DNA of 64,000 bases from Candidatus Eiseniibacteriota bacterium. Lineage in GTDB: Bacteria; Orphanbacterota; Orphanbacteria; Orphanbacterales; Orphanbacteraceae. Shown here piece by piece: positions 1 to 64,000 of this stretch. The stretch is from positions 1 through 64,000 of the forward strand of contig JAJRWB010000080.1 in assembly GCA_024276995.1 (NCBI GenBank), read 5' to 3'. Numbering within the stretch: position 1 is the stretch's first letter; every line of letters starts with the position of its first letter. A program made the translations under genes and the position numbers. Below the pieces are notes generated by a model, which made no database searches, was not told the origin of the DNA, and saw only the letters and a list, made by a program, of their open reading frames with translations.

Positions 1-147
1 ATACCATCGCATGACCGTTGTGCGGGATACCTCAACCTGCCGCGCTACTTCCGCCTGAGAATAACCACTCACAAAAAGCCGACCCGCACGTCGCCGCCGT
101 CGTTGCAGATCTCCTCGTGCCGCCTTCGATGTAAGAGAAATAGTCAT
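1..147 (-). CDS. IS630-like transposase, N-terminal helix-turn-helix part (cut by window edge)
   Basis: Reading leftward from ATG, 49 codons stay open to the window edge. The peptide starts MTISLTSKAARGDLQ and contains GYSQAEVARQVEVSRTTVMR (about residues 28-47), a typical helix-turn-helix of IS630/Tc1-type transposases and related winged-helix proteins. A basic run (RRRRR, residues 16-20) precedes it. The DDE catalytic part would lie outside the window, so activity cannot be judged. A good promoter lies just upstream and would start transcription almost at the ATG, with no Shine-Dalgarno site visible. It could instead be a small HTH protein; the motif favours a transposase. Confidence 0.6.
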   Translation of the reverse strand, partial: MTISLTSKAARGDLQRRRRRAGRLFVSGYSQAEVARQVEVSRTTVMRWY

Positions 148-153
148 GCTTTA

Positions 154-182
154 AATATAGCACGTTCGATCCGAATCGTCAA
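154..182 (-). promoter_or_regulatory. sigma70-type promoter for the IS630-like gene
   Basis: On the minus strand a TTGACG -35 box (177-182) is separated by exactly 17 bp from a TATATT -10 box (154-159). Each matches consensus at five of six positions. Transcription would begin around the ATG at 147, suggesting a leaderless or near-leaderless message. Confidence 0.55.
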
Positions 183-599
183 CTATTTATGCGAGACTCT
201 CTAATCCCGGCGGCACCCAGCGCAGCATCCTTCGAACTCAGCCCAGCATAGCACTTTCGGCCCTTCCCGCCGAAGAAACTTCACATATTAGGCTGCAAGG
301 CCTTGCAGCCTATTCCCCGAATAGCCTGGTCGGCCGAATCCCGGCTGAGGCGCCCTTCACAGTTGATCGATGGGGCCTCTTACGCCGGGCGGCGCTCGCT
401 TCTCCCATGCCGCCGGGTCTGTCCGCCCGCACAGGGACGAGGCGATCCCGCCCGCCCCATTCGTCTCACCGCTCTGTTGCCGGGGGGCGTGAAAAGCCCT
501 ACTATGTTCATGAGCGTTTTCCTTGATCTTGGCGGACCAGCGGATTCGAAGAATATCCCCGGACTCAGATCGGGCAATTATTCAGGAGGAGAGTGTGTA
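183..599. other. intergenic region upstream of pckA
   Basis: No convincing gene is seen. The region should hold the right end of the insertion sequence and the pckA promoter. A frame in phase with pckA stays open from 303, but its translation is Arg/Pro/Gly-rich and does not resemble PEP carboxykinase, so it is not counted as coding. The one clear structure is the perfect palindrome at 289-312. Confidence 0.5.
289..312. repeat. perfect 24-bp palindrome
   Basis: The half-site TAGGCTGCAAGG is followed immediately by its exact reverse complement with no loop. The ends are TA...TA, the dinucleotide duplicated by IS630/Tc1 elements. It could be an operator, an insertion-sequence scar or an element end. 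No T-tract follows, so it does not look like a terminator. Confidence 0.6.
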
Positions 600-2243
600 A
601 TGAGCCTCACGAGCAGAGTCGAGGAACTGATCGAGAAGCATCCCGCGGTGCTGAGTGACATTCCGCGGGGGGAACTGGTCGATCACGCCGTGAAGAACCG
701 GGAGTCGGTCCTGAGCGCCGACGGCGCGCTCGTCACGTGGACGCCGTCCCACTCCACCGGCCGCTCCCCGAAGGACACTCTCTTCGTCCGCGACAGCGAG
801 ACCGACGGTGCAATCGACTGGGACGCCCCGAACTGCATCCCCCTCGACGTCGAGACGTTCGACATGCTCTGGGACGACGCGATCGCCGTGCTGTCGAAGA
901 AGGAGCGGCTCTTCGCAACCAACCGCGTAGTCGGCGCCGACTCGAGCTACGCGCTCCCGGTGAAGACGGTAAGCACCCACGCGACGCACGCGCTCTTCAC
1001 GGTGAATATGTTCTGCCCCGTTCCCGACGATATCGAAAAGAGCATTTTCAGCGATCGGCAGTTCACCATTCTCTCCCTGCCCTATGATTACGTCGACACG
1101 TCAAAGTACGAAGGACGGCTGCGCAAGCTGCCCGACGGGAAGACGTCGAACATGGTGATCGCCACCGATTTCACCCGCGGCCTCGGTCTCGTGTACGGTT
1201 CCGCCTACTGCGGCAGCATCAAGAAGCTGATGTTCACCGTGATGAATCACTACCTGCCCGCCGAAGGGATCCTGCCGATCCACTGCAGCGCCAACGAAGG
1301 AACGGAAGGGGACTGCGCACTTCTTCTCGGCCTTTCCGGTACGGGAAAGACCACCCTCTCCGCCGACCCGAACCGCGCCCTCCTCGGCGACGATGAGCAT
1401 GGATGGAACGACACCGGCGTGGCGAACTTCGAAAACGGCTGTTACGCGAAGCTGATCAATCTCAGGCAGGAGAAGGAGCCTGAGATCTGGAACGCCGCGT
1501 TCCACAAGGCCGATCCCCATGAGCACGGCGCGATCATCGAAAACTGCATGATGTATCCCACCGGCCGCTTCGACGTGGATGATGAACGGCTCACGCCGAA
1601 CTCGCGGGTTTCCTACCCGCTCACGTCGCTCAGCAACATCAAGCCGTCGTCGGTGAGCGGCCACCCGAAGACGATCCTCTTCCTCGCGGCGGACGCGAAC
1701 GGTGTCCTGCCTCCCGTGGCGAAGCTGAACCCCGAGCAGGCAATGCTCTGGTTCCTCATGGGGTACACGAGCAAGCTCGCGGGAACCGAGACGGGAGTGA
1801 CCGAGCCGACGACCACGTTCTCGCGCTTCTTCGGCGCGCCGTTCATGCCGAGAAACCCGGACGCCTACGCGAGCCTCCTCGGGAAGAAGATGGCCGAGCA
1901 CGGAACGCAGGTCTACCTCGTGAACACCGGGTGGAGCGGCGGGCCGTACGGCGTCGGTTCGCGCATGGATATCATGCTCACGAGAGCGATCGTTGACGCC
2001 GCGCTCAGCGGAAAACTGAGCGACGTGCCGTACGAAGAGGATCCGCTCTTCCACATCCAGGTGCCGAAGGAATGCCCCGGCGTCGACGCGAAGCTCCTCG
2101 TGGCGAAGAATACGTGGGACGACAAGAACGCATATGACGAAAGGGCGAAGAAACTCGCCAAAGAATTCAGCGCGGCTTTCGACAAGAATTACGGCGCCAA
2201 GAATCTCGATTCGGCCGTCGTCGCCCAGTGTCCCGGGAAATAG
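600..2243 (+). CDS. pckA: phosphoenolpyruvate carboxykinase (ATP)
   Basis: Converts oxaloacetate and ATP to phosphoenolpyruvate, ADP and CO2, the first committed step of gluconeogenesis, in the cytoplasm. The 547-residue product has the usual length of the ATP-dependent family. The kinase-1a P-loop GLSGTGKTT carries Lys250, and the metal-binding kinase-2 motif GDDEHGW has Asp264/Asp265, close to E. coli numbering (254, 268/269). The start is fixed by AGGAGG about ten bases upstream of ATGAGCCTC. Longer upstream starts would add a low-complexity extension. It is a monocistronic gene; no clear terminator follows before the next promoter. The stop codon is TAG. Confidence 0.96.
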   Translation: MSLTSRVEELIEKHPAVLSDIPRGELVDHAVKNRESVLSADGALVTWTPSHSTGRSPKDTLFVRDSETDGAIDWDAPNCIPLDVETFDMLWDDAIAVLSKKERLFATNRVVGADSSYALPVKTVSTHATHALFTVNMFCPVPDDIEKSIFSDRQFTILSLPYDYVDTSKYEGRLRKLPDGKTSNMVIATDFTRGLGLVYGSAYCGSIKKLMFTVMNHYLPAEGILPIHCSANEGTEGDCALLLGLSGTGKTTLSADPNRALLGDDEHGWNDTGVANFENGCYAKLINLRQEKEPEIWNAAFHKADPHEHGAIIENCMMYPTGRFDVDDERLTPNSRVSYPLTSLSNIKPSSVSGHPKTILFLAADANGVLPPVAKLNPEQAMLWFLMGYTSKLAGTETGVTEPTTTFSRFFGAPFMPRNPDAYASLLGKKMAEHGTQVYLVNTGWSGGPYGVGSRMDIMLTRAIVDAALSGKLSDVPYEEDPLFHIQVPKECPGVDAKLLVAKNTWDDKNAYDERAKKLAKEFSAAFDKNYGAKNLDSAVVAQCPGK

Positions 2244-2272
2244 CCGGATCGCGCATCAAGGCACTTCCTTCA

Positions 2273-2303
2273 TTGACCGGGGGTGGGGGGGATGCTGTAT
2301 AAT
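2273..2303 (+). promoter_or_regulatory. candidate promoter for the M6 metalloprotease gene
   Basis: TTGACC (2273-2278) and a perfect TATAAT (2298-2303) are separated by 19 bp, slightly longer than ideal. The spacer carries long G runs. The -10 is preceded directly by TG. The downstream start is about 145 bp away. Confidence 0.5.
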
Positions 2304-2447
2304 AGAAGGCACAGGTGGGGGGACGTATGCCTCTCTTCCAGGGCGGACCTCTCCTCTTGATGATGTATGGCAGGATGATGGGTACCCCGATGCTCCCCGG
2401 GGCGCCGCGCAGAGATAGACCTCAACCGCAAAGGGAGCATTCAACCG

Positions 2448-5042
2448 ATGAAGAAACGAACCACCCCGTGGACAATCCGTCTGCTCGCGATCCTATTCGC
2501 CCTTTGCAGCGTCACGCCGCTGATCGCCATGCCTCTCCATCCCGATCTGGTCGCGAAGCTCAAGCAGGAGGGACGGTGGGAGGAGACGGTGGCGCTGCTC
2601 ACCGCCGACAGGGCGAGGGGGATCGACAATCTCGGCCGCCTCGGTCCGGTGCTCCGCGCGGGCGAACGTGTCGCCCCGGGCGAAAGTCGCTCCAAGTCGG
2701 CCTACACCGTGACCCGCCAGGCGATCGTCATTCTCGTCGACTTCAGCGACAACGTGGCCGACACGCTCACCTACCCGTCGACGCACTACAACGACATGCT
2801 TTTCAGTGTCGGCAGCTATCCGACGGGAAGCATGGCCGATTATTATCTCGAGAATTCGTACGGTAACTTTCTCGTCAGCGGCGTCGCGACGACGTGGTAC
2901 CGCATGCCGCAGACGTACGCCTACTATGTGAACGGTCAGCGCGGATTCGGCACATATCCCCAAAACGCGCAGAAACTCGCCGAGGACGCGGTGGCGGCGG
3001 CCGACCCGGATATCGATTTCTCCCAGTACGACAACGACGGGCCCGACGGTATTCCGAACTCGGGTGACGACGACGGCGTGATCGACGCGCTCTTCATCGT
3101 GCACGCCGGGCAGGGATACGAGCAGACGGGCGACGTGAACATGATCCACTCCCATGCGTGGAGCACGGTGAACGTTCCCGTTGTCGACGGCGTTCAGGCG
3201 AGCCGCTATTCGATGGAGCCGGACGACGGGAAGATCGGCGTATTCAGCCACGAGTTCGGCCATGTGCTCGGCCTGCCCGATCTGTACGACACCGACTACT
3301 CCTCCCGGGGAGCCGGTTATTGGACGATCATGGCTTCGGGGTCGTGGGCGAACGGCGGCACGACACCGGTCCACTTCGACGCGTGGTGCAAGGAGCAGCT
3401 CGGCTTCGTCACGCCGCTCCAGCCGACGAACAATCTCACCGCCGCGGCGCTGCCGAACGTGGAAACGAACGCGACCGTGTACAAGGTGTGGACGAACGGC
3501 ATCGCCAGCCAGCAATTCTTCATGGTGGAGAACCGGCAGCAGACCGGTTTCGACACGTACCTCCCCGGCACGGGGCTCGTCGTCTTCCATATCGATGAGG
3601 CGGTTTCGGGCAACACCAACGAGGCCCATTACAAGGTGGCAGTGGAGCAGGCGGACGGCAACTTCGACCTGGAAAACAAGAACAACGGCGGCGACGCGGG
3701 CGATCCGTGGCCCGGTTCGACGAACAACACGACGTTCGACCTGAACTCGACGCCCGATTCGAGAGACTACACCGGCGCCGACACGCAGGTCGGCCTGTTC
3801 AACATCAGTTCCTCCGGTATGAACATGACCGCCGACATCCAGGTGGAGACCGGGCCGGCGTTTTATCTCACCGCCGACACGCTCGGCGATACCGGCGGTG
3901 GCCCCATCGATCCCGGCGATACCGGGCAGGCGGGCTACCAAATCCTGAATGCAGGTCTCGGTGCGGTGGGCGCATACATGAAGGCGTCTACAATCGATCC
4001 TCTCGTCACCATGGTGAACGATTCGATTTACTACGGCGATGTTCCCGCCGACGCCGGCTCGTGGGGGAACGGATCGTTCTCCTTCAACGTGAGCGGGGCG
4101 AGCCCCACGGCCCACGGAATTCCCTTTACACTGCAAAAGAGCGCATCGGGAGGGTACAGCGCCACCGAAGACGTGGTCGTCGGCGTGGGCGACTCTCTCG
4201 GTTTCTTCCGGTGGAGCCACGGCAATGTCACCACCGGTTACGCCGATCAGTGGCACCTGTCGCAGGGGCAGAATCACAGCGCCGGCGGTTTCGTGAGCTG
4301 GTACTGCGGCGACGACGGCTCGGGAACGTACAGCAACTACGCCGACGCCGCGCTCTACACGGAGCCATTCCTTCTCACGGGGACGTCGCAGCTTTCGTTC
4401 TGGCATAGACTCGACGCGGAGGAGGGGACGCCCCCCGAGGCATGGGACGGCGCGGTGGTGGAGATCTCGGTCGGCGGCGGCGCGTGGACATCGATCACCC
4501 CGTCGGGCGGCTACACCCACACGATCATCGACAATCCGGCGAGTCCCTTCCCGGCGGGAACGCCCTGCTTCTCCGGTACCTTCGGCTGGACCCAGGAGAC
4601 ATTCGATCTGTCGTCGTACGGCGGCGGCGGCGTGGCGCAGATCCGTTTCCGCTTCGGCAGCGACGGCGGGGTCACCCAGGGCGGATGGTATATCGATGAC
4701 GTGTCGCTCAGCGACGTGATCGCCACCGGCGCCCCTGCGGCGGGCGGCGCAGTGCCCGGCTCGGGCATGACGCTCCTTGCGCAGAACCGGCCGAACCCGT
4801 TCAACCCGGTGACGTCGATCGGCTTCATCCTTCCCGCGAAGGATCACGTGTCGCTCGCCGTGTACGACATTCGCGGGCGTCTCGTGAAGACGCTGGCGGA
4901 CACGCAGTTCCCCGCCGGCGAGTGGGCGCTCACCTGGGAGGGTGACGACGACGCCGGCCGGGCGGTGTCGAGCGGAATCTACCTCTACCGGATGAAAACC
5001 AGCTCGGCGACGTTCTCGAAGAAGATGATTCTCACGCGGTGA
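2448..5042 (+). CDS. secreted M6 family (immune inhibitor A-like) zinc metalloprotease with C-terminal sorting domain
   Basis: An exported endopeptidase of 864 residues. Residues 1-27 form a signal peptide (KKRTTPWTIRLLAILFALC core). The M6 catalytic motif HEFGHVLGLPD starts at His268: His268 and His272 bind zinc, Glu269 is catalytic and Asp278 is the likely third ligand. The middle (about 480-760) resembles the beta-sandwich regions that follow the catalytic domain in this family. The last 85 residues (QNRPNPFNPVTSIGF ... MILTR) match the FlgD-Ig/type-A sorting domains used for cell-surface delivery in FCB bacteria. AAGGGAG precedes the ATG. It probably acts outside the cell on proteins; natural substrate unknown. 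Confidence 0.9.
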   Translation: MKKRTTPWTIRLLAILFALCSVTPLIAMPLHPDLVAKLKQEGRWEETVALLTADRARGIDNLGRLGPVLRAGERVAPGESRSKSAYTVTRQAIVILVDFSDNVADTLTYPSTHYNDMLFSVGSYPTGSMADYYLENSYGNFLVSGVATTWYRMPQTYAYYVNGQRGFGTYPQNAQKLAEDAVAAADPDIDFSQYDNDGPDGIPNSGDDDGVIDALFIVHAGQGYEQTGDVNMIHSHAWSTVNVPVVDGVQASRYSMEPDDGKIGVFSHEFGHVLGLPDLYDTDYSSRGAGYWTIMASGSWANGGTTPVHFDAWCKEQLGFVTPLQPTNNLTAAALPNVETNATVYKVWTNGIASQQFFMVENRQQTGFDTYLPGTGLVVFHIDEAVSGNTNEAHYKVAVEQADGNFDLENKNNGGDAGDPWPGSTNNTTFDLNSTPDSRDYTGADTQVGLFNISSSGMNMTADIQVETGPAFYLTADTLGDTGGGPIDPGDTGQAGYQILNAGLGAVGAYMKASTIDPLVTMVNDSIYYGDVPADAGSWGNGSFSFNVSGASPTAHGIPFTLQKSASGGYSATEDVVVGVGDSLGFFRWSHGNVTTGYADQWHLSQGQNHSAGGFVSWYCGDDGSGTYSNYADAALYTEPFLLTGTSQLSFWHRLDAEEGTPPEAWDGAVVEISVGGGAWTSITPSGGYTHTIIDNPASPFPAGTPCFSGTFGWTQETFDLSSYGGGGVAQIRFRFGSDGGVTQGGWYIDDVSLSDVIATGAPAAGGAVPGSGMTLLAQNRPNPFNPVTSIGFILPAKDHVSLAVYDIRGRLVKTLADTQFPAGEWALTWEGDDDAGRAVSSGIYLYRMKTSSATFSKKMILTR

Positions 5043-5064
5043 TTCGTTCGAAGCTGCCGACCGC

Positions 5065-6216
5065 TCAGCGCGCCGGCAGGGGGCTCGCCTCGCCGATCGA
5101 ATGGCGGAACCGCGCGATGAGATCATGGAAGCTGCGCGTGCCGCGCGGATCGACGCCGAAACGGAAGAGGTGGCTCGCGCACGGGCAGTCGGACGATCCG
5201 AAGCGGTCCACCGCCTCCTCGGCGAGTTCACCGACCGCGCCGGCGAGGAGACACTCGTCGCGCCGACTCGAGCGAATGGGAAACGATTCGATCATCTCGG
5301 CCTTTCGGCGGAGATAGTCGATATGCCAGTGCATTTTCTTCCTCAGTCGCTTATGCCGGGCGATCCGTTTCGAAAGGCCGCGCTCGGCGGAGCCGGCGTA
5401 GAGATACCACCCCGCAGGAAATACGAGCGCGCCGAGGGGAATCGGTACCGGTTTCGCCGACGGCGTCACCGATAGATCACGGTTCATGGTGATCGCCGCC
5501 GCGAGGAAGCGGAAGCGCTCGTTCGTTCCGGCCGCGGCGCCGGGAAAGCGCTTCTCCACATCGACGAGGGCGGCGGCGAAGTCGAGGTCGGTGTGGATGT
5601 CGGGAAGAAGCCGCTCGGCGTGCGGATCGTGGACCACGAAGAGGAGCGCTGCTCTTCCGCCGTGTTCGGCGATTTTCGCCAGTTCCTCCACGTGCCTCCT
5701 CCCTCTCGCCGTGGGAGCGTCCGGGAAAAGGGCGATCCTCCGCTCGATCAGGTTGCAAGACTTCACTTCGCAGAAGAACTCTCCCAGGCGGTCGGCGAGG
5801 AGGAAGTCGAAGCGGGAGCGGCCGACCGTCACCTCGCTCCGGACGATTCGCGAACCGCGAAGAGAGTCGATCGCGCCGCGGTCGATCAGCGCTTCGGCGA
5901 TCCGATTGTTCGTGTGCGTGTCGAGAAGACGTACCGTTCCTTCCCGCGCGACGGCGACGGCGGTGAATCTCGTTTTTCGCGCCGGCGCCGACACCGGGCG
6001 CGGCGGCGCGGGTATGATGAAGATTTCCACCCCGGGAAGGAGAAGCTCTCCCATTCTTCCCGGATTCGGCAAAAAGGCGTGGACCACTCGGCCGCCCCGG
6101 CGGACACGGATCGTGTATCGGTTCGGCCGGTCGACATACTCGCCGCTTCCGGCTCCTTCGAATAGGCGGATCGCGCCGCCCCGCGGGGAGCGCGCGTCGT
6201 GAGGGGTGGGGTTCAA
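5065..6216 (-). CDS. SfsA-DUF123 fusion protein (putative nuclease-like / DNA-binding)
   Basis: Two families in one 383-residue chain. The first 230 residues are SfsA-like: NPGRMGELLLPG, then FDFLL ... EVKSCNL and FPDAPTARGRRHVEEL, residues resembling a restriction-nuclease-type fold. The last 130 or so are DUF123, a GIY-YIG-like domain: GWYLYAGSAERGLSKRIARH, HWHIDYL, and a cysteine pair in SSDCPCASHL. The proposed TTG start sits inside the stop of the upstream phosphatase gene (TTGA overlap), implying translational coupling; an upstream ATG at 6330 would overlap that gene by over 100 bases. Biochemical role unknown: SfsA was linked to sugar fermentation and is often called a DNA-binding protein. 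Confidence 0.85.
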   Translation of the reverse strand: MNPTPHDARSPRGGAIRLFEGAGSGEYVDRPNRYTIRVRRGGRVVHAFLPNPGRMGELLLPGVEIFIIPAPPRPVSAPARKTRFTAVAVAREGTVRLLDTHTNNRIAEALIDRGAIDSLRGSRIVRSEVTVGRSRFDFLLADRLGEFFCEVKSCNLIERRIALFPDAPTARGRRHVEELAKIAEHGGRAALLFVVHDPHAERLLPDIHTDLDFAAALVDVEKRFPGAAAGTNERFRFLAAAITMNRDLSVTPSAKPVPIPLGALVFPAGWYLYAGSAERGLSKRIARHKRLRKKMHWHIDYLRRKAEMIESFPIRSSRRDECLLAGAVGELAEEAVDRFGSSDCPCASHLFRFGVDPRGTRSFHDLIARFRHSIGEASPLPAR

Positions 6217-6671
6217 ACCGGCTTCGGACTTGCGGGGCGCACGACGTGGATCGCCTCCCACGAATCTCCGCGCCGCTCGAGAACGGCGGCGTGGGCCGTG
6301 CCGAGGAGGGAGACTTCCTGCTGGCCGCAAAGATGGGAGATCAATTTCACTAGGTGAGGCATGTGTCCGACCACCGCCGCCGGCACGGTCAGACGTCCCA
6401 GCTCGACGGCGACCTCTTCCACATCATCGTGGGGCGCAAGACCGGCGATTTTCTCGATCCGTGCATTCTTTCCGGCGCGCTCCGCGAGAATCGCCGCCGT
6501 TCGAGCGGCCCTTTTCTTTCCACTGTGAAGGATGATACCGAGATCGTAACCGGTCTCGCGAAGGGAGTCGCTCACCGAACGGACGTCGGCGACACCTTTC
6601 TCCGTGAGACCCCGCTCGCCCGGGTGGTCGGGGCCGTCCGCCTCTCCGTGACGCATGAGTACGAGAATCAT
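6213..6671 (-). CDS. SixA-type histidine phosphatase
   Basis: A 152-residue member of the histidine phosphatase (phosphoglycerate mutase-like) superfamily. MRHGEAD near the N-terminus (His8) is the phospho-acceptor motif, and GHMPHLVKL near residue 108 supplies the second active-site histidine. Length and the layout LTEKGVADVR ... LHSGKKRAARTA match SixA proteins, which remove phosphate from phosphohistidine in signalling or PTS proteins. The start is chosen because GGAGG lies eight bases before the ATG; longer starts lack homology. Its stop overlaps the start of the SfsA-DUF123 gene. The physiological partner is not apparent here. Confidence 0.85.
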   Translation of the reverse strand: MILVLMRHGEADGPDHPGERGLTEKGVADVRSVSDSLRETGYDLGIILHSGKKRAARTAAILAERAGKNARIEKIAGLAPHDDVEEVAVELGRLTVPAAVVGHMPHLVKLISHLCGQQEVSLLGTAHAAVLERRGDSWEAIHVVRPASPKPV

Positions 6672-6923
6672 CGATATCCTCCGAAAACACTGCGCCGGCA
6701 CCGGTGTCCCGGCGACTCGTATCCCGCCCTGATGAACGGTGGGGGTTCGGCTCGCGTCCGCGCCACCCGGCGCGGGACACGAGCACTCGTCGATCATAAC
6801 TTCAAAATCGTTCCGGCGCAAGGGCTACGCCGGTCGGGTCTTCCCCCCGGACGAAGAAAAATGTGCTATATCTATTCATATGAACGGCGATCGATCGGCC
6901 GGTGCTTCAGAAGGGAGGAAGTC

Positions 6924-7403
6924 GTGCAGCATCTCAAGAAGCTAATTTCCAGGAGAGAACTTCATGTCATAAGCGAGGACGCGTCTGTTTCGGAGGCGGT
7001 GAAGAAGCTGGATATCCATAATATCGGTGCGCTCCCCGTTGTTCGCGGTGAGAGGGTGGTCGGTATCTTCTCCGAAAGAGACGTTGTCCGGCGGGTGGTT
7101 CTCCCCGGTCTCGATCCGGCGGCGACGAAAGTCGGCGACGTGATGACGGAGAACATCGTCGTCGGCGAGCTGGTCGCCGGGTTCGAAAAGTGCCAGGAGC
7201 GGATCCGCGCCGCCCGCGTGCGCCATCTGCCGATCGTCCACGAGAAGAAGCTGGTCGGCTTCGTGTCGCTGAGGGATTTCTTTCGCCAGGAAATCCGGAT
7301 CCAGGCGGAGGAGATCCGCCACCTCACCGACTACATCCACTTCGTTCCGCCCTCGGTGAACCCCGAGGCGGAACCGACCGAGGCAGAGCCGACCCAGGCG
7401 TAA
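6924..7403 (+). CDS. tandem CBS-domain protein
   Basis: A 159-residue protein made almost entirely of two CBS motifs: residues about 8-65 (VISEDASVSEAVKKL ... GIFSERDVVRRVV) and about 75-130 (VGDVMTENIVVG ... LVGFVSLRDFF). CBS pairs bind adenine nucleotides and act as energy or ligand sensors. No catalytic domain is attached, and the tail is acidic and proline-rich (EPTEAEPTQA). The GTG start is chosen for its AGGGAGG site five bases upstream; longer in-frame starts lack support. It stands alone, divergent from sixA and convergent with the peptidase gene. Target unknown. Confidence 0.85.
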   Translation: MQHLKKLISRRELHVISEDASVSEAVKKLDIHNIGALPVVRGERVVGIFSERDVVRRVVLPGLDPAATKVGDVMTENIVVGELVAGFEKCQERIRAARVRHLPIVHEKKLVGFVSLRDFFRQEIRIQAEEIRHLTDYIHFVPPSVNPEAEPTEAEPTQA

Positions 7404-7451
7404 CACCGGCGCGGCGACGATCGGCGGTGCGGCGTTTCGGGCCTCGCCCGC

Positions 7452-9152
7452 TCAGTCGGAGGCGTCGGCGAAGGCGAGCCTCCGGTGGAGTTCCCTGTCG
7501 AATGCCTCCCAGTCGATCTTCTCGTAACCGAGCATTCTCGCCGCTTCATCGCCCTGCAGGGCGTTCGCATCCTTCCACAGTTCCTTCTTCAGAAAGGCGC
7601 CCGCCTCGGTGTTTCGCCACCATGGGTCGCCGAACTTTCGCGAGAGTCCCTCGTGGAGCTGCTTCGCCAGGGCGTAGGAGCGGGCATAGTCGGCGGAGTA
7701 GAAGAACGGGTCGACGTCGGTGCGGTAGCGCAGCGCCTCGGTGGGAGTCAGTTCGAAGCCGTATGCTTTCGAGAAGAGGACGCGGTACGTCTCCTGAAGA
7801 TCGTCGCCGGCGGCGCCGTCGTAGAGTCCTTCATACACAGACGGATCGCCGCCGTGCAGAATCGTTTCGTATACGAGCTTCGCACCTGCGTAGCGACGGA
7901 CGAAATAGAGGTCCCAAAACGCGCGGTTCTTCACGAGAATCGCGATTTCACGGTCGGTCATCAAGGGCACCCGCCCGTCGCCGCTGACGTACCGGTTGTA
8001 ATCCCGCACGTACTCCCTGTACCACTTGAGCCAGTCGGGGTCGCCCCAGAGTCCCTCGAAGAGACCGGCGTACGCTTCAGTCACCGTGCTGCCGCCGAGC
8101 TGCTGGAACTCCCACACATCGGTCACGCCGTTGGCGAAATGGACGGCATGGCCCCCCTCATGGAAGAACGTCTCGTAATCGGGAACGCCGCCCGACGGCT
8201 TCACCGAGATTCGCACGTCGCCCGGAACCTCGATCGGGTAGCACACCGCGCGGGGATCCTTCTTCGGGTGATCGTCGTCGTTGACGAGGATCGGAGTGCC
8301 GGCGGCGCTGTTCATATCGAGGCCGATGTTTTCGAGAAAATAGCGGAACGCCGGGATAACGAGTTCCTTCGGAAAGAACCGGCCGAACCCGGCGAGATGG
8401 GAAAGACGCCCGATGTCGGAGCGATGGAACTCCTCCGGTTCGATGCCGAGCACCCGGGCGACCTCGCCGGCGAAGAGTTTCCTGTAGAGGTCGTCCGTCT
8501 TTTCGATGTATGCCCCCGACATGTGCGCGAGGGCCGCAAGATCGACGTTGCGAAGCTCCTCGGCGAGCTCGACGTAGCTCCCGTGACCGAGGTCGGCACA
8601 GATCGACTCCTCCTCGGCGGTCTTCTTCTCGTGGAGCGGGTTGAGAATGTCCTTCCAGTATTTCGCCTGGGCGTCTTGCAGTTGCGCCCGCCGTACCGGA
8701 TCCTCCTCGTTGTCGAGCATGCCGTCGAGATCTCTGTACGCCACCGGTTCTTCCGACGGGGTGACGCGCACCATCCCTTGCGCCTCGGCGTCGAGGATCT
8801 CGTCGTCGAAATGGGCGGTGTGGAGGGAGACGTATTCGGAAACGAGGTAGTTCCGGAAGTATTCGAGCGCCCTCTTCCCGTCCCCTTCGGCCGATGGGAT
8901 CCGCTTCTCCACTTCGGCGATCGTCCTCTTCGAGAAGAGATGCTCATGCCCCTTGTATGTGCTCGACATGAGCGACTTCTCGCCCACGCAGTTGGAATAC
9001 CACGAGAGCACCGCCTGCACTTCGACGAGCGCCTTCGCCTCGTCGCGGGCGTCGTCGATGGAAAACGGTTCGCTCCGGGACGTGCATCCGGAAAGGAGAT
9101 GGATCGCCGCCGCGAGAGCGGCGAACGCAGTGATTCGGGGGAAGGAATACAT
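7452..9152 (-). CDS. gluzincin lipoprotein peptidase (M3/M2-like)
   Basis: A 566-residue membrane-anchored metallopeptidase. The N-terminus MYSFPRITAFAALAAA ends in the lipobox LLSGC, so the mature protein should be lipid-anchored in the cell envelope. The zinc motif is HEGGH (His331, Glu332, His335), and Glu359 in GGSTVTEAYAG is a likely third ligand, 24 residues on, as in M3 and M2 enzymes. The overall helical character fits oligopeptidases of those clans. GAGGAG lies just before the chosen ATG. Family membership (M3 versus M2) is uncertain; substrate unknown. Confidence 0.78.
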   Translation of the reverse strand: MYSFPRITAFAALAAAIHLLSGCTSRSEPFSIDDARDEAKALVEVQAVLSWYSNCVGEKSLMSSTYKGHEHLFSKRTIAEVEKRIPSAEGDGKRALEYFRNYLVSEYVSLHTAHFDDEILDAEAQGMVRVTPSEEPVAYRDLDGMLDNEEDPVRRAQLQDAQAKYWKDILNPLHEKKTAEEESICADLGHGSYVELAEELRNVDLAALAHMSGAYIEKTDDLYRKLFAGEVARVLGIEPEEFHRSDIGRLSHLAGFGRFFPKELVIPAFRYFLENIGLDMNSAAGTPILVNDDDHPKKDPRAVCYPIEVPGDVRISVKPSGGVPDYETFFHEGGHAVHFANGVTDVWEFQQLGGSTVTEAYAGLFEGLWGDPDWLKWYREYVRDYNRYVSGDGRVPLMTDREIAILVKNRAFWDLYFVRRYAGAKLVYETILHGGDPSVYEGLYDGAAGDDLQETYRVLFSKAYGFELTPTEALRYRTDVDPFFYSADYARSYALAKQLHEGLSRKFGDPWWRNTEAGAFLKKELWKDANALQGDEAARMLGYEKIDWEAFDRELHRRLAFADASD

Positions 9153-9340
9153 TTTCGGCTCCTCGAATAGGGAATCGTGTTCGACGCGGGCCGACCGTCC
9201 GCTCGCTTCATCGCGGGGAATCGTACCTGTTCGGCGCACCGCTTGCAATTCGCATTCCGCCCGCCGGCGAATCAGGCGATCCCCTTCGCGTCGGCGCCTT
9301 CGCCGGCGCGGGCCGCGCACACATCGCGCCCGATCTGTTC

Positions 9341-9997
9341 TCAGAAACCGACATTCAATCTGAGAACCCAACCGTTGAGATCCTGGCCCTCGGTCGCCTG
9401 GATCGGTACGCCCGCCACCTCGAAATCGTCTTTCACCAGGCTGTCGATGCCGAATTCATAGCGCAGTTCGGGGGCGAGGGTGATCCCCATGCTGGGCGCG
9501 CCGATCTTCAGTCCGATACCCGCGCTTCCCATGACGATGGCCGACTGGAAGTTGTCCTTGAATTCGTCGGGCGCGCCGGTGTTGAAGCGGAACTCGGGAC
9601 CCGCCACGATGTACGGTTTCACGAAGGGCGTGACGAGACGGTACTGGATGTCGATGGGGATGGCGAAAAACTGCACGTCGAAGTCATCGTCGAAATCGGC
9701 GGGAACTCCCGGAATCTCTGAAAGGCCGTTGAAAAGAGGGCCCGCGTTGACGTAGAGAAGGCCGGCGCGAAGGCCGAGCGGCCCCAGGCCGGTTTCGATG
9801 AAGCCGCCGATATGGTACCCGGTGCGACTCGAATAGGTCGATTTCGCCTCTCCCACCTGCACGTCACTCAGTTCGGCGAAATTGAGACCCGCGGTGACGC
9901 CCTTACCGACGATCGCTTCCGCTCGACGGGTGCCGGGGCCGCCCGCCAGGACGAGAAGGATGAGCGCGAAGAGGAGCTGAATCGTTCTGCCGTTCAT
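9341..9997 (-). CDS. outer-membrane beta-barrel protein (porin-family type)
   Basis: A 218-residue protein with a signal peptide (RTIQLLFALILLVLAGG, cleavage probably after RRAEA). It alternates polar and hydrophobic residues in short strands (YHIGGFIETGLGPLGLRAGL, VKPYIVAGPEFRF) and ends in phenylalanine (LRLNVGF), the usual signal for barrel insertion. The pattern matches small PF13568-like outer-membrane proteins in FCB bacteria, so the cell has an outer membrane. It lies upstream of the peptidase gene on the same strand, 188 bp apart; co-transcription is possible. Function beyond a membrane barrel cannot be assigned. Confidence 0.75.
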   Translation of the reverse strand: MNGRTIQLLFALILLVLAGGPGTRRAEAIVGKGVTAGLNFAELSDVQVGEAKSTYSSRTGYHIGGFIETGLGPLGLRAGLLYVNAGPLFNGLSEIPGVPADFDDDFDVQFFAIPIDIQYRLVTPFVKPYIVAGPEFRFNTGAPDEFKDNFQSAIVMGSAGIGLKIGAPSMGITLAPELRYEFGIDSLVKDDFEVAGVPIQATEGQDLNGWVLRLNVGF

Positions 9998-10087
9998 GGC
10001 TGGTTCCTTTCCTGCCGCCGTCGCGGCGGAGACGGTTCGTTGTCAGGGTGCGAAGGCGCTTTCCACCGGCGCGACGCACCCGGCCCC

Positions 10088-10096
10088 TGGTATAAT
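10088..10096 (+). promoter_or_regulatory. extended -10 promoter for the Nramp-like gene
   Basis: TGGTATAAT is a perfect extended -10 (TGnTATAAT), which can work without a strong -35; none is seen. Transcription would start near 10103, upstream of the GTG start at 10158. It also argues against using the ATG that overlaps this box as a start. Confidence 0.5.
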
Positions 10097-10157
10097 GCCT
10101 GTCGTCGGAATCGGTTCGCAACGGTTATCGAACAGGGGAAAGGTCGGACGGGACGAC

Positions 10158-11396
10158 GTGCGATACGGATCGTATAGAAGCGTTCTTTCCATGATCGGCC
10201 CCGGCCTCGCCGTGGCGGCGACCGGCGTCGGCGCCGGGGATATCATCGCCGCCGTCGTCGCCGGATCACGGTTCGGCTTGGTCATCGCTTGGACAGCCGT
10301 GGCGGGCGCCCTCCTCAAGTTCGTCCTGGCCGAAGGGGTCGCCCGCTGGCAGCTCGCCACGGGAACGACGCTGCTCGAGGGGTGGATCACCCGTCTCGGT
10401 CGGCCGGTGCGCATCTACTTTCTCGCCTACCTGGTTATCTGGTCGTTCATCGTCGGTGGGGCGCTCATCTCCGCGTGCGGTCTCGCGGGCCACGCGCTCT
10501 TCCCGGCGCTCTCGTATCGCGCGTGGGGGGCGCTCCATTCCGCCGCCGTACTCTGCTTTGTTCTCATCGGCCGCTACAATACGTTCGAGAACGCCATGAA
10601 ACTCTTCGTGGGCGTCATGTTCGCCGCCATTATAGCGGCGGCGTTCGGCGCCGATATCGAGGTGGGTCCTCTCCTGGCGGGGATCGCCGTCCCCCGCGTG
10701 CCGGCCCATTCGGCGGGCGTCGTACTCGCCGTGATCGGTGGTGTGGGGGGGACGATCACCCTTCTTTCTTACGGCTACTGGCTTCGGGAGAAGGGGTGGA
10801 CCGGGCCGGAGAAGATCGTTTCCGCGCGAATCGACCTGCTCGCCGCATACGCTCTCACCGGGCTGTTCGGCGTGGCCACTGTGGCGCTCGCCGCGGCGAC
10901 GCTTTTCAAGGGGGGCGTCGTGGTGGAAGGGAAGGAGGCGGCGCTGCGCATGGCGACCATGCTCGGGGAGAAGGGTGGAGGCCTCGGCGCGAAACTCTTA
11001 CTCATCGGGTTCTGGGGCGCCGTGGCGAGTTCCCTCGTCGGCGTCTGGCAGTCGGTGCCGTACCTCTTCGCCGATTTCGTCCGTTTGAGCCGCGGGGGAA
11101 AACCACGTGGCGATGTGGGCCGCACGGCGCCGTACAGATGGTATCTCCTCTTCCTCGCCGCGACGCCGGTGCTCCTCCTTTACGTCGGAAAGCCGATCTG
11201 GCTCGTGATCCTCTACGCCGCCGTGGGCGCGCTGTTCATGCCCTTCCTCGCGGGCACCCTTCTTTACATGCTGAACCGGCACGACTGGGTGGGCGAATCC
11301 CAGGCCAACGGCCGTCTCGCGAACCTGGGGCTGATCCTCTCCCTCGTTCTCTTCCTCTATCTCGCCGTCGCCGGCATCGTGGGGAAGGCCGGCTGA
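10158..11396 (+). CDS. Nramp-family-like membrane transporter with altered TM1 motif
   Basis: A 412-residue polytopic inner-membrane protein with about eleven predicted helices and the SLC11/Nramp start MIGPGLAVAATGVGAGD. Canonical Nramp manganese/iron transporters have DPGN in TM1; here the position reads GAGD. The TM6 region reads GGVGGTITLLSYGYW rather than a clear MPH motif. It therefore belongs to a divergent Nramp-related group whose ion is not established; magnesium or another ion is possible. The GTG start follows the promoter by about 55 bases; its Shine-Dalgarno site is weak. Confidence 0.8.
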   Translation: MRYGSYRSVLSMIGPGLAVAATGVGAGDIIAAVVAGSRFGLVIAWTAVAGALLKFVLAEGVARWQLATGTTLLEGWITRLGRPVRIYFLAYLVIWSFIVGGALISACGLAGHALFPALSYRAWGALHSAAVLCFVLIGRYNTFENAMKLFVGVMFAAIIAAAFGADIEVGPLLAGIAVPRVPAHSAGVVLAVIGGVGGTITLLSYGYWLREKGWTGPEKIVSARIDLLAAYALTGLFGVATVALAAATLFKGGVVVEGKEAALRMATMLGEKGGGLGAKLLLIGFWGAVASSLVGVWQSVPYLFADFVRLSRGGKPRGDVGRTAPYRWYLLFLAATPVLLLYVGKPIWLVILYAAVGALFMPFLAGTLLYMLNRHDWVGESQANGRLANLGLILSLVLFLYLAVAGIVGKAG

Positions 11397-11416
11397 TGAA
11401 CGCCGCCTGGAACGCG

Positions 11417-12772
11417 CTACTGGACGTATCCCAGCGATTTCAGCTCCTCCACCGTCTTTTCGTCAAGGATGAACTCGCCCCGCCCCCCTTCGATGGGTAC
11501 GGTCTTCTCGCGGAACCGATCGATCCGTTTCGAAAGGCGCCGGACCCGCGCGCGGTTCTCCGCCGCCACGTCGACCTGGGCGAAGGGATCGCCGGCCACG
11601 TCGAAGAGTCGGAACGTCCGATTCTCCCGGATCAGAAGCCAATCGTCTTCGAGCACCGACCAGAGTTCTCTCGACGGTTCGGTCCTCGCACGATGGAAGA
11701 AGAAGCGCTCGCCCCCCTCTTCGGGTCTGCTTCTTTTTTTTGCTTCACCGCGGAGAAGGGGGAGAAGAGAATGCCCCCGCGCCCCGTCCGGCGTCTCGGT
11801 GTCCGCGAGTTCGGCGAGCGTGGGGAGAAGGTCGAGGAGGGTCACCCCCGCGTCGACGTGACCGGGCGGAAAGGAGTCTCCGGGGCCGGTGATCATCAGC
11901 ACGATCCGGGTCAGTTCCGGATAAAGGGAGAACCGGTGTCCGATTTCTCCATGTTCCATGAATTCCTCGCCGTGATCCGACACGAAAACGGCGATGGCGT
12001 TCTCTTTCCATCCGAAGCGGTCGAAGATTCGCCGGAGTACGCCGTCGACGTAACCGATTTCGCTGTCGTACGCGGCGATCGTGTCGAGGAGCGCCGTTTC
12101 ACCCTTCTCGTACCAGGGCTCCCGTCGCTCGTAGGGCGCGTGAACGTCGTTGAGGTGAAGATAAACGAAGTGGGGTTCATTATCGTTCAATTCATTTTCC
12201 CACCCGACGAGGCGCTCGAAAATATCTTCCGCGGTGCCCCACCGAATCCGCTCGAAGCGGTCGAAACCGCGGTCGAATCCGATTTCCGGGCCGATGTTCG
12301 GGTTCGTGGCGATTCCGAATGTGCGGTAGCCCTTTCGGCGGAAGAGTTCGGGGAGCGTGGGGACGGAATCGGGTATTTTCGCCACGGACACGACCGATCG
12401 GCCGGTCTGTTCCATGTGGCGGATCTTTCGTTCGTTCGCCCGGATCCCCTCGATCACTCCGTGCTGGGTGGGATAGAGCGATGTGAAGAGAGAAGCCGTC
12501 GCGGGGGCGGTGCGGCTCGCCGTGGTGAAGCACTTGTCGAAGATTACGGCGCTCTTTGCGACGCCCGCCAGGAAGGGCGCGGTTTGCGCAGGGTATCCGT
12601 AGAGGCCGAGATGGTCGGGACGAAGGGTGTCGATCAGGACGATCACCACGTCGGGCGGCATGGGGGCGGACGAACACGAGACGAAAAAAGCGCCCCAGGC
12701 GAGGATCGCAACGCCCGTGGCGCGTTTCGCGCCGGCACGGGAGCACCACTCGAACGGTTTCGCGAGAAGCAA
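11417..12772 (-). CDS. sulfatase-fold (alkaline phosphatase superfamily) membrane or lipoprotein
   Basis: A 451-residue protein of the sulfatase / alkaline-phosphatase fold. It shows VVIVLIDTLRPDHLGLYGY (metal-binding Asp near residue 48), SDHGEEFMEHG (second metal site) and the typical end LKSLGYVQ. The nucleophile segment reads RTAPATASLFTSLYP; true sulfatases have C/S-x-P-S-R there, so threonine replaces the formylglycine cysteine. That fits phosphotransferases or phosphatases of the fold better than sulfatases. The N-terminus is a hydrophobic export segment followed by SCSS, possibly a lipobox. The TTG start has GGGGAG six bases upstream. Convergent with the Nramp-like gene. Confidence 0.8.
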   Translation of the reverse strand: MLLAKPFEWCSRAGAKRATGVAILAWGAFFVSCSSAPMPPDVVIVLIDTLRPDHLGLYGYPAQTAPFLAGVAKSAVIFDKCFTTASRTAPATASLFTSLYPTQHGVIEGIRANERKIRHMEQTGRSVVSVAKIPDSVPTLPELFRRKGYRTFGIATNPNIGPEIGFDRGFDRFERIRWGTAEDIFERLVGWENELNDNEPHFVYLHLNDVHAPYERREPWYEKGETALLDTIAAYDSEIGYVDGVLRRIFDRFGWKENAIAVFVSDHGEEFMEHGEIGHRFSLYPELTRIVLMITGPGDSFPPGHVDAGVTLLDLLPTLAELADTETPDGARGHSLLPLLRGEAKKRSRPEEGGERFFFHRARTEPSRELWSVLEDDWLLIRENRTFRLFDVAGDPFAQVDVAAENRARVRRLSKRIDRFREKTVPIEGGRGEFILDEKTVEELKSLGYVQ

Positions 12773-12882
12773 GTCGATCGATCTCCCCGGGCGGGCCGTG
12801 ATGATACATCATTTCAGAAAACGAGCATATCCGGCGCCGCCGACCGGGTCAAGATACGCGGCATCGCCCGGAGGACGGAGCG

Positions 12883-14205
12883 ATGAACATTCCGCGCTTC
12901 CTGGCCGATCGGATGCTTCGCCGCCTCGGTCGGTTCCTTCGCGCCGCGGGCTTCGATGTGGCGGATATCGCCGCGGGAGAGACGTTCGACGATGCGCTCC
13001 GCCGCGCTGTATCCGAAGGGAGAACCGTGGTGACGATAAACACTCGATTCCCGCGTCTTGCCGCGCCGTTGATCCTGCTCGAGAGCCGATCGGTGGACGA
13101 CCAGGCGGTGGAACTCCTTCGCCGTTTTCCGCCGATCGACCTTTCATCGAACCTCTTCCGCCGCTGTATGATCTGCAACGCGCCGGTGAGGGCCGACGAC
13201 GCTCCGCCGCCGACCGCCCCGGCAGCCGGTGGTAGAACGTTCACCCGCTGTCCGGTGTGCGGCAGGTCGTACTGGGAGGGGAGTCACACCGACCGGATGC
13301 GGGAGCGGATCGCCCGGTGGGAAGTTCTCCTCGACGAGATACGCCGATCGGCGAAAGAGGGTATGCCGCCGCCGATCGATCGCAGGGAATTCGACGCATT
13401 CCTGCGCGAGGTGTATCCCCTTCTCGGTCTTTCGGCGCGAGGTTACAGAAAAGTCCGTTTCTCCCTCCGCCGTCCCGTCCGCGGCCGGCTCCGTGAGCTG
13501 GGGCTTTCGTCGCTCGACCGGTACCTCTCCCTCGTCCGGCGCGACCGCTCGGAAAGGAGCCGTCTCGGCGCACTGTTGGCGGTGACGATCAGCCGCTTCT
13601 TCCGGGACAGGGGAAGATGGCTTCTCTTCGGCGACACCCTCTTTCCCCGCCTCGAAAAGCTCGCCGCCGGCGGGGTCGTCCGTGCCTGGTCGGTCGGGTG
13701 CGCATCGGGGGAGGAGCCGTTCACCCTTCGCATGGTGTGGCGCGAGTCGGGTCGTCCCGACGACCGGCTCGAAATCATCGCCGGCGACATTTCCGCCCGG
13801 TGTCTCGAGCGCGCCGGGAAGGGGATCTATCCCGAAAGCTCGGTCCACAATGTCCCTTCGATATACAGGAAGAAGTACTTCACGCCGGTAGACGGAGGGT
13901 TTCTTCTCGCCGAGGACATCAGGCGGTCGGTGTCGTTCGATCTTTTCGATTGGAGAAGCGACGCTTGGCCGAAGGGCTTCCACCTGATTCTCTGCCGGAA
14001 CGGGATCTTCACCTACCTCGATGATGCCGGACGCGCGTGGGCGACAAAGAAGCTCGCCGCGTCCTCCGTGGAAGGCGGCTTCCTTTGGATCGGGGGGAAC
14101 GAGCGTCTCGGCGACGGCGCGGCGGCGTGGTCCGCGCCGCCGGCGCCGCCGGCGTTTTCCCACTCCGGCGCCCGGTTCCCCCCATGTACTTCAATCAAGC
14201 CATGA
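12883..14205 (+). CDS. Mut7-C RNase domain fused to a CheR-type methyltransferase
   Basis: A single open frame of 440 residues joining two families. Residues 1-145 match Mut7-C (PIN-like RNase): FLADRMLRRLGRFLR, then a zinc ribbon with Cys95/Cys98 and Cys123/Cys126 and the tail GRSYWEGSHTDRMRERI. The acidic residue of the usual LLTRD motif is missing (VVTINTR), so nuclease activity is doubtful. Residues about 165-415 match CheR: TISRFFRD, SAM loop SVGCASGEEP (270-279) and LILCRNGIFTYLDD. CheR methylates glutamates of chemoreceptors, but no chemotaxis gene is nearby. The fusion suggests a different target. The start has a GGAG site. Confidence 0.85.
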   Translation: MNIPRFLADRMLRRLGRFLRAAGFDVADIAAGETFDDALRRAVSEGRTVVTINTRFPRLAAPLILLESRSVDDQAVELLRRFPPIDLSSNLFRRCMICNAPVRADDAPPPTAPAAGGRTFTRCPVCGRSYWEGSHTDRMRERIARWEVLLDEIRRSAKEGMPPPIDRREFDAFLREVYPLLGLSARGYRKVRFSLRRPVRGRLRELGLSSLDRYLSLVRRDRSERSRLGALLAVTISRFFRDRGRWLLFGDTLFPRLEKLAAGGVVRAWSVGCASGEEPFTLRMVWRESGRPDDRLEIIAGDISARCLERAGKGIYPESSVHNVPSIYRKKYFTPVDGGFLLAEDIRRSVSFDLFDWRSDAWPKGFHLILCRNGIFTYLDDAGRAWATKKLAASSVEGGFLWIGGNERLGDGAAAWSAPPAPPAFSHSGARFPPCTSIKP

Positions 14206-14221
14206 GTCATATATTTCCGGC

Positions 14222-14250
14222 TTGCAAAACCGGTGGTGCGCCCTTATGCT
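14222..14250 (+). promoter_or_regulatory. candidate promoter of the respiratory operon
   Basis: TTGCAA (14222-14227) and TATGCT (14245-14250) are separated by exactly 17 bp; each matches four of six consensus positions. Transcription would start near 14257, about 67 bases before the proposed start of the cytochrome gene. Confidence 0.45.
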
Positions 14251-14323
14251 TGACCCCGTTCCCGGGGCTCGGGAGATCGGTTCGACATGCCGCCTTCATC
14301 CCGCCGAGGAAAGGGAGGTCGCC

Positions 14324-15688
14324 ATCAGGAACATCCATGAGAACGATGCCGCGCTGCGCGGTTTTCTGATCACCCTGGGCGCCACGGTACTCATCGTCGC
14401 CGGCGCGCTCCACTTCGCCCAGGCGCGATACAGCGAGTATCTCGGTGCGAAGGAGAAGATCTCCGTCCTCGAGGGGGCGGCGCGCAAACCATTCATGGGA
14501 AGCGGCGATCCGGAAAGGGGAATGGCCCTTTTCGCGGCGAACTGCGTCTCGTGCCACGGTGTCGCCGGCCGGGGCGAGATCGGCCTGGCGCCGAACATCG
14601 GGAACCGCGATTTTCTCGCCCTCGCCTCCGACCTTTTCATCAAGGAAACGGTCAATCACGGCAGGGAAGAGACGGCGATGATCGCGCGCCCGGACCTTTC
14701 GGACGAGGCACTCACCCACATCATCGCTTATCTCCGTTCCGTTCCTTCCGGCGGTCCGATGGAAGTCGTCGTCGACCACGATAAAGTCCTCGACGGCGAT
14801 CCGGCGCGGGGGGAGCCGCTCTTCCATACGTTCTGTGCTCCCTGCCACGGTCCGAACGGCGAAGGTTACGCCGCGGGCGGGGCCGGTTCCGGCATCGGGC
14901 TGCCCGGCTTCCTGGACGTGGCGAGTGACGACTATATCCTCCAGACTCTCTACCACGGGCGGACCGGCACACCGATGCGTCCTTTCATCGGCGCGCGGGG
15001 ATTGGCGGGGCTGACCGAGGAGGAAGCGGGCGATATCATCGCTTTTCTGAGGAACAACTCGTCGAACGCGGTCGAATCGGCGCTCCACATGCCGGTGCTC
15101 TATGCCGGGCCGCCGAACCCGGCCACCGGGGAGAAGATCTTCATGACCAACTGCGCGTCGTGCCACCAGACGGGCGGCGTCGGCAAGCCGGGTCTCGCCC
15201 CGAGTATCCGGAACCGCGATTTCCTCGCCATCGCCTCGGACGATTTCATCAAGTCGACCGTTCTCCAGGGACGGGCCGGGACCGCCATGGTGCCGCGGGC
15301 CGATCTGGGGGAGAGCGCCATCGAGCAGATCATCGCCTACCTCCGCGATCTTTCCGTGGCGGTGCCGCTGACCGTGCAGCTGAACCCGGACCGGAAATGC
15401 ACGGGCGACGCGGCGCGGGGAAGATCGCTCTACCGGACCTTCTGCTCGTCGTGCCACGGAGCGCGAGGCGAGGGCTACAGCGCGGGAGGCGCCGGCCCGG
15501 GGATCGGCCTTCCCGGATTCTTGAGCGTGGCGACGGACGGCTACATCTTCGAAACGGTGAAAACGGGACGGGTCGGCACGCCGATGCGGCCTTTCATCGG
15601 TGCGCGGGGGCTGGCGAATCTTTCGGAACAGGATGTAAACGACATTATTGTTTATTTGAGAAGTCTGCAGGTTTCGGACGGTGTCTGA
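14324..15688 (+). CDS. membrane-anchored tetraheme cytochrome c (tandem diheme duplication)
   Basis: An N-terminal anchor helix (RGFLITLGATVLIVAGALHF) precedes a periplasmic region with four CxxCH heme sites beginning at Cys74, 171, 277 and 374. Spacings of 97, 106 and 97 show a diheme unit repeated twice; both copies share GIGLPGFL and GTPMRPFIGARGLA. Met residues in TAMIA, TPMRP and TAMVP are candidate axial ligands. The best Shine-Dalgarno site, AGGGAGG, stands five bases before an ATC codon; no ATG, GTG or TTG follows in frame before the anchor. The in-frame ATG at 14246 overlaps the promoter and lacks a site. It probably feeds electrons to the molybdoenzyme encoded next, replacing NapB/NapC. 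Confidence 0.88.
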   Translation: MRNIHENDAALRGFLITLGATVLIVAGALHFAQARYSEYLGAKEKISVLEGAARKPFMGSGDPERGMALFAANCVSCHGVAGRGEIGLAPNIGNRDFLALASDLFIKETVNHGREETAMIARPDLSDEALTHIIAYLRSVPSGGPMEVVVDHDKVLDGDPARGEPLFHTFCAPCHGPNGEGYAAGGAGSGIGLPGFLDVASDDYILQTLYHGRTGTPMRPFIGARGLAGLTEEEAGDIIAFLRNNSSNAVESALHMPVLYAGPPNPATGEKIFMTNCASCHQTGGVGKPGLAPSIRNRDFLAIASDDFIKSTVLQGRAGTAMVPRADLGESAIEQIIAYLRDLSVAVPLTVQLNPDRKCTGDAARGRSLYRTFCSSCHGARGEGYSAGGAGPGIGLPGFLSVATDGYIFETVKTGRVGTPMRPFIGARGLANLSEQDVNDIIVYLRSLQVSDGV

Positions 15689-15741
15689 CCGGAAACGGAC
15701 CCTCGGGGCCGGCGATCGGTTATGAGATCGAGGAGCGCAAA

Positions 15742-18369
15742 ATGAAAAGAAGATCTTTCATGAAGAAAGCGGCCATCGCCGCCGTGGCCGCGGGTGTTCC
15801 AACCGCGAAGGGGTGGACGGTTCCCGATCCGGAGAACGTGCCGCTCGAATCGAAGGAAGCGAAGAATCATGTTCTCGCGGCGTGCCCCTACTGCGGCGTC
15901 GGATGCGGGACGATCATCCAGACCGAGAACGGCAAGATCACCAACGTGATCCCCGACAAGCATCACCCGACGAACAAGGGGCTCCAGTGCATCAAGGGGC
16001 TGACGTCGGCCGAGGCGATCTACGTGAACCGCCTGACCAAGCCGCTCATCCGCAAAGACATGTCCGACCCCTTGCGGGGACATGTTTCGGCGACGAAGGG
16101 ATCGTTCGACCCGAGTCTCTTCCGGGAAGCGACTTGGGAGGAGGCGGAGGAGATCACCGCCGACCGGGTGGCGGAGATCGTAAAGAAATCGGGGGGGAAC
16201 GCCGTCGGCCTGTATGGCTCGGGGCAGCTCACCGTGGAAGGGCAATACCTCGAGAATATCTTCATGAAGGGAGTGCTCGGTTCGAACACGATCGAGGCGA
16301 ACGCGCGGATGTGCATGACCTCCGCCGTGACCGGCTATTTCAAATCGCTCGGTTCCGACACCCCGCCTACCTGTTACGACGATATCGAGCTGGCGGACAT
16401 GATCACCTTCTGGGGGCACAATGCCCGCGGTTCGCACCCGATCCTCTTCTGGCGCGTGGCCGACCACAAGGCGCTCGCCGATATCCCGACGCTCGTCGTC
16501 GATCCGCGGCGAACCGGCACGGTGCAGGGCCTCGAGGAGATCAACCCGGCGAACAGCGTCCATTTCCCCACGATCAACGGGGATATCTCGATTCATAACG
16601 CCCTCGCTTACGCCATATTGGAGCGGCATGACGACGCGGTCGCCTGGGACTTTCTCAAGAAGTACACCACCGGGTGGAAGGAATACGTCGATGGCGTGAA
16701 GGCGAACTACAACCCGAAGGACGTCGAGGACAGGACGCTCATCCCCGCCGAAGAGATCTACCGCGTGGCGGAGATGTGGGCCGAGGCGAGCATCAAGGGG
16801 AGGAAGAGGGGGTCGGGGGGCGTGCTGAGTATCTGGGGGATCGGTTACAACCAGCATCTCCACGGCCAGCACAACACCATGGGCCTGGTGAACCTGATGG
16901 CGCTCACCGGGAATATCGGCCGTCCGGGCGCAGGGCCCCACTCCCAGACCGGCCAGCCGAACGCCATGGGTGAGCGGCTCACCGGTGGTCTTACCGGAAG
17001 GCTCCCCTTCAACATCGGTCTGGGAAACGCCGAACACAGGAAGTATATCGCCGAATGCTGGGGAATCCCGCAGGAGCGGCTCGACGCCGTGGCGAAGCTG
17101 CAGAACACCGGCATGGCGGTGGGGATGATGGAGCGGGCGCTCAAGGGCGAGGTTCAGGCGATGTTCCTCATCTACGCGACGCACATCGATCTTCCCGACG
17201 CGTACCACCTTTCACGCCCGGCGCTGACGAAGATGTTCACCGTTGTGCAGGAGATCTACAAGGACGCGCCGAACAACCTCTACGCCGACATCATCCTCCC
17301 CGCCGCCACGTGGGGCGAGTGGGTCGGCGGCACGTACATCCAGTCGGAGAGACGCCTTTACGTGGTGGACGGCACCGCGAATCCGGTGAAGGGGTGCAGA
17401 CCCGACATGGACATGGTGATCGACAAGGGGAAGATGATCGCGAAGCGGCTCGGCCTCGACGCCGACCGGATCTTTCCCTACAAGCGGATGGAAAACGGGT
17501 ATTACGACCCTGAAGATGTTTTCCGCGAATTCCTCAAGGCTTCGAAGGGGAGCGACGCCGATCTTTCGGGAATCTTGGAAGTGGAGAAGGAAACGGGCAA
17601 GTCTCCCTACGACCAGATCCGCGAATTGCGCGGTATTCAATGGCCCGCTCCGACTTCGGCGATCGCCAAGGCGGGCGGGACGAAAAGACGGTACATGGCC
17701 CAGGAGGAGTACTGGCCCGACAAGCCGTACGCTGAATTCCGTCACCCCGACGGGAAACTCCACATCCACTTGGTCAACCAGGATTACAGCCGTTACAAGG
17801 AGATCACCGACGCCATGTCGCCGGCCGGCGTCGACCCGAACTTCTACATCATCGATCATCTCGACACGCTCGTCGCCGCCCGCGATGCGGGATTGACGCC
17901 GGAGCTTCCCGACAAGGATTATCTCGGCAGGAAGATCGGGAGCGTACCGGGCGACAAGTACCCGTTCTGGTGGGCCACCGGTGTCGTGTACGAGCATTTC
18001 CACACGTCGAAAACGATCCGCGCCGGCACGACGAAGAAGCTGGTGCCCGAGATGTACGTCGAGATGCACCCCGACGACGCCGCCGAGCTGGGCGTGCGCG
18101 ACGGCGAATGGGTCCGCATCGTCACGCGCCGGGGAACGGTGGAAGCGCGCGCCTCGATCGGTCTCGATTCGGTGGTCAAGCCGGCGCGGAATACGGTGCC
18201 GAAGGGATTCCTCTTCAGCCCGTGGAACTTGTCGGTGGCCGATTCGGCCGATCCGAAAAAGAACAAGTGGCTCGCCAACGGCACCACCCACAGGGCATTC
18301 GACCCGGTCTCCGGTCAGGCGGATTTCAAGAAGTGCGTCTGCCGGGTGGAGCCGCTCGGGAAGGGATAA
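15742..18369 (+). CDS. NapA-like periplasmic molybdoenzyme (probable nitrate reductase catalytic subunit)
   Basis: An 875-residue molybdopterin bis-MGD oxidoreductase. A twin-arginine signal (KRRSFMKK) sends the folded enzyme to the periplasm. Cys48, Cys51, Cys55 and Cys83 (CPYCGVGC ... QCIKG) bind one 4Fe-4S cluster, and Cys191 in NARMCMTSAVTGY sits where NapA uses cysteine to bind molybdenum. The GSDTPPTCYDD stretch is also NapA-like. A difference is WGHNARGSHP where NapA usually has a methionine/acidic pair before HP, so the substrate could differ from nitrate. No napD chaperone or napB follows. A GAGGAG site fixes the start. Confidence 0.85.
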   Translation: MKRRSFMKKAAIAAVAAGVPTAKGWTVPDPENVPLESKEAKNHVLAACPYCGVGCGTIIQTENGKITNVIPDKHHPTNKGLQCIKGLTSAEAIYVNRLTKPLIRKDMSDPLRGHVSATKGSFDPSLFREATWEEAEEITADRVAEIVKKSGGNAVGLYGSGQLTVEGQYLENIFMKGVLGSNTIEANARMCMTSAVTGYFKSLGSDTPPTCYDDIELADMITFWGHNARGSHPILFWRVADHKALADIPTLVVDPRRTGTVQGLEEINPANSVHFPTINGDISIHNALAYAILERHDDAVAWDFLKKYTTGWKEYVDGVKANYNPKDVEDRTLIPAEEIYRVAEMWAEASIKGRKRGSGGVLSIWGIGYNQHLHGQHNTMGLVNLMALTGNIGRPGAGPHSQTGQPNAMGERLTGGLTGRLPFNIGLGNAEHRKYIAECWGIPQERLDAVAKLQNTGMAVGMMERALKGEVQAMFLIYATHIDLPDAYHLSRPALTKMFTVVQEIYKDAPNNLYADIILPAATWGEWVGGTYIQSERRLYVVDGTANPVKGCRPDMDMVIDKGKMIAKRLGLDADRIFPYKRMENGYYDPEDVFREFLKASKGSDADLSGILEVEKETGKSPYDQIRELRGIQWPAPTSAIAKAGGTKRRYMAQEEYWPDKPYAEFRHPDGKLHIHLVNQDYSRYKEITDAMSPAGVDPNFYIIDHLDTLVAARDAGLTPELPDKDYLGRKIGSVPGDKYPFWWATGVVYEHFHTSKTIRAGTTKKLVPEMYVEMHPDDAAELGVRDGEWVRIVTRRGTVEARASIGLDSVVKPARNTVPKGFLFSPWNLSVADSADPKKNKWLANGTTHRAFDPVSGQADFKKCVCRVEPLGKG

Positions 18370-18372
18370 GCC

Positions 18373-18969
18373 GTGAAGCGCCGCGGGTTTCTCGCGACCT
18401 TCCTCACCGGCGTCCTTCTTCCGCTGGCGCTCCCCCTCGCGGCCCGCGTCCCCGGAGCCGGGCGGCTTCGTCGTTTTCTCCGACCTCCCGGGGCGCTCGC
18501 GGGGGACGATTTCCTCGACGCGTGTATCGGTTGCGGACAGTGCGCCGCCGTCTGCCCCAACAAGTGCATCCACCTGCGGGGACTCGAAGGGGGACTGAGC
18601 GAACTCGGTACGCCCATGATCATCGCCAGGGCGAAGGGGTGCATTCTCTGCATGGCGTGTACGCAGGTCTGTCCCACCGGCGCCCTTCGGAAGATCGTAC
18701 CGACGGAAGAGGGAATGCGCGCCGTCGCCATGGGGAAGGCGTACCTGACGGAGGACATCTGTTACTCGTACGCCGGCCGAACATGCGGGGTCTGCTACAG
18801 GGCGTGTCCCCTTCCCGGCGAGGCGATCACCATCGGACTGTATGAAAAGCCCACCGTGCACAGGGAGTCGTGTGTCGGCTGCGGGCTGTGCGAGCAGGCG
18901 TGCATCCATATGCCGCAGGCGATCCGAGTGATCCCGGCGGACGAAGACCGAGCACCGACCCCGGTTTGA
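18373..18969 (+). CDS. NapG-like periplasmic ferredoxin, first copy
   Basis: A 198-residue protein with a twin-arginine-type signal (KRRGFLAT) and four 4Fe-4S motifs: CIGCGQCAAVCP, CILCMACTQVCP, CGVCYRACP and CVGCGLCEQAC. This is the NapG/MauM pattern. NapG normally works with NapH to pass electrons from menaquinol to the periplasmic reductase. The GTG start lies three bases after the stop of the molybdoenzyme gene, so the two are co-translated. A second, similar copy follows at once. Confidence 0.87.
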   Translation: MKRRGFLATFLTGVLLPLALPLAARVPGAGRLRRFLRPPGALAGDDFLDACIGCGQCAAVCPNKCIHLRGLEGGLSELGTPMIIARAKGCILCMACTQVCPTGALRKIVPTEEGMRAVAMGKAYLTEDICYSYAGRTCGVCYRACPLPGEAITIGLYEKPTVHRESCVGCGLCEQACIHMPQAIRVIPADEDRAPTPV

Positions 18970-18980
18970 AAGCTCCATCG

Positions 18981-19592
18981 ATGAACCGAAGAGTCTTTAT
19001 CAGGGAAATGGCGGCCCGCTCCGCGGCGTCGGGGGTGCTCGCCCTGTCGGGACTGTCGATTCTCGCGCTCCTAATCCGGAGCGAGGCGGCCGGACCGGCC
19101 GTGCCGGGCGAGCCGGCGACGCTCCGACCGCCCGGCGCCCTTGCGGAAGCCGGTTTTCTGGCCGCCTGCATCCGGTGCGAACGGTGTCGCGACGCGTGCG
19201 AGGCGGGGTGCATCCGCATCGCCCGGCCGCCCGACGGCGCGGGAAGGGGAACTCCCTTCATCGTAGCCCGCGAAAGGGGATGCACCCTTTGTCTCGAGTG
19301 CACGCGCGTGTGTCCCACCGGGGCGCTCCGCCGCCTGGAAGAGGTCGAGGATGTGGCGATGGGTGTGGCGGTGATCGATGAACGCACGTGCGTTGCGATC
19401 AATCGGACCGGCGTATGCGGCGCGTGCCACACGGTGTGTCCCCTCCGGAATCGGGCGATCACCCTCGGCCTTCACAACGCGCCCGCGATACACGACGACA
19501 AGTGCGTCGGCTGCGGACTGTGCGAGGAGGCGTGTATTCTCGATGGGACGAAGGCGATCCGCGTCTTTCCCCGAAGAAAGGGGGCGGCATGA
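18981..19592 (+). CDS. NapG-like periplasmic ferredoxin, second copy
   Basis: A 203-residue paralogue of the preceding gene product. The signal is twin-arginine-like (NRRVFIREMA) with a hydrophobic core. Clusters are bound by CIRCERCRDACEAGC (spacing altered), CTLCLECTRVCP, CGACHTVCP and CVGCGLCEEAC. The two copies share LRPPGALA-type linkers and TGALR elements but differ widely elsewhere, so the duplication is old. Its stop overlaps the next start (ATGA). Confidence 0.87.
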   Translation: MNRRVFIREMAARSAASGVLALSGLSILALLIRSEAAGPAVPGEPATLRPPGALAEAGFLAACIRCERCRDACEAGCIRIARPPDGAGRGTPFIVARERGCTLCLECTRVCPTGALRRLEEVEDVAMGVAVIDERTCVAINRTGVCGACHTVCPLRNRAITLGLHNAPAIHDDKCVGCGLCEEACILDGTKAIRVFPRRKGAA

Positions 19593-20497
19593 GCGACCCG
19601 TTGCGCACGTTGCGGAAGGGAACGCAAGGCGCCGTGGCGATCTTTCTCGTCGTCGGGCCCCTCCTCGCCTGGCACGGGCCGAACGGTGGTTCGACGAGGA
19701 TTTCCCGCGTGCTGAGTGATACGAGGGAGCGCGTCGCTTCCGTTCACGGCGACAGCTGGTCGGCGCAGATCGGCGGCGTCTCTCTTCTCGATCCTCTCGC
19801 CGCGGCGGAAGGGGTCGTTTCACAGAAGGCGTCCTTCCGACCGCTTCTCCTCGCGCTGGTTCTCCCTGTGGCGCTCACGGTACTTCTCGGCAGGGTGTTC
19901 TGCTCGTGGGTCTGCCCGGCCGGATTCTTATTCGAATCGTGCGATTCGCTGCGGCGGCTCCTGGCGAAGGCTTCGCTCGTTCCGGGGCGTGTGAGACTCT
20001 GGAGGGGGCACAAATATGTTCTCCTCGTCGCCGGTCTCGCCGTCACCGCCCTTGCCGGGATCCCGGTACTCTCCCACGTCTATCCGCCCGCCCTGGCGGC
20101 GCGGGAGGTTCACGATACGGTGTTCGGTCTCCTAGACGGCCGGTACGCGCCCACCGGGGCGCTCCTCTTCCTCTTCGGTATCGTGCTGTTCGAACTTCTC
20201 GCTGGCCGCCGCGCTTGGTGCCGCTCCCTCTGCCCGGGAGGGGCGCTCTACTGCCTGCTCGGTTCAGGGAGGCTCGTGCGGATCCGGCGGGAGGCGAAGC
20301 GATGCACCGACTGCGCCGATTGTATCGTCGCGTGCCCGATCGGCCTCGACCCGATGCACGACCGCACCGGAGTGGAGTGTGATAACTGCCGCGAGTGCGT
20401 GGCGAGCTGTCCGGAGGACGCCCTTTCGTTCGCTCTCGCCCGGGCCGACGCCCCGGCGGCGGGAACACCGTCCGGCCAGGAGAGGCCGGCACCGTGA
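19589..20497 (+). CDS. NapH-like membrane Fe-S protein, first copy
   Basis: A 302-residue inner-membrane protein with about four helices. Paired CxxxCP motifs between helices (RVFCSWVCPAGFLFE and AWCRSLCPGGALY) and a cytoplasmic ferredoxin end with CTDCADCIVACP and CDNCRECVASCP define the NapH family, a menaquinol dehydrogenase partner of NapG. A long periplasmic loop carries DSWSAQIGGVSLLDPLAAAE, matching NapH layout. The start overlaps the previous stop and the stop overlaps the next GTG. Confidence 0.88.
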   Translation: MSDPLRTLRKGTQGAVAIFLVVGPLLAWHGPNGGSTRISRVLSDTRERVASVHGDSWSAQIGGVSLLDPLAAAEGVVSQKASFRPLLLALVLPVALTVLLGRVFCSWVCPAGFLFESCDSLRRLLAKASLVPGRVRLWRGHKYVLLVAGLAVTALAGIPVLSHVYPPALAAREVHDTVFGLLDGRYAPTGALLFLFGIVLFELLAGRRAWCRSLCPGGALYCLLGSGRLVRIRREAKRCTDCADCIVACPIGLDPMHDRTGVECDNCRECVASCPEDALSFALARADAPAAGTPSGQERPAP

Positions 20498-21426
20498 GCG
20501 ACACGATCGGCCGGAAACGGGGCGTCCGCCTCCTCATCCTTTCCACGCTCAGCCGAACGGCGGTTCTTCTCCTCCTGTGCACCCTCGCCTTGTGGACCGA
20601 GTACTCGAATCTCAAGCTCGGGTACAACAATCCACGCCTCGTAGAGCTGAGTTCGGGACGGATGATGCGCCTCTTCTACGAAGGGTCGGACGCCTTCTTC
20701 TCCCTATTCGGAGAACCGGCGCAGGTGGCGCGCGAATTCGGCGGGATGACCTGGTCGATCCGCCTGTTCGGCATCCCGTTCACCGATCCGGTGGCCGCCC
20801 TTTCTCTCCTCGCGCGTGGCCACGGCTGGACGCCCCCGATCGCAGCCGGTCTTATCGTCCCCGTCGCCCTGGCGCTCCTTTTCGGCCGTGTCTTCTGCGC
20901 GTGGATCTGTCCGGCGTCCCTCCTTTTCTTCACCATATCGAGGATGCGCAGCCTTCTTTCCCGGTTCTTCTACTTTCCCGACTTCTCCCCCGGCCGATCG
21001 ACGGCATGGGGGATTCTCGCCGGCGGCCTTCTCGCGGCGGCGCTCTACGGCCACGGCGTCTGGACGCTTCTTCTTCCCTACTTCGCCATGGGGCAGGTTC
21101 TCTTCCAGTCGATCGCCTTCGGCACCCTTCCACCGCCGTTCTTCGCCCTTGCCGTCTTCGCCGCCGCCGACCTCGCCCTCTCGAGACGCTTCACCTGCCG
21201 GCACCTGTGTCCCACCGGAGTGCTTCTCGGTTTTCTCGGCCGGAAGGCGCCGGTCACGATCCGCCGCGATGCGCCGCGCTGCATCGCCGAGTGCGACAGC
21301 TGCACCCTCGTTTGTCCCTTCCAGGTGAACCCGAAGCGCGACGAAACACTCGACTGCTCGATCTGCGGCGAGTGCGTCGCGATCTGTCCGACCGGATGTC
21401 TTTCCGTGGGAAGGGGTGCATCATGA
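20494..21426 (+). CDS. NapH-like membrane Fe-S protein, second copy
   Basis: A 310-residue paralogue of the preceding protein. It has RVFCAWICPASLLFF and FTCRHLCPTGVLLGFLG within the membrane part and CIAECDSCTLVCP plus CSICGECVAICPTG at the cytoplasmic end. The periplasmic loop differs (YEGSDAFFSLFGEPAQVAREFGG in outline). The GTG start overlaps the preceding TGA (GTGA), so the two copies are made together. With the two NapG-like proteins this gives two parallel quinol-oxidising modules. Confidence 0.87.
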   Translation: MSDTIGRKRGVRLLILSTLSRTAVLLLLCTLALWTEYSNLKLGYNNPRLVELSSGRMMRLFYEGSDAFFSLFGEPAQVAREFGGMTWSIRLFGIPFTDPVAALSLLARGHGWTPPIAAGLIVPVALALLFGRVFCAWICPASLLFFTISRMRSLLSRFFYFPDFSPGRSTAWGILAGGLLAAALYGHGVWTLLLPYFAMGQVLFQSIAFGTLPPPFFALAVFAAADLALSRRFTCRHLCPTGVLLGFLGRKAPVTIRRDAPRCIAECDSCTLVCPFQVNPKRDETLDCSICGECVAICPTGCLSVGRGAS

Positions 21427-22022
21427 TCGCCGGCCGGTCCACCGCTCCCGTCATCGCGCTTCTCGCAACGCTTCTCTTCGCACCCGCCGCCGAGGCGCAC
21501 CATTTCAAGGGGCTTCCCCACTTCTCCTATTTCGAAAACTACCCGCAGGTCCCGCAGGAAGAGTTCCTCGGTCAGGCGGGGGACTACGAATACTCCCTCG
21601 TGCTCTACGATTTCCAAGGGTTGAAGAAAGAAGACGCCTACCAGCCCGACGATGCGAGACTCTACTTGATCATCTTCAATCTCCGTGAGAATCGCGTGTA
21701 CAACGGCCCAATCGCCGTGGAGATCCTCGATCGTGGCGCACCGATCGATTCGCTCGAAATCGAGGCGCCCCAGGAGGAGAGCGTCTACTCGCTCCAGAGA
21801 ACACTCCCTTCCACGGGACGTTACTCTCTCGCCGTAACGCATCTGGAAGGGCCGCCCACGCGCGCCGTCATCCCGTTCCGGCTTTCGTCGCAGAAGACTC
21901 TCTGGGGGAAGTGGGTGATCGGGATCCTGGCGCTCTTCGTGGCGGTCGTCGCCTTCGGGTCGAGACGGGCGCGGCTCGCCATCGACAGGCGGGACGCTCT
22001 CAACAGGAGGAAGACGCGTTGA
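21423..22022 (+). CDS. exported, C-terminally anchored protein of unknown function
   Basis: Not recognised. The 199 residues comprise a signal peptide (VIALLATLLFAPAAEA), a His-containing mature start (HHFKGLPHFSYFENYP), a predicted all-beta periplasmic domain of about 130 residues, one C-terminal helix (VIGILALFVAVVAFG) and a basic cytoplasmic tail. There are no cysteines, so no Fe-S cluster or c-type heme. Start and stop overlap the flanking genes (ATGA and TTGA), placing it firmly inside the respiratory operon. It may be an assembly or docking factor for the periplasmic electron carriers. Confidence 0.8.
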   Translation: MIAGRSTAPVIALLATLLFAPAAEAHHFKGLPHFSYFENYPQVPQEEFLGQAGDYEYSLVLYDFQGLKKEDAYQPDDARLYLIIFNLRENRVYNGPIAVEILDRGAPIDSLEIEAPQEESVYSLQRTLPSTGRYSLAVTHLEGPPTRAVIPFRLSSQKTLWGKWVIGILALFVAVVAFGSRRARLAIDRRDALNRRKTR

Positions 22023-23542
22023 CCGGCGAAATGGCGATGCACCGGATGGGGGGCGTGCCGGCACCGATCGCCATCGGTGGCGTGGTGGCGATGATCGTCC
22101 TTTCCCACCTGATCCTCACATTGCACGGCCGAAGAGCGCGTCCGGGGGGCTACGCGGTCTTCGACCTCCTTCGGATCGGAGCGATCGACAAGATGGTGAA
22201 GAGCCGGGCGTTCCCGCCGGCGCTGCAGGCGGTCCCGATTCTCCTCTTCCTACTCGTCATCGCGGCGGGGCTTTTCGGATCGGATCACGTGAACATCGGT
22301 CCCGTGCTCACCTGGACCTGGTGGTGGGCGCTGTTGATCTTCGTGATACTCGTTTCCGGGGCTAGTTTCTGCGCCGTATGCCCATGGGAAGGACTCTCGT
22401 CGCTGATCACCTCCTTCTCATTCACTTCGCGTATCAAAAAGATCGGATTCGAATGGAAGTGGCCCCGCCGGTTCAAGACGATCTACGCGGCGCTCGCCCT
22501 CTTCATCCTGCTCACCTGGTTCGAACTCGGTCTCGACGTCACCCGGTCGCCGGTGATGACCGCCGTTCTCGGCGCCCTGTTCGTGTCGGGCGCGATCCTG
22601 GGGGCGCTCCTTTTCGAAAGGAGAGCGTTTTGCCGGTACATCTGCTTCGTCGGAAGGATCCAGGGATTGTACGCTCTTTTCAGCCCGGTGGAACTGAGAC
22701 CGGTCTCGAAGGAGGTGTGCCGTTCGTGCGAGGGGAAGGAGTGCTACCACGGCGGCGACGCGGCGGTCGGCTGCCCTACGTCGCTCTTTCCCGGCGCTTT
22801 GCGCGAGAACACATACTGTACGCTCTGCACCGAGTGCATAAGCGCCTGTCCCCACGACAACCTCGCGATCAACGTGCGCCCCTTCGCGGCGGACCTCCAC
22901 AGGAAGACGCCCTTCCGGCGCGACGAAGCGGTGCTCGCCGTTTCGCTGCTCGCGCTCACCAGCTTCCACGGTCTCACCATGACGCCCTTCTGGGAGCGCT
23001 TGACCGATATGCTCCGCGTCACCACCGGCATCGGGCCGAAGGGGGTTTTCACCCTCCTCATGGCCGGCATGCTGATCGCGCCGGCGCTCCTCTTCTACGT
23101 CACATCGTACGCGGCGAAGCGGCTCGCCGGCGATCGCTCACCGAGTACGGGAAGGATCTTCCGCGGCTTCGCCTACTCGGTCATCCCGATCGCCCTCTTC
23201 TACCATCTCGCCCACAACGGAATGCACTTCTTCATGGAAGGGCAGAACATCATACCGCTCCTCAGCGACCCGTTCGGGAGGGGGTGGGATCTCTTCGGTA
23301 CGGCGAATCGAAGCTACGCTCCCTGGCTGAGTCTCGAGACGATCTGGTGGCTCCAGATCGGCCTGATCGTGACGGGCCATCTCGCCGGAGTGATTGCGGC
23401 GGACCGCATCGCACGGGTACTATTCAAGGAGAAGGGAGACGCGATCCGGGGATTGATCCCCCTGATCCTCACGATGATTCTCTACTCCAGCTTCAGCGTA
23501 TGGCTGATCGCCCAGCCGATGACCATGCGTTCGGGGATGTGA
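22019..23542 (+). CDS. large polytopic polyferredoxin (NapH/CcoG-related)
   Basis: A 507-residue membrane protein with about ten helices. Fe-S motifs comprise SFCAVCPWEGLSS, FCRYICFVGRIQG, the cysteine set CRSCEGKEC with GCP, and CTLCTECISACP. The first half follows the NapH plan; the second half adds further helices with histidines (LFYHLAHNGMHFF) that could bind heme or interact with quinone. TTG is taken as the start because AGGAGG lies eight bases upstream and TTGA overlaps the previous stop; an ATG four codons later has poorer spacing. It may be the third quinone-linked entry point of this operon. Confidence 0.82.
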   Translation: MTGEMAMHRMGGVPAPIAIGGVVAMIVLSHLILTLHGRRARPGGYAVFDLLRIGAIDKMVKSRAFPPALQAVPILLFLLVIAAGLFGSDHVNIGPVLTWTWWWALLIFVILVSGASFCAVCPWEGLSSLITSFSFTSRIKKIGFEWKWPRRFKTIYAALALFILLTWFELGLDVTRSPVMTAVLGALFVSGAILGALLFERRAFCRYICFVGRIQGLYALFSPVELRPVSKEVCRSCEGKECYHGGDAAVGCPTSLFPGALRENTYCTLCTECISACPHDNLAINVRPFAADLHRKTPFRRDEAVLAVSLLALTSFHGLTMTPFWERLTDMLRVTTGIGPKGVFTLLMAGMLIAPALLFYVTSYAAKRLAGDRSPSTGRIFRGFAYSVIPIALFYHLAHNGMHFFMEGQNIIPLLSDPFGRGWDLFGTANRSYAPWLSLETIWWLQIGLIVTGHLAGVIAADRIARVLFKEKGDAIRGLIPLILTMILYSSFSVWLIAQPMTMRSGM

Positions 23543-23548
23543 CAAGCC

Positions 23549-24130
23549 ATGTCCGACGAATTGACGAGACGGCAATTCTTTCGCCTCGGGCCGGTGGACA
23601 TTCTCCGCGGACTCGTGGATGGACAGGGCCGGGCCGGCGCCGGGAGGAAGGAGTCGCCGATCCGCCCGCCCAGCGCGCAGGCGGAAGATGCGTTTTTGCG
23701 AACGTGCGAAAGATGCGGGAAGTGCGCCGAGGCGTGCATCCACGAAGCGATACGCCGTTTCGGACCGGCCGGCGGGAGGAACGAGGGGACGCCGTATCTT
23801 CTTCCGGCGAAGAAGCCGTGCTACTGGTGCGAAACGATGGACTGCGTCCATGCCTGCCCGTCGGGCGCTCTCCGGTTCGGCGAAGACGGGAAGGCCGCGC
23901 CGATCGGCACGGCGGTGATCGACGCGGACCTTTGCCTCGTGAGTGGTGGGACTCTGTGCGATCTTTGCGTCTCCTTCTGCCCGAGCGCGATTCGAGCGAT
24001 CTCGATGGCGGCGCGCCGGCCGGTGGTGGATGAAGGGCGCTGCACCGGGTGCGGGCTTTGTGCGAAGTTCTGTCCCGCCGAGGAGTCGGCGATCCGTATC
24101 GTCGCGTCGGCGGGGAGGAGCGGCTCATGA
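23549..24130 (+). CDS. NapF-like ferredoxin
   Basis: A 193-residue protein with four 4Fe-4S motifs: CERCGKCAEACI, CYWCETMDCVHACP, CDLCVSFCP and CTGCGLCAKFCP. The N-terminus DELTRRQFFRLG resembles NapF, which is usually cytoplasmic and helps mature or reduce NapA; the RRQFF may be a vestigial export motif, since no strong hydrophobic core follows. It ends the Fe-S part of the operon and overlaps acpS by ATGA. Confidence 0.82.
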   Translation: MSDELTRRQFFRLGPVDILRGLVDGQGRAGAGRKESPIRPPSAQAEDAFLRTCERCGKCAEACIHEAIRRFGPAGGRNEGTPYLLPAKKPCYWCETMDCVHACPSGALRFGEDGKAAPIGTAVIDADLCLVSGGTLCDLCVSFCPSAIRAISMAARRPVVDEGRCTGCGLCAKFCPAEESAIRIVASAGRSGS

Positions 24131-24510
24131 TCGTCGGTTTGGGGATCGACCTGATCGAACTTATTCGGGTGCGCGGCGCGGTGGAACATTTCGGCGACCG
24201 TTTCCTGCGACGGGTCTACACCGACGAGGAGATCGCGTATTGCAGGGGGAAGGCCGACCCGGTCCCTTCGCTCGCCGGGCGGTTCGCCGTGAAGGAAGCG
24301 GCGATGAAGGCGCTCGGCACCGGTTACGCCCGGGGGGTTTGGTTCAGGTCGATCGAAGTCGCACGGAAACCCGCCGAGGCGCCGGGCGTCGTTTTTCACG
24401 GCGGTGCGCGAACGAGAGCGGACGATATGGGCGTTACGAACATCTTCGTGTCGCTCACCCATGAGAAGGGGATGGCGGCCGCGGTGGTGGTGCTCGAGGG
24501 AGAGCGGTGA
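24127..24510 (+). CDS. acpS: holo-[acyl-carrier-protein] synthase
   Basis: Transfers 4'-phosphopantetheine from CoA to acyl carrier protein. The 127-residue product has VGLGIDLIELIRV (metal-binding Asp8) and GRFAVKEAAMKALGTG (catalytic Glu/Lys region), the two hallmarks of AcpS, and normal length. The start overlaps the stop of the NapF-like gene, so it seems to be translated from the respiratory operon message, with which it has no known functional link. No clear terminator follows. Confidence 0.93.
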   Translation: MIVGLGIDLIELIRVRGAVEHFGDRFLRRVYTDEEIAYCRGKADPVPSLAGRFAVKEAAMKALGTGYARGVWFRSIEVARKPAEAPGVVFHGGARTRADDMGVTNIFVSLTHEKGMAAAVVVLEGER

Positions 24511-24573
24511 TAGAATAGGCTCAGTCGTTGCCGAACCGACGCGTGGAACACCTTGGCCCGCCGAGGCGAGTTG

Positions 24574-26796
24574 ATGAGTCAAGAAAGCGGATCGAAAGTT
24601 GATTCGAAACTCTTTGTTCTCAGCGCGGCGTCCCTTTTCCTCGAAATCCTACTCATCCGCTGGGTCTCCACAGAGATCCGGGTATTCGCCTACTTCAGGA
24701 ATCTCGCACTGATCGCCTGTTTCCTCGGTCTCGGCTTCGGGTTCGCCACCACCTTTTCGTACAAGAGCCTCAAGGGGACGATTCTCACGGCGCTCCTTTT
24801 CGTCCTCATGATCAAGACCCCCTTCGTCCCGGAGAACAGGCACCTGGCCGCCAGAATCACCGGCTATCTGAGTTTCGACGATTTCTTCCTGTGGGGGCCG
24901 GCGACCGACTACTCCGTGCTGAGCCGGGCGGTGCTCGGCCTCGGAATGATGCTTCTCCTGTTCGGAATGATCGCCTACATGTTCGTGCCGATCGGCCGGT
25001 GCCTGGGAACGCTTTTTCGCCTCTCGCCGCGAAGGATCCGGGCGTACTCGATCAACGTGGCGGGAAGTCTCGCCGGGATCTGGCTTTTTTCCCTTCTCTC
25101 CTGGCTGTCGGTTCCCCCCCAGTATTGGCTTCCCGCGGGATTCGTGCTCCTTCTTCCCGGGACCGCCCCGAGGCGCTCGGAGACGGCGCTTCTTTTCTTC
25201 GCCGCCGCCGTATCCTTCTTCTCGGTGAGGGCGGTGAAGGCGGATATTCCACCCATGCCGGTGGGCGACGGGATGATCGCCTTCCCCGCGGGGGAGCGGC
25301 GGACCGTGTGGAGTCCCTACCAGAAGCTGACGATCCGGAAATTCGAACTCAGGCGGCGGGAGGGAGGGGATCCGGTGGAGTTCCGGATCGTCCGGGTGAA
25401 TAATAGCTTCTACCAGTACGTTTATGACCTGTCGCCCCGGTACATCCGCGACCACCGCGATTTCTACCCGAAAGAGAGCGAGAGGCTCTCGTACGATTAC
25501 TACAACATTCCGTACCGGTTTCACCCCTCGCCGGAGAGGATCCTCGTCGTCGGGGCGGGCACGGGGAATGATGTGGCGGCGGCGCTTCGCAACACCGACG
25601 CCCACATCGACGCGGTGGAAATCGACCCGATGATCCTCGAGTTCGGCCGCCGGTACCACCCGGAGAAGCCGTACGCTTCGGGGCGGGTAACCACCGTCCT
25701 GGACGACGCGCGTTCCTATCTCAAGAAGAACGACACGAAGTACGACATGATTCTTTATGGCCTTCTCGATTCCCACACGCTCTCGTCCAATTTCTCGAAT
25801 ATCGGTCTCGACAACTACGTGTACACCGTCGAGAGTTTCCGTGAAGCGAAGGCGCATCTGAAGCCCGGGGGGATCATCGTGCTCGCCTTCGCGGTGCGTC
25901 GGCCGTGGATCGGGGAGAGGATCTCGAAAGTTCTCGAAGAGGCTTTCGGCGCGCCTCCCATGGCGTTCAACTGTTACAACCCGTTCTATCGCGGCACGGG
26001 GGGGGAAGTGTTTCTCGCGGGAAGCCGCGCCACGGTGGAGAGCGCTCTCGACGCCGACCCGCTGCTGAGACGCTACGTCGAGTCGGGAAGGCTCCGATAC
26101 GGCGGATCGATCCGGCCGACACGGGACGATTGGCCGTATCTCTGGCTCCGATCGCCGACGATCCCGACGCTTCACATCCTGGTTCTCGTCGCTCTTTCGA
26201 TCGCCTCGATCACCGGGGCGAGGTTCGTTTTCGGGAGGCGTAAGGGAATCGACGGGCAGTTCTTCTTCCTCGGCGCCGCCTTCCTCCTCCTCGAGGTGCA
26301 CACCATCAGCAAGCTGATGCTCCTTTTCGGGTCGACGTGGATCGTCAACAGCATCGTCATCTCGGGGGTGCTCCTCATGATCCTTGCGGCGAACATCTAT
26401 GTGACGTATGTCGAAGTGCGCGGTCTGACGCCGTACTACGCCGGGCTCTTCCTGACGCTCCTCGCCACATGGGCGCTCCCCATGGGGAGCCTCTTCGTTA
26501 CCGGGTATCTCGCCCGGGGCGTTCTCGCCGGGGCGATCTTCACGGTTCCCCTTTTCTTCGCCGGCGTGATCTTCGCCACGAGCTTGGAGCGGTGCGATGA
26601 CGTGGCCCTCGCCTTCGGGTCGAATCTCCTCGGGGCGATTCTCGGGGGGATGTCGGAGGTGCTCTCCTTCGTGCTCGGCATCCGCGCGCTCCTCCTGGTG
26701 GCGCTCTTCCTCTATGCGGCGGCGTACTTCTTCCTTCTGCGCGGCGGCGCCGGTGCCGGCGCGAAGGCGGCGGTCGCGCGCGCACGGGCGCGATGA
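24574..26796 (+). CDS. membrane-embedded spermidine-synthase-like protein
   Basis: A 740-residue protein with helices at both ends and a Rossmann domain between. The N-terminal 220 residues form about seven helices; the middle carries VVGAGTGNDVAAAL, AVEIDPMILEFGR and VLDDARSYL, the SAM/decarboxy-SAM pocket of the spermidine synthase family; the last 220 residues form more helices. Such proteins are common in G+C-rich bacteria, but their substrate is not known; polyamine synthesis should not be assumed. The ATG with a GAGG site is preferred over a TTG seven codons upstream. The stop overlaps the next gene (ATGA). Confidence 0.82.
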   Translation: MSQESGSKVDSKLFVLSAASLFLEILLIRWVSTEIRVFAYFRNLALIACFLGLGFGFATTFSYKSLKGTILTALLFVLMIKTPFVPENRHLAARITGYLSFDDFFLWGPATDYSVLSRAVLGLGMMLLLFGMIAYMFVPIGRCLGTLFRLSPRRIRAYSINVAGSLAGIWLFSLLSWLSVPPQYWLPAGFVLLLPGTAPRRSETALLFFAAAVSFFSVRAVKADIPPMPVGDGMIAFPAGERRTVWSPYQKLTIRKFELRRREGGDPVEFRIVRVNNSFYQYVYDLSPRYIRDHRDFYPKESERLSYDYYNIPYRFHPSPERILVVGAGTGNDVAAALRNTDAHIDAVEIDPMILEFGRRYHPEKPYASGRVTTVLDDARSYLKKNDTKYDMILYGLLDSHTLSSNFSNIGLDNYVYTVESFREAKAHLKPGGIIVLAFAVRRPWIGERISKVLEEAFGAPPMAFNCYNPFYRGTGGEVFLAGSRATVESALDADPLLRRYVESGRLRYGGSIRPTRDDWPYLWLRSPTIPTLHILVLVALSIASITGARFVFGRRKGIDGQFFFLGAAFLLLEVHTISKLMLLFGSTWIVNSIVISGVLLMILAANIYVTYVEVRGLTPYYAGLFLTLLATWALPMGSLFVTGYLARGVLAGAIFTVPLFFAGVIFATSLERCDDVALAFGSNLLGAILGGMSEVLSFVLGIRALLLVALFLYAAAYFFLLRGGAGAGAKAAVARARAR

Positions 26797-28331
26797 GCCG
26801 GATCTTCGAAAGAGGAGTTCTTCTTTCCCTCCTCCTCCTGGCCGTGGCGGTGCGCACTCCTTCCCTCGGCAGGCACGCCCTTTGGATCGACGAATCGAAC
26901 TCGGTGCTCATCGCCGGGCGCGATCTGTCCAGCGTGATCGACGGTCTGGCGAACGACGCGAACCCGCCGCTCTACTACGTTCTGCTCCATTTCTGGATCG
27001 GCGCGTTCGGCGACGGTGAAAAGGCGGTCCGTTCGCTTTCGCTTCTCTTCGGCGTGGGGCTCGTCCTCGCTGTTTTCGTTTCAGGAAGGAAGTTCTTCGG
27101 AGTGGGCGCGGGTCTGGGCGCGGCTTTTCTCGCCGCCGTCAATCCCCTCGAGGTTTATTACTCGCAGACGGCGAGGATGTACACGCTCCTGCCGTTCGTC
27201 GCACTCCTTTCGATGTTCTTCCTCGTGACGGCGCTCGACGGGAGAAGGACGAGGTGGTGGATCGCCTACGCCCTCGCCGGGGCGGCGGCGCTCTTCACGC
27301 ATAACCACGGTTTCTTTCTCCTGCCGGGCGCGTGGATCGCGGTCTTCATTGTGAAGAAAGACGGCGCGTTCCGGCGGCTCCTTCTTGCGCAGGCCGGCAT
27401 GATCGCCCTCTACCTCGCCTGGTTTCCGGCGCTCGTTGGCCAGGCGACGGAGGGGGCGCGATACAACTGGATCGCCGACATGGTGTCGGGCATTCCCCTC
27501 TACCGTATGATCCCCGCTTCTCTCGACGCTTTCACGCCCGGCGGCGCTTTGCCCCGCTACTTTTCGTACCTCGGCTTCGGAAGGAGCGCGGTCGCCGCGT
27601 GGACGGCGCGCGCGGTGATGATCGCGCTCCTCGCGCTCGGAGCAGCGGCGCTGTGGAGGGGGCGAAAGAACGCGCCGTTCGCGGCCCTCGCCGCCGGAGC
27701 CTTTCTCGTCGCGCCCCTTCTCGCGGCGAGCGCCGTGTCGATTTTCATCCCGGTCTACCTGCCGGGCCGCTACGATTTCCTCGTCTTCCCGGCATTCTGC
27801 CTTGTCGCCGGCGCGGGCCTCGCATCGGTCCGGCCGCGGGTTCTCGTACCCGCGCTTGCCGCGATGCTTCTCGTTCTCTCCGCGTCGGCCCTCGTTCCGT
27901 ACTACGCGAGCGCGCCGAGGGAGGGGGACCGGCTCGCTGCCGCGTACCTTGCCCGGAACGCGGGAAGGGGGGACATGATCGTCTTCGCAGGACCGAGGAG
28001 AAGCACCGTCCAGTATTACCTGGGCCGGCTCGGTTCCAATCACATGCTGCTCTCCTACCCGCTTTCGATCGCGAAGCATATGGGGATCTACGACAGGAAG
28101 TCGCTCGCGGCGGATCCGGCGGCCCTTCGAAGAGATGCCGCGGAGATCGTCGGTCGCTCGCGCGCAACGCTCGGGGAGGGCGGGAAGCTCTGGGTCGTCG
28201 ATTACCCGGTGGAGCGCGTGAATCGATACCTATACGAGCGGCTCGGCGCGCTCGAACCGGTTTCCGAGCTCGTCGACGAGAAGCTTCGGATCTACTGTTT
28301 TCGAATTCCGGGGGACGATGGACGGCCGTAA
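26793..28331 (+). CDS. GT-C fold glycosyltransferase (PMT/ArnT-like, family 39 type)
   Basis: A 512-residue inner-membrane protein with about eleven helices. HALWIDESNSV in the first periplasmic loop provides the acidic motif (DES) used by polyprenyl-phosphate-dependent GT-C enzymes, and VYYSQTARMYTLLPF follows as in family 39. The C-terminal 130 residues are soluble. Coupled to the membrane spermidine-synthase-like gene by an ATGA overlap. It probably moves a sugar from a lipid carrier to a lipid or protein in the periplasm; donor and acceptor unknown. Confidence 0.8.
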   Translation: MSRIFERGVLLSLLLLAVAVRTPSLGRHALWIDESNSVLIAGRDLSSVIDGLANDANPPLYYVLLHFWIGAFGDGEKAVRSLSLLFGVGLVLAVFVSGRKFFGVGAGLGAAFLAAVNPLEVYYSQTARMYTLLPFVALLSMFFLVTALDGRRTRWWIAYALAGAAALFTHNHGFFLLPGAWIAVFIVKKDGAFRRLLLAQAGMIALYLAWFPALVGQATEGARYNWIADMVSGIPLYRMIPASLDAFTPGGALPRYFSYLGFGRSAVAAWTARAVMIALLALGAAALWRGRKNAPFAALAAGAFLVAPLLAASAVSIFIPVYLPGRYDFLVFPAFCLVAGAGLASVRPRVLVPALAAMLLVLSASALVPYYASAPREGDRLAAAYLARNAGRGDMIVFAGPRRSTVQYYLGRLGSNHMLLSYPLSIAKHMGIYDRKSLAADPAALRRDAAEIVGRSRATLGEGGKLWVVDYPVERVNRYLYERLGALEPVSELVDEKLRIYCFRIPGDDGRP

Positions 28332-28339
28332 CAGGTTTC

Positions 28340-28825
28340 TCACTTCTTCGCTTCGATATCCGTTTCGAGGCAGATCCGGCTCGACATGCGAAAACCCTCC
28401 GACCGGAAGAAGGAGAGGAGTTCGTACTGGTGGATGGCGATCTCCAACCGGAGTGAGCTGATACCGTATTCGGCGAGACGTGTTTTCAGGTGTGAAAGAA
28501 GAACGCTTCCCACGTTTCTTTTTCTGAACTGTTTCTTCACCGCGATGATATCGACCGTCGCCTCGGAGCCGGCGAGGCCGAAGTCGCCGTAGAAGAGGGA
28601 CGCGCCGATGAAGCCGGCGATCTCTCCTTCCACGAGGGCGACGAGGGAGATCTGCGTGTCGGCGGCGGTGATACTCTTCTTGAGAAGCCGATCGAGATAG
28701 TCCGCGCGGTTCCTGCCGAGGATCGCCTCGTCGATCTCGATGACCGTTTCGAGATCGCCCCGCTCCATCGGGCGGATCGTGATTGCGGCGGCATCCAGTT
28801 TTTCCGGTTCTTCTTCTTTCGCCAT
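28340..28825 (-). CDS. GNAT acetyltransferase
   Basis: A 161-residue GCN5-related acyltransferase. ITIRPMERGDLETVIEID opens the domain and VDIIAVKKQFRKRNVGSVLL forms the acetyl-CoA binding loop (R-x-x-x-G variant). LRLEIAIHQYELLSFFRSEGF is the usual last strand-helix. It is the last gene of the minus-strand set for alicyclic acyl-CoA metabolism, 24 bases after the SDR gene, so it may modify an enzyme or intermediate of that pathway; this is inference. Confidence 0.82.
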   Translation of the reverse strand: MAKEEEPEKLDAAAITIRPMERGDLETVIEIDEAILGRNRADYLDRLLKKSITAADTQISLVALVEGEIAGFIGASLFYGDFGLAGSEATVDIIAVKKQFRKRNVGSVLLSHLKTRLAEYGISSLRLEIAIHQYELLSFFRSEGFRMSSRICLETDIEAKK

Positions 28826-28849
28826 CGTCTTCTTCTTCCCGCCGGAGCG

Positions 28850-29584
28850 CTAGAGGTACTGGCCGCCGTCGACGCGGATCACCTGGCCGGTGATCCGTTT
28901 CGCGCCGTCGCCGCAGAGGAATCGGACCGCGCCGGCGATGTCGGCCGTTTCGGAGATCCCGCCGAGAAGGCTTTCCTCTTCGGCGGCGGAAATCACTTCG
29001 GCGGGGAGGCGGTCGGTCATGGCGGTGCGCACCATTCCCGGTTCGAGGACGTTCACGCGAATGCCGAAGCGTCCCGTCTCCCGGGCCGCGCTCTTCGCGA
29101 GGCCGACAAGGCCCGCTTTGCTCGCCGCGTAGGCACTCTGGCCGAACTTGCCGCGCGAGCCGTTGATCGATCCGATAAGCACGATCCCGCCCCCGCCTCC
29201 TTCGCGCAAAACGGGAACGGCGTGGCGAAGGAGGAGAAACGCCCCCTTCAGGTTGACTTCGAGGACGAGATCCCAGTCGGGAGGGGGGAGCTTCCAGAGC
29301 ACGCGGTCGCGCGTCACGCCAGCGGCGTGGATCACGTAGTCGAGGCGGCCGAGCGATTCGATCGTGCGGAGCACCGCGCTCTTCACGTCGTCGTCGTTTC
29401 GGACGTCCCCTTCGAACCAGGCGGAAGCCCGCTCGCCGCCGCCCGAAGCGGGGCGACTCTTCGCATCGAATCCCGCCGAAGCGACGCCTTCATCTTCGAG
29501 TGCGGCGATGATCGCGCCGGCGATCCCTCCCGCCGCGCCGCTCACCAGGGCGACCCGTTTCGGAGCGCGCCGCTCCTCACTCAT
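28850..29584 (-). CDS. short-chain dehydrogenase/reductase (FabG-like)
   Basis: A 244-residue NAD(P)-dependent oxidoreductase. ALVSGAAGGIAGAI is a slightly altered TGxxxGxG nucleotide loop, GSINGS supplies the active-site serine and YAASKAG the Tyr-Lys pair. The C-terminus RITGQVIRVDGGQYL is standard for 3-oxoacyl-ACP/CoA reductases. It sits twelve bases after the dienoyl-CoA hydratase gene, so a 3-hydroxyacyl-CoA dehydrogenase role after ring cleavage is plausible. The stop is TAG. Confidence 0.87.
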   Translation of the reverse strand: MSEERRAPKRVALVSGAAGGIAGAIIAALEDEGVASAGFDAKSRPASGGGERASAWFEGDVRNDDDVKSAVLRTIESLGRLDYVIHAAGVTRDRVLWKLPPPDWDLVLEVNLKGAFLLLRHAVPVLREGGGGGIVLIGSINGSRGKFGQSAYAASKAGLVGLAKSAARETGRFGIRVNVLEPGMVRTAMTDRLPAEVISAAEEESLLGGISETADIAGAVRFLCGDGAKRITGQVIRVDGGQYL

Positions 29585-29596
29585 CGGAATCGCCGC

Positions 29597-30382
29597 TCAC
29601 GGTTTCTCCGCCGTGCGTGACCAGCACGGATCACGCTTCTCGAGGAACGCGTGGATCCCTTCCATCGCGTCCGGCTCCTTCATCAGTTCGTTGATGTACC
29701 GCTTTTCCATCGCAGGGAGATCTTCCGCCAGCGCGCGGTGGAGCGGCCTCCTCGCGGCGGCGACGGCGTGACGGAGACCGTCGGGAGAGCGGCCCGCGAA
29801 CTCCTCGGCGAGCCACGCTTCGAGTGCCGCAGCGAGCCCCCCCTCGGGAGCGAGCCGCGCGACGAGGCCGTGGCTTTCGGCGCGCGCTCCCGTCCAGCTC
29901 GTACCGGTAAGAACGAGCTGCGCCGCGACGCCCGCACTGATGCGCGCCGGTAGAAGCGCCGCGCCGGCGGGGGGGAAGACGCCGAGTCGGATTTCCGGAA
30001 GGCCGAGCGAGGCGTTCTTCTCGGCGATCACCAGGTCGCAGGCGAGCACCAGTTCAAGCCCGCCTCCGAGACACTGCCCGCGGACCGCGGCGATCGTCGG
30101 CGCCGGAGTCGCGGCGATCTTCCTCAGGAGATTGCCCAGATCGGCGAGCGTTCCTTCGATCACGCCGGGCATATGCTCCTCGATGCTCGCCCCGAAACTG
30201 AAATGGGGGCCTTCCGCTTCGAGCACCACGGCGCACAGATCGCGCCGTGCGGCGATCTCGTCGAGCCGGCTCGAAAGGTCCGCCATCATGGCACGATCGA
30301 CGATATTCGCCTTCGGGGTGTTCAGAATGAGGCGCGCCACACGTCCCCCGTGGGTGTACTCGAGTCTCGCCTTCGCACCCAT
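29597..30382 (-). CDS. dch: probable cyclohexa-1,5-diene-1-carbonyl-CoA hydratase
   Basis: A 261-residue enoyl-CoA hydratase/isomerase (crotonase) protein. GPHFSFGASIEEHMPG is characteristic of the dienoyl-CoA hydratases of anaerobic benzoyl-CoA degradation, and GQCLGGGLELVLACDL forms the oxyanion hole. It would add water to cyclohexadienoyl-CoA, giving 6-hydroxycyclohex-1-ene-1-carbonyl-CoA. Adjacent genes encode the next two enzymes, which supports the specific call. The chosen ATG lies three bases past the oah stop; an earlier start would overlap oah. Confidence 0.82.
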   Translation of the reverse strand: MGAKARLEYTHGGRVARLILNTPKANIVDRAMMADLSSRLDEIAARRDLCAVVLEAEGPHFSFGASIEEHMPGVIEGTLADLGNLLRKIAATPAPTIAAVRGQCLGGGLELVLACDLVIAEKNASLGLPEIRLGVFPPAGAALLPARISAGVAAQLVLTGTSWTGARAESHGLVARLAPEGGLAAALEAWLAEEFAGRSPDGLRHAVAAARRPLHRALAEDLPAMEKRYINELMKEPDAMEGIHAFLEKRDPCWSRTAEKP

Positions 30383-30384
30383 GG

Positions 30385-31476
30385 TCACTCCCCTTCCGCC
30401 GCCCACGGCGCGATCTCACGCACCAGTTCCTCGCTCCACTTCACACCCTCGGCAAGACGCCGCCTGAGGAGGACGAAATCGACTTCGCGCCGCCCCTTTT
30501 CGCCGTACGCGAAGGCCCGGAAACCGGCGTTCGCCTCGGTCATCATATTGAGGGCGAGCCAGGCGCGGTTCGTTTCCTTGTTCTTGTCCCAGTGGGCGAG
30601 CTTGTGCTTCCTTAGGCTCTCGATCGTCTTCGTCATGCAATCGGGCATCGTGTAGAGGAGTTTCGTCGTGAGTCGATCGACCGCCTCATCGAGGAGGGAA
30701 AGATCGACGGTGCCGCTCTTTAGAATCGCCTTCCCTTCGTCCCGTTCCTTCCCGGTCTTCCAGTCGCCGAGAATCGGACGGCCGAATTCGTCGATCATCC
30801 GGTCGGTGATCACCAGCGGGTTGGGCGTCCACTCGCCGTCCACCTTGAGCGCGGGAACGATCTCGGAAAGCCCGCCGAGGCGGTAGAAACGATGAGCGCT
30901 CCACGGTTCGCAGAGGGTGCCGCTCATCATGCCGTTCTCCATGCCTACGAACAGGGGGAGGAAGTCGGTGCTGCCGCCGTCGGGCGCGCTTCCATGCTTC
31001 GGTCCCGCTTGGCTGAAAAGGGCGAGGTCGCTCGACACCGAGTAGTCACACGCCATCCCCACTTCCTGGCCGCCGCCGACGCGCATGCCGTTCACGCGGC
31101 AGATCACCGGCTTGTCGCACATGAGAATGGCGCTGACCATATCGTTGAACAGTCGCATGTACTGGCGGTACTCGGTCGGCCGGCCGGCGTAGTGGTCGGC
31201 GTATTCCTTCGTGTTCCCGCCGCTGCAGAAGGCGCGGTCGCCGGCGCCGGTGATCACGAGCGCCACGGCGGCGCGATCGTTGCTCGCCGCGCGCACGGCG
31301 AGGATGATCTCCTTCACCATGGCGGTGGTGTAGCTGTTCAGCTGCGCCGGGTTGTTCAGCGTGATCCAGGCGACATGGAGTCCCTCCGCCGGTTCACCCG
31401 ATTTCGTGAGCACCGGTTTCCTCTCGAAGAGGATCTCCTTCGTCTCGCCGATATCGATCAGATTATGATTCTTCAT
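30385..31476 (-). CDS. oah: 6-oxocyclohex-1-ene-1-carbonyl-CoA hydrolase
   Basis: A 363-residue crotonase-family hydrolase that adds water to the ring double bond and opens the ring to 3-hydroxypimelyl-CoA (Oah/BamA type). Length is well above ordinary enoyl-CoA hydratases and typical for this family. WITLNNPAQLNSYTTAMV, GDRAFCSGGNTKEYADHYAG and NGMRVGGGQEVGMACDYS are family signatures. Upstream had and downstream dch complete the sequence of steps. This is the gene commonly used as a marker of anaerobic aromatic degradation. Confidence 0.92.
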   Translation of the reverse strand: MKNHNLIDIGETKEILFERKPVLTKSGEPAEGLHVAWITLNNPAQLNSYTTAMVKEIILAVRAASNDRAAVALVITGAGDRAFCSGGNTKEYADHYAGRPTEYRQYMRLFNDMVSAILMCDKPVICRVNGMRVGGGQEVGMACDYSVSSDLALFSQAGPKHGSAPDGGSTDFLPLFVGMENGMMSGTLCEPWSAHRFYRLGGLSEIVPALKVDGEWTPNPLVITDRMIDEFGRPILGDWKTGKERDEGKAILKSGTVDLSLLDEAVDRLTTKLLYTMPDCMTKTIESLRKHKLAHWDKNKETNRAWLALNMMTEANAGFRAFAYGEKGRREVDFVLLRRRLAEGVKWSEELVREIAPWAAEGE

Positions 31477-31525
31477 CAGATTCCCTCGTGTTCCTCGGCG
31501 CCGGCGGGCGCCTCTAAGCGGGTGA

Positions 31526-32599
31526 TCATGATTCCGGAACGAGCACGGGCCTCAGCCGGATCTCGTGCGACGCCACCCCTTCCACCACGGCGGGGGTGTC
31601 GTCCAGATTGTAGCGTTCCACGTACTCCCCGAGGACGACGTCGCCCTTGACGACGAGATCGAGCGTCGCCGGGTAGTATTCAGGCGGACAGCCCCAGTTC
31701 CCCTCGGCGGTGGCGTCGAATGCCATCAGGTTCGACAACCGCACTTCCACCTTTTTCGCGGTGTAGCCGACAACGGCGAGATGAGCGCCGTGGTTCAACA
31801 GGGCGAAGGCACTCTGCTGCCCTCCCGGCGTACCGCTCGTTTCGAATATCTTCGCGCCGATGCCGGTCCTGCCGCTCTCTTTGATGAACGCGCGAACCGC
31901 TCCTTTCAGTTCCTTCGGGTTCATGGCGGACGAGTTGAGCGCGAGCGACGCGCCGTGTTTCGATGCGAGCTTGAGGCGGCGCTCGTCGATATCGATCACC
32001 GCCACGGCGGCCCCCATGGAAGCGGCGATCTGCACGCCGAATCCGCCCACACCGCCGGCGCCGACGAAGATCGCCACGTCGTCGCCGCAAAGACCGCTTC
32101 GGCGGATCGCCTCGTACGGCGTGGTGACCGCGTCGGCGATGACCGACAGGTCGGCCAGCTCGAGCCCGGCGGGAAGATCATCCGGTACCGGGCAAAGGCC
32201 GAGGGCGGGGACATTCACGTGCGTGGCGAAACCGCCGTGGCCGTCGTTTCCCGGCATGAACTGGTTACGGCAGATCGTGGGGCGGTTTGCCTTGCACGCC
32301 GGGCAGGAACCGCACGGGATCACCGCCGGCACGATGACCGACCGGCCTTCCCATTCGGCGGCGCCCTCGCCGGATGCGACGACACGCCCCGCGATCTCGT
32401 GGCCGAGCACGAGGGGAAGGGGGTGTCTCGTCGGCACACCGTCCTTGGCGAATCCGATGTCGGTGTGGCAGACGCCGCAGCCGGCTACACGGACGACCAC
32501 TTCGCCCGGCCCCGGTTCGAGACTGCCGAGATCGAATTTCTCGAGGGGAGCGCCCAGGCCGGTGAGCGCATAACCGTAAGCATGAAAGGATGTTGACAT
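31526..32599 (-). CDS. had: 6-hydroxycyclohex-1-ene-1-carbonyl-CoA dehydrogenase
   Basis: A 357-residue zinc-dependent medium-chain alcohol dehydrogenase. Catalytic zinc ligands are in CGVCHTDIG and GHE; structural zinc cysteines in CGSCPACKANRPTIC; the NAD loop is GAGGVGGFG. The start MSTSFHAYGYAL and FMPGNDGHGGFATH resemble Had/BamQ. It would oxidise the hydroxyl made by Dch to the ketone used by Oah. It heads the minus-strand operon; AGGAG precedes its ATG. Confidence 0.87.
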   Translation of the reverse strand: MSTSFHAYGYALTGLGAPLEKFDLGSLEPGPGEVVVRVAGCGVCHTDIGFAKDGVPTRHPLPLVLGHEIAGRVVASGEGAAEWEGRSVIVPAVIPCGSCPACKANRPTICRNQFMPGNDGHGGFATHVNVPALGLCPVPDDLPAGLELADLSVIADAVTTPYEAIRRSGLCGDDVAIFVGAGGVGGFGVQIAASMGAAVAVIDIDERRLKLASKHGASLALNSSAMNPKELKGAVRAFIKESGRTGIGAKIFETSGTPGGQQSAFALLNHGAHLAVVGYTAKKVEVRLSNLMAFDATAEGNWGCPPEYYPATLDLVVKGDVVLGEYVERYNLDDTPAVVEGVASHEIRLRPVLVPES

Positions 32600-32805
32600 G
32601 GCCTGATCTCCTGGTTCGCGGTTCCATTCGCCGGGGGGATCAGTCTAGCAGCTCGAACGGGGGAAGGCAATCCCGCCGGGCGCACTTGACGACCTGCCGG
32701 TGATGATCGACGATAGACGTGTACCGCCGGACGGGAAAGAGCGCGGCGTTTTCGCCATGGAAGACGTCGGACGATGGATGACCGAAACGATCGGAAGGTG
32801 AGGAA

Positions 32806-34020
32806 ATGGCCTATACGGACGCGATTCGAAGCCGCCTGAAGAAGACACTCGACGAGGTGCGCGAGGCGGGGCTGGCGAAGGATGAACGCTACATTCGAAG
32901 CGAGCAGGGCGTGGAGATCACCGTGGAGTATCCAAAGGGGAGCGAACCGGTGACGGTTCTCAATTTCTGCGCGAACAACTATCTCGGCCTATCGAGCCAC
33001 CCGTCGGTGATCGAGGCGGCCCGGCGCGGCCTCGACGAGCGCGGCTATGGTATGAGCAGCGTCCGGTTCATCTGCGGAACGCAGGATGCCCACAGTGCTC
33101 TCGAGAAGGCGATGGCCGACTTTCTCGGCAAGGAGGACGCGATCCTCTTCGCCTCCTGCTTCGATGCGAACGCAGCCGTGTTCGAGGCGCTATTCGGGGA
33201 AGAGGACGTGATCCTCAGCGACCGGTTGATCCACGCCAGCCTGATCGACGGCATCCGCCTGTGCAAGGCGCGGCGGGAAATCTACGAAAACGCCGACATG
33301 GAGCACCTCGAACGAAATCTCAAGACGTGGAAGAAGAAGGCCCGTAACATCTGCATCGTCACCGACGGCGTATTCAGCATGGACGGGATCCTCGCGCCCC
33401 TCGACAGGATCGCCGCGCTGGCGAAGGAGTACGGCGCCCTCGTGATCGTCGACGACTCCCACGCCACGGGATTCATCGGCAAGACGGGGCGCGGTGTGCA
33501 TGAGCATTTCGGCGTGATCGACGGGATCGACGTGATCACCACCACGCTGGGGAAGGCGCTCGGCGGGGCGAGCGGCGGGATCGTCGCGGGCCCGAAAGCG
33601 ATCGTGGAGATGCTGCGGAACAGGGGGCGGCCGTATCTCTTCAGCAACTCCGTGCCGCCGCCCATCGTCTACGGCGCCCTCGAAGTGATCGGCCTTCTCG
33701 AGAAAACCACCGAGCTGCGCGATACCCTCGAACAGAACGCCGCGTATTTCCGCGAAAAGATGGAAGCCGCCGGCTTCGACCTCGTGCCGGGGGAAACGCC
33801 GATCGTGCCGGTGATGCTCGGCGACGCGAAACTCGCCAACCGGATGGCGGGCGATCTCCTCGCCGAGGGGATCTACGTCATCGGTTTCAGCTACCCGGTG
33901 GTGCCGGTGGGGAAGGCGCGGATCCGTGTGCAGCTTTCCGCCGCCCACACGAAAGAGCAGATCGACCGGGCGGTTGACGCGTTCATCGAGGTGGGGCGGA
34001 AGCTTGAAGTGGTGACATAA
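32806..34020 (+). CDS. kbl: glycine C-acetyltransferase (2-amino-3-ketobutyrate CoA ligase)
   Basis: Cleaves 2-amino-3-ketobutyrate with CoA to glycine and acetyl-CoA, in threonine breakdown. The 404-residue PLP enzyme of the alpha-oxoamine synthase family has NFCANNYLGLSSHP near the start, DDSHATGFIGKTGRG for the cofactor, and Lys250 in TTLGKALGGASGG as the Schiff-base lysine. No tdh neighbour is present, so it may work with a distant threonine dehydrogenase. GAGG precedes the ATG. It is divergent from had; TTGACG at 32686 may be a -35, but no good -10 was found. Confidence 0.93.
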   Translation: MAYTDAIRSRLKKTLDEVREAGLAKDERYIRSEQGVEITVEYPKGSEPVTVLNFCANNYLGLSSHPSVIEAARRGLDERGYGMSSVRFICGTQDAHSALEKAMADFLGKEDAILFASCFDANAAVFEALFGEEDVILSDRLIHASLIDGIRLCKARREIYENADMEHLERNLKTWKKKARNICIVTDGVFSMDGILAPLDRIAALAKEYGALVIVDDSHATGFIGKTGRGVHEHFGVIDGIDVITTTLGKALGGASGGIVAGPKAIVEMLRNRGRPYLFSNSVPPPIVYGALEVIGLLEKTTELRDTLEQNAAYFREKMEAAGFDLVPGETPIVPVMLGDAKLANRMAGDLLAEGIYVIGFSYPVVPVGKARIRVQLSAAHTKEQIDRAVDAFIEVGRKLEVVT

Positions 34021-34026
34021 GGGGCG

Positions 34027-34422
34027 CTAGTCATCACAGCGGTGGAACGCTCCCGCCGCCTCGAGCTTTCCCGACACGAACAGCTCGACCGCTCTCTCGG
34101 GAGACAGCGGCTCCTTAAGGACGAACGGGGTGACGCCGGCGGCGATCAGCGCGGTCGCCGCCTTTCCTCCCATCCCGCGGGCGAGCACCGCGTTGCAGTC
34201 CCCGAGGGCGGCGGCGATTCCGTCGTGGTCGTTCGGCCCGTTAAGACCGTGCGCATCGTTTTCGCCGGTGTATTCGCCCTCGCCGTGGCCGGCGAACGTG
34301 TTGTCGCGGATCTCCTCCCCGGTGATCGCGCGATCTTCCACATGGAAGACGATGAAGCAGCAGCTTCCTCCGAAGTGTTCCGCGATCGACATCCCGTCGG
34401 ACGAGGCGACGGCGATTTTCAT
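34027..34422 (-). CDS. NifX/NifB-type dinitrogenase iron-molybdenum cofactor-binding domain protein
   Basis: A 131-residue protein with MKIAVASSDGMSIAEHFGGS, the start of the NifX/NafY/MTH1175 family, and ARGMGGKAATALIAAGVTPF near the end. Such stand-alone domains bind Fe-S or metal clusters and are common next to DUF134 regulators in anaerobes; nitrogen fixation should not be assumed. The central region is unusually rich in Gly, Glu and His. The start overlaps the DUF134 stop by ATGA, so the pair is co-translated. Confidence 0.85.
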   Translation of the reverse strand: MKIAVASSDGMSIAEHFGGSCCFIVFHVEDRAITGEEIRDNTFAGHGEGEYTGENDAHGLNGPNDHDGIAAALGDCNAVLARGMGGKAATALIAAGVTPFVLKEPLSPERAVELFVSGKLEAAGAFHRCDD

Positions 34423-34865
34423 GACGTCGCCCCCTTCCGGCACCGGCGGCGCCTCCGCCCGCCGGTGCGGCGGATGTCGGTGCTTTCGCATTTCGGGCAT
34501 GCCGCCGGTCTTCCCGTGCCGAAGGGCACTTCCCATTCGTCACCGCACTTGAGACACGTAGAATCCTTCTTCCCGGCCATCTCGATTTCCCCCCCTTCGA
34601 TTCGAAGGATCATTCCTTCGACCAGGGCTCTGGCGATTTTTTCCCGCGCCGCCATGAGGATTCGGCCGAATGTCTGCCGGGACACATTCATCCGCTCGGC
34701 GGCCTCTTCCTGGTAGAGCCCGTCACGATCGGCGAGACGGATCGCCTCGAGTTCGTCCATGCCGAGAACGATTTCCGCGGGCGCCCGCCGCCCGACACCG
34801 GCCGGCTTGAAAACAAGATATCCGGGGTGTCGGGCGATTCGTCTGCAGCTTTTCGGTCTCGCCAT
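34419..34865 (-). CDS. DUF134 (UPF0251) DNA-binding regulator with C-terminal zinc ribbon
   Basis: A 148-residue protein. Residues 1-95 match DUF134: MARPKSCRRI, then MDELEAIRLADRDGLYQEEA and MNVSRQTFGRILMAAREKIA, a sigma-like helix-turn-helix. The tail has two CxxC pairs (CLKCGDEW, CPKCEST), suggesting a zinc or Fe-S site. AAGGAG lies eight bases before the chosen ATG. A perfect palindrome sits between its own -35 and -10 boxes, so autorepression is likely. Confidence 0.88.
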   Translation of the reverse strand: MARPKSCRRIARHPGYLVFKPAGVGRRAPAEIVLGMDELEAIRLADRDGLYQEEAAERMNVSRQTFGRILMAAREKIARALVEGMILRIEGGEIEMAGKKDSTCLKCGDEWEVPFGTGRPAACPKCESTDIRRTGGRRRRRCRKGATS

Positions 34866-34891
34866 CGGTCGGGCTCCTTTCCTCTTCTTAA

Positions 34892-34918
34892 TATGGGCAT
34901 ATGCCCATAATCTGTCAA
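34892..34918 (-). promoter_or_regulatory. promoter with palindromic operator for the DUF134-NifX pair
   Basis: On the minus strand a perfect TTGACA (34913-34918) is followed 17 bp later by CATATT. Between them lies an 18-bp perfect palindrome (34892-34909) with half-site TATGGGCAT. A protein bound there would block RNA polymerase. The first gene served is the DUF134 regulator, the obvious candidate ligand. Confidence 0.72.
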
Positions 34919-34949
34919 GCCACGGAACACGGTTTTCTCCAAGATTCAC

Positions 34950-36008
34950 TTAGCAGATCCGGGGGAGTTGCTCGCCGCTGATCATGTCGACCACACGTTC
35001 GGTGCCGAGGGCGTTCTTCACGAGCACCCTACGGCTTTCCTTTTCGCATACCGTGCCGATGCGCACGGAGCCTGCACCCGATCGACAGGCGTGCATCGCC
35101 CGGAGCGCAATGCCGGCGTCCTTCGCGGGGACGAACACGATCATCCTCCCCTCGTTGGCGACGTAGAACGGGTCGAGGCCGAGCATCTCGCACGCCCCGC
35201 GGACTTCCCCCGGCACCGGGACGGCGGACTCGTCGATGCGGATAGTGGTGTCCGACGTGTCGGCGATCTCCACGAGGGCGCTCGCGAGCCCGCCCCTCGT
35301 GAGGTCGCGCATGCAGTGGACGTCGGCCCCCGTGCCGAGAAGGGAGCCGACGAGCGACGCGAGGGGGGCGCAGTCGCTCTCGATCGGGCTTTCGAACTCG
35401 AGCCCTTCGCGCACCGCCATGATCGCCATCCCATGACGGCCGATATCGCCGCTCAGGAGCACCGCATCGCCGGGCCGCACGCGGCGGGGCGCGATCTCCC
35501 TTCCGGCGGCGACGACGCCGACTCCCGATGTGTTGATGTAGATGCCGTCCCCTTTTCCCCGGTCGACCACCTTCGTGTCGCCCGTCACCACCCGCACGCC
35601 GGCGGCATCGGCGGCTTCCTTCATCGAGCGGACCACGCGCCAGAGCGTTTCCATCGGCAGACCTTCTTCCAAGATCATACCGGCGCTGAGAAAAAGCGGC
35701 TTCGCGCCGCACATGGCGAGATCGTTCACCGTGCCGTTCACGGCGAGCGTTCCGATCGTACCGCCGGGAAACTCGATCGGGCTGACCACGTACGAGTCGG
35801 TGCTGAACGCCAACTTCCCGCGATCCACCGAGAACACAGCCCCGTCGTGACGTTCTCCGTCCCCCTGGGCATCGAAGGCGGCGAGAAAGATCTTCTCGAT
35901 CAGGTCGTTCATCAGAACCCCCCCCGCGCCGTGGGCGAGGAGGACGTTCGGATAGCGGTCGATCGGCAACGGGCAGGTCATGTTGAATTCGGTTTTTTCC
36001 TTACCCAT
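34950..36008 (-). CDS. hypE: [NiFe] hydrogenase maturation protein HypE
   Basis: Makes the cyanide ligands of the NiFe site by dehydrating a thiocarboxamide on its last cysteine. The 352-residue protein ends in PRIC, the conserved substrate cysteine, and has the AIR-synthase-like ATP fold ([39 protein letters not shown]). The chosen ATG overlaps the hypD stop by eight bases; the longer start would run far into hypD. Last gene of the hypF-C-D-E order. Confidence 0.95.
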
Positions 36009-37107
36009 CGCCCGTTCTCTTTCTTTCCCTTCGATACCGGTAGTAGGCGGAGCACGCCCCCTCGGCGGAGACCATCGTCGCGCCGAGGGGGTGTTCGGGC
36101 GTGCACGTCCCGCCGAAAGCATCGCACTGGTCCGGCTTCTTCAGGCCCTGAAGGATGAGACCGCTCACACACTCGATCGACTCTTCCGCCGTGAGATCGT
36201 CCACATCGAATTTCCGAGCCGCATCGAACGATTCGTATTCGTCGCGCAGGCCGAGGCCGCTCCGATCGATTTCACCGACGCCGCGCCACTTCCTATGCAC
36301 CACGCGGAACACGCGGGTTACGAGGTCGCGGGCCTGTTCATTTCCCCTCCGACGGACGGCGCGGCTGTACGCGTTCTCCACTTCGCACCGCCCCTCTTCG
36401 AGCTGTTTCACCACGAGGTAGATCCCGTTGAGCAGATCGAGCGGTTCGAAACCGGTGACCACCACAGGCACTTCATATTTTTTCGCCAGCGGGATGTACT
36501 CCTCGAAGCCCATGACGGCACACACATGGCCCGCGGCGAGGAAACCTTGCACCCGGTTCGACGGAGACGAGAGGATCGCCTCCATGGCGGGCGGTACGAG
36601 CACATGGGAGACGAGGATCGAGTAATTGGTGATCCCTTCCTGCTTCGCACGGAAGACCGACATGGCGTTCGCCGGCGCGGTCGTCTCGAAGCCGACGGCG
36701 AAGAAGACCACCTCCCGGCCGGGGTTTTCGCGGGCGAGCCGGAGGGCGTCCATCGGCGAGTAGACCAGGCGCACGTCGCCGCCGTCCGCTCTCACGCGTT
36801 GCAGATCATCGGTGGAACCGGGGACGCGGAGCATATCGCCGAAGGAGCAGAAGATGACGTCCTTTCGCGCGGCGATGACGAGTGCCTGGTCGATCAGCTC
36901 GATCGGCGTCACGCACACGGGGCAGCCGGGGCCGTGAACGAGGGTGATTTCATCGGGAAGGAGTTCGTCGATGCCGAAGCGGACGATCGAGTGGGTCTGG
37001 CCGCCGCAGATCTCCATGATCGTCCACGGTCGCGTGGTGATCGAGCGGATCGCCGCAGCGAAACGCTTCGCCCGGTTGCCGTCGCGGTACTCGTCGATGT
37101 GCTTCAC
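36001..37107 (-). CDS. hypD: [NiFe] hydrogenase maturation protein HypD
   Basis: A 368-residue Fe-S scaffold on which the Fe(CN)2CO group is built together with HypC. Signatures include [34 protein letters not shown] and a C-terminal cysteine cluster for the 4Fe-4S centre. Start and stop overlap hypC and hypE, so the three are made together. Confidence 0.96.
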
Positions 37108-37385
37108 CGGTCGCCGCCGAGCCGCCGTTCCGGCCGATCCGGATCGTCGAGTTCGTCGAGGTCGCCCATCTCGCGCAGAAGGGCGAACACCTTTTTCGCC
37201 TCCACTTCATCCACCACGCTGAGGGCGAAGCCGACGTGCACAAGAACGTAGTCGCCCACCTTCGCCTCGGGGACGTATGCGAGACTCACCTCTTTTCGGA
37301 TACCGCCGAAGGAAACCCGCCCGGTGCGCAGGAAGGGATCTTCCCCTTCCATCGACTCGAGCCTGCCCGGGATCGCGAGGCACAT
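37104..37385 (-). CDS. hypC: hydrogenase maturation chaperone HypC
   Basis: A 93-residue HypC/HupF chaperone with the required N-terminal MCLAIPG, whose Cys2 binds the iron centre, and [17 protein letters not shown] in the OB fold. The tail is longer and more acidic than usual. It overlaps hypD by ATGA and follows hypF by four bases. Confidence 0.95.
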
Positions 37386-37389
37386 CGGA

Positions 37390-39669
37390 TCACTCCTTCG
37401 CGTTGAGTCTTTTTCCGGCGAATACGATCTGGCCGAGGGCGATTCCGCCGTCGTTCGGCGGGATGAGCCTGTGCCAGTACGGCTCCAGGTTTTCCCGGCG
37501 AAGTGCCGATATCGCCCCTTCGAGAAGGATGCGGTTCTGAAAGCAGCCTCCCGTGAGGATCACTCTCTTCTCACCCGATCGGAGCGCCACCTCCACGATA
37601 GCCGAAACGAGCCCCTCATGAAAGGCCGTCGCCAACCGATCGATATCGTCTCCATTTCGGCGTGCATCGACGATGAGGCGAAGCGCTTCCTCCCAGTGGA
37701 CGACGAATTCGTCCTCTTCCACGGCGATCGGCATCGGCAGAGCGCCGGGATCGTCGCCTCGAAAGCGGTGCGCCGCGAACTCGAGTTCCATCGCCGCCTG
37801 CCCCTCGTACGACGAGATGTGACGCACGCCGAGGAGGGAGGATACCGCGTCGAAAAGTCTGCCCGCGCTCGACGTGAGCGGCGCGTTCAGACCGCGCTCG
37901 AGCGATCGCAAAAGAATCCGAATTTCTTCATCCTTGAAAGGCTCCGCCACGGGATGACCCGCCGTGATGGCGCCGCCGCCGTTCATGGCGAAAATCGCAC
38001 CGAGGGCGCTGCGTCGCGGTTCGCGTACGGCCTTTTCGCCGCCGGGGAGAGGGAAGTGCCGGAAACGACCGATCCGCCGGAATGACACGCCGTCGACGCG
38101 AAGAAACTCGCCGCCCCACACCGTGCCGTCGGCACCGTAGCCGGTGCCGTCCCACGCGACACCGAGCACCGGCCCGTCGACGTGGTTCTCCGCCATACAC
38201 GCGAGGACGTGCGCCAAGTGATGCTGCACCGCGATTACCGGACGGCCGGAAGCCCGGGCGCAGCGCGTGGAGAGGTAGTTTGGATGGAGGTCGCACGCCA
38301 CCGCGCGCGGCTTTAGATCGTGAAGTCCCTCGAGGTGCTCCACGGCTCTTTCGAACGCTCTGTGCGCCTCGGCGGTTTCGAGATCGCCGATATGCTGGCT
38401 GATGAATACCGACCGCCCCACCGCGGTGGCCACCGTGTTCTTCATGTGGCCGCCGACGGCGAGAAGGGGGATGCTTTCCTTTTCGAGGAGCACAGGCAGC
38501 GGCGCGTATCCCCGCGACCGGCGGAGGATCGCCTCTCTCCCCGCCATGACGCGGACGATCGAATCGTCCACGTGGCGGGCGATCGGCCTGTTGTGGGTGA
38601 GAAAGAGATCGGCGATCGGCCCGAGTCTTTCGAGGGCATCCCCGTCGTCGATGGCGATCGGCTCGTTGGAAAGGTTGCCGCTCGTGGCGACGAGGGGAAA
38701 GCCGAGTTCTCTCATAAGAATGTGATGGAGCGGGTTGGCCGGAAGCATGATTCCGAGGAATGGATTGCCCGGCGCCACCGACGAAGCGACCGGGGTGCCC
38801 CGATCGCCTCGCTTTTCGAGGAGCACGATCGGCGCCTCCACGCTCTCGAGTAGTCGCTCCTCGAGGGAGGAAACGATGCAGTCGCATCGTACTGCGTCGA
38901 TGGAAGGATACAGAAGGGCGAACGGTTTCTCTTCGCGCGACTTGCGCCGCCTCAGCCGATTCACCGCGCCGTCGTCTCGGCCATCCACCATGAGATGGAA
39001 ACCGCCCAACCCCTTCACGGAGATGATCTCCCCGCGGCGGAGCGAGTCGGCGGTCCGGCCGAGCGCTTCGGCCCCTTCGGCGATATGCCTTCCCGCCCGG
39101 TCGAGCAGCGCAAGCCCGGGACCGCACGCGAAGCACGCATTCGGCTGTGCGTGAAAACGCCTGTTCGCCGGATCTTCGTACTCCGCGCGGCACTCCGGAC
39201 AGAGGCCGAACGATTTCATCGTCGTATTCCGCCTGTCGTACGGGAGACGCTCGATGATCGTGAATCGGGGACCGCAGTTCGTGCAGTTTGTGAAGGGATA
39301 AAGATATCGCCTGTTCCGGGGATCGAACAGCTCGGCGATACATTCGGGGCACGTCGCCGCGTCGGGAAGAACGAGCGCGGTTCTTCCGCCTTCCCGGCCG
39401 CTCGGCCCAATGACGAAAGCGTCGTCACCCCTGGGCGGGATGTCCGTCTCGTGCCACGTGTCGATCGACGCGAGGGGAGGAAGCTCCTTTTCGATGATCG
39501 CGCGAAAAGAAGCGAGGCGGCGGCTTTCCGCTTCCGCCTCGATGAGAACGCCTCGCGGCGAATTCGAAACAGAGCCGGTGATCCCCAGATCGCGGGCGAC
39601 CCGATAGACGAAGGGGCGGAAACCGACTCCCTGCACCGCCCCCTCCACGGTGATTCGCCTCCTCTTCAT
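37390..39669 (-). CDS. hypF: carbamoyltransferase HypF
   Basis: Turns carbamoyl phosphate into a carbamoyl group on the HypE cysteine. The 759-residue protein has all four parts: acylphosphatase (VQGVGFRPFVYRVA, residues about 5-90), zinc fingers (CPECIAELF, CTNCGPRF, CPECRAEYE, CFACGPG; about 105-185), a YrdC-like domain (about 195-380) and a Kae1-like domain with HHLAHVLACMAEN and GGCFQNRIL. An extended ATG would add 57 unrelated residues; the chosen one has GAGAGGGG upstream. It begins eight bases after the rrf2-like gene. Confidence 0.95.
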   Translation of the reverse strand: MKRRRITVEGAVQGVGFRPFVYRVARDLGITGSVSNSPRGVLIEAEAESRRLASFRAIIEKELPPLASIDTWHETDIPPRGDDAFVIGPSGREGGRTALVLPDAATCPECIAELFDPRNRRYLYPFTNCTNCGPRFTIIERLPYDRRNTTMKSFGLCPECRAEYEDPANRRFHAQPNACFACGPGLALLDRAGRHIAEGAEALGRTADSLRRGEIISVKGLGGFHLMVDGRDDGAVNRLRRRKSREEKPFALLYPSIDAVRCDCIVSSLEERLLESVEAPIVLLEKRGDRGTPVASSVAPGNPFLGIMLPANPLHHILMRELGFPLVATSGNLSNEPIAIDDGDALERLGPIADLFLTHNRPIARHVDDSIVRVMAGREAILRRSRGYAPLPVLLEKESIPLLAVGGHMKNTVATAVGRSVFISQHIGDLETAEAHRAFERAVEHLEGLHDLKPRAVACDLHPNYLSTRCARASGRPVIAVQHHLAHVLACMAENHVDGPVLGVAWDGTGYGADGTVWGGEFLRVDGVSFRRIGRFRHFPLPGGEKAVREPRRSALGAIFAMNGGGAITAGHPVAEPFKDEEIRILLRSLERGLNAPLTSSAGRLFDAVSSLLGVRHISSYEGQAAMELEFAAHRFRGDDPGALPMPIAVEEDEFVVHWEEALRLIVDARRNGDDIDRLATAFHEGLVSAIVEVALRSGEKRVILTGGCFQNRILLEGAISALRRENLEPYWHRLIPPNDGGIALGQIVFAGKRLNAKE

Positions 39670-39677
39670 TACCCCTC

Positions 39678-40115
39678 TCAGACCCCCGTCAGCCCTCCCC
39701 GCTTCCGAATGAGAACCACCGCCGCTTCCGCCAGCGTGAGGTCGGTGATGGTCGACGAGAAGAGATCGCGAAAGGTGCTCCACGGTTCGTGAAGCGCGCA
39801 TTGCTGGTGATCGTCGCACGAGTCGAGACCGAGAATGCACATCGACTCCAGGTCGAGTTCCCCGTCGATGGCGTTGATGATCTCGATCAGTCGGATCTGT
39901 TCGGAAGGCCGCGCGAGCTGGTAGCCGCCGCCGGGGCCTTTCGTCGTCCGGATCAACCCCTTGACGCGAAGGTCGTGGAGGATCTTCGCGAGAAACGGTT
40001 TGGGAATCTGTTCGGTTTCGGCGATCTCCTTGCCGAGAATCGGTCCTTCCCCCTCTTTCGTGGCGAGATGGATCAAGGCTCGAATCGCGTGTTTCGCCGT
40101 GGGCGAGAAGAGCAA
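39678..40115 (-). CDS. Rrf2-family transcriptional regulator
   Basis: A 145-residue winged-helix regulator, often Fe-S-dependent. LFSPTAKHAIRALIHLA opens as in IscR/NsrR relatives, and KPFLAKILHDLRVKGLI with GPGGGYQLA is the DNA-binding part. Three cysteines in MCILGLDSCDDHQQC (C-x6-C-x5-C) could hold an Fe-S cluster. TTG is taken as the start because AAGGAG lies eight bases upstream, whereas the GTG three codons earlier overlaps that site. Next to hypF; it may control hydrogenase genes in response to redox state. Confidence 0.88.
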   Translation of the reverse strand: MLFSPTAKHAIRALIHLATKEGEGPILGKEIAETEQIPKPFLAKILHDLRVKGLIRTTKGPGGGYQLARPSEQIRLIEIINAIDGELDLESMCILGLDSCDDHQQCALHEPWSTFRDLFSSTITDLTLAEAAVVLIRKRGGLTGV

Positions 40116-40142
40116 ATCGGTCACTCCTTTCGTGGGGGGCGG

Positions 40143-42017
40143 CTAAACGTCCGGGTTGAAATTCGTATCGAAACGATCCAGGTATCGATAGAGGCCGGTT
40201 TGTTCATCGTAGTACACCTCGGCGCCGAGATTCCGGTGCAGTTCGGCGGGGGGCGTGTTCGACGAACCGAAATCTCCGGAGAAACCGATGATGCCGCACT
40301 GGATCGCGTGCTCTCTCAGCTGTTTATACATCGCTGTGGCGAGGCCGACGCGACGGAAATCCTGGTGTACTACGAACGCGGTTTCGGCGACATTCGTTCT
40401 TTGGTTCAGGAGGTAGCGGCCGACGGCGATGATATGCTCCTGCTCCCCTCCGTCATTGTCGAATACCGCCACTGCGCATCGTTTCGAGTAGTCGAGCGTG
40501 CACAGGCGAAGCGCCTCCTCCCTGGGAAGGCTCTTTTTGGGAAAGCGATAGCGGTGGTAGATCGTCTCCGGATCGTGGGAATAGAAGAACTCCATCAGTC
40601 TGTCCGCGTCGGCGGAGCGGAGCGGTCTGAGGAAGTACTTGCTTCCCTTGATCTGTACGGTGCACTCCATTTCCGCCGGGTAGCGCGTCGCCTCGGTGGG
40701 GAGTTCCCACTCCACCGGAACGCAGTGTCTCGCCACCGCCGCGTCGCGCAGCTCGCCCCGAAAATCGGGATGGGCGATCTCGATGAGCGCCATCGCCCGC
40801 TCGCGGATCGTCTTCCCGTGGAGGTAAGCCACGCCGAACTCGGTGACCACATAGTACACGTCGCCCCGACTCGTCACCACGCCGGCGCCCGGGTCGAGAA
40901 CGGGTACGATACGCGATAGAGTTCCCCCCTTGGCCGTGGAGGGAAGGGCGATAATCGGTTTTCCCCCTTCGCTCATCGCCGCCCCTCGGATGAAGTCGAC
41001 CTGTCCCCCGATGCCGGAAAAGAAGCGCGTGCCCATCGAATCGGCGCATACCTGGCCGGTGATGTCGACCTGGATCGCTGAGTTGATGCTCACCATGTTT
41101 CGGTTTTCCGCGATGATCCGGGGTGAGTTGACGTACTCGGTAGGATGGAATTCGAAGAGTGGATTGTCATCGAGGTAGTCGTACAGCTCACGCGTCCCCA
41201 TGGCGAAACTCGCCACCGCTTTCCCGGGATGAAGACCCTTCCTGCTGTTGGTGATCACGTCGCTTTCGATCAGCTTCACCACGCCGTCGCTGAACATCTC
41301 CGAGTGGATCCCCAGGTCCCTGTGATTTCCGAGAAGGGAGAGAACGGCGTTCGGGATATTGCCGATACCGAGCTGGAGGGTCGATTCGTTCCGAACGAGC
41401 GAAGCGACGTGGCGGGCAATCGCCATCGACGTGTCGTCGATCTCGTGCTGTGGTAGTTCACCGATCGGTTCGTCGTGTTCCACGATATAGTTGATGCGCG
41501 AAACATGAACGAATGTGTCGCCGTGGACGCGGGGCATGTTGCCGTTCACCTGGGCGATCACTACTTTCGCGGTCTTGATCGCCGACACGGCGAGATCGGG
41601 ATGGATGCCGAGGCTGCAATAGCCGTACCGGTCGGGAGGGGAGACGCTCACGAGCGCCACGTCGAGTCTCATCTGGCCGGAATAGAAGAGTCGCGGGATT
41701 TCGCTCAGGAAGATCGGCGTGAAATCGGCGCGGCCGTCGTTCACGGCGTCGCGCACATTCCTGCCTATAAAAAAAGCGTTGTGGCGGAAACTCCCCTCGA
41801 AACCTTTGTCGACGTAAGGCGCGATGCCGAAAGTGAGGAGATGGACAAGCTCGACATCGCTCAGCTAGTCATGGCGTTTCACGAGGGCGCGGAGAAGCTC
41901 CTGCGGCGCCGCACAACCGGATCCGACAAACACCCGGTCCCCCGAACGCACGACCCGCACCGCTTCATCGGCGGTGACTTTCTCGAATTCGTTCAGCTTG
42001 TTCCTGATCATGGGCAT
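40143..42017 (-). pseudogene. acetyl-CoA hydrolase/transferase with GNAT domain, interrupted by one in-frame TAG
   Basis: Reading from ATG at 42017 the frame gives MPMIRNKLNEFEKVTADEAV ... FVGSGCAAPQELLRALVKRHD, then TAG at codon 51 (41865-41867), then continues open in the same frame with LSDVELVHLLTFGIAPYVD and 570 more codons. Both sides match one CoA-transferase family, so only a single codon breaks it. The C-terminal 170 residues are a GNAT domain (FVVHQDFRRVGLATAMYKQL). AAGGGGTGG stands before the ATG. Translation could restart at GTG 41756 to give a 537-residue product lacking the first CoA-transferase region. Options are a recent null mutation, readthrough, or a sequencing error. TAG serves as a normal stop in other genes here. 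Confidence 0.85.
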
Positions 42018-42353
42018 GATCCACCCCTTACCGCAACATATTGTTCGGTGGTGAGCCGGGTAGTTGATAAAGGACTCGCCTATTCACGAAAGTAATCGGC
42101 ATTCGGCGTGATGTCAATGGAAGGGGCGTCTCGCCGGTACTTGCGATGTGGCCTCGTAACAATCCGAGTACCTTTGATCGTCCGGTGCCGGATGAAGCCG
42201 ATTCGGTCGATGGATGCTTGAAGCGGTGCCACAGACATCCTCCGGCCAATATGGGCCGGTTTCCATTGATCGTAGAGGTGGCCCGGCACCGACTTATCCG
42301 AAGGCTTCATGGATTAGTAGGGTTGAGCCTGCATCCGCAGTCGGCAAGTAGGC
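42018..42353. other. intergenic region without recognised gene
   Basis: No convincing gene. A minus-strand frame at 42080-42310 encodes 76 residues of no recognisable family. The right-hand end should hold the promoter of the interrupted CoA-transferase gene. Confidence 0.4.
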
Positions 42354-42388
42354 CGAAAACGAGGGTCCGGAGCGCGTGCTCCGGACCC
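42354..42388 (-). terminator. rho-independent terminator after the beta-helix protein gene
   Basis: An 11-bp perfect stem (arms 42363-42373 and 42378-42388, half-site GGGTCCGGAGC) with a four-base loop. On the minus strand it is followed by TCGTTTTC. It lies 25 bases past the stop codon. Confidence 0.8.
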
Positions 42389-42413
42389 CGCCTGGTTCCC
42401 TCTGGCTGGACAG

Positions 42414-45296
42414 TTACTTCATCAGAACCATCTTTTTCGTAGCGCTGAATCCTTCCGCGGTCATCCTGGCGAAATAGACACCCGAGACGACGTCCTTGGC
42501 CGAGTCGTCCTTCCCGTTCCAAACGATCTCGTGTTCTCCGGACATCATGGTCTTCGAGAGAAGCATGCGGATCGCCCGCCCTCGGACATCGTGGATCGTG
42601 ATCTTCACGAGCCCTTCCGCGGGGACGGCAAAACGAATCGTAGTAGTCGGGTTGAACGGGTTCGGGGTATTTCCGTCGAGCGCGTAAGTACGCGGTACGT
42701 TACCCCCGCCCACCCCGGTCACGATCTGCAGATCGGACAGGCCGCTCCAGTTGCCGTTCACGTCGAATGCCCCGATGGCGTACTGATGTTCGCCCCAGCT
42801 GGAGACGGTTACGACCCGTTCCACCGATGAGCGGTCGCCGATCGTGGCGATTCTCGTCGCGGCCGACGTGTCAGTCCATGCGGAGAGGTCGCCCTCGAAG
42901 ATGGCGTACTCCCTGAAATCGTTTTCCCAGTTCTGGTCCCAGGTGAATCGAATCGCGTTCGGTTCCGCCTTCGCCTTCAACCCGCCAGGCACGGCGGGAG
43001 GAAGATTGTCGACCGAAAACCCACTCGCGGGAAGCGAATAGAAGGATGTGAGCGGATCCGGGGTTCGAGCGGCGACGAAGAATGTTGAGTAGGCGGAGAC
43101 CGTGTCCCGTCCCGCGATAGAGTCGATCAGCGTCGGCACCACCGTGCTGTAGTTCGATTCGCCGAGGGCCGGAACGTCCGCCACGTGATCCCAATCGCCC
43201 AGGGGCCACGCAGCCTTTGGCGGCCAACCCTGGTTCGGCAGCGCGTCTTGGCGGCGATAGACAGCGTATTCCGTCACCGTGAAGCTGTCTCCGACGCATC
43301 CGGCTCCATCGAAAACAGACCCCGTCCAGCTTAGACGAGCCTTCCGTCCCTGGTCATTCGGAATGTCGATGATAGTAAGATATCGTGCCCATGCGGTCTT
43401 TCCGGCGTTGTACCAATAGGTACCCATATCACTCGCGGAACCGTCCGGATCGACGAGCACGGGGTCGCCCGTATCGATGCAGGGCGAGTCGTAACAGAGG
43501 TGCAGAGAGTCAGAAATCGCCGTGCCTGTGAAGCAGGGACATTGATAACTGAACCTCGGGTCGGCGGAAATGTTTCCGGAGGTGCCGAGTTGTGTGGCGA
43601 TGCCGGTGGTCCAGTCGCCGCCAGCGTTGCCGAACAGGTTGGAGTACGACAGGGTCGCCGACCCGCCGTCAAAGTGGATCGCCTCGCCACCGATGGTGAA
43701 CGCGACGATCGAGTTCACCAGAGTCACTTGGTTCTGTGTTTCAATCGTTCCGCTTCCCGTCGGGGCGCTGTCATTGAAGAATGTGCAATTCGTAAACTCA
43801 GCGGTCGCCGTGTTTCCTGAGTAAACAGCTCCCCCTCGGAGAGTCGCGGTGTTGTGCGCCAAGACGACTTCGGACGCCACGAGAGAACATGGTCCGTCAA
43901 GGAATATTCCTCCACCGGCGTCACCGTTTGCGGTATTGCCGACAAGCGAGCACAGAGTCAAGTTGGGGCTCGATTGGTAGCAGTAGATTCCACCACCATT
44001 GGTGGCAGCTGTATTCCCCTCAACCGTACATCCAGTAAAGGACGGTGTGCTATTGACACCGACGTAGACCCCTGCGCCGCCAAGGTCGCTGCTGTTCTGC
44101 TTGAACACACATCCGATGAAGGAGGGGTTTGACGAGTCGATTAGGAGACCACCTCCGGTTTGTGTCGCATGGCTGCCTGATATGACACAATCGATTATCT
44201 GCGGAGACGATCCGCCCGAGATATAGATTCCCGCGCCGTAATCCGTGTAACCGTTCAGAATGGTAAACCCCTGTATGACAGTGGCGGAGCTTTCTCCATC
44301 ACTGACCCGGAAGCCGCGCGCGGGATCGACGGCCGAACCCGCCACGTCGAGGGTGCAGACTGAGGCCCCGCCTACGGACATAATCACCAAGTCCCTGTTT
44401 CCCCCATCGGGATTCAGAAGAATCTCCCGGTTGCCGGGTCCCGTGTATTTTCCATCTGCAACGAGGATGGTGTCCCCGGAGCACGCCGCATCGATGGCTG
44501 CCTGGATGGTGGAATAACTCCCCGGGACGTCGAGGGTCGTACCTGGACAACCGCCGAAGTGCCAGAGAGCAATCGTGTTGGCGTCCAACGGCAAGGGCGA
44601 GCAGGTGGAAGGAAAGGAAGTTCGGACAGTATTGCTGATTCGGAATTCATCCAGCATACCGATATAGGCAGCTGCCAGATTCTGCGCATTCGCAAAGCCG
44701 ATCCACGTGTTTTGTGCATAATTAATGTCTCGCCCGATGAAGTCGGCGGCCGCCTTCTGAACGCCGTTTACATACAGCCGGATGCTGTCCGTAGAAGCGG
44801 TGAACGCCACATGGGTCCAAACTCCGGTAGGGAGCGGGTCCGGATCCGTGGCCACTACGTATGCGTTCGATGAGTTGTATCTTACTTCGACCTGAAGCTG
44901 GTCGGTCGGATACTTGATGTTTAGGCTCCAGCTCCGACCGGGATCGGAAGATTGCGTAAATTTGTCGACGATAACCCAGGAATTCTGAGTTGGAGCCGGA
45001 GTACCCGGCCCCGTCCAGTTGATGAAACCTTCGACCGTGAGATCCTGGATAATCTGATTGGCTGCGGCCGGAACCGTGCCGTAATGGTACGGCGTTGGAT
45101 ACGTTCCGTCCACACTCAATGCCTGCCCTGTACAGGCAGAAGTAAACGCCGGAGTTCCATTGAACGAGATGTCGTTTCCGTTCCCGGATGCATCGGGAAT
45201 AATGACCGTCGCCTGGCTTAGGCCAGAACCTGTGAGGAATACGACGAGGACCAGCAGGATGGAAGAGACGAATCGGGCTGCTTTCCTTCCATACAT
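42414..45296 (-). CDS. secreted LamG / parallel beta-helix protein with C-terminal sorting domain
   Basis: A 960-residue exported protein. A signal peptide (FVSSILLVLVVFLTG) leads into a LamG/concanavalin-like domain (about 35-235; WVIVDKFTQ, GVWTHVAFTAS, GMLDEFRISN). Then comes a right-handed beta-helix (about 250-560) with repeats of GGGIY/GGGLL and PSFTGC-type rungs. After a linker and an Fn3-like segment (about 770-860), the end is NTPNPFNPTTTIRF ... VVSGVYFARM ... KKMVLMK, the same FlgD-like sorting domain as in the M6 protease. Likely on the cell surface and carbohydrate-binding or structural; no catalytic residues are evident. AGGAGATAG precedes the ATG. Confidence 0.85.
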   Translation of the reverse strand: MYGRKAARFVSSILLVLVVFLTGSGLSQATVIIPDASGNGNDISFNGTPAFTSACTGQALSVDGTYPTPYHYGTVPAAANQIIQDLTVEGFINWTGPGTPAPTQNSWVIVDKFTQSSDPGRSWSLNIKYPTDQLQVEVRYNSSNAYVVATDPDPLPTGVWTHVAFTASTDSIRLYVNGVQKAAADFIGRDINYAQNTWIGFANAQNLAAAYIGMLDEFRISNTVRTSFPSTCSPLPLDANTIALWHFGGCPGTTLDVPGSYSTIQAAIDAACSGDTILVADGKYTGPGNREILLNPDGGNRDLVIMSVGGASVCTLDVAGSAVDPARGFRVSDGESSATVIQGFTILNGYTDYGAGIYISGGSSPQIIDCVISGSHATQTGGGLLIDSSNPSFIGCVFKQNSSDLGGAGVYVGVNSTPSFTGCTVEGNTAATNGGGIYCYQSSPNLTLCSLVGNTANGDAGGGIFLDGPCSLVASEVVLAHNTATLRGGAVYSGNTATAEFTNCTFFNDSAPTGSGTIETQNQVTLVNSIVAFTIGGEAIHFDGGSATLSYSNLFGNAGGDWTTGIATQLGTSGNISADPRFSYQCPCFTGTAISDSLHLCYDSPCIDTGDPVLVDPDGSASDMGTYWYNAGKTAWARYLTIIDIPNDQGRKARLSWTGSVFDGAGCVGDSFTVTEYAVYRRQDALPNQGWPPKAAWPLGDWDHVADVPALGESNYSTVVPTLIDSIAGRDTVSAYSTFFVAARTPDPLTSFYSLPASGFSVDNLPPAVPGGLKAKAEPNAIRFTWDQNWENDFREYAIFEGDLSAWTDTSAATRIATIGDRSSVERVVTVSSWGEHQYAIGAFDVNGNWSGLSDLQIVTGVGGGNVPRTYALDGNTPNPFNPTTTIRFAVPAEGLVKITIHDVRGRAIRMLLSKTMMSGEHEIVWNGKDDSAKDVVSGVYFARMTAEGFSATKKMVLMK

Positions 45297-45605
45297 GACT
45301 ATCTCCTTTGGTTGAGCCGATCGATTGCTCGGTTGGCGGAATACGAAGTCCGGGAATCAGGTGCATGGGAAAATGAAATCCCCGTTCGGAGCCAATAGAT
45401 GTCCGGTTTCGTAATCCAAGGGAAACCGTACGGATCAAAAACGGGATGCTCAAGGGTTCGGCGGAAACCCCCAACGAAGGTGCTCAAGGCGCGAACCCAC
45501 GAAGAATCGAATTGGTACACTACCTCCTTTCGACATATTAAAACCAACCTGTGAAATCTCCTGAGGGGGGCACGGCGGCCCTGTCCTCAATGGTCTTACC
45601 GGGCA
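45297..45605. other. intergenic region between two secreted-protein genes
   Basis: Probably holds the leader of the LamG/beta-helix gene. A minus-strand frame (45299-45547) of 82 residues runs to three bases before that gene and includes an AAAGGAGG sequence, but spacing to the nearest GTG is too short and the peptide is unlike known families. It is left unannotated. Confidence 0.35.
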
Positions 45606-47132
45606 TCACTCGACGATTGTCAATTTGCCGCTCCAGAAGGACCGGCCTGCCCGAATGTGGTAGAAATACACTCCGGGCGAAGCCCTCCTTCCGTTGTCGG
45701 CCCGGAGGTTCCAGAGAAGCCTGTGCCGCCCGGAAGACTGGCAGGTACTAACAAGGGTGCTGACCAAGCGCCCTCGGACGTCGTAGAGGGACAGGTTTAC
45801 CTCCGATGCGAGTGGAAGGTCATAGGAAAGGGAGATTTCCGACCGACCCGGGTTAGGTGAAATGAGAAGCGACAGATCCGAATTGTTCGGATTGAAAGGG
45901 CGACTGTCGATGGATGTGGGGGGGGAGGGGGGCGCGAGAATTCCCTCGACCCAGCTGGCGGTTGATGCCAAAAGCACGATTTCGTCTTGGATATTCTCCT
46001 TCATCGAAGTAGCGTTGTTCAGGTGTATGCTCGGGCCGCCCACCATTATGGTATCCTGGGGGCCGAATGCGATTGAATCCAACCGGGTTTCCCGGACTAC
46101 GATCGACCAGGCGGGATCTCTGTCGTGGCTATAAACGACGTATAGAGAGTTTCGATGTTCATCGAGGAGAACGATACCCCTTGTTCCATCTTCATCAACA
46201 TAATGGAGATCGTCCCACGTCCCGTCCGGCCTCCTGATCAGGAGCGCAGGCAAGGGATACCCCAAGAAAGGAGGGTATTCAGTCTTAACCGCCGCGTAAA
46301 GCGTACCATCGGACGAGACGGCGACATTGAGATGGTCATCCGCCATTCCTCCGCCGATTTCGTCATGGGCTGATTGAGATGCCGGCACTTCGTCCGAAGA
46401 CCAGAGCATCGGGGAGTCTCCGTCCCGGTGTATTTTGAATCCGAAGCGATTCGCATTCTGGTCGGACCACAGGACACCGATTGAGCTGTCCGGCATCGCG
46501 GTGACGACACAGATATCATCACTGTGCGTATTGCTGGCAACTATGATCGGCCCTTGCCAATTCGAGTACGGCGGGTCGCTGAATCTTACCTCCATTCGGG
46601 CCGTGAGACCTGACATGTGATCCGACGCGAGCCACATTCTGTCTCGGGAATCGATGTCGATAGTCGCCGTTTCCGCATTCCCGATGCTTATGCTTACCGT
46701 TGCGGGTCTAAGGGACCACGGTATGTAGGAAGCCGAAGCGGCCTGAAACTCGATGGAGACTAATTCTGAGGAGGACGAGCCGAGGTGAAGAAGAATATGA
46801 GCCACATCGCCGACCTTCTTCACATCTGCTTTCGCGTATGTCGAGTTCGAAATGGACAGTATTCTTGTCCAGGAAAGACCGTCCAGTCGATGAACCCAAG
46901 TACCGTCAGATCTAGAGAAAACGCTCCAATAGTATCCGCCGAAGCTCCATACCTTGGATTGCGGCTTTTCGCCAGTCAGTGCGTCTCCAGGCACCGGGAC
47001 CGGTGCGATCGGGTTTCGGGATTCAAGGGATGAGTATGCCCGCCCGGGCGCCGGCGCAGGCAGGAAGCAAGAAAGACAAAGTAGAACGATACGCGCTCGG
47101 ATCACGGTTTCCGGCAATGGCATTGCCAGCAT
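45606..47132 (-). CDS. secreted protein with beta-propeller-like repeats and sorting domain
   Basis: A 508-residue exported protein, not assigned to a family. The N-terminus has a hydrophobic export segment (IVLLCLSCFLPAPAPG). The middle (about 50-400) is rich in WSFGGYYWSVFSRSDGTW-like, RDRMWLASD and SDGTLYAAV segments, suggesting a beta-propeller. The last 85 residues (ISPNPGRSEISLSYDL ... VYFYHIRAG ... GKLTIVE) form a sorting domain as in the neighbouring gene product. Base use is less G+C-rich than most of the window. Function unknown. Confidence 0.72.
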   Translation of the reverse strand: MLAMPLPETVIRARIVLLCLSCFLPAPAPGRAYSSLESRNPIAPVPVPGDALTGEKPQSKVWSFGGYYWSVFSRSDGTWVHRLDGLSWTRILSISNSTYAKADVKKVGDVAHILLHLGSSSSELVSIEFQAASASYIPWSLRPATVSISIGNAETATIDIDSRDRMWLASDHMSGLTARMEVRFSDPPYSNWQGPIIVASNTHSDDICVVTAMPDSSIGVLWSDQNANRFGFKIHRDGDSPMLWSSDEVPASQSAHDEIGGGMADDHLNVAVSSDGTLYAAVKTEYPPFLGYPLPALLIRRPDGTWDDLHYVDEDGTRGIVLLDEHRNSLYVVYSHDRDPAWSIVVRETRLDSIAFGPQDTIMVGGPSIHLNNATSMKENIQDEIVLLASTASWVEGILAPPSPPTSIDSRPFNPNNSDLSLLISPNPGRSEISLSYDLPLASEVNLSLYDVRGRLVSTLVSTCQSSGRHRLLWNLRADNGRRASPGVYFYHIRAGRSFWSGKLTIVE

Positions 47133-47633
47133 GATGACATGAACCTCGCAACCCGTCGACGGCCCACATGATTTCAGTCAAACTCGGCGCCGGGCACTTT
47201 ATACATTATCCATAAATCCATGGAACGCTACGTCTCTTCAATGCTGAGTACGATACCCGGTTAGAATTTCTTTATTCGAAATCTCGGTTGTGGCTGAGGT
47301 TTCTTCGAGAAGGAGAAGAAGTATCGGATACGCTTCTCAGTGGGACGAGTCAACGGTCGGTTGGGTACTTCATTCGGTTTTGAACATCATTGCATACGGG
47401 GTCAGAAGAAAAATGAAGCTCCGCGTCAGCTTGTCCCTGCTTGCAATGCTCGCCATGGCGGTTGGCTGAATCCGGCGGAATAACCCGGAGCTGATGCGCG
47501 GTATGGTCGGTGACGCCGCCTGACCCGGCGTACCTTTCCACAACTCAATCGCCGGCGGCTTTGGACAAGTCGGTGCCGGGATTTCTCTTGGATAAATGCT
47601 CCCGTTTCTCGCCCGGCCCGGGCGCGAAGGGTC
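47133..47633. other. A+T-richer intergenic region with a remnant-like mini-frame
   Basis: No full gene is seen. At 47413-47469 (plus) an 18-codon frame reads MKLRVSLSLLAMLAMAVG and then TGA. This is a lipoprotein-type signal in which the stop occupies the place expected for the lipobox cysteine. The following codons do not form a clear protein. It may be the eroded start of a lipoprotein gene, or chance. Confidence 0.35.
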
Positions 47634-48902
47634 CTACTCGAAGCGAAGCAACCGGTAGTTCTTCTTTCCCTGGCGCACGACGAGAGTTCCTCCCTCGAGG
47701 AGATCCTCCCCGCCCACAGTGCGGTCCGCCGACTCGACACGCCTGTTGTTGATGTAGATCCCGCCGCCGTCGATCAGCCGCCGTGCCGCTCCACGTCCCT
47801 TGACGGCGCCGCTTTCCACGAGGAGATCGATGACATTCCCTTTCTTTCCGAGGAGGCCGCGGGAGAGGGAGGACGAAGGGACATCGGCGAACACGTCTTC
47901 GAGGATCGCCCTGTCGAGACCGGTCACGTCGCCGCCGAATATCGCATCGGTGGCGCGCAGCGCGCTCTCGCACCCCTCCTCGCCGTGAACGATGGCGGTC
48001 ACTTCGCGGGCGAGACGCTTCTGCGCCGCCCGTGCGTGGGGCGCGTCGCGCGTTTCCTCGGCGAGGCCTTCGATTTCATCGAGAGGGATGAAGGTGAACA
48101 GCTTGATCAGGCGGATCACGTCGGAATCGGGCTGGTTGAACCAGTACTGGTAGAAGCGGTAGGGAGAGGTCTTCGCCGGGTCGAGCCAGACATTCTCGCC
48201 TTCGCTCGTTTTCCCCAGCTTCTGGCCGGTGGAGTCGGTGATCAGCGGAGAGACATGGCCGTAGGCCGTCTTTCCCCGGAGCTTGCGAATCAGTTCGATG
48301 CCGGCGGTGATGTTGCCCCACTGGTCGCTGCCGCCCACCTGGAATGTGCATTTCTCTGCGTCGAAGAGGTGCAGAAAATCGTACGACTGGAGGAGCATGT
48401 AGGAGAACTCGGTGAACGAAATACCGGTCTCCCCCTGCATGCGCGACTTCACCGATTCCTTGGCGAGCATTTCGCCGAGCCGGAAATGCTTCCCCACGTC
48501 GCGGAGGAAATCGATGAATCTCATATCACGGAACCAGTCGGCGTTGTTCACCACCTTCGCCGCGCCGCCGTCGAAATCGAGGAATCGCTTGAACTGGACG
48601 AATTGGCTTTCGAGGTGGCTTTCGATCGTCTCGTTCGTCAGGAGAACACGCTCCTTCGATCTGCCGGACGGATCGCCGATCATGCCGGTGGCGCCGCCCA
48701 TCAGCACGATCGGGATATGGCCGTGGCGCTGATAGTGGGCGAGGGTCATGATCCCCACGAGGTTGCCGACGTGAAGCGAGTCCGCCGTCGGATCGAAGCC
48801 GTCGTAGCATGTCACTTTCTCTTCGGCGAGCAGCTTCGGGATCGCATCGGATGTCTTGTTTTCGATGAAGCCGCGGGCTTCGAGTTCTTCGAACAGGTTC
48901 AT
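47634..48902 (-). CDS. tyrS: tyrosyl-tRNA synthetase
   Basis: Charges tRNA-Tyr. The 422-residue class I enzyme has CYDGFDPTADSLHVGN (HIGH-type motif HVGN), the tyrosine pocket VGGSDQWGNITAG, KLGKTSEG as the KMSKS-like loop, and a C-terminal S4 RNA-binding domain (RGAARRLIDGGGIYINNRRV). Length and order are typical of bacterial TyrS. GGAGGAG precedes the ATG. Confidence 0.97.
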   Translation of the reverse strand: MNLFEELEARGFIENKTSDAIPKLLAEEKVTCYDGFDPTADSLHVGNLVGIMTLAHYQRHGHIPIVLMGGATGMIGDPSGRSKERVLLTNETIESHLESQFVQFKRFLDFDGGAAKVVNNADWFRDMRFIDFLRDVGKHFRLGEMLAKESVKSRMQGETGISFTEFSYMLLQSYDFLHLFDAEKCTFQVGGSDQWGNITAGIELIRKLRGKTAYGHVSPLITDSTGQKLGKTSEGENVWLDPAKTSPYRFYQYWFNQPDSDVIRLIKLFTFIPLDEIEGLAEETRDAPHARAAQKRLAREVTAIVHGEEGCESALRATDAIFGGDVTGLDRAILEDVFADVPSSSLSRGLLGKKGNVIDLLVESGAVKGRGAARRLIDGGGIYINNRRVESADRTVGGEDLLEGGTLVVRQGKKNYRLLRFE

Positions 48903-48928
48903 AGGGTGCCTCTCCTCCTGATTGGGAG

Positions 48929-48958
48929 AGGATACGGCAGAAGGAAAGGGGGAGACAA
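48929..48958 (-). promoter_or_regulatory. possible tyrS promoter
   Basis: TTGTCT (48953-48958) and TATCCT (48929-48934) on the minus strand are 18 bp apart and match four of six positions each. The start codon lies about 27 bases downstream of the -10 box. A weak call. Confidence 0.3.
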
Positions 48959-49007
48959 TACGAAATAGGAGCGCGGGTGGACGATCCGTGGTCGGGGAAA
49001 GGGGAGG

Positions 49008-49541
49008 TCAGTCTTCGTTTGCCGTGACGCTCATCAGGATGGCCTGAAAACGCTCGTAATCTTCCTTGCCGAAGAGTACGAAGATTACCTGCGCCGGTAA
49101 CGTGTTCTTCTCCAGGAAGGCGATCGTCGTGTGGAGCGCTATGGAGGAGGCGTCGTCGAACGGGTAGCCGTATGCTCCCGTGGAGATGGCGGGAAAGGCG
49201 ACCGTGGAACAGGCGTTTTTCGCCGCCAGTTCGAGGGAACGTCGATAGCACGACGCAAGAAGTTCCGCTTCTTTCCGCCGCCCGCCGCGATAGACAGGAC
49301 CGACGGTGTGGATCACATGCTTCGCGGCGAGCCGGTATCCCGGCGTGATTTTCGCTGCTCCCGTGGCGCACCCGCCGAGGGTCGCGCACTTCGCGAGCAG
49401 ATCCGGCCCGGCGGCCCGGTGGATCGCCCCGTCCACCCCGCCGCCGCCGAGGAGCGTTCGGTTCGCCGCATTCACCAGCGCGTCGACTTCGAGCCGCGTG
49501 ATATCTACCTCCACGGCTTCGATTCTCTCCACGGTTCTCAC
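49008..49541 (-). CDS. macrodomain (ADP-ribose processing) protein
   Basis: A 177-residue Appr-1-p processing (macro) domain. [20 protein letters not shown] binds ADP-ribose and [15 protein letters not shown] closes the pocket, as in O-acetyl-ADP-ribose deacetylases of the YmdB/MacroD type. The GTG start overlaps the stop of the preceding membrane-protein gene. It probably removes ADP-ribose or its acetyl ester; the substrate in this cell is unknown. Confidence 0.92.
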
Positions 49542-51340
49542 GGCGATACTCTTCCATCCACGGCGAACAGGGCGATCCGTTCATCCTCGTAGTAGGGCGC
49601 CCCCAGCCATTTCTCCAGTTCTTCTCGGAACGCCTTCATCCGCGCGGCCGGCACCGAGCCGGTGACGGTGGTGTACTTCCAATACCATCGTCCGCCGTCG
49701 CTCTCCTTCGGCCAGTCCATGCCGGGCGGCGCGTACCGGTTGAAGGAACTGTCGAAATCCTTGTGGAGCACCACGTCGCCGATACCGAGCCGCCGGAGTT
49801 CGGGAAGGGGATCGTCTTCCGGTGCTTTCCGAAAACCGCCGGCGTTTCCCGTGTCGGCGAGCCACTCGAAGAAGGGATCCTCGTCGAGGATCTTTCCCTG
49901 CCCGGGAGGGGGGATCGAGACGTAACCGGTGATGATCGGTCGATCGTGAATCGTCTGGTAGTACATGTAAATCGTCGCCTGGGAACCGAGGAAGAGGGGA
50001 ACGTCGAGCACCACCCCGTCACCGGCGCGTTTCGCCAGCATCGCGGTGAACGGCGGAGGGGTGATCGCCGACACGGGGACGGGAGCGGGAAGATACTCCA
50101 CCATCATCAGCAGTGCGAGGAGTACGGCGACGATTCTCCTCTTCCGCCCGCCGAGGAGCGCCGCGATTCCCGCCGCCACGAGCGGCGCGAACAGAAGCGA
50201 TGCGGGCACGAGGAAACGGTTCGGCACGCGGAGAAAACGCAAGATGGGGATCTGCCTGAAAAACATGTACGGCAGCGGCAGGCCGGTCTCCTCGCCGATC
50301 CGGATCTGAAGCGCCGGGCCGAGGGCGAGAATGATGCACGCCGCCCCGCCCGCGGCGTAGGGCCAAAGCTCCCGTCGCCGCGAAACGAACCCGGTGATCG
50401 CCAGGACGAGCATGCCGAAGCCGAGGTACGCGGTACCGCCCCGCGGGAGATGATCGTACGCGCGGTTCCCGTTCCGTACCCGTTCCCCGACGAGGGGGTG
50501 GAACACCGACGGAGAGAGGAGGGTCTCCACCGATGCCGACAGGGCCGGCCTCACGCGCTTGTACTTGAACCCTCCCCGTTCGAAAGAGCCTTTCAACGGA
50601 GGAATGAGAAGTGGGGCTGTGAGAAGAAGGAAGACGACCAGTGCTCCGGCCGTCTTCGCGTACCATCCGGCGCGGCCGGTTCCGCGGGGTGGGCGGACCA
50701 CTCCCGCCAGGATGACCGTCGCAGCGAGGAAAATGCCGTGCATCATGTACGTCATGCAGCCGTAGGACTGGAGAGCGAGGAAAAGCGCCGCGGCGATGGC
50801 GTTCTTCCACGTCCCATGACGGTGGAATCGGACCAAGAAAAGAAGAAGGAACGGAAGGAACTGGTTTGATGTCAGGTTGAGATGTGAATAGATCTGGTCG
50901 ACGTGGTGGGGGAAGAAGGCGTAGACGATACCCGCGACGAATGCCCCGGGCGCGCTTCCGGTGACTTCCTTCGCCAGGAGATAGGCGCCCCAGGCGCCGA
51001 TCGGGAAGGCGAGGAAGAGAGAAAGACCGAGGAGCGTCACGGGAGAGAGAATCCCCCCGAGGGGAACGGCGAATGCGGTGTTGAGAAGCGAGAGGGTGTG
51101 GAATGAAAGATCGGCGCCGTAAGGGTGGAAAAGCATGGGACTTTCGAAGGGGGTGTGTCCCGTGAGGAACGCCCTTCGCACCCACCAGTAGTTCCAGAGA
51201 TTCTGCCACGTGTCTACCCGCGGTCCCGGGAGAACCGATCCGATCCGCGCGGAGAAGGGAAGAAGAAGCGCCCATGAAAGGACGAGGTAGGCGAGGAGTG
51301 CGAGCCGATCGAATACGGTTGTTTCTCCCGCCCGGTTCAT
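49538..51340 (-). CDS. polytopic membrane protein, GT-C glycosyltransferase-like
   Basis: A 600-residue inner-membrane protein with about eleven helices and a soluble C-terminal part of 170 residues. The first periplasmic loop carries [15 protein letters not shown] with [17 protein letters not shown], a pattern common in GT-C-like membrane proteins that use lipid-linked sugars. No family can be named with certainty. The start overlaps the permease stop (ATGA) and the stop overlaps the macrodomain start, making a three-gene unit. Confidence 0.72.
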
Positions 51341-52734
51341 CGGGACCCCCCGCCCGCCCGTTTGGCGCGCATGAAAAGGAGAAGTGCGGCGACGATGAAC
51401 ATGGCGCATCCTCCCACCACCTTCACCTGGTAGAGGAGAGCGTTCTCCACGTCCACGGGGGGAAATACCGAAAGGACGATCGCCCCGCTGGTCGTGAGAA
51501 AACCGAGAATCCCCATGACATACGCTCCGGCGCGCCCTCCCGGAATTCGGAACGTATCCGGCCCTTCCTTGATCTCCCGGTGAAGACGGATCAAGGAGGC
51601 GAACATATAGAGGTAAGGGATGAAGTAGACGATCAACGTGGTATCCAGGAGGATCAGGTAGGCCTCTTTCGCGCTCGAACCGAGCACGCTCGCCACGATG
51701 AAGAACGTGGCGGCCACCCCTTGGACGAGGATCGCCACGTGAGGCGTGCCCCAGCGCGGGTGGAGTTTTCCCAAGGCGGCGGGAAAGTAGCGATCGAGTC
51801 CCGCGGCGAAGAGGATGCGCGCCGAGCCGCCGAGCCATGCCCCCGCGGCGGCGAGGCTTCCGACGGTGATGAGGAGCGCCACCGCCGGCACGATGCCCGG
51901 TACGCCGATTCGCGCTCCAAGTGCGCCGATCCCCTGGATCACGCCGGTGATCACATTCGTCTCCTCCTTCGGCAGGGCGATCATGAGCGCCAGCGTTCCG
52001 AGTAGGTAGACCGCGGTGATCGAGATGCCTGCAATCAGAACGGCCCGCGGTCCGTTACGGCGTGGATCGCGGATCTCCCCGCCCAGGATCGACGCCAGCT
52101 CGAGGCCGGCGAAACCGAAACACATCGACGAGAAGAAGACGATCGTTTCGCCGCCGCCGAAGTCGGGGAGGAACGACGCGGCGGTAAAGGTGGTGGCCGA
52201 CCCGAACCGCCACGCTGCGACGACGCCGAAGATCAGAAGAAGTCCCGCCGGGATCCAAGTAGCGATGCCGCCCAAGTTCTGCACCCATTTCCCCGTCCTC
52301 AGCCCGATCACGCTCATCCCGATCACCAGCCAGAGGGAGGCGAGGGAAAAGAGGAGCAGGTAAGCGCTGCTCTCTTCGAGGGGATGGGGTTCGGGGCCGG
52401 CGATGAACAGCGCATAGCCCGCCATGGTGAGAAGCACGGTCGGGTAATAGACAATGTTGTTCGACCAGTAGCACCAACCGGCGACGAATCCGTGAAAATC
52501 GCCGAACGCTCGTTGCGTCCATCGATAGATTCCTCCCTCATCGGGATAGGCCGACGTAAGACGCATCACCGCCGCCGCCTGGGGAAGGAAGAAGAAGAGG
52601 AATGCGAGAAGCCACAGAGTGATCGACGACGGACCCGCCTGGGCGGCGAGGGCGATCCAGCGGAGGCCGACGATCGCCACCACGTGGAAAAGCACGAGGT
52701 CACGAAGGCCGAGTTCCCTTCTCAGGCCGGTCAA
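51337..52734 (-). CDS. APC-family amino acid permease
   Basis: A 465-residue transporter with about twelve helices. RRELGLRDLVLFHVVAIVGL is the usual first-helix region and AYPDEGGIYRWTQRAFGDF the conserved loop after helix 2. SSMCFGFAGLELASILGGEI corresponds to helix 6. TTG is chosen as the start since AGGAGG lies six bases upstream and actually overlaps the longer GTG-start version. Substrate probably an amino acid or amine; not specified by sequence. Confidence 0.87.
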   Translation of the reverse strand: MTGLRRELGLRDLVLFHVVAIVGLRWIALAAQAGPSSITLWLLAFLFFFLPQAAAVMRLTSAYPDEGGIYRWTQRAFGDFHGFVAGWCYWSNNIVYYPTVLLTMAGYALFIAGPEPHPLEESSAYLLLFSLASLWLVIGMSVIGLRTGKWVQNLGGIATWIPAGLLLIFGVVAAWRFGSATTFTAASFLPDFGGGETIVFFSSMCFGFAGLELASILGGEIRDPRRNGPRAVLIAGISITAVYLLGTLALMIALPKEETNVITGVIQGIGALGARIGVPGIVPAVALLITVGSLAAAGAWLGGSARILFAAGLDRYFPAALGKLHPRWGTPHVAILVQGVAATFFIVASVLGSSAKEAYLILLDTTLIVYFIPYLYMFASLIRLHREIKEGPDTFRIPGGRAGAYVMGILGFLTTSGAIVLSVFPPVDVENALLYQVKVVGGCAMFIVAALLLFMRAKRAGGGSR

Positions 52735-52935
52735 ATCGATCCTCCTGTTCGGGCCGGAGCGGCCCACCGGGCGATCGTAAGGGGCGAACGGCCGTCGGTC
52801 AAAAGATTTGCCCCGCGCAGGCCGGACTGGGATTTTCGTTGCATTTCTCCCTCGCTTCCACCATTCTCAGGTTTAAGGATTCTGAATAACTATAGGGGTA
52901 CACCGTCCGGGACCATTCAAGGGGAGGTGCATGCA

Positions 52936-54102
52936 ATGAATCGCAGGCTGATGATGATTCTCTTCGTCGCGCTGCTGATGCCGCTGGTCGGCATTTTCTT
53001 TGCCGGTTGCGGCGGCGACGACAACCCGACCGACGCGGGGAACAACGGCGGAAACGGGACGGGCGACACGTTGACCACGGAAGAAGTCGTCACCGAGGTG
53101 CAGACGACATTCTCCTCTCTCGAGGAACTGACCGTCGACTGCGACGCTCTTTTCCTTCTCGACGCCGAGTTGAACCTCGATCAGTTCCTTTTCCTGGGGA
53201 GCGTGGTCGACTCGATTTTGACCGACTCGCTCGGCACGGCCTCGCTTGCAGACTACTACGGCACATGGGACGATACTTCGATGGCGGGGGATTACGGCGG
53301 TGTGGTGCGGATCAACTCCAGCCCGAACGACGCCATGGTCCTTCTCCTCGATGGGGTGGACAGCACGGGAACGGCCCTTACCGGAAACCTGACGATCACC
53401 TCCTTGACCCGGAGCGTCGATATCCAGGCGAGGACGATCACCTATAGCGGCCAGATCTCGCTCAACGTCGACGGGGGCGACAGCGTTTCGCTGAGTTTCA
53501 GTTTCACCGTGGATGCCAGCCTTGTCGATGAGGGAGGTCTCGATTCCCTCGCAACGATTCCCGATATCGACTTGACCATGTCGGGCAACGTGTGCGGTCT
53601 CTCCTTCAGTTTCACCCTGGAGACGACCCAAGACGGCCAACTCTCCATGTCGGGCTATTACGAGGAGAGCGGCGACCGGATCAGTTTCGCCATGAGCACT
53701 AACGTGGACGAACAGGACACGTGCGCGACCTTCCAGGTGTGGGAAGGGGAGTCGCAGAACAATACGTCCTTCTATCTCACCACCACGGTGTGCAACAGCG
53801 ATACGAATTGTCTTACCGGGACGATCGAAATCGAGGGATCCGAGGAGGCGACTCTCTACGCCGAGGATTGCGCGTCCGATTCCCCGTCGGTATACATGGA
53901 AGTGGACGGCGAAACCTTCTCGGGCGAGGAAGTTTTCTCCGGGCTTTCGGATATTTTCAACAGCCTCTTCGGTCTCGATAGCGGGGAAATGGTCAAGACC
54001 TTCGCCACCGACCGAGCCCGGGTGCGCTCTTCACAGTACAACCCGCTCCACAGGAACAGGCAGTTCGCCCTCATGAAGGAGATGTTTTTCCGGCGGAACT
54101 GA
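52936..54102 (+). CDS. lipoprotein of unknown function
   Basis: Not recognised. The 388-residue protein has a lipoprotein signal (MILFVALLMPLVGIFFAGC) followed by a Gly/Asn/Asp-rich linker (GGDDNPTDAGNNGG). The mature part is acidic, Ser/Thr-rich and predicted to be mainly beta strands, with a few cysteines that may form disulphides. GGGGAGG precedes the ATG. A strong hairpin terminator follows. It stands alone between divergent and convergent neighbours. Confidence 0.8.
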   Translation: MNRRLMMILFVALLMPLVGIFFAGCGGDDNPTDAGNNGGNGTGDTLTTEEVVTEVQTTFSSLEELTVDCDALFLLDAELNLDQFLFLGSVVDSILTDSLGTASLADYYGTWDDTSMAGDYGGVVRINSSPNDAMVLLLDGVDSTGTALTGNLTITSLTRSVDIQARTITYSGQISLNVDGGDSVSLSFSFTVDASLVDEGGLDSLATIPDIDLTMSGNVCGLSFSFTLETTQDGQLSMSGYYEESGDRISFAMSTNVDEQDTCATFQVWEGESQNNTSFYLTTTVCNSDTNCLTGTIEIEGSEEATLYAEDCASDSPSVYMEVDGETFSGEEVFSGLSDIFNSLFGLDSGEMVKTFATDRARVRSSQYNPLHRNRQFALMKEMFFRRN

Positions 54103-54133
54103 CCGGTCGGGAGAGGGAGCGTAAGCGAATCGG

Positions 54134-54173
54134 GAGCGGCGCGATCGAATCAGGTCGCGCCGCTCCACTTTTT
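54134..54173 (+). terminator. rho-independent terminator overlapping the convergent gene
   Basis: An 11-bp perfect stem (54134-54144 and 54155-54165, half-site GAGCGGCGCGA), ten-base loop, then CACTTTTT. It ends the lipoprotein transcript. Its right arm also encodes the last residues of the aminotransferase on the other strand. Confidence 0.82.
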
Positions 54174-55241
54174 CAGCGCGTCGTCGAGACGGTCGAGAGC
54201 GCCTTCGAAAACATGGCGCTCCATGCCGAAACCGATACGGAAGGCGTTTTTCTCTTCGAAGAAGCGGCCCGGCACGAGTTGGACCGAGAACTCGTTGCGC
54301 GCCATATGGATGAACCGGTCGGCGCACCGCGGCGGGGCGAGTTCGGGAAACGCGACGATCCCCGCGTCCGGCCTGACCCACCGCAGATCATTCCTCGGCG
54401 AGATCCATGACTCGAGAATCTCCCGGTTCTCGGCCGCCCGTCGCATGGCGGTGTCGCGGTACTTCTTCCGCGCGCCGAAGGCGGCTAGGGAGAGGGCCAC
54501 CGACGGTGCGGAGAGGTTGCCCAGCGTGTAGTCGAAAAGAAGCGCCGCCTTCGCGATGAACTCCTCCCGGGCGAGGATCCATCCGGCGCGGAGACGCGGA
54601 AAACCGTACACCTTCGTAAGACTCGACACGGAGATCATCCGGTGCCCGTGCCGGAGCGCGAAGAGAGGCTCCTCCTCTTCGCGGAAATCAAGGTAAACTT
54701 CATCGATCAGGATATCGAAGTCGAGTTCCTCCGCCGTCCGGGCGAGCCATTCCCTGTCGTCGAGGGTAAGCCGCACGCCGCTCGGGTTGTGAGGGTCCGA
54801 TACGATGGCGAGACCGATTCCCGCGGCCGCTTCTTCGAAAAAGCGTTCCCTTGAGAGGCGATAATCCTCGGCCCTCCGCCGGGGAAAACGGATCACTTCC
54901 GCGCCGAGCCGCGCGGGAATACGCCGGAGCGGCTCGTACGCCGGCTCCTCGACGAGAACCTTCTCTCCCCGTTCGATAGCGGCGGCGCAGGAGAGATAAA
55001 TGCCGAACGTGGCGCCGTTGACGGGAAGAACGTTCCGTTCGGATAGTCCGAAGGCGGACGCGATCTTCTCTGCCAGGAGAGGGCTGCCCCATTCGGGCGG
55101 CTCGTCGACGAGCAACTCTTCGATAGTGACGCCGAGCGGCGCGAGAGATCGTTCGGGCATGCCGCTCCAGGTGAGGTCGAATTCGGCGCCGGGCTCCAGA
55201 AAACGGACCCAGCGAAGGTACTCGATCGCGGGCGTAGACAC
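54150..55241 (-). CDS. PLP-dependent class I/II aminotransferase
   Basis: A 363-residue fold-type I PLP enzyme. PVNGATFGIYLSCAAAIERG binds the cofactor phosphate, VSDPHNPSGV is the ligand-binding asparagine motif, IDEVYLDF holds the pyridine-contacting Asp and Tyr, and SLTKVYGFPRLRAGW contains the Schiff-base lysine. The GTG start follows GGGGGAA; an earlier GTG/ATG would add 36 unrelated residues. The amino donor is not identifiable; relatives include valine-pyruvate and histidinol-phosphate-type transaminases. Confidence 0.88.
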   Translation of the reverse strand: MSTPAIEYLRWVRFLEPGAEFDLTWSGMPERSLAPLGVTIEELLVDEPPEWGSPLLAEKIASAFGLSERNVLPVNGATFGIYLSCAAAIERGEKVLVEEPAYEPLRRIPARLGAEVIRFPRRRAEDYRLSRERFFEEAAAGIGLAIVSDPHNPSGVRLTLDDREWLARTAEELDFDILIDEVYLDFREEEEPLFALRHGHRMISVSSLTKVYGFPRLRAGWILAREEFIAKAALLFDYTLGNLSAPSVALSLAAFGARKKYRDTAMRRAAENREILESWISPRNDLRWVRPDAGIVAFPELAPPRCADRFIHMARNEFSVQLVPGRFFEEKNAFRIGFGMERHVFEGALDRLDDALKKWSGAT

Positions 55242-55259
55242 GGTGGTTCCCCCGGTGGA

Positions 55260-55286
55260 ATTATCGGATTTTTCAGAAGATAGCAA
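55260..55286 (-). promoter_or_regulatory. possible promoter for the aminotransferase gene
   Basis: Minus-strand TTGCTA (55281-55286) and GATAAT (55260-55265) are 15 bp apart, a short spacer. Transcription would start about 12 bases before the GTG, just including its GGGGGAA site. Confidence 0.35.
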
Positions 55287-55320
55287 CGGCAAGCCGGCTC
55301 CGGCAAGGGGCGACTTTTGC

Positions 55321-55349
55321 TTGACCCCCCGCAGGAGCGAAGGTACCAT
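55321..55349 (+). promoter_or_regulatory. promoter of the DUF6754 membrane cluster
   Basis: TTGACC and TACCAT (55344-55349) are separated by exactly 17 bp. Transcription would begin around 55356, directly at the first ATG of the cluster (55358), which has no Shine-Dalgarno site. A leaderless message is therefore likely. Confidence 0.5.
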
Positions 55350-55357
55350 GTTCAGTC

Positions 55358-55861
55358 ATGAATCCGCAGACCAGCCTGAAACTGGAAAGCGCCGGCAGCG
55401 CCTCGGCGATGCGTGATGCGGACCTTCCCGGAGAACGGGAAGGGGGCCTGTCGTGGACCGTCCACCCGGCCCGTTCGAACCCGCCCAGCGCTGCGGCGGT
55501 TCTCGCACTGATCGTGCTCGTTCCCGTGGCGGTGCAGATGATCTTGCATGATCCCCTTCTCGTGTTTCTCAGCTTCCTCCTCCTAGCACTCCCCCTGGCG
55601 AGCTACTTTTATCCCACCAAGGTGGTTTTCGACGGGAAAGGGGTCACCGTCCGCTCTCTCTGGGGCCGCCGGTTCCGGAGCTGGGATTCGTTCCGCAGTT
55701 TCCAGTACGACCGGGAGCATGTGAGGCTCTGCCCCCTGAGCGTTCCGTCCCGGCTCGATTCGTATCGCGGCGTGCTGCTACGGTTCGCGGAAAACAGGCA
55801 GGCCGTCCTCGCTTTTCTGCGTGAGCGGATCGGCGTCGGCGCGGCGGACGGGGAAGAGTGA
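55358..55861 (+). CDS. membrane protein with bacterial PH-like domain
   Basis: First gene of a six-gene membrane cluster. The 167 residues comprise a polar N-terminus of about 45, two close helices (about 46-88: AAVLALIVLVPVAVQMIL and VFLSFLLLALPLASYFY), then a short beta-rich domain (VVFDGKGVTVRSLWGRRF) resembling bacterial PH-like domains. No Shine-Dalgarno site precedes the ATG, which fits the leaderless promoter; ATG 55409 is an alternative. Function unknown. Confidence 0.7.
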   Translation: MNPQTSLKLESAGSASAMRDADLPGEREGGLSWTVHPARSNPPSAAAVLALIVLVPVAVQMILHDPLLVFLSFLLLALPLASYFYPTKVVFDGKGVTVRSLWGRRFRSWDSFRSFQYDREHVRLCPLSVPSRLDSYRGVLLRFAENRQAVLAFLRERIGVGAADGEE

Positions 55862-55862
55862 T

Positions 55863-56246
55863 ATGGCCGACCCTATCGAGACCACCGGCGTCGAGGCGCC
55901 GTTCGACGGCAGGGACGACGAACTGATCGCCGGCCTTGCGAAACGTGTGATCCGCCTCGGCCTTTCCGTCCCGGCGATCCTCTTCCTCGAGATGGGGAAG
56001 CCCCTTTCCTACATCGGCAGTCAGACGATGGTTTTTTTCGCGCCCATCGCGACGGCGCTTTTCCCCGGCGACGGCTACAACCGTCTCGCCCGGCTGTTCG
56101 AGCATCGCGACAATGTGGAGCTTCTCATGCAGGAGATCGAACGGCTTGAGGACGAAAGACAAGTGAAAGAGAGGACCACCCGGAAGGGCCGGCCCCGCCG
56201 CCGATGGTTCGGCCGGCGGGACGATCGCCGGGAGGACCGTGAATGA
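55863..56246 (+). CDS. small protein of the DUF6754 cluster
   Basis: Not recognised. 127 residues with a moderately hydrophobic middle (LGLSVPAILFLEMGKPLSYIG and TMVFFAPIATALFPG) that could lie along or partly in the membrane, then a charged helix (LFEHRDNVELLMQEIERLEDE) and a very basic tail. GGGGAAGAG precedes the ATG, one base after the previous stop. The coiled end suggests contact with another subunit. Confidence 0.72.
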   Translation: MADPIETTGVEAPFDGRDDELIAGLAKRVIRLGLSVPAILFLEMGKPLSYIGSQTMVFFAPIATALFPGDGYNRLARLFEHRDNVELLMQEIERLEDERQVKERTTRKGRPRRRWFGRRDDRREDRE

Positions 56247-56274
56247 TCGACCGGGTAATCGAAAAGGAGAGCCA

Positions 56275-57513
56275 GTGAAAAGGAAACGGTTCGGACCGAG
56301 TCGCCTTTCCGCCGCGTTTCTCCTCCTTGTCCCGTACCTCGCGTTCGCCCAGGACGCCGGACCGGATGGAGGAGAGGCACCGGCGGCATACGATCCGCCT
56401 CCAGCGGCGGTGACCCACTTGACCGCCAGGGACGCCCCGGACGACGCGGGGAAACATATCATCCTCGAGTTCGAACGTTCCGCCGACGACGCCGCCGGTG
56501 CCGCCGACGTCGTTTCGTACGAAGTCTTCCGGATCGATCCGGCGGGCATCGAAACGAGTCTCGGCGTTCTACCCGTCTCGAACAAAGACACCCTCCGGTT
56601 GATCACCTTCGACGACCAGATGCCCGGTCTGGTGAACGGCACCGAGTATTCGTACAAGGTGGTCACCCGGGACGCGTCGGGCTCGAGTGATTCGAAGCTC
56701 GACGGCACGGTGCGAACGTCGGGGCAATGGTTCGCCCTCGGCCGCTTCAATATGCTCTTTTCCGTGCTGATGATTTCGTTCTTCATCCTCTATTTCATCA
56801 AGAAGGCGCAGCGGGGCGAGGAGATCTATCTCCGGCCGGTGGCGGGGCTCAAAGCCTTCGACGAAGCGGTGGGGCGGGCCACCGAGATGGGAAAGCCGGT
56901 GCTCTACGTGCCGGGGATCATGGACCTCGACCAGGTGGAGACGGTGGCCGGCGTGATCATTCTCGGCTACGTGTCGAAAATGACCGCCCGCTACGAGACG
57001 GAACTGGAGGTTCCCGTTTCCCGCTCGCTGGTGATGTCGAACGCCCGGGAGGTTTGCAGGTCGTCGTACCTCTCCGAAGGACGTCCCGAGCTGTACAAGG
57101 ACGACATGGTCCACTACCTCACCGACGACCAGTTCGCCTATGCCGCCGGCGTCGACGGGATCATGCTCCGGAAGAAGCCGGCCGCCTGTTTCTACCAGGG
57201 CAAGTTCTACGCCGAATCACTCATCCTCGCGGAGACGGGAAACTCGATCGGCGCGATCCAGATCGCGGGAACCGCGTCGCCTTCGCAGCTCCCCTTCTTC
57301 ATCACCGCGTGTGACTACACCCTGATCGGCGAAGAGTTCTTCGCCGCCAGTGCCTACCTCTCGAAGGATCCGAAACTGATCGGAAGTCTGAAGGGTCAGG
57401 ATTGGGCGAAGGGAGTCGTTATGATCATCATCGGTGTGGGCGCCGTCGTGGAGACCCTCCACGTTCTCGGCGTCCTACCGTTCAGCCTGCAGCCGCTTCT
57501 GGTGGCGGGATAG
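56275..57513 (+). CDS. DUF6754 membrane protein with N-terminal Fn3-like domain
   Basis: A 412-residue protein, the most recognisable member of the cluster. It has a signal peptide (RLSAAFLLLVPYLAFA), a fibronectin-III-like domain outside the membrane (about 40-150; VSYEVFRIDP, YSYKVVTRDASG), one helix (FNMLFSVLMISFFILYFI), then the DUF6754 domain inside the cell (MDLDQVETVAGVIILGYVSK, LTDDQFAYAAGVDG, YAESLILAETG, PFFITACDYTLIGEE). A last helix (VVMIIIGVGAVVETLHVLG) ends it. The GTG has AGGAGAG upstream. No biochemical role is known to me. Confidence 0.8.
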   Translation: MKRKRFGPSRLSAAFLLLVPYLAFAQDAGPDGGEAPAAYDPPPAAVTHLTARDAPDDAGKHIILEFERSADDAAGAADVVSYEVFRIDPAGIETSLGVLPVSNKDTLRLITFDDQMPGLVNGTEYSYKVVTRDASGSSDSKLDGTVRTSGQWFALGRFNMLFSVLMISFFILYFIKKAQRGEEIYLRPVAGLKAFDEAVGRATEMGKPVLYVPGIMDLDQVETVAGVIILGYVSKMTARYETELEVPVSRSLVMSNAREVCRSSYLSEGRPELYKDDMVHYLTDDQFAYAAGVDGIMLRKKPAACFYQGKFYAESLILAETGNSIGAIQIAGTASPSQLPFFITACDYTLIGEEFFAASAYLSKDPKLIGSLKGQDWAKGVVMIIIGVGAVVETLHVLGVLPFSLQPLLVAG

Positions 57514-57525
57514 GGGGGGGCGACG

Positions 57526-58209
57526 GTGCTCTGGAAAACACAGATACCGGTGGCGATCGTCTTTGCCGTCGGTATGCTCACGCTGATTCAATGGTTCGTG
57601 CCCCACTGGCCGTTCGACCAGATCCAGGTCCACACGACCCAGTGGTTCGACATTATCGCGGTGTTCGCCGTGATTCTCGGCGGGCTGAACCTTCTGAAGC
57701 TGCAGCTCCAGAAGGTGATCAGCCGCGGCCGCGACTGGCCGTACGCGCTCGTCACCATCGTCGGCTTCCTCGCCATGATGGTCTACGGCTTTTCGCCGGT
57801 CGGCGTGCCCGAGGGGATCCGTCTCGGCGATCACCTGCAGGCGAACGGAAGCCACTTCCGTTGGATGTTCTTCAACGTGTTCACGCCGCTGTCGGCGACG
57901 ATGTTCGCGCTCCTCGCGTTTTTCGTCGCGTCGGCGTCGTACCGCGCCTTTCGTGTTCGTAACGCCGAGGCGACGCTTCTTCTCGTGGCGGGGATCATCC
58001 TGATGCTCGGCCGCGTTCCGCTCGGGGCGAAGATGACCGCATTCCTCCCCCACTTCATGCAGCTGCCCACGGTGCAGGAGTGGATCTACGCCGTGCCGAA
58101 CCTCGCCGGGGCGAGGGCGATCATGATCGGCATCGGCCTCGGCATGGTTTCCACATCGCTCCGCTTCATTCTCGGTATCGAGAAGAGCTTCCTGGGAGGG
58201 GACGAATAA
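57526..58209 (+). CDS. polytopic membrane protein of the DUF6754 cluster
   Basis: Not recognised. 227 residues with about six helices and short loops; no catalytic or metal-binding motif stands out. The GTG start follows the DUF6754 stop by 12 bases, and the stop overlaps the next ATG by one base. Likely a membrane subunit of the same complex. Confidence 0.78.
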   Translation: MLWKTQIPVAIVFAVGMLTLIQWFVPHWPFDQIQVHTTQWFDIIAVFAVILGGLNLLKLQLQKVISRGRDWPYALVTIVGFLAMMVYGFSPVGVPEGIRLGDHLQANGSHFRWMFFNVFTPLSATMFALLAFFVASASYRAFRVRNAEATLLLVAGIILMLGRVPLGAKMTAFLPHFMQLPTVQEWIYAVPNLAGARAIMIGIGLGMVSTSLRFILGIEKSFLGGDE

Positions 58210-59048
58210 TGGCCGGCAATAATTCCTTCCTCGTGAAGATGGGGCAGCTCGACCGGCGGCTCGTTTTCGTTGTGATCGGCATCGCGGTGTTTCTGCCGCT
58301 CAAGTTTCCCATCGGCCTTGCCGTGGTGACCACGCCGACCACGCAGGATGTGTTCAACGCGGTCGACTCGATTCCCGAAGGATCCACCGTTCTCGTATCA
58401 TTCGAATACGGGCCAAGCACCAGACCGGAGATCGAACCGATGGCGATCACCCTGCTCAGGCAGCTCTTCAATGAGAAGCAGAAGGTGGTCGCCATGGCGC
58501 TGTGGCCCGACGGACAGTTCATGTCGACCCGGGTGCTCGAGAGGATCGCCGATAAGGAGTACGGGCTGAAGTGGGGCGTCGACTACGTCAACCTCGGTTA
58601 CCGGCCCGGGCAGGAGGCGGTGATCAAGGGGATCGCCAAGGATCTTCGGGCGAACTACAACAGCGATGTCCGGAACAACCCGGTGGAAGACCTTCCGATC
58701 ATGGATGGGATCTACACGGTGAAGGATTTCGACTTCATCTTCAGTCTTTCCGCCGGGTATCCGGGAACCGTGGAGTGGGTTCTCTACGCCGCCGATCCGT
58801 ACGGCATTCCCATGTCCACGGGGGTGACGGCGATCCAGGTGAACGAAGTGATCCCGTACGTCAAGGGAGGCCAGATCAAGGGGATCCTCGCCGGGATGTC
58901 GGGCGCGGCGGAATACGAGAACCTGGTGAAGGCGGGTGACGCCACCCGTTTCATGGACGCCCAATCGGTGGCGCATTTCCTGATCGTTTTGTTCATCATA
59001 CTCGGCAACATTTCCTATCTCGTCCAGAGACGGAAGCAAACCGCATAG
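58209..59048 (+). CDS. bitopic membrane protein with large soluble domain, DUF6754 cluster
   Basis: Not recognised. 279 residues: one helix near the N-terminus (RLVFVVIGIAVFLPLKFPIG), a 200-residue soluble alpha/beta domain (STVLVSFEYGPSTRPEIEP, VVAMALWPDGQFM, YVNLGYRPGQEAVIKGIA, GILAGMSGAAEYENLV) and a closing helix (AHFLIVLFIILGNISYLV). The soluble part alternates strands and helices like a Rossmann or periplasmic-binding fold, which suggests ligand or partner binding. Confidence 0.78.
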   Translation: MAGNNSFLVKMGQLDRRLVFVVIGIAVFLPLKFPIGLAVVTTPTTQDVFNAVDSIPEGSTVLVSFEYGPSTRPEIEPMAITLLRQLFNEKQKVVAMALWPDGQFMSTRVLERIADKEYGLKWGVDYVNLGYRPGQEAVIKGIAKDLRANYNSDVRNNPVEDLPIMDGIYTVKDFDFIFSLSAGYPGTVEWVLYAADPYGIPMSTGVTAIQVNEVIPYVKGGQIKGILAGMSGAAEYENLVKAGDATRFMDAQSVAHFLIVLFIILGNISYLVQRRKQTA

Positions 59049-59064
59049 AAAGGGGGTCATCCTC

Positions 59065-59889
59065 ATGTCTAGAGACGTTTGGACAGTCGTTGCGCTCGGG
59101 ATGATCGCCGTTCTGACGGCGCTCACCGTCATGTTCCTCTCGTGGGGCATCGGCAACCACTCGGTGGGATTCGGCTTCTGGGTCGGATCGGTGCTCACGC
59201 TGGGGATCTTTTCCTACCTGTACAAGGACAACCCGTTCTATAAATTCGCCGAACATGTGTTCGTCGGCGTTTCGGCGGCGTACTGGATCGCCATAGCCTA
59301 CTGGACGCAGATCGACAGGAACCTGTGGGGAAGGCTCCTTCCGGAACAGTTCCCCCAGGGAGGGCATGAGTTCAACGGGTTCTACATCATTCCGCTCATT
59401 CTCGGGATCTTCATGCTCTGCCGCCTCATCCCGTCGATCGGCTGGATCAGCCGCTGGTCGCTGGCGTTCATCGTCGGCCTCTACGCGGGGTTGAGAATGT
59501 ACGGCTTTCTCCAGTCGAACATCATGGAACAGGCCCGCGACACGCTCAGGCCGATCATCGTCCCCGGATCGCTGGTCGACTCGATCAACAATTTCCTTCT
59601 CGTGGTCGGCGTCCTCTCCGCGCTGCTCTACTTCTTCTTCTCGAAGGAGCACAAGGGGGTGTTCGGCGTCGTTTCGCGCGTGGGCATCTTCTTCCTGATG
59701 ATCTCCTTCGGCGCGTCGTTCGGCTTCGCCGTGATGGGACGTATCTCGCTTCTCATCGGGCGGTTCGACTACCTGATCCAGGCGGGGACGCCTTCCGCCG
59801 GGAGGGCTTCCGTCGTCGTGGCGGTGATCATGATCCTGGTGCTCCTGATACAGGCGTTCAAGGATAAGGGGAGCGCGGAGGAGGCGTAG
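59065..59889 (+). CDS. polytopic membrane protein, last gene of the DUF6754 cluster
   Basis: Not recognised. 274 residues with about seven helices; a conserved-looking loop YLYKDNPFYKFAEHVFVGVSA follows helix 2, and SKEHKGVFGVVSRVG lies between later helices. AAGGGGG precedes the ATG. A strong terminator follows about 70 bases downstream, closing the transcription unit. Confidence 0.78.
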   Translation: MSRDVWTVVALGMIAVLTALTVMFLSWGIGNHSVGFGFWVGSVLTLGIFSYLYKDNPFYKFAEHVFVGVSAAYWIAIAYWTQIDRNLWGRLLPEQFPQGGHEFNGFYIIPLILGIFMLCRLIPSIGWISRWSLAFIVGLYAGLRMYGFLQSNIMEQARDTLRPIIVPGSLVDSINNFLLVVGVLSALLYFFFSKEHKGVFGVVSRVGIFFLMISFGASFGFAVMGRISLLIGRFDYLIQAGTPSAGRASVVVAVIMILVLLIQAFKDKGSAEEA

Positions 59890-59960
59890 CAGATAAGGAA
59901 GAAGGGGCACCGGCGGATCGAAGCCGGCTCTCCCTGAAGGAAACGACGGCAATCGAACGA

Positions 59961-59994
59961 CCCCGGGTGGAACCGTTTCCGCCCGGGGTTTTCT
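59961..59994 (+). terminator. rho-independent terminator of the DUF6754 cluster
   Basis: CCCCGGG pairs with CCCGGGG and an inner GGAA with TTCC, leaving a CCGT loop, followed by TTTT. It ends the unit that begins at 55358. Confidence 0.82.
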
Positions 59995-60069
59995 CCCGAC
60001 CCCTTCTTGCATCGCCATTCCCGATTCCCTATTCTTCACGAACCTGCGAACGGGGAAGGAACCGATCGG

Positions 60070-61416
60070 ATGAAACGGATTGCGACCACCCGAAAGCATC
60101 TTCTTGCCGTGATGCTGCTCATCGCCGTGTCGGTTCCATTCGGGTGTGGTCGGGATGAAGGGGATGCCGGTTCCGATTCCGAACTCGAGCGCGAACTGGA
60201 ACTGCTCACCATTCTTTCGGGTGCGAAGGACTCGCGAGGGGCCGGCGTCGGGAGGGGGCGGCAGGTGGGTGGTGGGGATGCCGCCCGGGCGAACCGTGAG
60301 CAAGAAAGAAAGCGCGAGAAGCTCGGTTCCCTTCCCTACCTGCAGGGATACCACAAGGCAACGACGAAGAAGAACGTCACCGTTTTTGACCGCGATCGCG
60401 CCGGCGACGGTATCAATGTCTACACGTCGGGTCACGAGCCGGCGGCGTATGTCATCGACATGGAGGGCCGCGTACTCCATGAGTGGAAGATGAAGCTCGA
60501 CAAGGTCTGGCCCGACGTTCCATACACCGTTCACAGCACCTTCTGGCGGCGCGTCCACGCGTACCCAGACGGCGGCCTGCTCGCCGTTTTCGAGGGGATC
60601 GGTCTGATCCGTCTCGACAGGGAATCGCGCCTCGTCTGGTCGTTTCGGGGTGGGTGCCATCATGAAGCGACCGTCGCAGCCGACGGGACGATCTTCGTTC
60701 TCACCCGCGAGGCGATGATCCTCCCACGCCTCAACCCGGACGATCCGGTCCTCATCGACGGCATCGCGCAGCTGAGCCCCGACGGAAAGCTCCTCGCCGA
60801 ATATTCCATTTTGAAGTGTTTCGAGAACTCGGAGTATGCCGGCCTTCTCGATCGCATGCCTCGGAAGGGAGACCTCTTCCACACGAACACGATCCATCTG
60901 TTCGACGGGTCTCTCGAGTCGATCCGGCCGTACTACCGAAAGGGGAACGTCCTCATTTCATCGCGCAAGCTGAATATCGTCGCCATTGTGAATCTCGACG
61001 AGGAGAAGGTGGTATGGGCCCATGACGGGGGCGCCGGCGGTCTGTGGAAGAGGCAGCACGATCCGACCGTTCTTCCCGACGGTCACATGCTTCTCTTCGA
61101 CAACAGGAGTCTCGGGGTGCGTTCGCGGGTGATCGAGTTCGACCCGCGGACATTCGAGATCGTGTGGCGGTATCCCCGCAAGGGGGAGACGGGGCTCTCG
61201 TCGAAGACGTGCGGCACGAGCCGTCGCCTGGCGAACGGGAACACGCTGATCACCGAGAGCGACAACGGAAGGGCTCTCGAGGTGACGCGCGGCGGCGAGA
61301 TCGTCTGGGAATTCTACAACCCGCACCGGACGGGAAAAAAGAACGAGCTGGTCGCCACGCTCTTCGAAGTGACCCGCCTGCCGTCCGGCTACTTCCCCTG
61401 GCTCGCTACGCGATAG
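60070..61416 (+). CDS. arylsulfotransferase-family (ASST-like) lipoprotein
   Basis: A 448-residue exported protein with a lipobox (IAVSVPFGC). A low-complexity charged linker (about 25-80) is followed by a six-bladed propeller-type region: GHEPAAYVIDMEGRVLHEW, AYPDGGLLAVFEGIGLIRL, GCHHEATVAADGTIFVLTR, TNTIHLFDG, QHDPTVLPDGHMLLFDN and GNTLITESDNGRALEV. The paired histidines (HHEA, HTN, QHD) match the active-site histidines of aryl sulfotransferases, but the family also contains proteins of other function. It runs 11 bases into the convergent reductase gene. Confidence 0.8.
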   Translation: MKRIATTRKHLLAVMLLIAVSVPFGCGRDEGDAGSDSELERELELLTILSGAKDSRGAGVGRGRQVGGGDAARANREQERKREKLGSLPYLQGYHKATTKKNVTVFDRDRAGDGINVYTSGHEPAAYVIDMEGRVLHEWKMKLDKVWPDVPYTVHSTFWRRVHAYPDGGLLAVFEGIGLIRLDRESRLVWSFRGGCHHEATVAADGTIFVLTREAMILPRLNPDDPVLIDGIAQLSPDGKLLAEYSILKCFENSEYAGLLDRMPRKGDLFHTNTIHLFDGSLESIRPYYRKGNVLISSRKLNIVAIVNLDEEKVVWAHDGGAGGLWKRQHDPTVLPDGHMLLFDNRSLGVRSRVIEFDPRTFEIVWRYPRKGETGLSSKTCGTSRRLANGNTLITESDNGRALEVTRGGEIVWEFYNPHRTGKKNELVATLFEVTRLPSGYFPWLATR

Positions 61417-62281
61417 AGAACTCCGCATCCTCGATCGCTTTCTTCTGATCCTCCGTCAGTTCGAGGCGTTCCGCCGCCACCGAGCTGCGGGCGTGTTCCG
61501 CCGTGCGCGCCCCCGGAATGATGATCACGCTCTTCCCCCGCGAGAGGACCCACGCGAGTGCGACCTCGTGGGGTTTCGCACCGGTTTCGTCCGCGATCGC
61601 CGCCACCACCGGGTGACCCGGCAGCTTTCGATTCAACCGTCCGCCGCCCACCGGACTGTAGGCGAGAAAACCGATCCCCTTCCGGTCGCAGCACGCGACC
61701 ACGCCATCGTCGATCGCTTCGCGGAAGAAAGGGTTGAGCCGATTCTGAACGGTGGCTACCGGAACGATCTCTTCCGCCGTTTCGATCTGGTCGACCGACA
61801 CGTTGGAAAGTCCGACGAGGCGGATCTTCCCTTCCTTCCGGAGATCGGCGAGCGCGCCGACGCTCTCTTCGAAAGGAACGTTCGGATCGACGGCGTGGAA
61901 CTGGTAAAGGTCGATCGTATCGACACCGAGCGCCCGGAGCGATCGCTCGCATGACCGGCGAAGCCGTTCCGGCCGGCCGTCGCGTCCCCAGTCGCTTCCC
62001 GACCGCGTCATTCCCCCCTTCGTCGCCACGACGATCTCCCCCTTCGCCCCTCCGTATTCGCCGAGCGCTTTTCGAACGAGTCTTTCGTTGTGCCCATATT
62101 CCGATTCATCCAGACAGTAGACGTCGGCGGTATCGATGAGGGTCATTCCCGCCTCGAGCGCCGCGTGGATCACGCCGATCGCCGTGGCTTCGTCCGGCCT
62201 CTCCCGGATCGAAAGAGGCATTCCCCCGAAACCGACCACCGATACGCGAGGCCCTTCCGGGCCGAGAGGTTTTTGATTCAA
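61406..62281 (-). CDS. aldo/keto reductase
   Basis: A 291-residue NADPH-dependent reductase of the AKR superfamily. It has MTLIDTADVYCLDESEYGHN (Asp and Tyr of the active site), IVVATKGGMTR (Lys), DLYQFHAVDP (His) and the NADP loop IIIPGARTAEHARSS. TTG is taken as the start because AAAGGAAAC lies upstream and a longer frame would run past the upstream gene's stop. The stop overlaps the ASST-like gene by 11 bases. Substrate unknown. Confidence 0.87.
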   Translation of the reverse strand: MNQKPLGPEGPRVSVVGFGGMPLSIRERPDEATAIGVIHAALEAGMTLIDTADVYCLDESEYGHNERLVRKALGEYGGAKGEIVVATKGGMTRSGSDWGRDGRPERLRRSCERSLRALGVDTIDLYQFHAVDPNVPFEESVGALADLRKEGKIRLVGLSNVSVDQIETAEEIVPVATVQNRLNPFFREAIDDGVVACCDRKGIGFLAYSPVGGGRLNRKLPGHPVVAAIADETGAKPHEVALAWVLSRGKSVIIIPGARTAEHARSSVAAERLELTEDQKKAIEDAEFSIA

Positions 62282-62330
62282 GAAACCGTTTCCTTTCTCT
62301 CTTCCTTCGTCGCGGCGGACGAAGGAAGAA

Positions 62331-63302
62331 TCATTCCGGCGGCGCCGCCGGCGTTGCGACCGACGTGACGGCGGCACCCCGCACCTCGGGCGGAGGATAC
62401 CACGCCACCACCTCCGGCGATGGGGCGAGGGCGCGCGCCCTCATGATGAAAAGCGCCATGCCGACCATGCCGATGAAACAGAGCACCGAGCCTTCCGGTC
62501 CGAACGACCCGCCGCTCAACCAGGCGGGATCGAAGGTTTCGCCTCTCCACAACGGTTCCGGCAGCCTCTCCCCACTCACAGGAAGGCCGAAGACCCACGC
62601 CATGGTGAAATTCCACGTGATGTGAATGCCGATCGGAAGGTAGAGACTTCTCGTGCGGAAGTAGGCGATGCAAAGGAGAAGCCCCGCCATGCCGGTGGCC
62701 ACCGCGCCGGTGGTCGTTCCCCCTTCGTTGAAGAAGTGGGCGATGCCGAAGGGCACGGAGAGAAAGAGCGCGGCGCCGAACTTCCCGATCCCCTCGGCGA
62801 ACGACTGGAGGAGGTAACCCCGGAAGAGAAGCTCCTCGAGAATGCCCACCGAGATGAAAAGCGCCGCGTAGGAGAGAAACGCCGCCGCCGTGTCGGAGGG
62901 AGGTATCGAGCCTGTGGCCAGGTGTACGACGCCGGCGATCATCTGGATATAGACGATGGCGGTGATGAAGGCGGCGCCGGTGAGAAGCCCGATCAGCAGC
63001 TCACGCCGCCACTTCTCGTGGAAGCCGAGACCGACGCCGGCGAACGGCCGGCGGTCGAGCCTCCTCGCCACGAGACGGCTCGAAAGAAGAATCGCCACGA
63101 TGAGAATGGCGTTTTGCAGCGCCATGAACCATGGGTTCATGGCGGCGAGAGTCGTCGCCCGCTCTTCCTCCATCATCGATCTCGTCAGAGGCGATACGGC
63201 GATGTTGACGGCGAGGACGACCGCCCCCGTGAGAAGGAGGAAGAGAAATACCCTCCACGGGACGCGGACAAGGCCGTGACGGTTGTGTACGATCCGATTC
63301 AC
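62331..63302 (-). CDS. CPBP-family intramembrane metalloprotease
   Basis: A 323-residue membrane protein of the CAAX protease / bacteriocin-processing family. The three motifs EELLFRGYLLQ, FGIAHFFNEG and GIHITWNFTMAW supply the catalytic glutamates and metal-binding histidines within about eight helices. AGGAGG lies six bases before the GTG start. Bacterial members are often linked to immunity to peptides or regulated proteolysis; no peptide genes are nearby. Confidence 0.88.
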   Translation of the reverse strand: MNRIVHNRHGLVRVPWRVFLFLLLTGAVVLAVNIAVSPLTRSMMEEERATTLAAMNPWFMALQNAILIVAILLSSRLVARRLDRRPFAGVGLGFHEKWRRELLIGLLTGAAFITAIVYIQMIAGVVHLATGSIPPSDTAAAFLSYAALFISVGILEELLFRGYLLQSFAEGIGKFGAALFLSVPFGIAHFFNEGGTTTGAVATGMAGLLLCIAYFRTRSLYLPIGIHITWNFTMAWVFGLPVSGERLPEPLWRGETFDPAWLSGGSFGPEGSVLCFIGMVGMALFIMRARALAPSPEVVAWYPPPEVRGAAVTSVATPAAPPE

Positions 63303-63370
63303 CGATTCCTCCTTTTCATCCGCCCGTTGTCGGGGCGTACGGCTTCTCGATTCGATCGGCGCGTTTCGCG

Positions 63371-64000
63371 CTATCCGGAAGTTCCCTCGTCCCGACCCGG
63401 CTGCTCGAGCAATCGGCGCGCCTTGGCGTACTTCACCATCGTATGACACGACGAGAGGAGCGCGATCACGAGACCGCGCCACCCGTCGAGGAAACCCTTT
63501 CGGATCACGTACATCTTGATGAACGTGGCGGGCGGCCTGATGACCAGGTTCCACGACGATCGGCCCCGGCCGTTCGACGCGAGATCGTCCGCGCCGAAAT
63601 CGGTGAAGCGGTCGATGGTGTGCAGATGGTCCGAGATCGAGCGGAACGAGTAGTGGAGAAGAGGGTTCCGCAGCTCCCCCGCGGCGCCGGTCACGCGAAC
63701 CCCCTCGTGAACCGCGCGCCCCGTCCACCTTCCCCGGTCCTTCCGGAAGAGACGCAGTTTCCGGTCGGGAAACCAGGCGTGCCGGACGAAGGCGCCCGCG
63801 TACCACGTGAGTCTCGGCACGGTGTAGCCGTCGCACGTCTCATCCGAGGCGATCACCGCCTCGATTTCGTCGCGCAGCTCGGGAGTGACCCGTTCGTCGG
63901 CGTCGATGTTCAGAATCCAGGGTCCCTTCGCGCGGTCGGTGGCATACTGCTTCTGGTCGGTGAATCCACGGAACGGCCTCGATTCCACTACGCCGGCGAA
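63371..64000 (-). CDS. family 2 glycosyltransferase, C-terminal part (cut by window edge)
   Basis: The frame stays open to the window edge, so the start is missing. GPWILNIDADERVTPELRDE contains the metal-binding DAD motif of the GT-A fold, and FPDRKLRLFRKDRGRW with VHEGV and LLHYSF matches WaaE/KdtX-type lipopolysaccharide glycosyltransferases. It probably adds a hexose during outer-membrane polysaccharide synthesis. The nucleotide-binding N-terminus lies outside. Confidence 0.85.
   Translation of the reverse strand, partial: FAGVVESRPFRGFTDQKQYATDRAKGPWILNIDADERVTPELRDEIEAVIASDETCDGYTVPRLTWYAGAFVRHAWFPDRKLRLFRKDRGRWTGRAVHEGVRVTGAAGELRNPLLHYSFRSISDHLHTIDRFTDFGADDLASNGRGRSSWNLVIRPPATFIKMYVIRKGFLDGWRGLVIALLSSCHTMVKYAKARRLLEQPGRDEGTSG

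Follow-up and report, generated by a model that had tools for sequence, protein, structure and literature searches.

The window analysed here is a 64,000-nucleotide stretch of a Candidatus Eiseniibacteriota contig. On its forward strand, between positions 14324 and 24130, lie nine co-directional genes encoding, in order, a cytochrome c, a molybdoenzyme, two NapG-like ferredoxins, two NapH-like membrane proteins, two proteins designated U7 and U8, and a third NapG-like ferredoxin. All nine genes listed in a preliminary description of this DNA were present and co-oriented, with 4-base overlaps at four junctions and gaps of 11 bases or fewer at most others. That description held in part: its gene content stood, whereas the promoter, the cytochrome start and the label of a NapF-like protein required correction, and the doubling of NapG and NapH proved not to be conserved. 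A promoter scan of the region ahead of the operon gave no sigma-70-like promoter where one had been claimed. The cytochrome gene, previously started at 14222, most likely has its start at 14324, where an AUC codon follows a Shine-Dalgarno-like GGGAGG (14307 to 14326, including the proposed start); orthologues in three related genomes share the motif, its spacing and the ATC codon.

The first gene (14324 to 15688) encodes a membrane-anchored tetrahaem cytochrome c with four tandem class I domains (four stretches matching each of PF13442 and PF00034) and a single N-terminal transmembrane (TM) anchor. The four CXXCH motifs expected from the preliminary description were found, each within its own domain. 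Domains 1 and 3 are 50% identical and domains 2 and 4 are 60% identical; on its sequence, the tetrahaem protein is a duplicated di-haem unit.

The molybdoenzyme gene (15742 to 18369) encodes an 875-residue NapA-like protein, predicted to carry Mo-bisPGD and one [4Fe-4S] cluster (PF04879, PF00384 and PF01568). Its assignment as a TAT molybdoenzyme was borne out: the protein opens with a twin-arginine motif and contains a Mo-Fe4S4 domain. Against NapA models it scored 354 bits (PRK13532, cut-off 904) and 328 bits (TIGR01706, cut-off 931). The phylogenetic check proposed earlier placed it outside canonical NapA: in a tree that took in Nap, Nas and formate dehydrogenase (Fdh) and left out AioA and IdrA, its clade was monophyletic (100/100) on a very long stem (1.9), outside all three groups, and the Nap rows grouped (100/100) without the window enzyme. 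Support for the clade as sister of Nap was 79/52, deciding neither way, and a position as sister of Nas is compatible with the tree data (AU p 0.35). The enzyme and its quinol-linked wiring constitute a lineage apart from the known nitrate reductases, and one that seems not to have been characterised.

Profile searches agreed with the earlier count of two NapG-like proteins, two NapH-like proteins and one large polyferredoxin. The NapG-like ferredoxins, both with an RR motif and predicted to be periplasmic in the case of the first, are encoded at 18373 to 18969 (PRK09476, 132 bits; TIGR00397, 116 bits) and 18981 to 19592 (141 and 128 bits). The NapH-like membrane polyferredoxins follow at 19589 to 20497 (PRK09477, 123 bits; TIGR02163, 118 bits) and 20494 to 21426 (PRK09477, 103 bits), the second being of the kind that is fused to U7 in other phyla. 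NapG and NapH were the best models for these proteins, yet every score fell below its cut-off. Motifs and TM-like segments revealed the architecture of the NapGH type, namely an RR-led multi-cluster ferredoxin together with a membrane polyferredoxin bearing two cluster motifs. The last protein (23549 to 24130), first described as NapF-like, scored higher against NapG (TIGR00397, 103 bits) than against napF (54 bits). This third ferredoxin has no TM-like stretch and is probably cytoplasmic with a NapF-like function.

U7 (21423 to 22022), described earlier as an unknown anchored protein, has a signal peptide, an invariant HHxxGxP motif, an Ig-like sandwich and a C-terminal TM segment, and matched nothing in Pfam or NCBIfam. 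Its predicted structure (pLDDT 87) had CrdA as best fold match, a weak one, and one U7 member matched FixH weakly; an identity with either was dropped, the resemblance being weak only. U8 (22019 to 23542) is a membrane polyferredoxin with a weak NapH match (32 bits), extra C-terminal helices and invariant histidines (H311, H390, H393 and H397). Its predicted structure (pLDDT 88.5) found no PDB match by fold, nor did its sequence. The pair recalls FixG/FixH (CcoG/CcoH), in which a membrane polyferredoxin stands beside a small anchored Ig-like protein, but U8 matches NapH models and not CcoG, and the likeness is a mere resemblance. Where enough downstream sequence was available (49 loci), U7 was present in 48 and U8 in 39. 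NapH is fused to U7 at nine loci and to both U7 and U8 at four, which indicates that U7 and U8 belong to the membrane module and act together.

In the numbering of Desulfovibrio desulfuricans NapA, every clade member has Cys140, Met141, Asp155, Gln346 and Arg354, and the same is true of each Nap and Nas row; positions 141 and 155 differ in Fdh rows. The Mo-ligand position is Cys in 81 of 81 members, unlike AioA and IdrA, and the next residue is Met in all 81, where formate dehydrogenase of the cytoplasmic type has His. From the channel set of NapA (Asp155, Glu156, Arg354 and Asp355) the first and third residues are retained and the other two lost: Glu156 is gone in 81 of 81 members (Glu156 to Thr) and the acid after the catalytic Arg354 in 82 of 82 (Asp355 to Leu or Phe). 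These two losses argue against an ordinary Nap pocket and are the informative differences. The altered NARGSHP stretch, once offered as a marker of substrate, corresponds in the alignment to the loop by which NapA contacts the pterin (Escherichia coli residues 212-219; PMC13223375) and so says little about substrate.

The same cluster was found by genome scan in about twelve bacterial phyla, with its gene order conserved across them, and the cytochrome gene adjoins the enzyme gene in 57 of 58 loci tested. Hosts include culturable Photobacterium and Shewanella, each with two ordinary nitrate reductases. Doubling of NapG and NapH is not the defining feature it had been taken for, since about half of the close relatives have one of each; it and the tetrahaem cytochrome are local elaborations. 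Proteobacterial clusters have a di-haem cytochrome and also a NapC-like protein with five CXXCH motifs, the usual entry point for quinol. Genes beside several copies resemble Mo-cofactor genes (MOSC-like and MoaA-like, named by eye). No nir, nor or nos genes recurred near the clusters, and no plasmid carried a copy of the clade, every plasmid match being below 60% identity.

The operon probably forms one anaerobic respiratory module, a separate quinol-linked periplasmic oxyanion reductase. The variant periplasmic, quinol-linked chain proposed earlier, distinct from canonical Nap, is well supported by the separate clade and the gene order, its arguments from doubling and from NARGSHP excepted. 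Gene content, clade, conservation, fusions and residue pattern are direct observations; the path and direction of electrons, the substrate and the roles of U7 and U8 are what we infer as follows. The NapH-like proteins, with U8 and U7, would oxidise menaquinol and the NapG-like ferredoxins would pass the electrons into the periplasm; the absence of U8 from some copies counts against this reading, as does the coexistence of the clade with canonical NapA in its own family and in Photobacterium and Shewanella. A class I di-haem unit, here doubled to four haems, would take the place of NapB as donor to the NapA-like enzyme, supplying its [4Fe-4S] cluster and Mo-bisPGD, and the enzyme would reduce a small oxyanion. 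For the third NapG-like protein, a cytoplasmic role in maturation in place of NapF/NapD is probable. Reduction of nitrate to nitrite would be the single likeliest reaction, at a little under an even chance, and all other oxyanions together may be about as likely.

If nitrate is the substrate, the system could quite possibly be a redundant periplasmic nitrate reductase that works as Nap does but with swapped partners and is suited to different conditions of affinity, redox poise, pressure or temperature. The conserved Cys-Met-Asp-Arg set of nitrate reductases and donors of the NapG/NapH/NapC type fit such a role, and there is precedent in the two differently regulated Nap systems described in Shewanella piezotolerans (PMC6308320). 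The long stem of a separate clade speaks against it, and so do the missing acid behind Arg354, common to all members, and weak co-occurrence with NirK, NrfA and NosZ. Indeed, 15 of 44 host genomes have none of NapA, NarG, NirK, NrfA and NosZ, which makes the link to nitrogen oxides weak and would suit respiration of some other oxyanion or oxide, such as selenate, chlorate, iodate or an N- or S-oxide, through Nap-type wiring, also a possibility of some weight. Such a substrate would accord with the one or two canonical NapA proteins of several hosts, with altered pocket residues strictly conserved over phyla and with clade-specific partners in U7 and U8. However, the Mo ligand and its neighbours are of the nitrate-reductase type, no substrate-specific gene was found beside the clusters, and known sites for other oxyanions look unlike that of the clade, Aio/Idr enzymes having no amino-acid Mo ligand (PMC10100899) and perchlorate reductase an Asp (PMC12769810). 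More tentatively still, the clade may be an undescribed periplasmic Mo-enzyme family, spread horizontally over about a dozen phyla, that respires an oxyanion other than nitrate via a new NapH-U7-U8 quinol dehydrogenase module.

It is very improbable that the enzyme is a canonical NapA whose napB, napC and napD lie elsewhere. The operon lacks all three, as originally noted, and another contig of the same genome (C77) does carry a canonical napA with napG, napH and the only NapD match of the genome, a weak one. But that contig has a NapA of its own, the assembly contains no NapB, and the window enzyme falls outside canonical NapA in the tree. Class I cytochrome c domains also act as donors to oxidases, and Nap relatives include formate dehydrogenases, so the Mo enzyme might instead oxidise its substrate and the cytochrome pass electrons to a terminal acceptor. 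This direction is unlikely, given the Met in place of the formate dehydrogenase His and partners (NapC/NapG/NapH) held to oxidise quinol in characterised cases (PMC12780646).

Among known systems, the napCMADGH type of D. desulfuricans and Caldithrix abyssi (PMC5317091, PMC13223375) is similar: NapB is missing, NapM is a tetrahaem cytochrome, NapG/NapH are present, and the Mo enzyme is a TAT protein from the same superfamily. It differs in that the cytochrome here consists of four tandem class I domains, U7 and U8 are not reported there, and the D. desulfuricans-type NapA encoded in the window's own genome belongs to a different clade. The napEDABC, napDAGHB and napAGHBFLD types share a periplasmic Mo-bisPGD enzyme and a NapG/NapH quinol dehydrogenase or NapC, but all have NapB and NapD (PMC13223375), in contrast to the window cluster, which adds the class I cytochrome, U7 and U8; neither a NapB or NapM partner nor the NapD chaperone typical of the NapA class accompanies the enzyme. 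Nas (NasA/NasC/NarB) has the same Cys-Met-Asp-Arg set and the DxPPxCY and GQPNAMGxR motifs, but is cytoplasmic, lacks such a cytochrome and keeps Glu after Arg354, whereas the window enzyme has a TAT start and belongs to a separate clade with Leu/Phe at 355.

No published description of the cluster came up in literature searches covering NapA-like proteins, Photobacterium, Eisenbacteria and the enzyme superfamily. The main text of three superfamily trees (PMC7331816, PMC10100899 and PMC12769810) names no such lineage, and two of them retained a sequence only if its operon fitted known models. If so widespread an enzyme is taken for NapA, metagenomic counts of nitrate reduction would be skewed. 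The clade enzyme occurs in Photobacterium profundum and Shewanella gelidimarina, both of which can be grown, so the question of its substrate is directly testable.

The nine genes of the operon lie in a row on the + strand (14324-24130), bounded by a CheR-like frame (ending at 14205) and an AcpS-like frame (about 24127-24510), both named by eye. Four junctions are 4-base overlaps and three further ones are ≤ 11 bases. Pfam and NCBIfam assigned the products as a four-domain class I haem cytochrome, in agreement with the tetraheme cytochrome of the preliminary description, a Mo-bisPGD enzyme with an N-terminal [4Fe-4S] cluster (15742..18369, +), three NapG-like ferredoxins and two NapH-like polyferredoxins, all Nap-type model scores being below the curated cut-offs. 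The operon matches none of the four recognised nap types, napEDABC, napDAGHB, napCMADGH and napAGHBFLD (PMC13223375).

Judged from its sequence, the molybdoenzyme is not NapA. NapA structures were its best PDB relatives (about 260 bits), but it scored 354 and 328 bits against NapA models with cut-offs of 904 and 931, respectively. A maximum-likelihood tree covering 38 sequences placed it with its relatives in a monophyletic clade of 18 members (100/100; stem 1.9 changes per site), while canonical Nap (nine rows, including a second NapA from the same genome) formed its own group (100/100), and Nas and Fdh sat in further groups. Tests of the nearest group did not single one out, giving 79/52 for the clade with Nap, AU p = 0.35 with Nas and p = 0.21 with Fdh. 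Such a lineage is not mentioned in main-text passages of superfamily phylogenies in the open-access literature, an absence that is not proof.

Active-site residues (D. desulfuricans NapA numbering; counts from clade sequences covering each position) indicate that the clade shares the core common to nitrate reductases and that its pocket is consistently less acidic. Lys79, Cys140, Met141, Asp155, Gln346 and Arg354 are invariant in the clade and common to every Nap and Nas row, whereas Fdh rows have His at 141 and Gly or Ser at 155. The substrate channel owes its charged residues to Arg354, Asp155, Glu156 and Asp355 (PMC13223375). Glu156 is replaced by Thr in 80 of 81 clade sequences and by Ala in the other (Nas likewise lacks Glu), and the acid that all Nap and Nas rows carry at 355 gives way to Leu, Phe, Ile or Tyr in 82/82. 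The altered 'NARGSHP' stretch, previously taken to hint at a substrate other than nitrate, makes a poor clue as it corresponds to E. coli NapA residues 212-219, a stretch in contact with the distal pterin (PMC13223375); Gly213 and Asn215 are retained and Glu218 is Gly or Glu.

The genome (G000; 3.76 Mb, 81 contigs, 96% complete) is from the same family as G001. As the preliminary description had proposed for the operon, NapB was absent, here from the whole assembly. It had also allowed that the enzyme might fall inside canonical NapA, with the missing genes elsewhere. A canonical NapA does lie elsewhere (L024, G000:C77:5552-9582; 64% GC compared with 63% in the window), accompanied by NapG, NapH and a weak NapD, the single, sub-threshold NapD match immediately following NapA, but the window enzyme stands apart from it. 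NapC-family matches were only partial, in large multihaem frames at 124 and 140 kb of the window's own contig (C67). The multihaem cluster there (L028 and L021, 123-141 kb; 6 to 15 CXXCH per frame) has partial matches of NapC and NrfA type.

G001 and G004, of the same family, encode a canonical NapA too, and two are present in each of the two Photobacterium species and in Shewanella gelidimarina. Among 44 host genomes, NapA was present in 17 (14 above cut-off, three clear partial matches), NarG in about six, NirK in seven to eight, NrfA in five and NosZ in ten; 15 had none of these, though MAGs are incomplete and the census covered these five enzymes in clade-bearing genomes only. Conservation of the active-site core favours nitrate, whose probability as the substrate nevertheless falls a little short of even. 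The changed pocket, the coexistence of canonical Nap and the weak linkage to other nitrogen-oxide genes favour another substrate or a special regime, and there is a real chance that the clade enzyme has a new substrate.

Screening of 84,980 species genomes in one scan yielded 230 relatives. The best 80 of these, whose enzymes are 58 to 83% identical to that of the window across phyla, came from Eisenbacteria, Verrucomicrobiota, Planctomycetota, Gemmatimonadota, Latescibacterota, Cloacimonadota, Hydrogenedentota, Myxococcota, Oligoflexia/Bdellovibrionota, Poribacteria, Acidobacteria and Pseudomonadota (labels from record titles, many being MAG names as deposited), and include the isolates Photobacterium indicum, P. 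profundum and S. gelidimarina. The enzyme tree intermixes phyla, which suggests horizontal transfer. The gene set recurs in other genomes: where flanks sufficed, the cytochrome adjoined the enzyme in 57/58 loci, with U7 (21423..22022, +, in the window) downstream in 48/49 and the polyferredoxin U8 (22019..23542, +) in 39/49. The doubling of NapG/NapH holds for the window operon but is variable among close relatives, the extra pair being missing, for example, from G004 (L032). In proteobacterial clusters, a NapC-like protein with a membrane anchor and about five CXXCH is frequent (17 loci). In an Opitutales genome (L053, 1-12619) the cluster is divided, with NapG, NapH, U7, U8 and a third NapG opposite to cytochrome and enzyme.

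The cytochrome looks like a doubled di-haem unit. Domains 1 and 3 share 50% identity and domains 2 and 4 share 60% (remaining pairs, 40 to 46%), and in the Photobacterium homologue both domains tend towards the same two types. In 76 loci, the neighbouring cytochrome has two haem motifs in 49, four in 21, and three, six, nine or ten in the remainder. No ATG, GTG or TTG occurs where cytochrome homology begins in the window or three relatives (L026, L027, L005); in all four loci, of one family, a Shine-Dalgarno-like run precedes an in-frame ATC (14307-14326 in the window), and we infer an AUC start. Rare start codons can signal IF3-linked regulation.

NapH and U7 form a single uninterrupted reading frame in nine loci, and NapH, U7 and U8 in four, with Verrucomicrobia, Hydrogenedentota and Myxococcota among the hosts; these fusions support a shared membrane module. 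U7 has no Pfam or NCBIfam family. It has a signal peptide with an invariant HHxxGxP immediately behind it, a sandwich of Ig-like type and a helix at the C-terminus; the best fold match, the H. pylori copper protein CrdA (E = 1.7e-3), is too weak for naming. U8 has NapH-like cluster motifs (its only family match is a weak one to NapH) and further helices bearing four invariant histidines, which, at a guess, bind haem or metal; sequence and fold searches found no likeness to solved structures. Menaquinol oxidation is the accepted role of NapG, NapH and NapC (PMC12780646, PMC5317091); by extension, electrons would pass from quinol via NapH/U8/U7 to NapG, then through the class I cytochrome and the [4Fe-4S] cluster to Mo and an oxyanion. 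The whole path is extrapolated from that role; the parts, their order and conservation, the fusions and the residue pattern were observed.

Genes beside the cluster include MOSC-like (six hosts: L035, L041, L045, L046, L050, L057) and MoaA-like ones (four hosts: L046, L055, L057, L076), suggesting linked molybdenum-cofactor supply. A DUF255-type thioredoxin-domain-like gene adjoins the cluster in six hosts (L025, L055, L079, L081, L082, L090).
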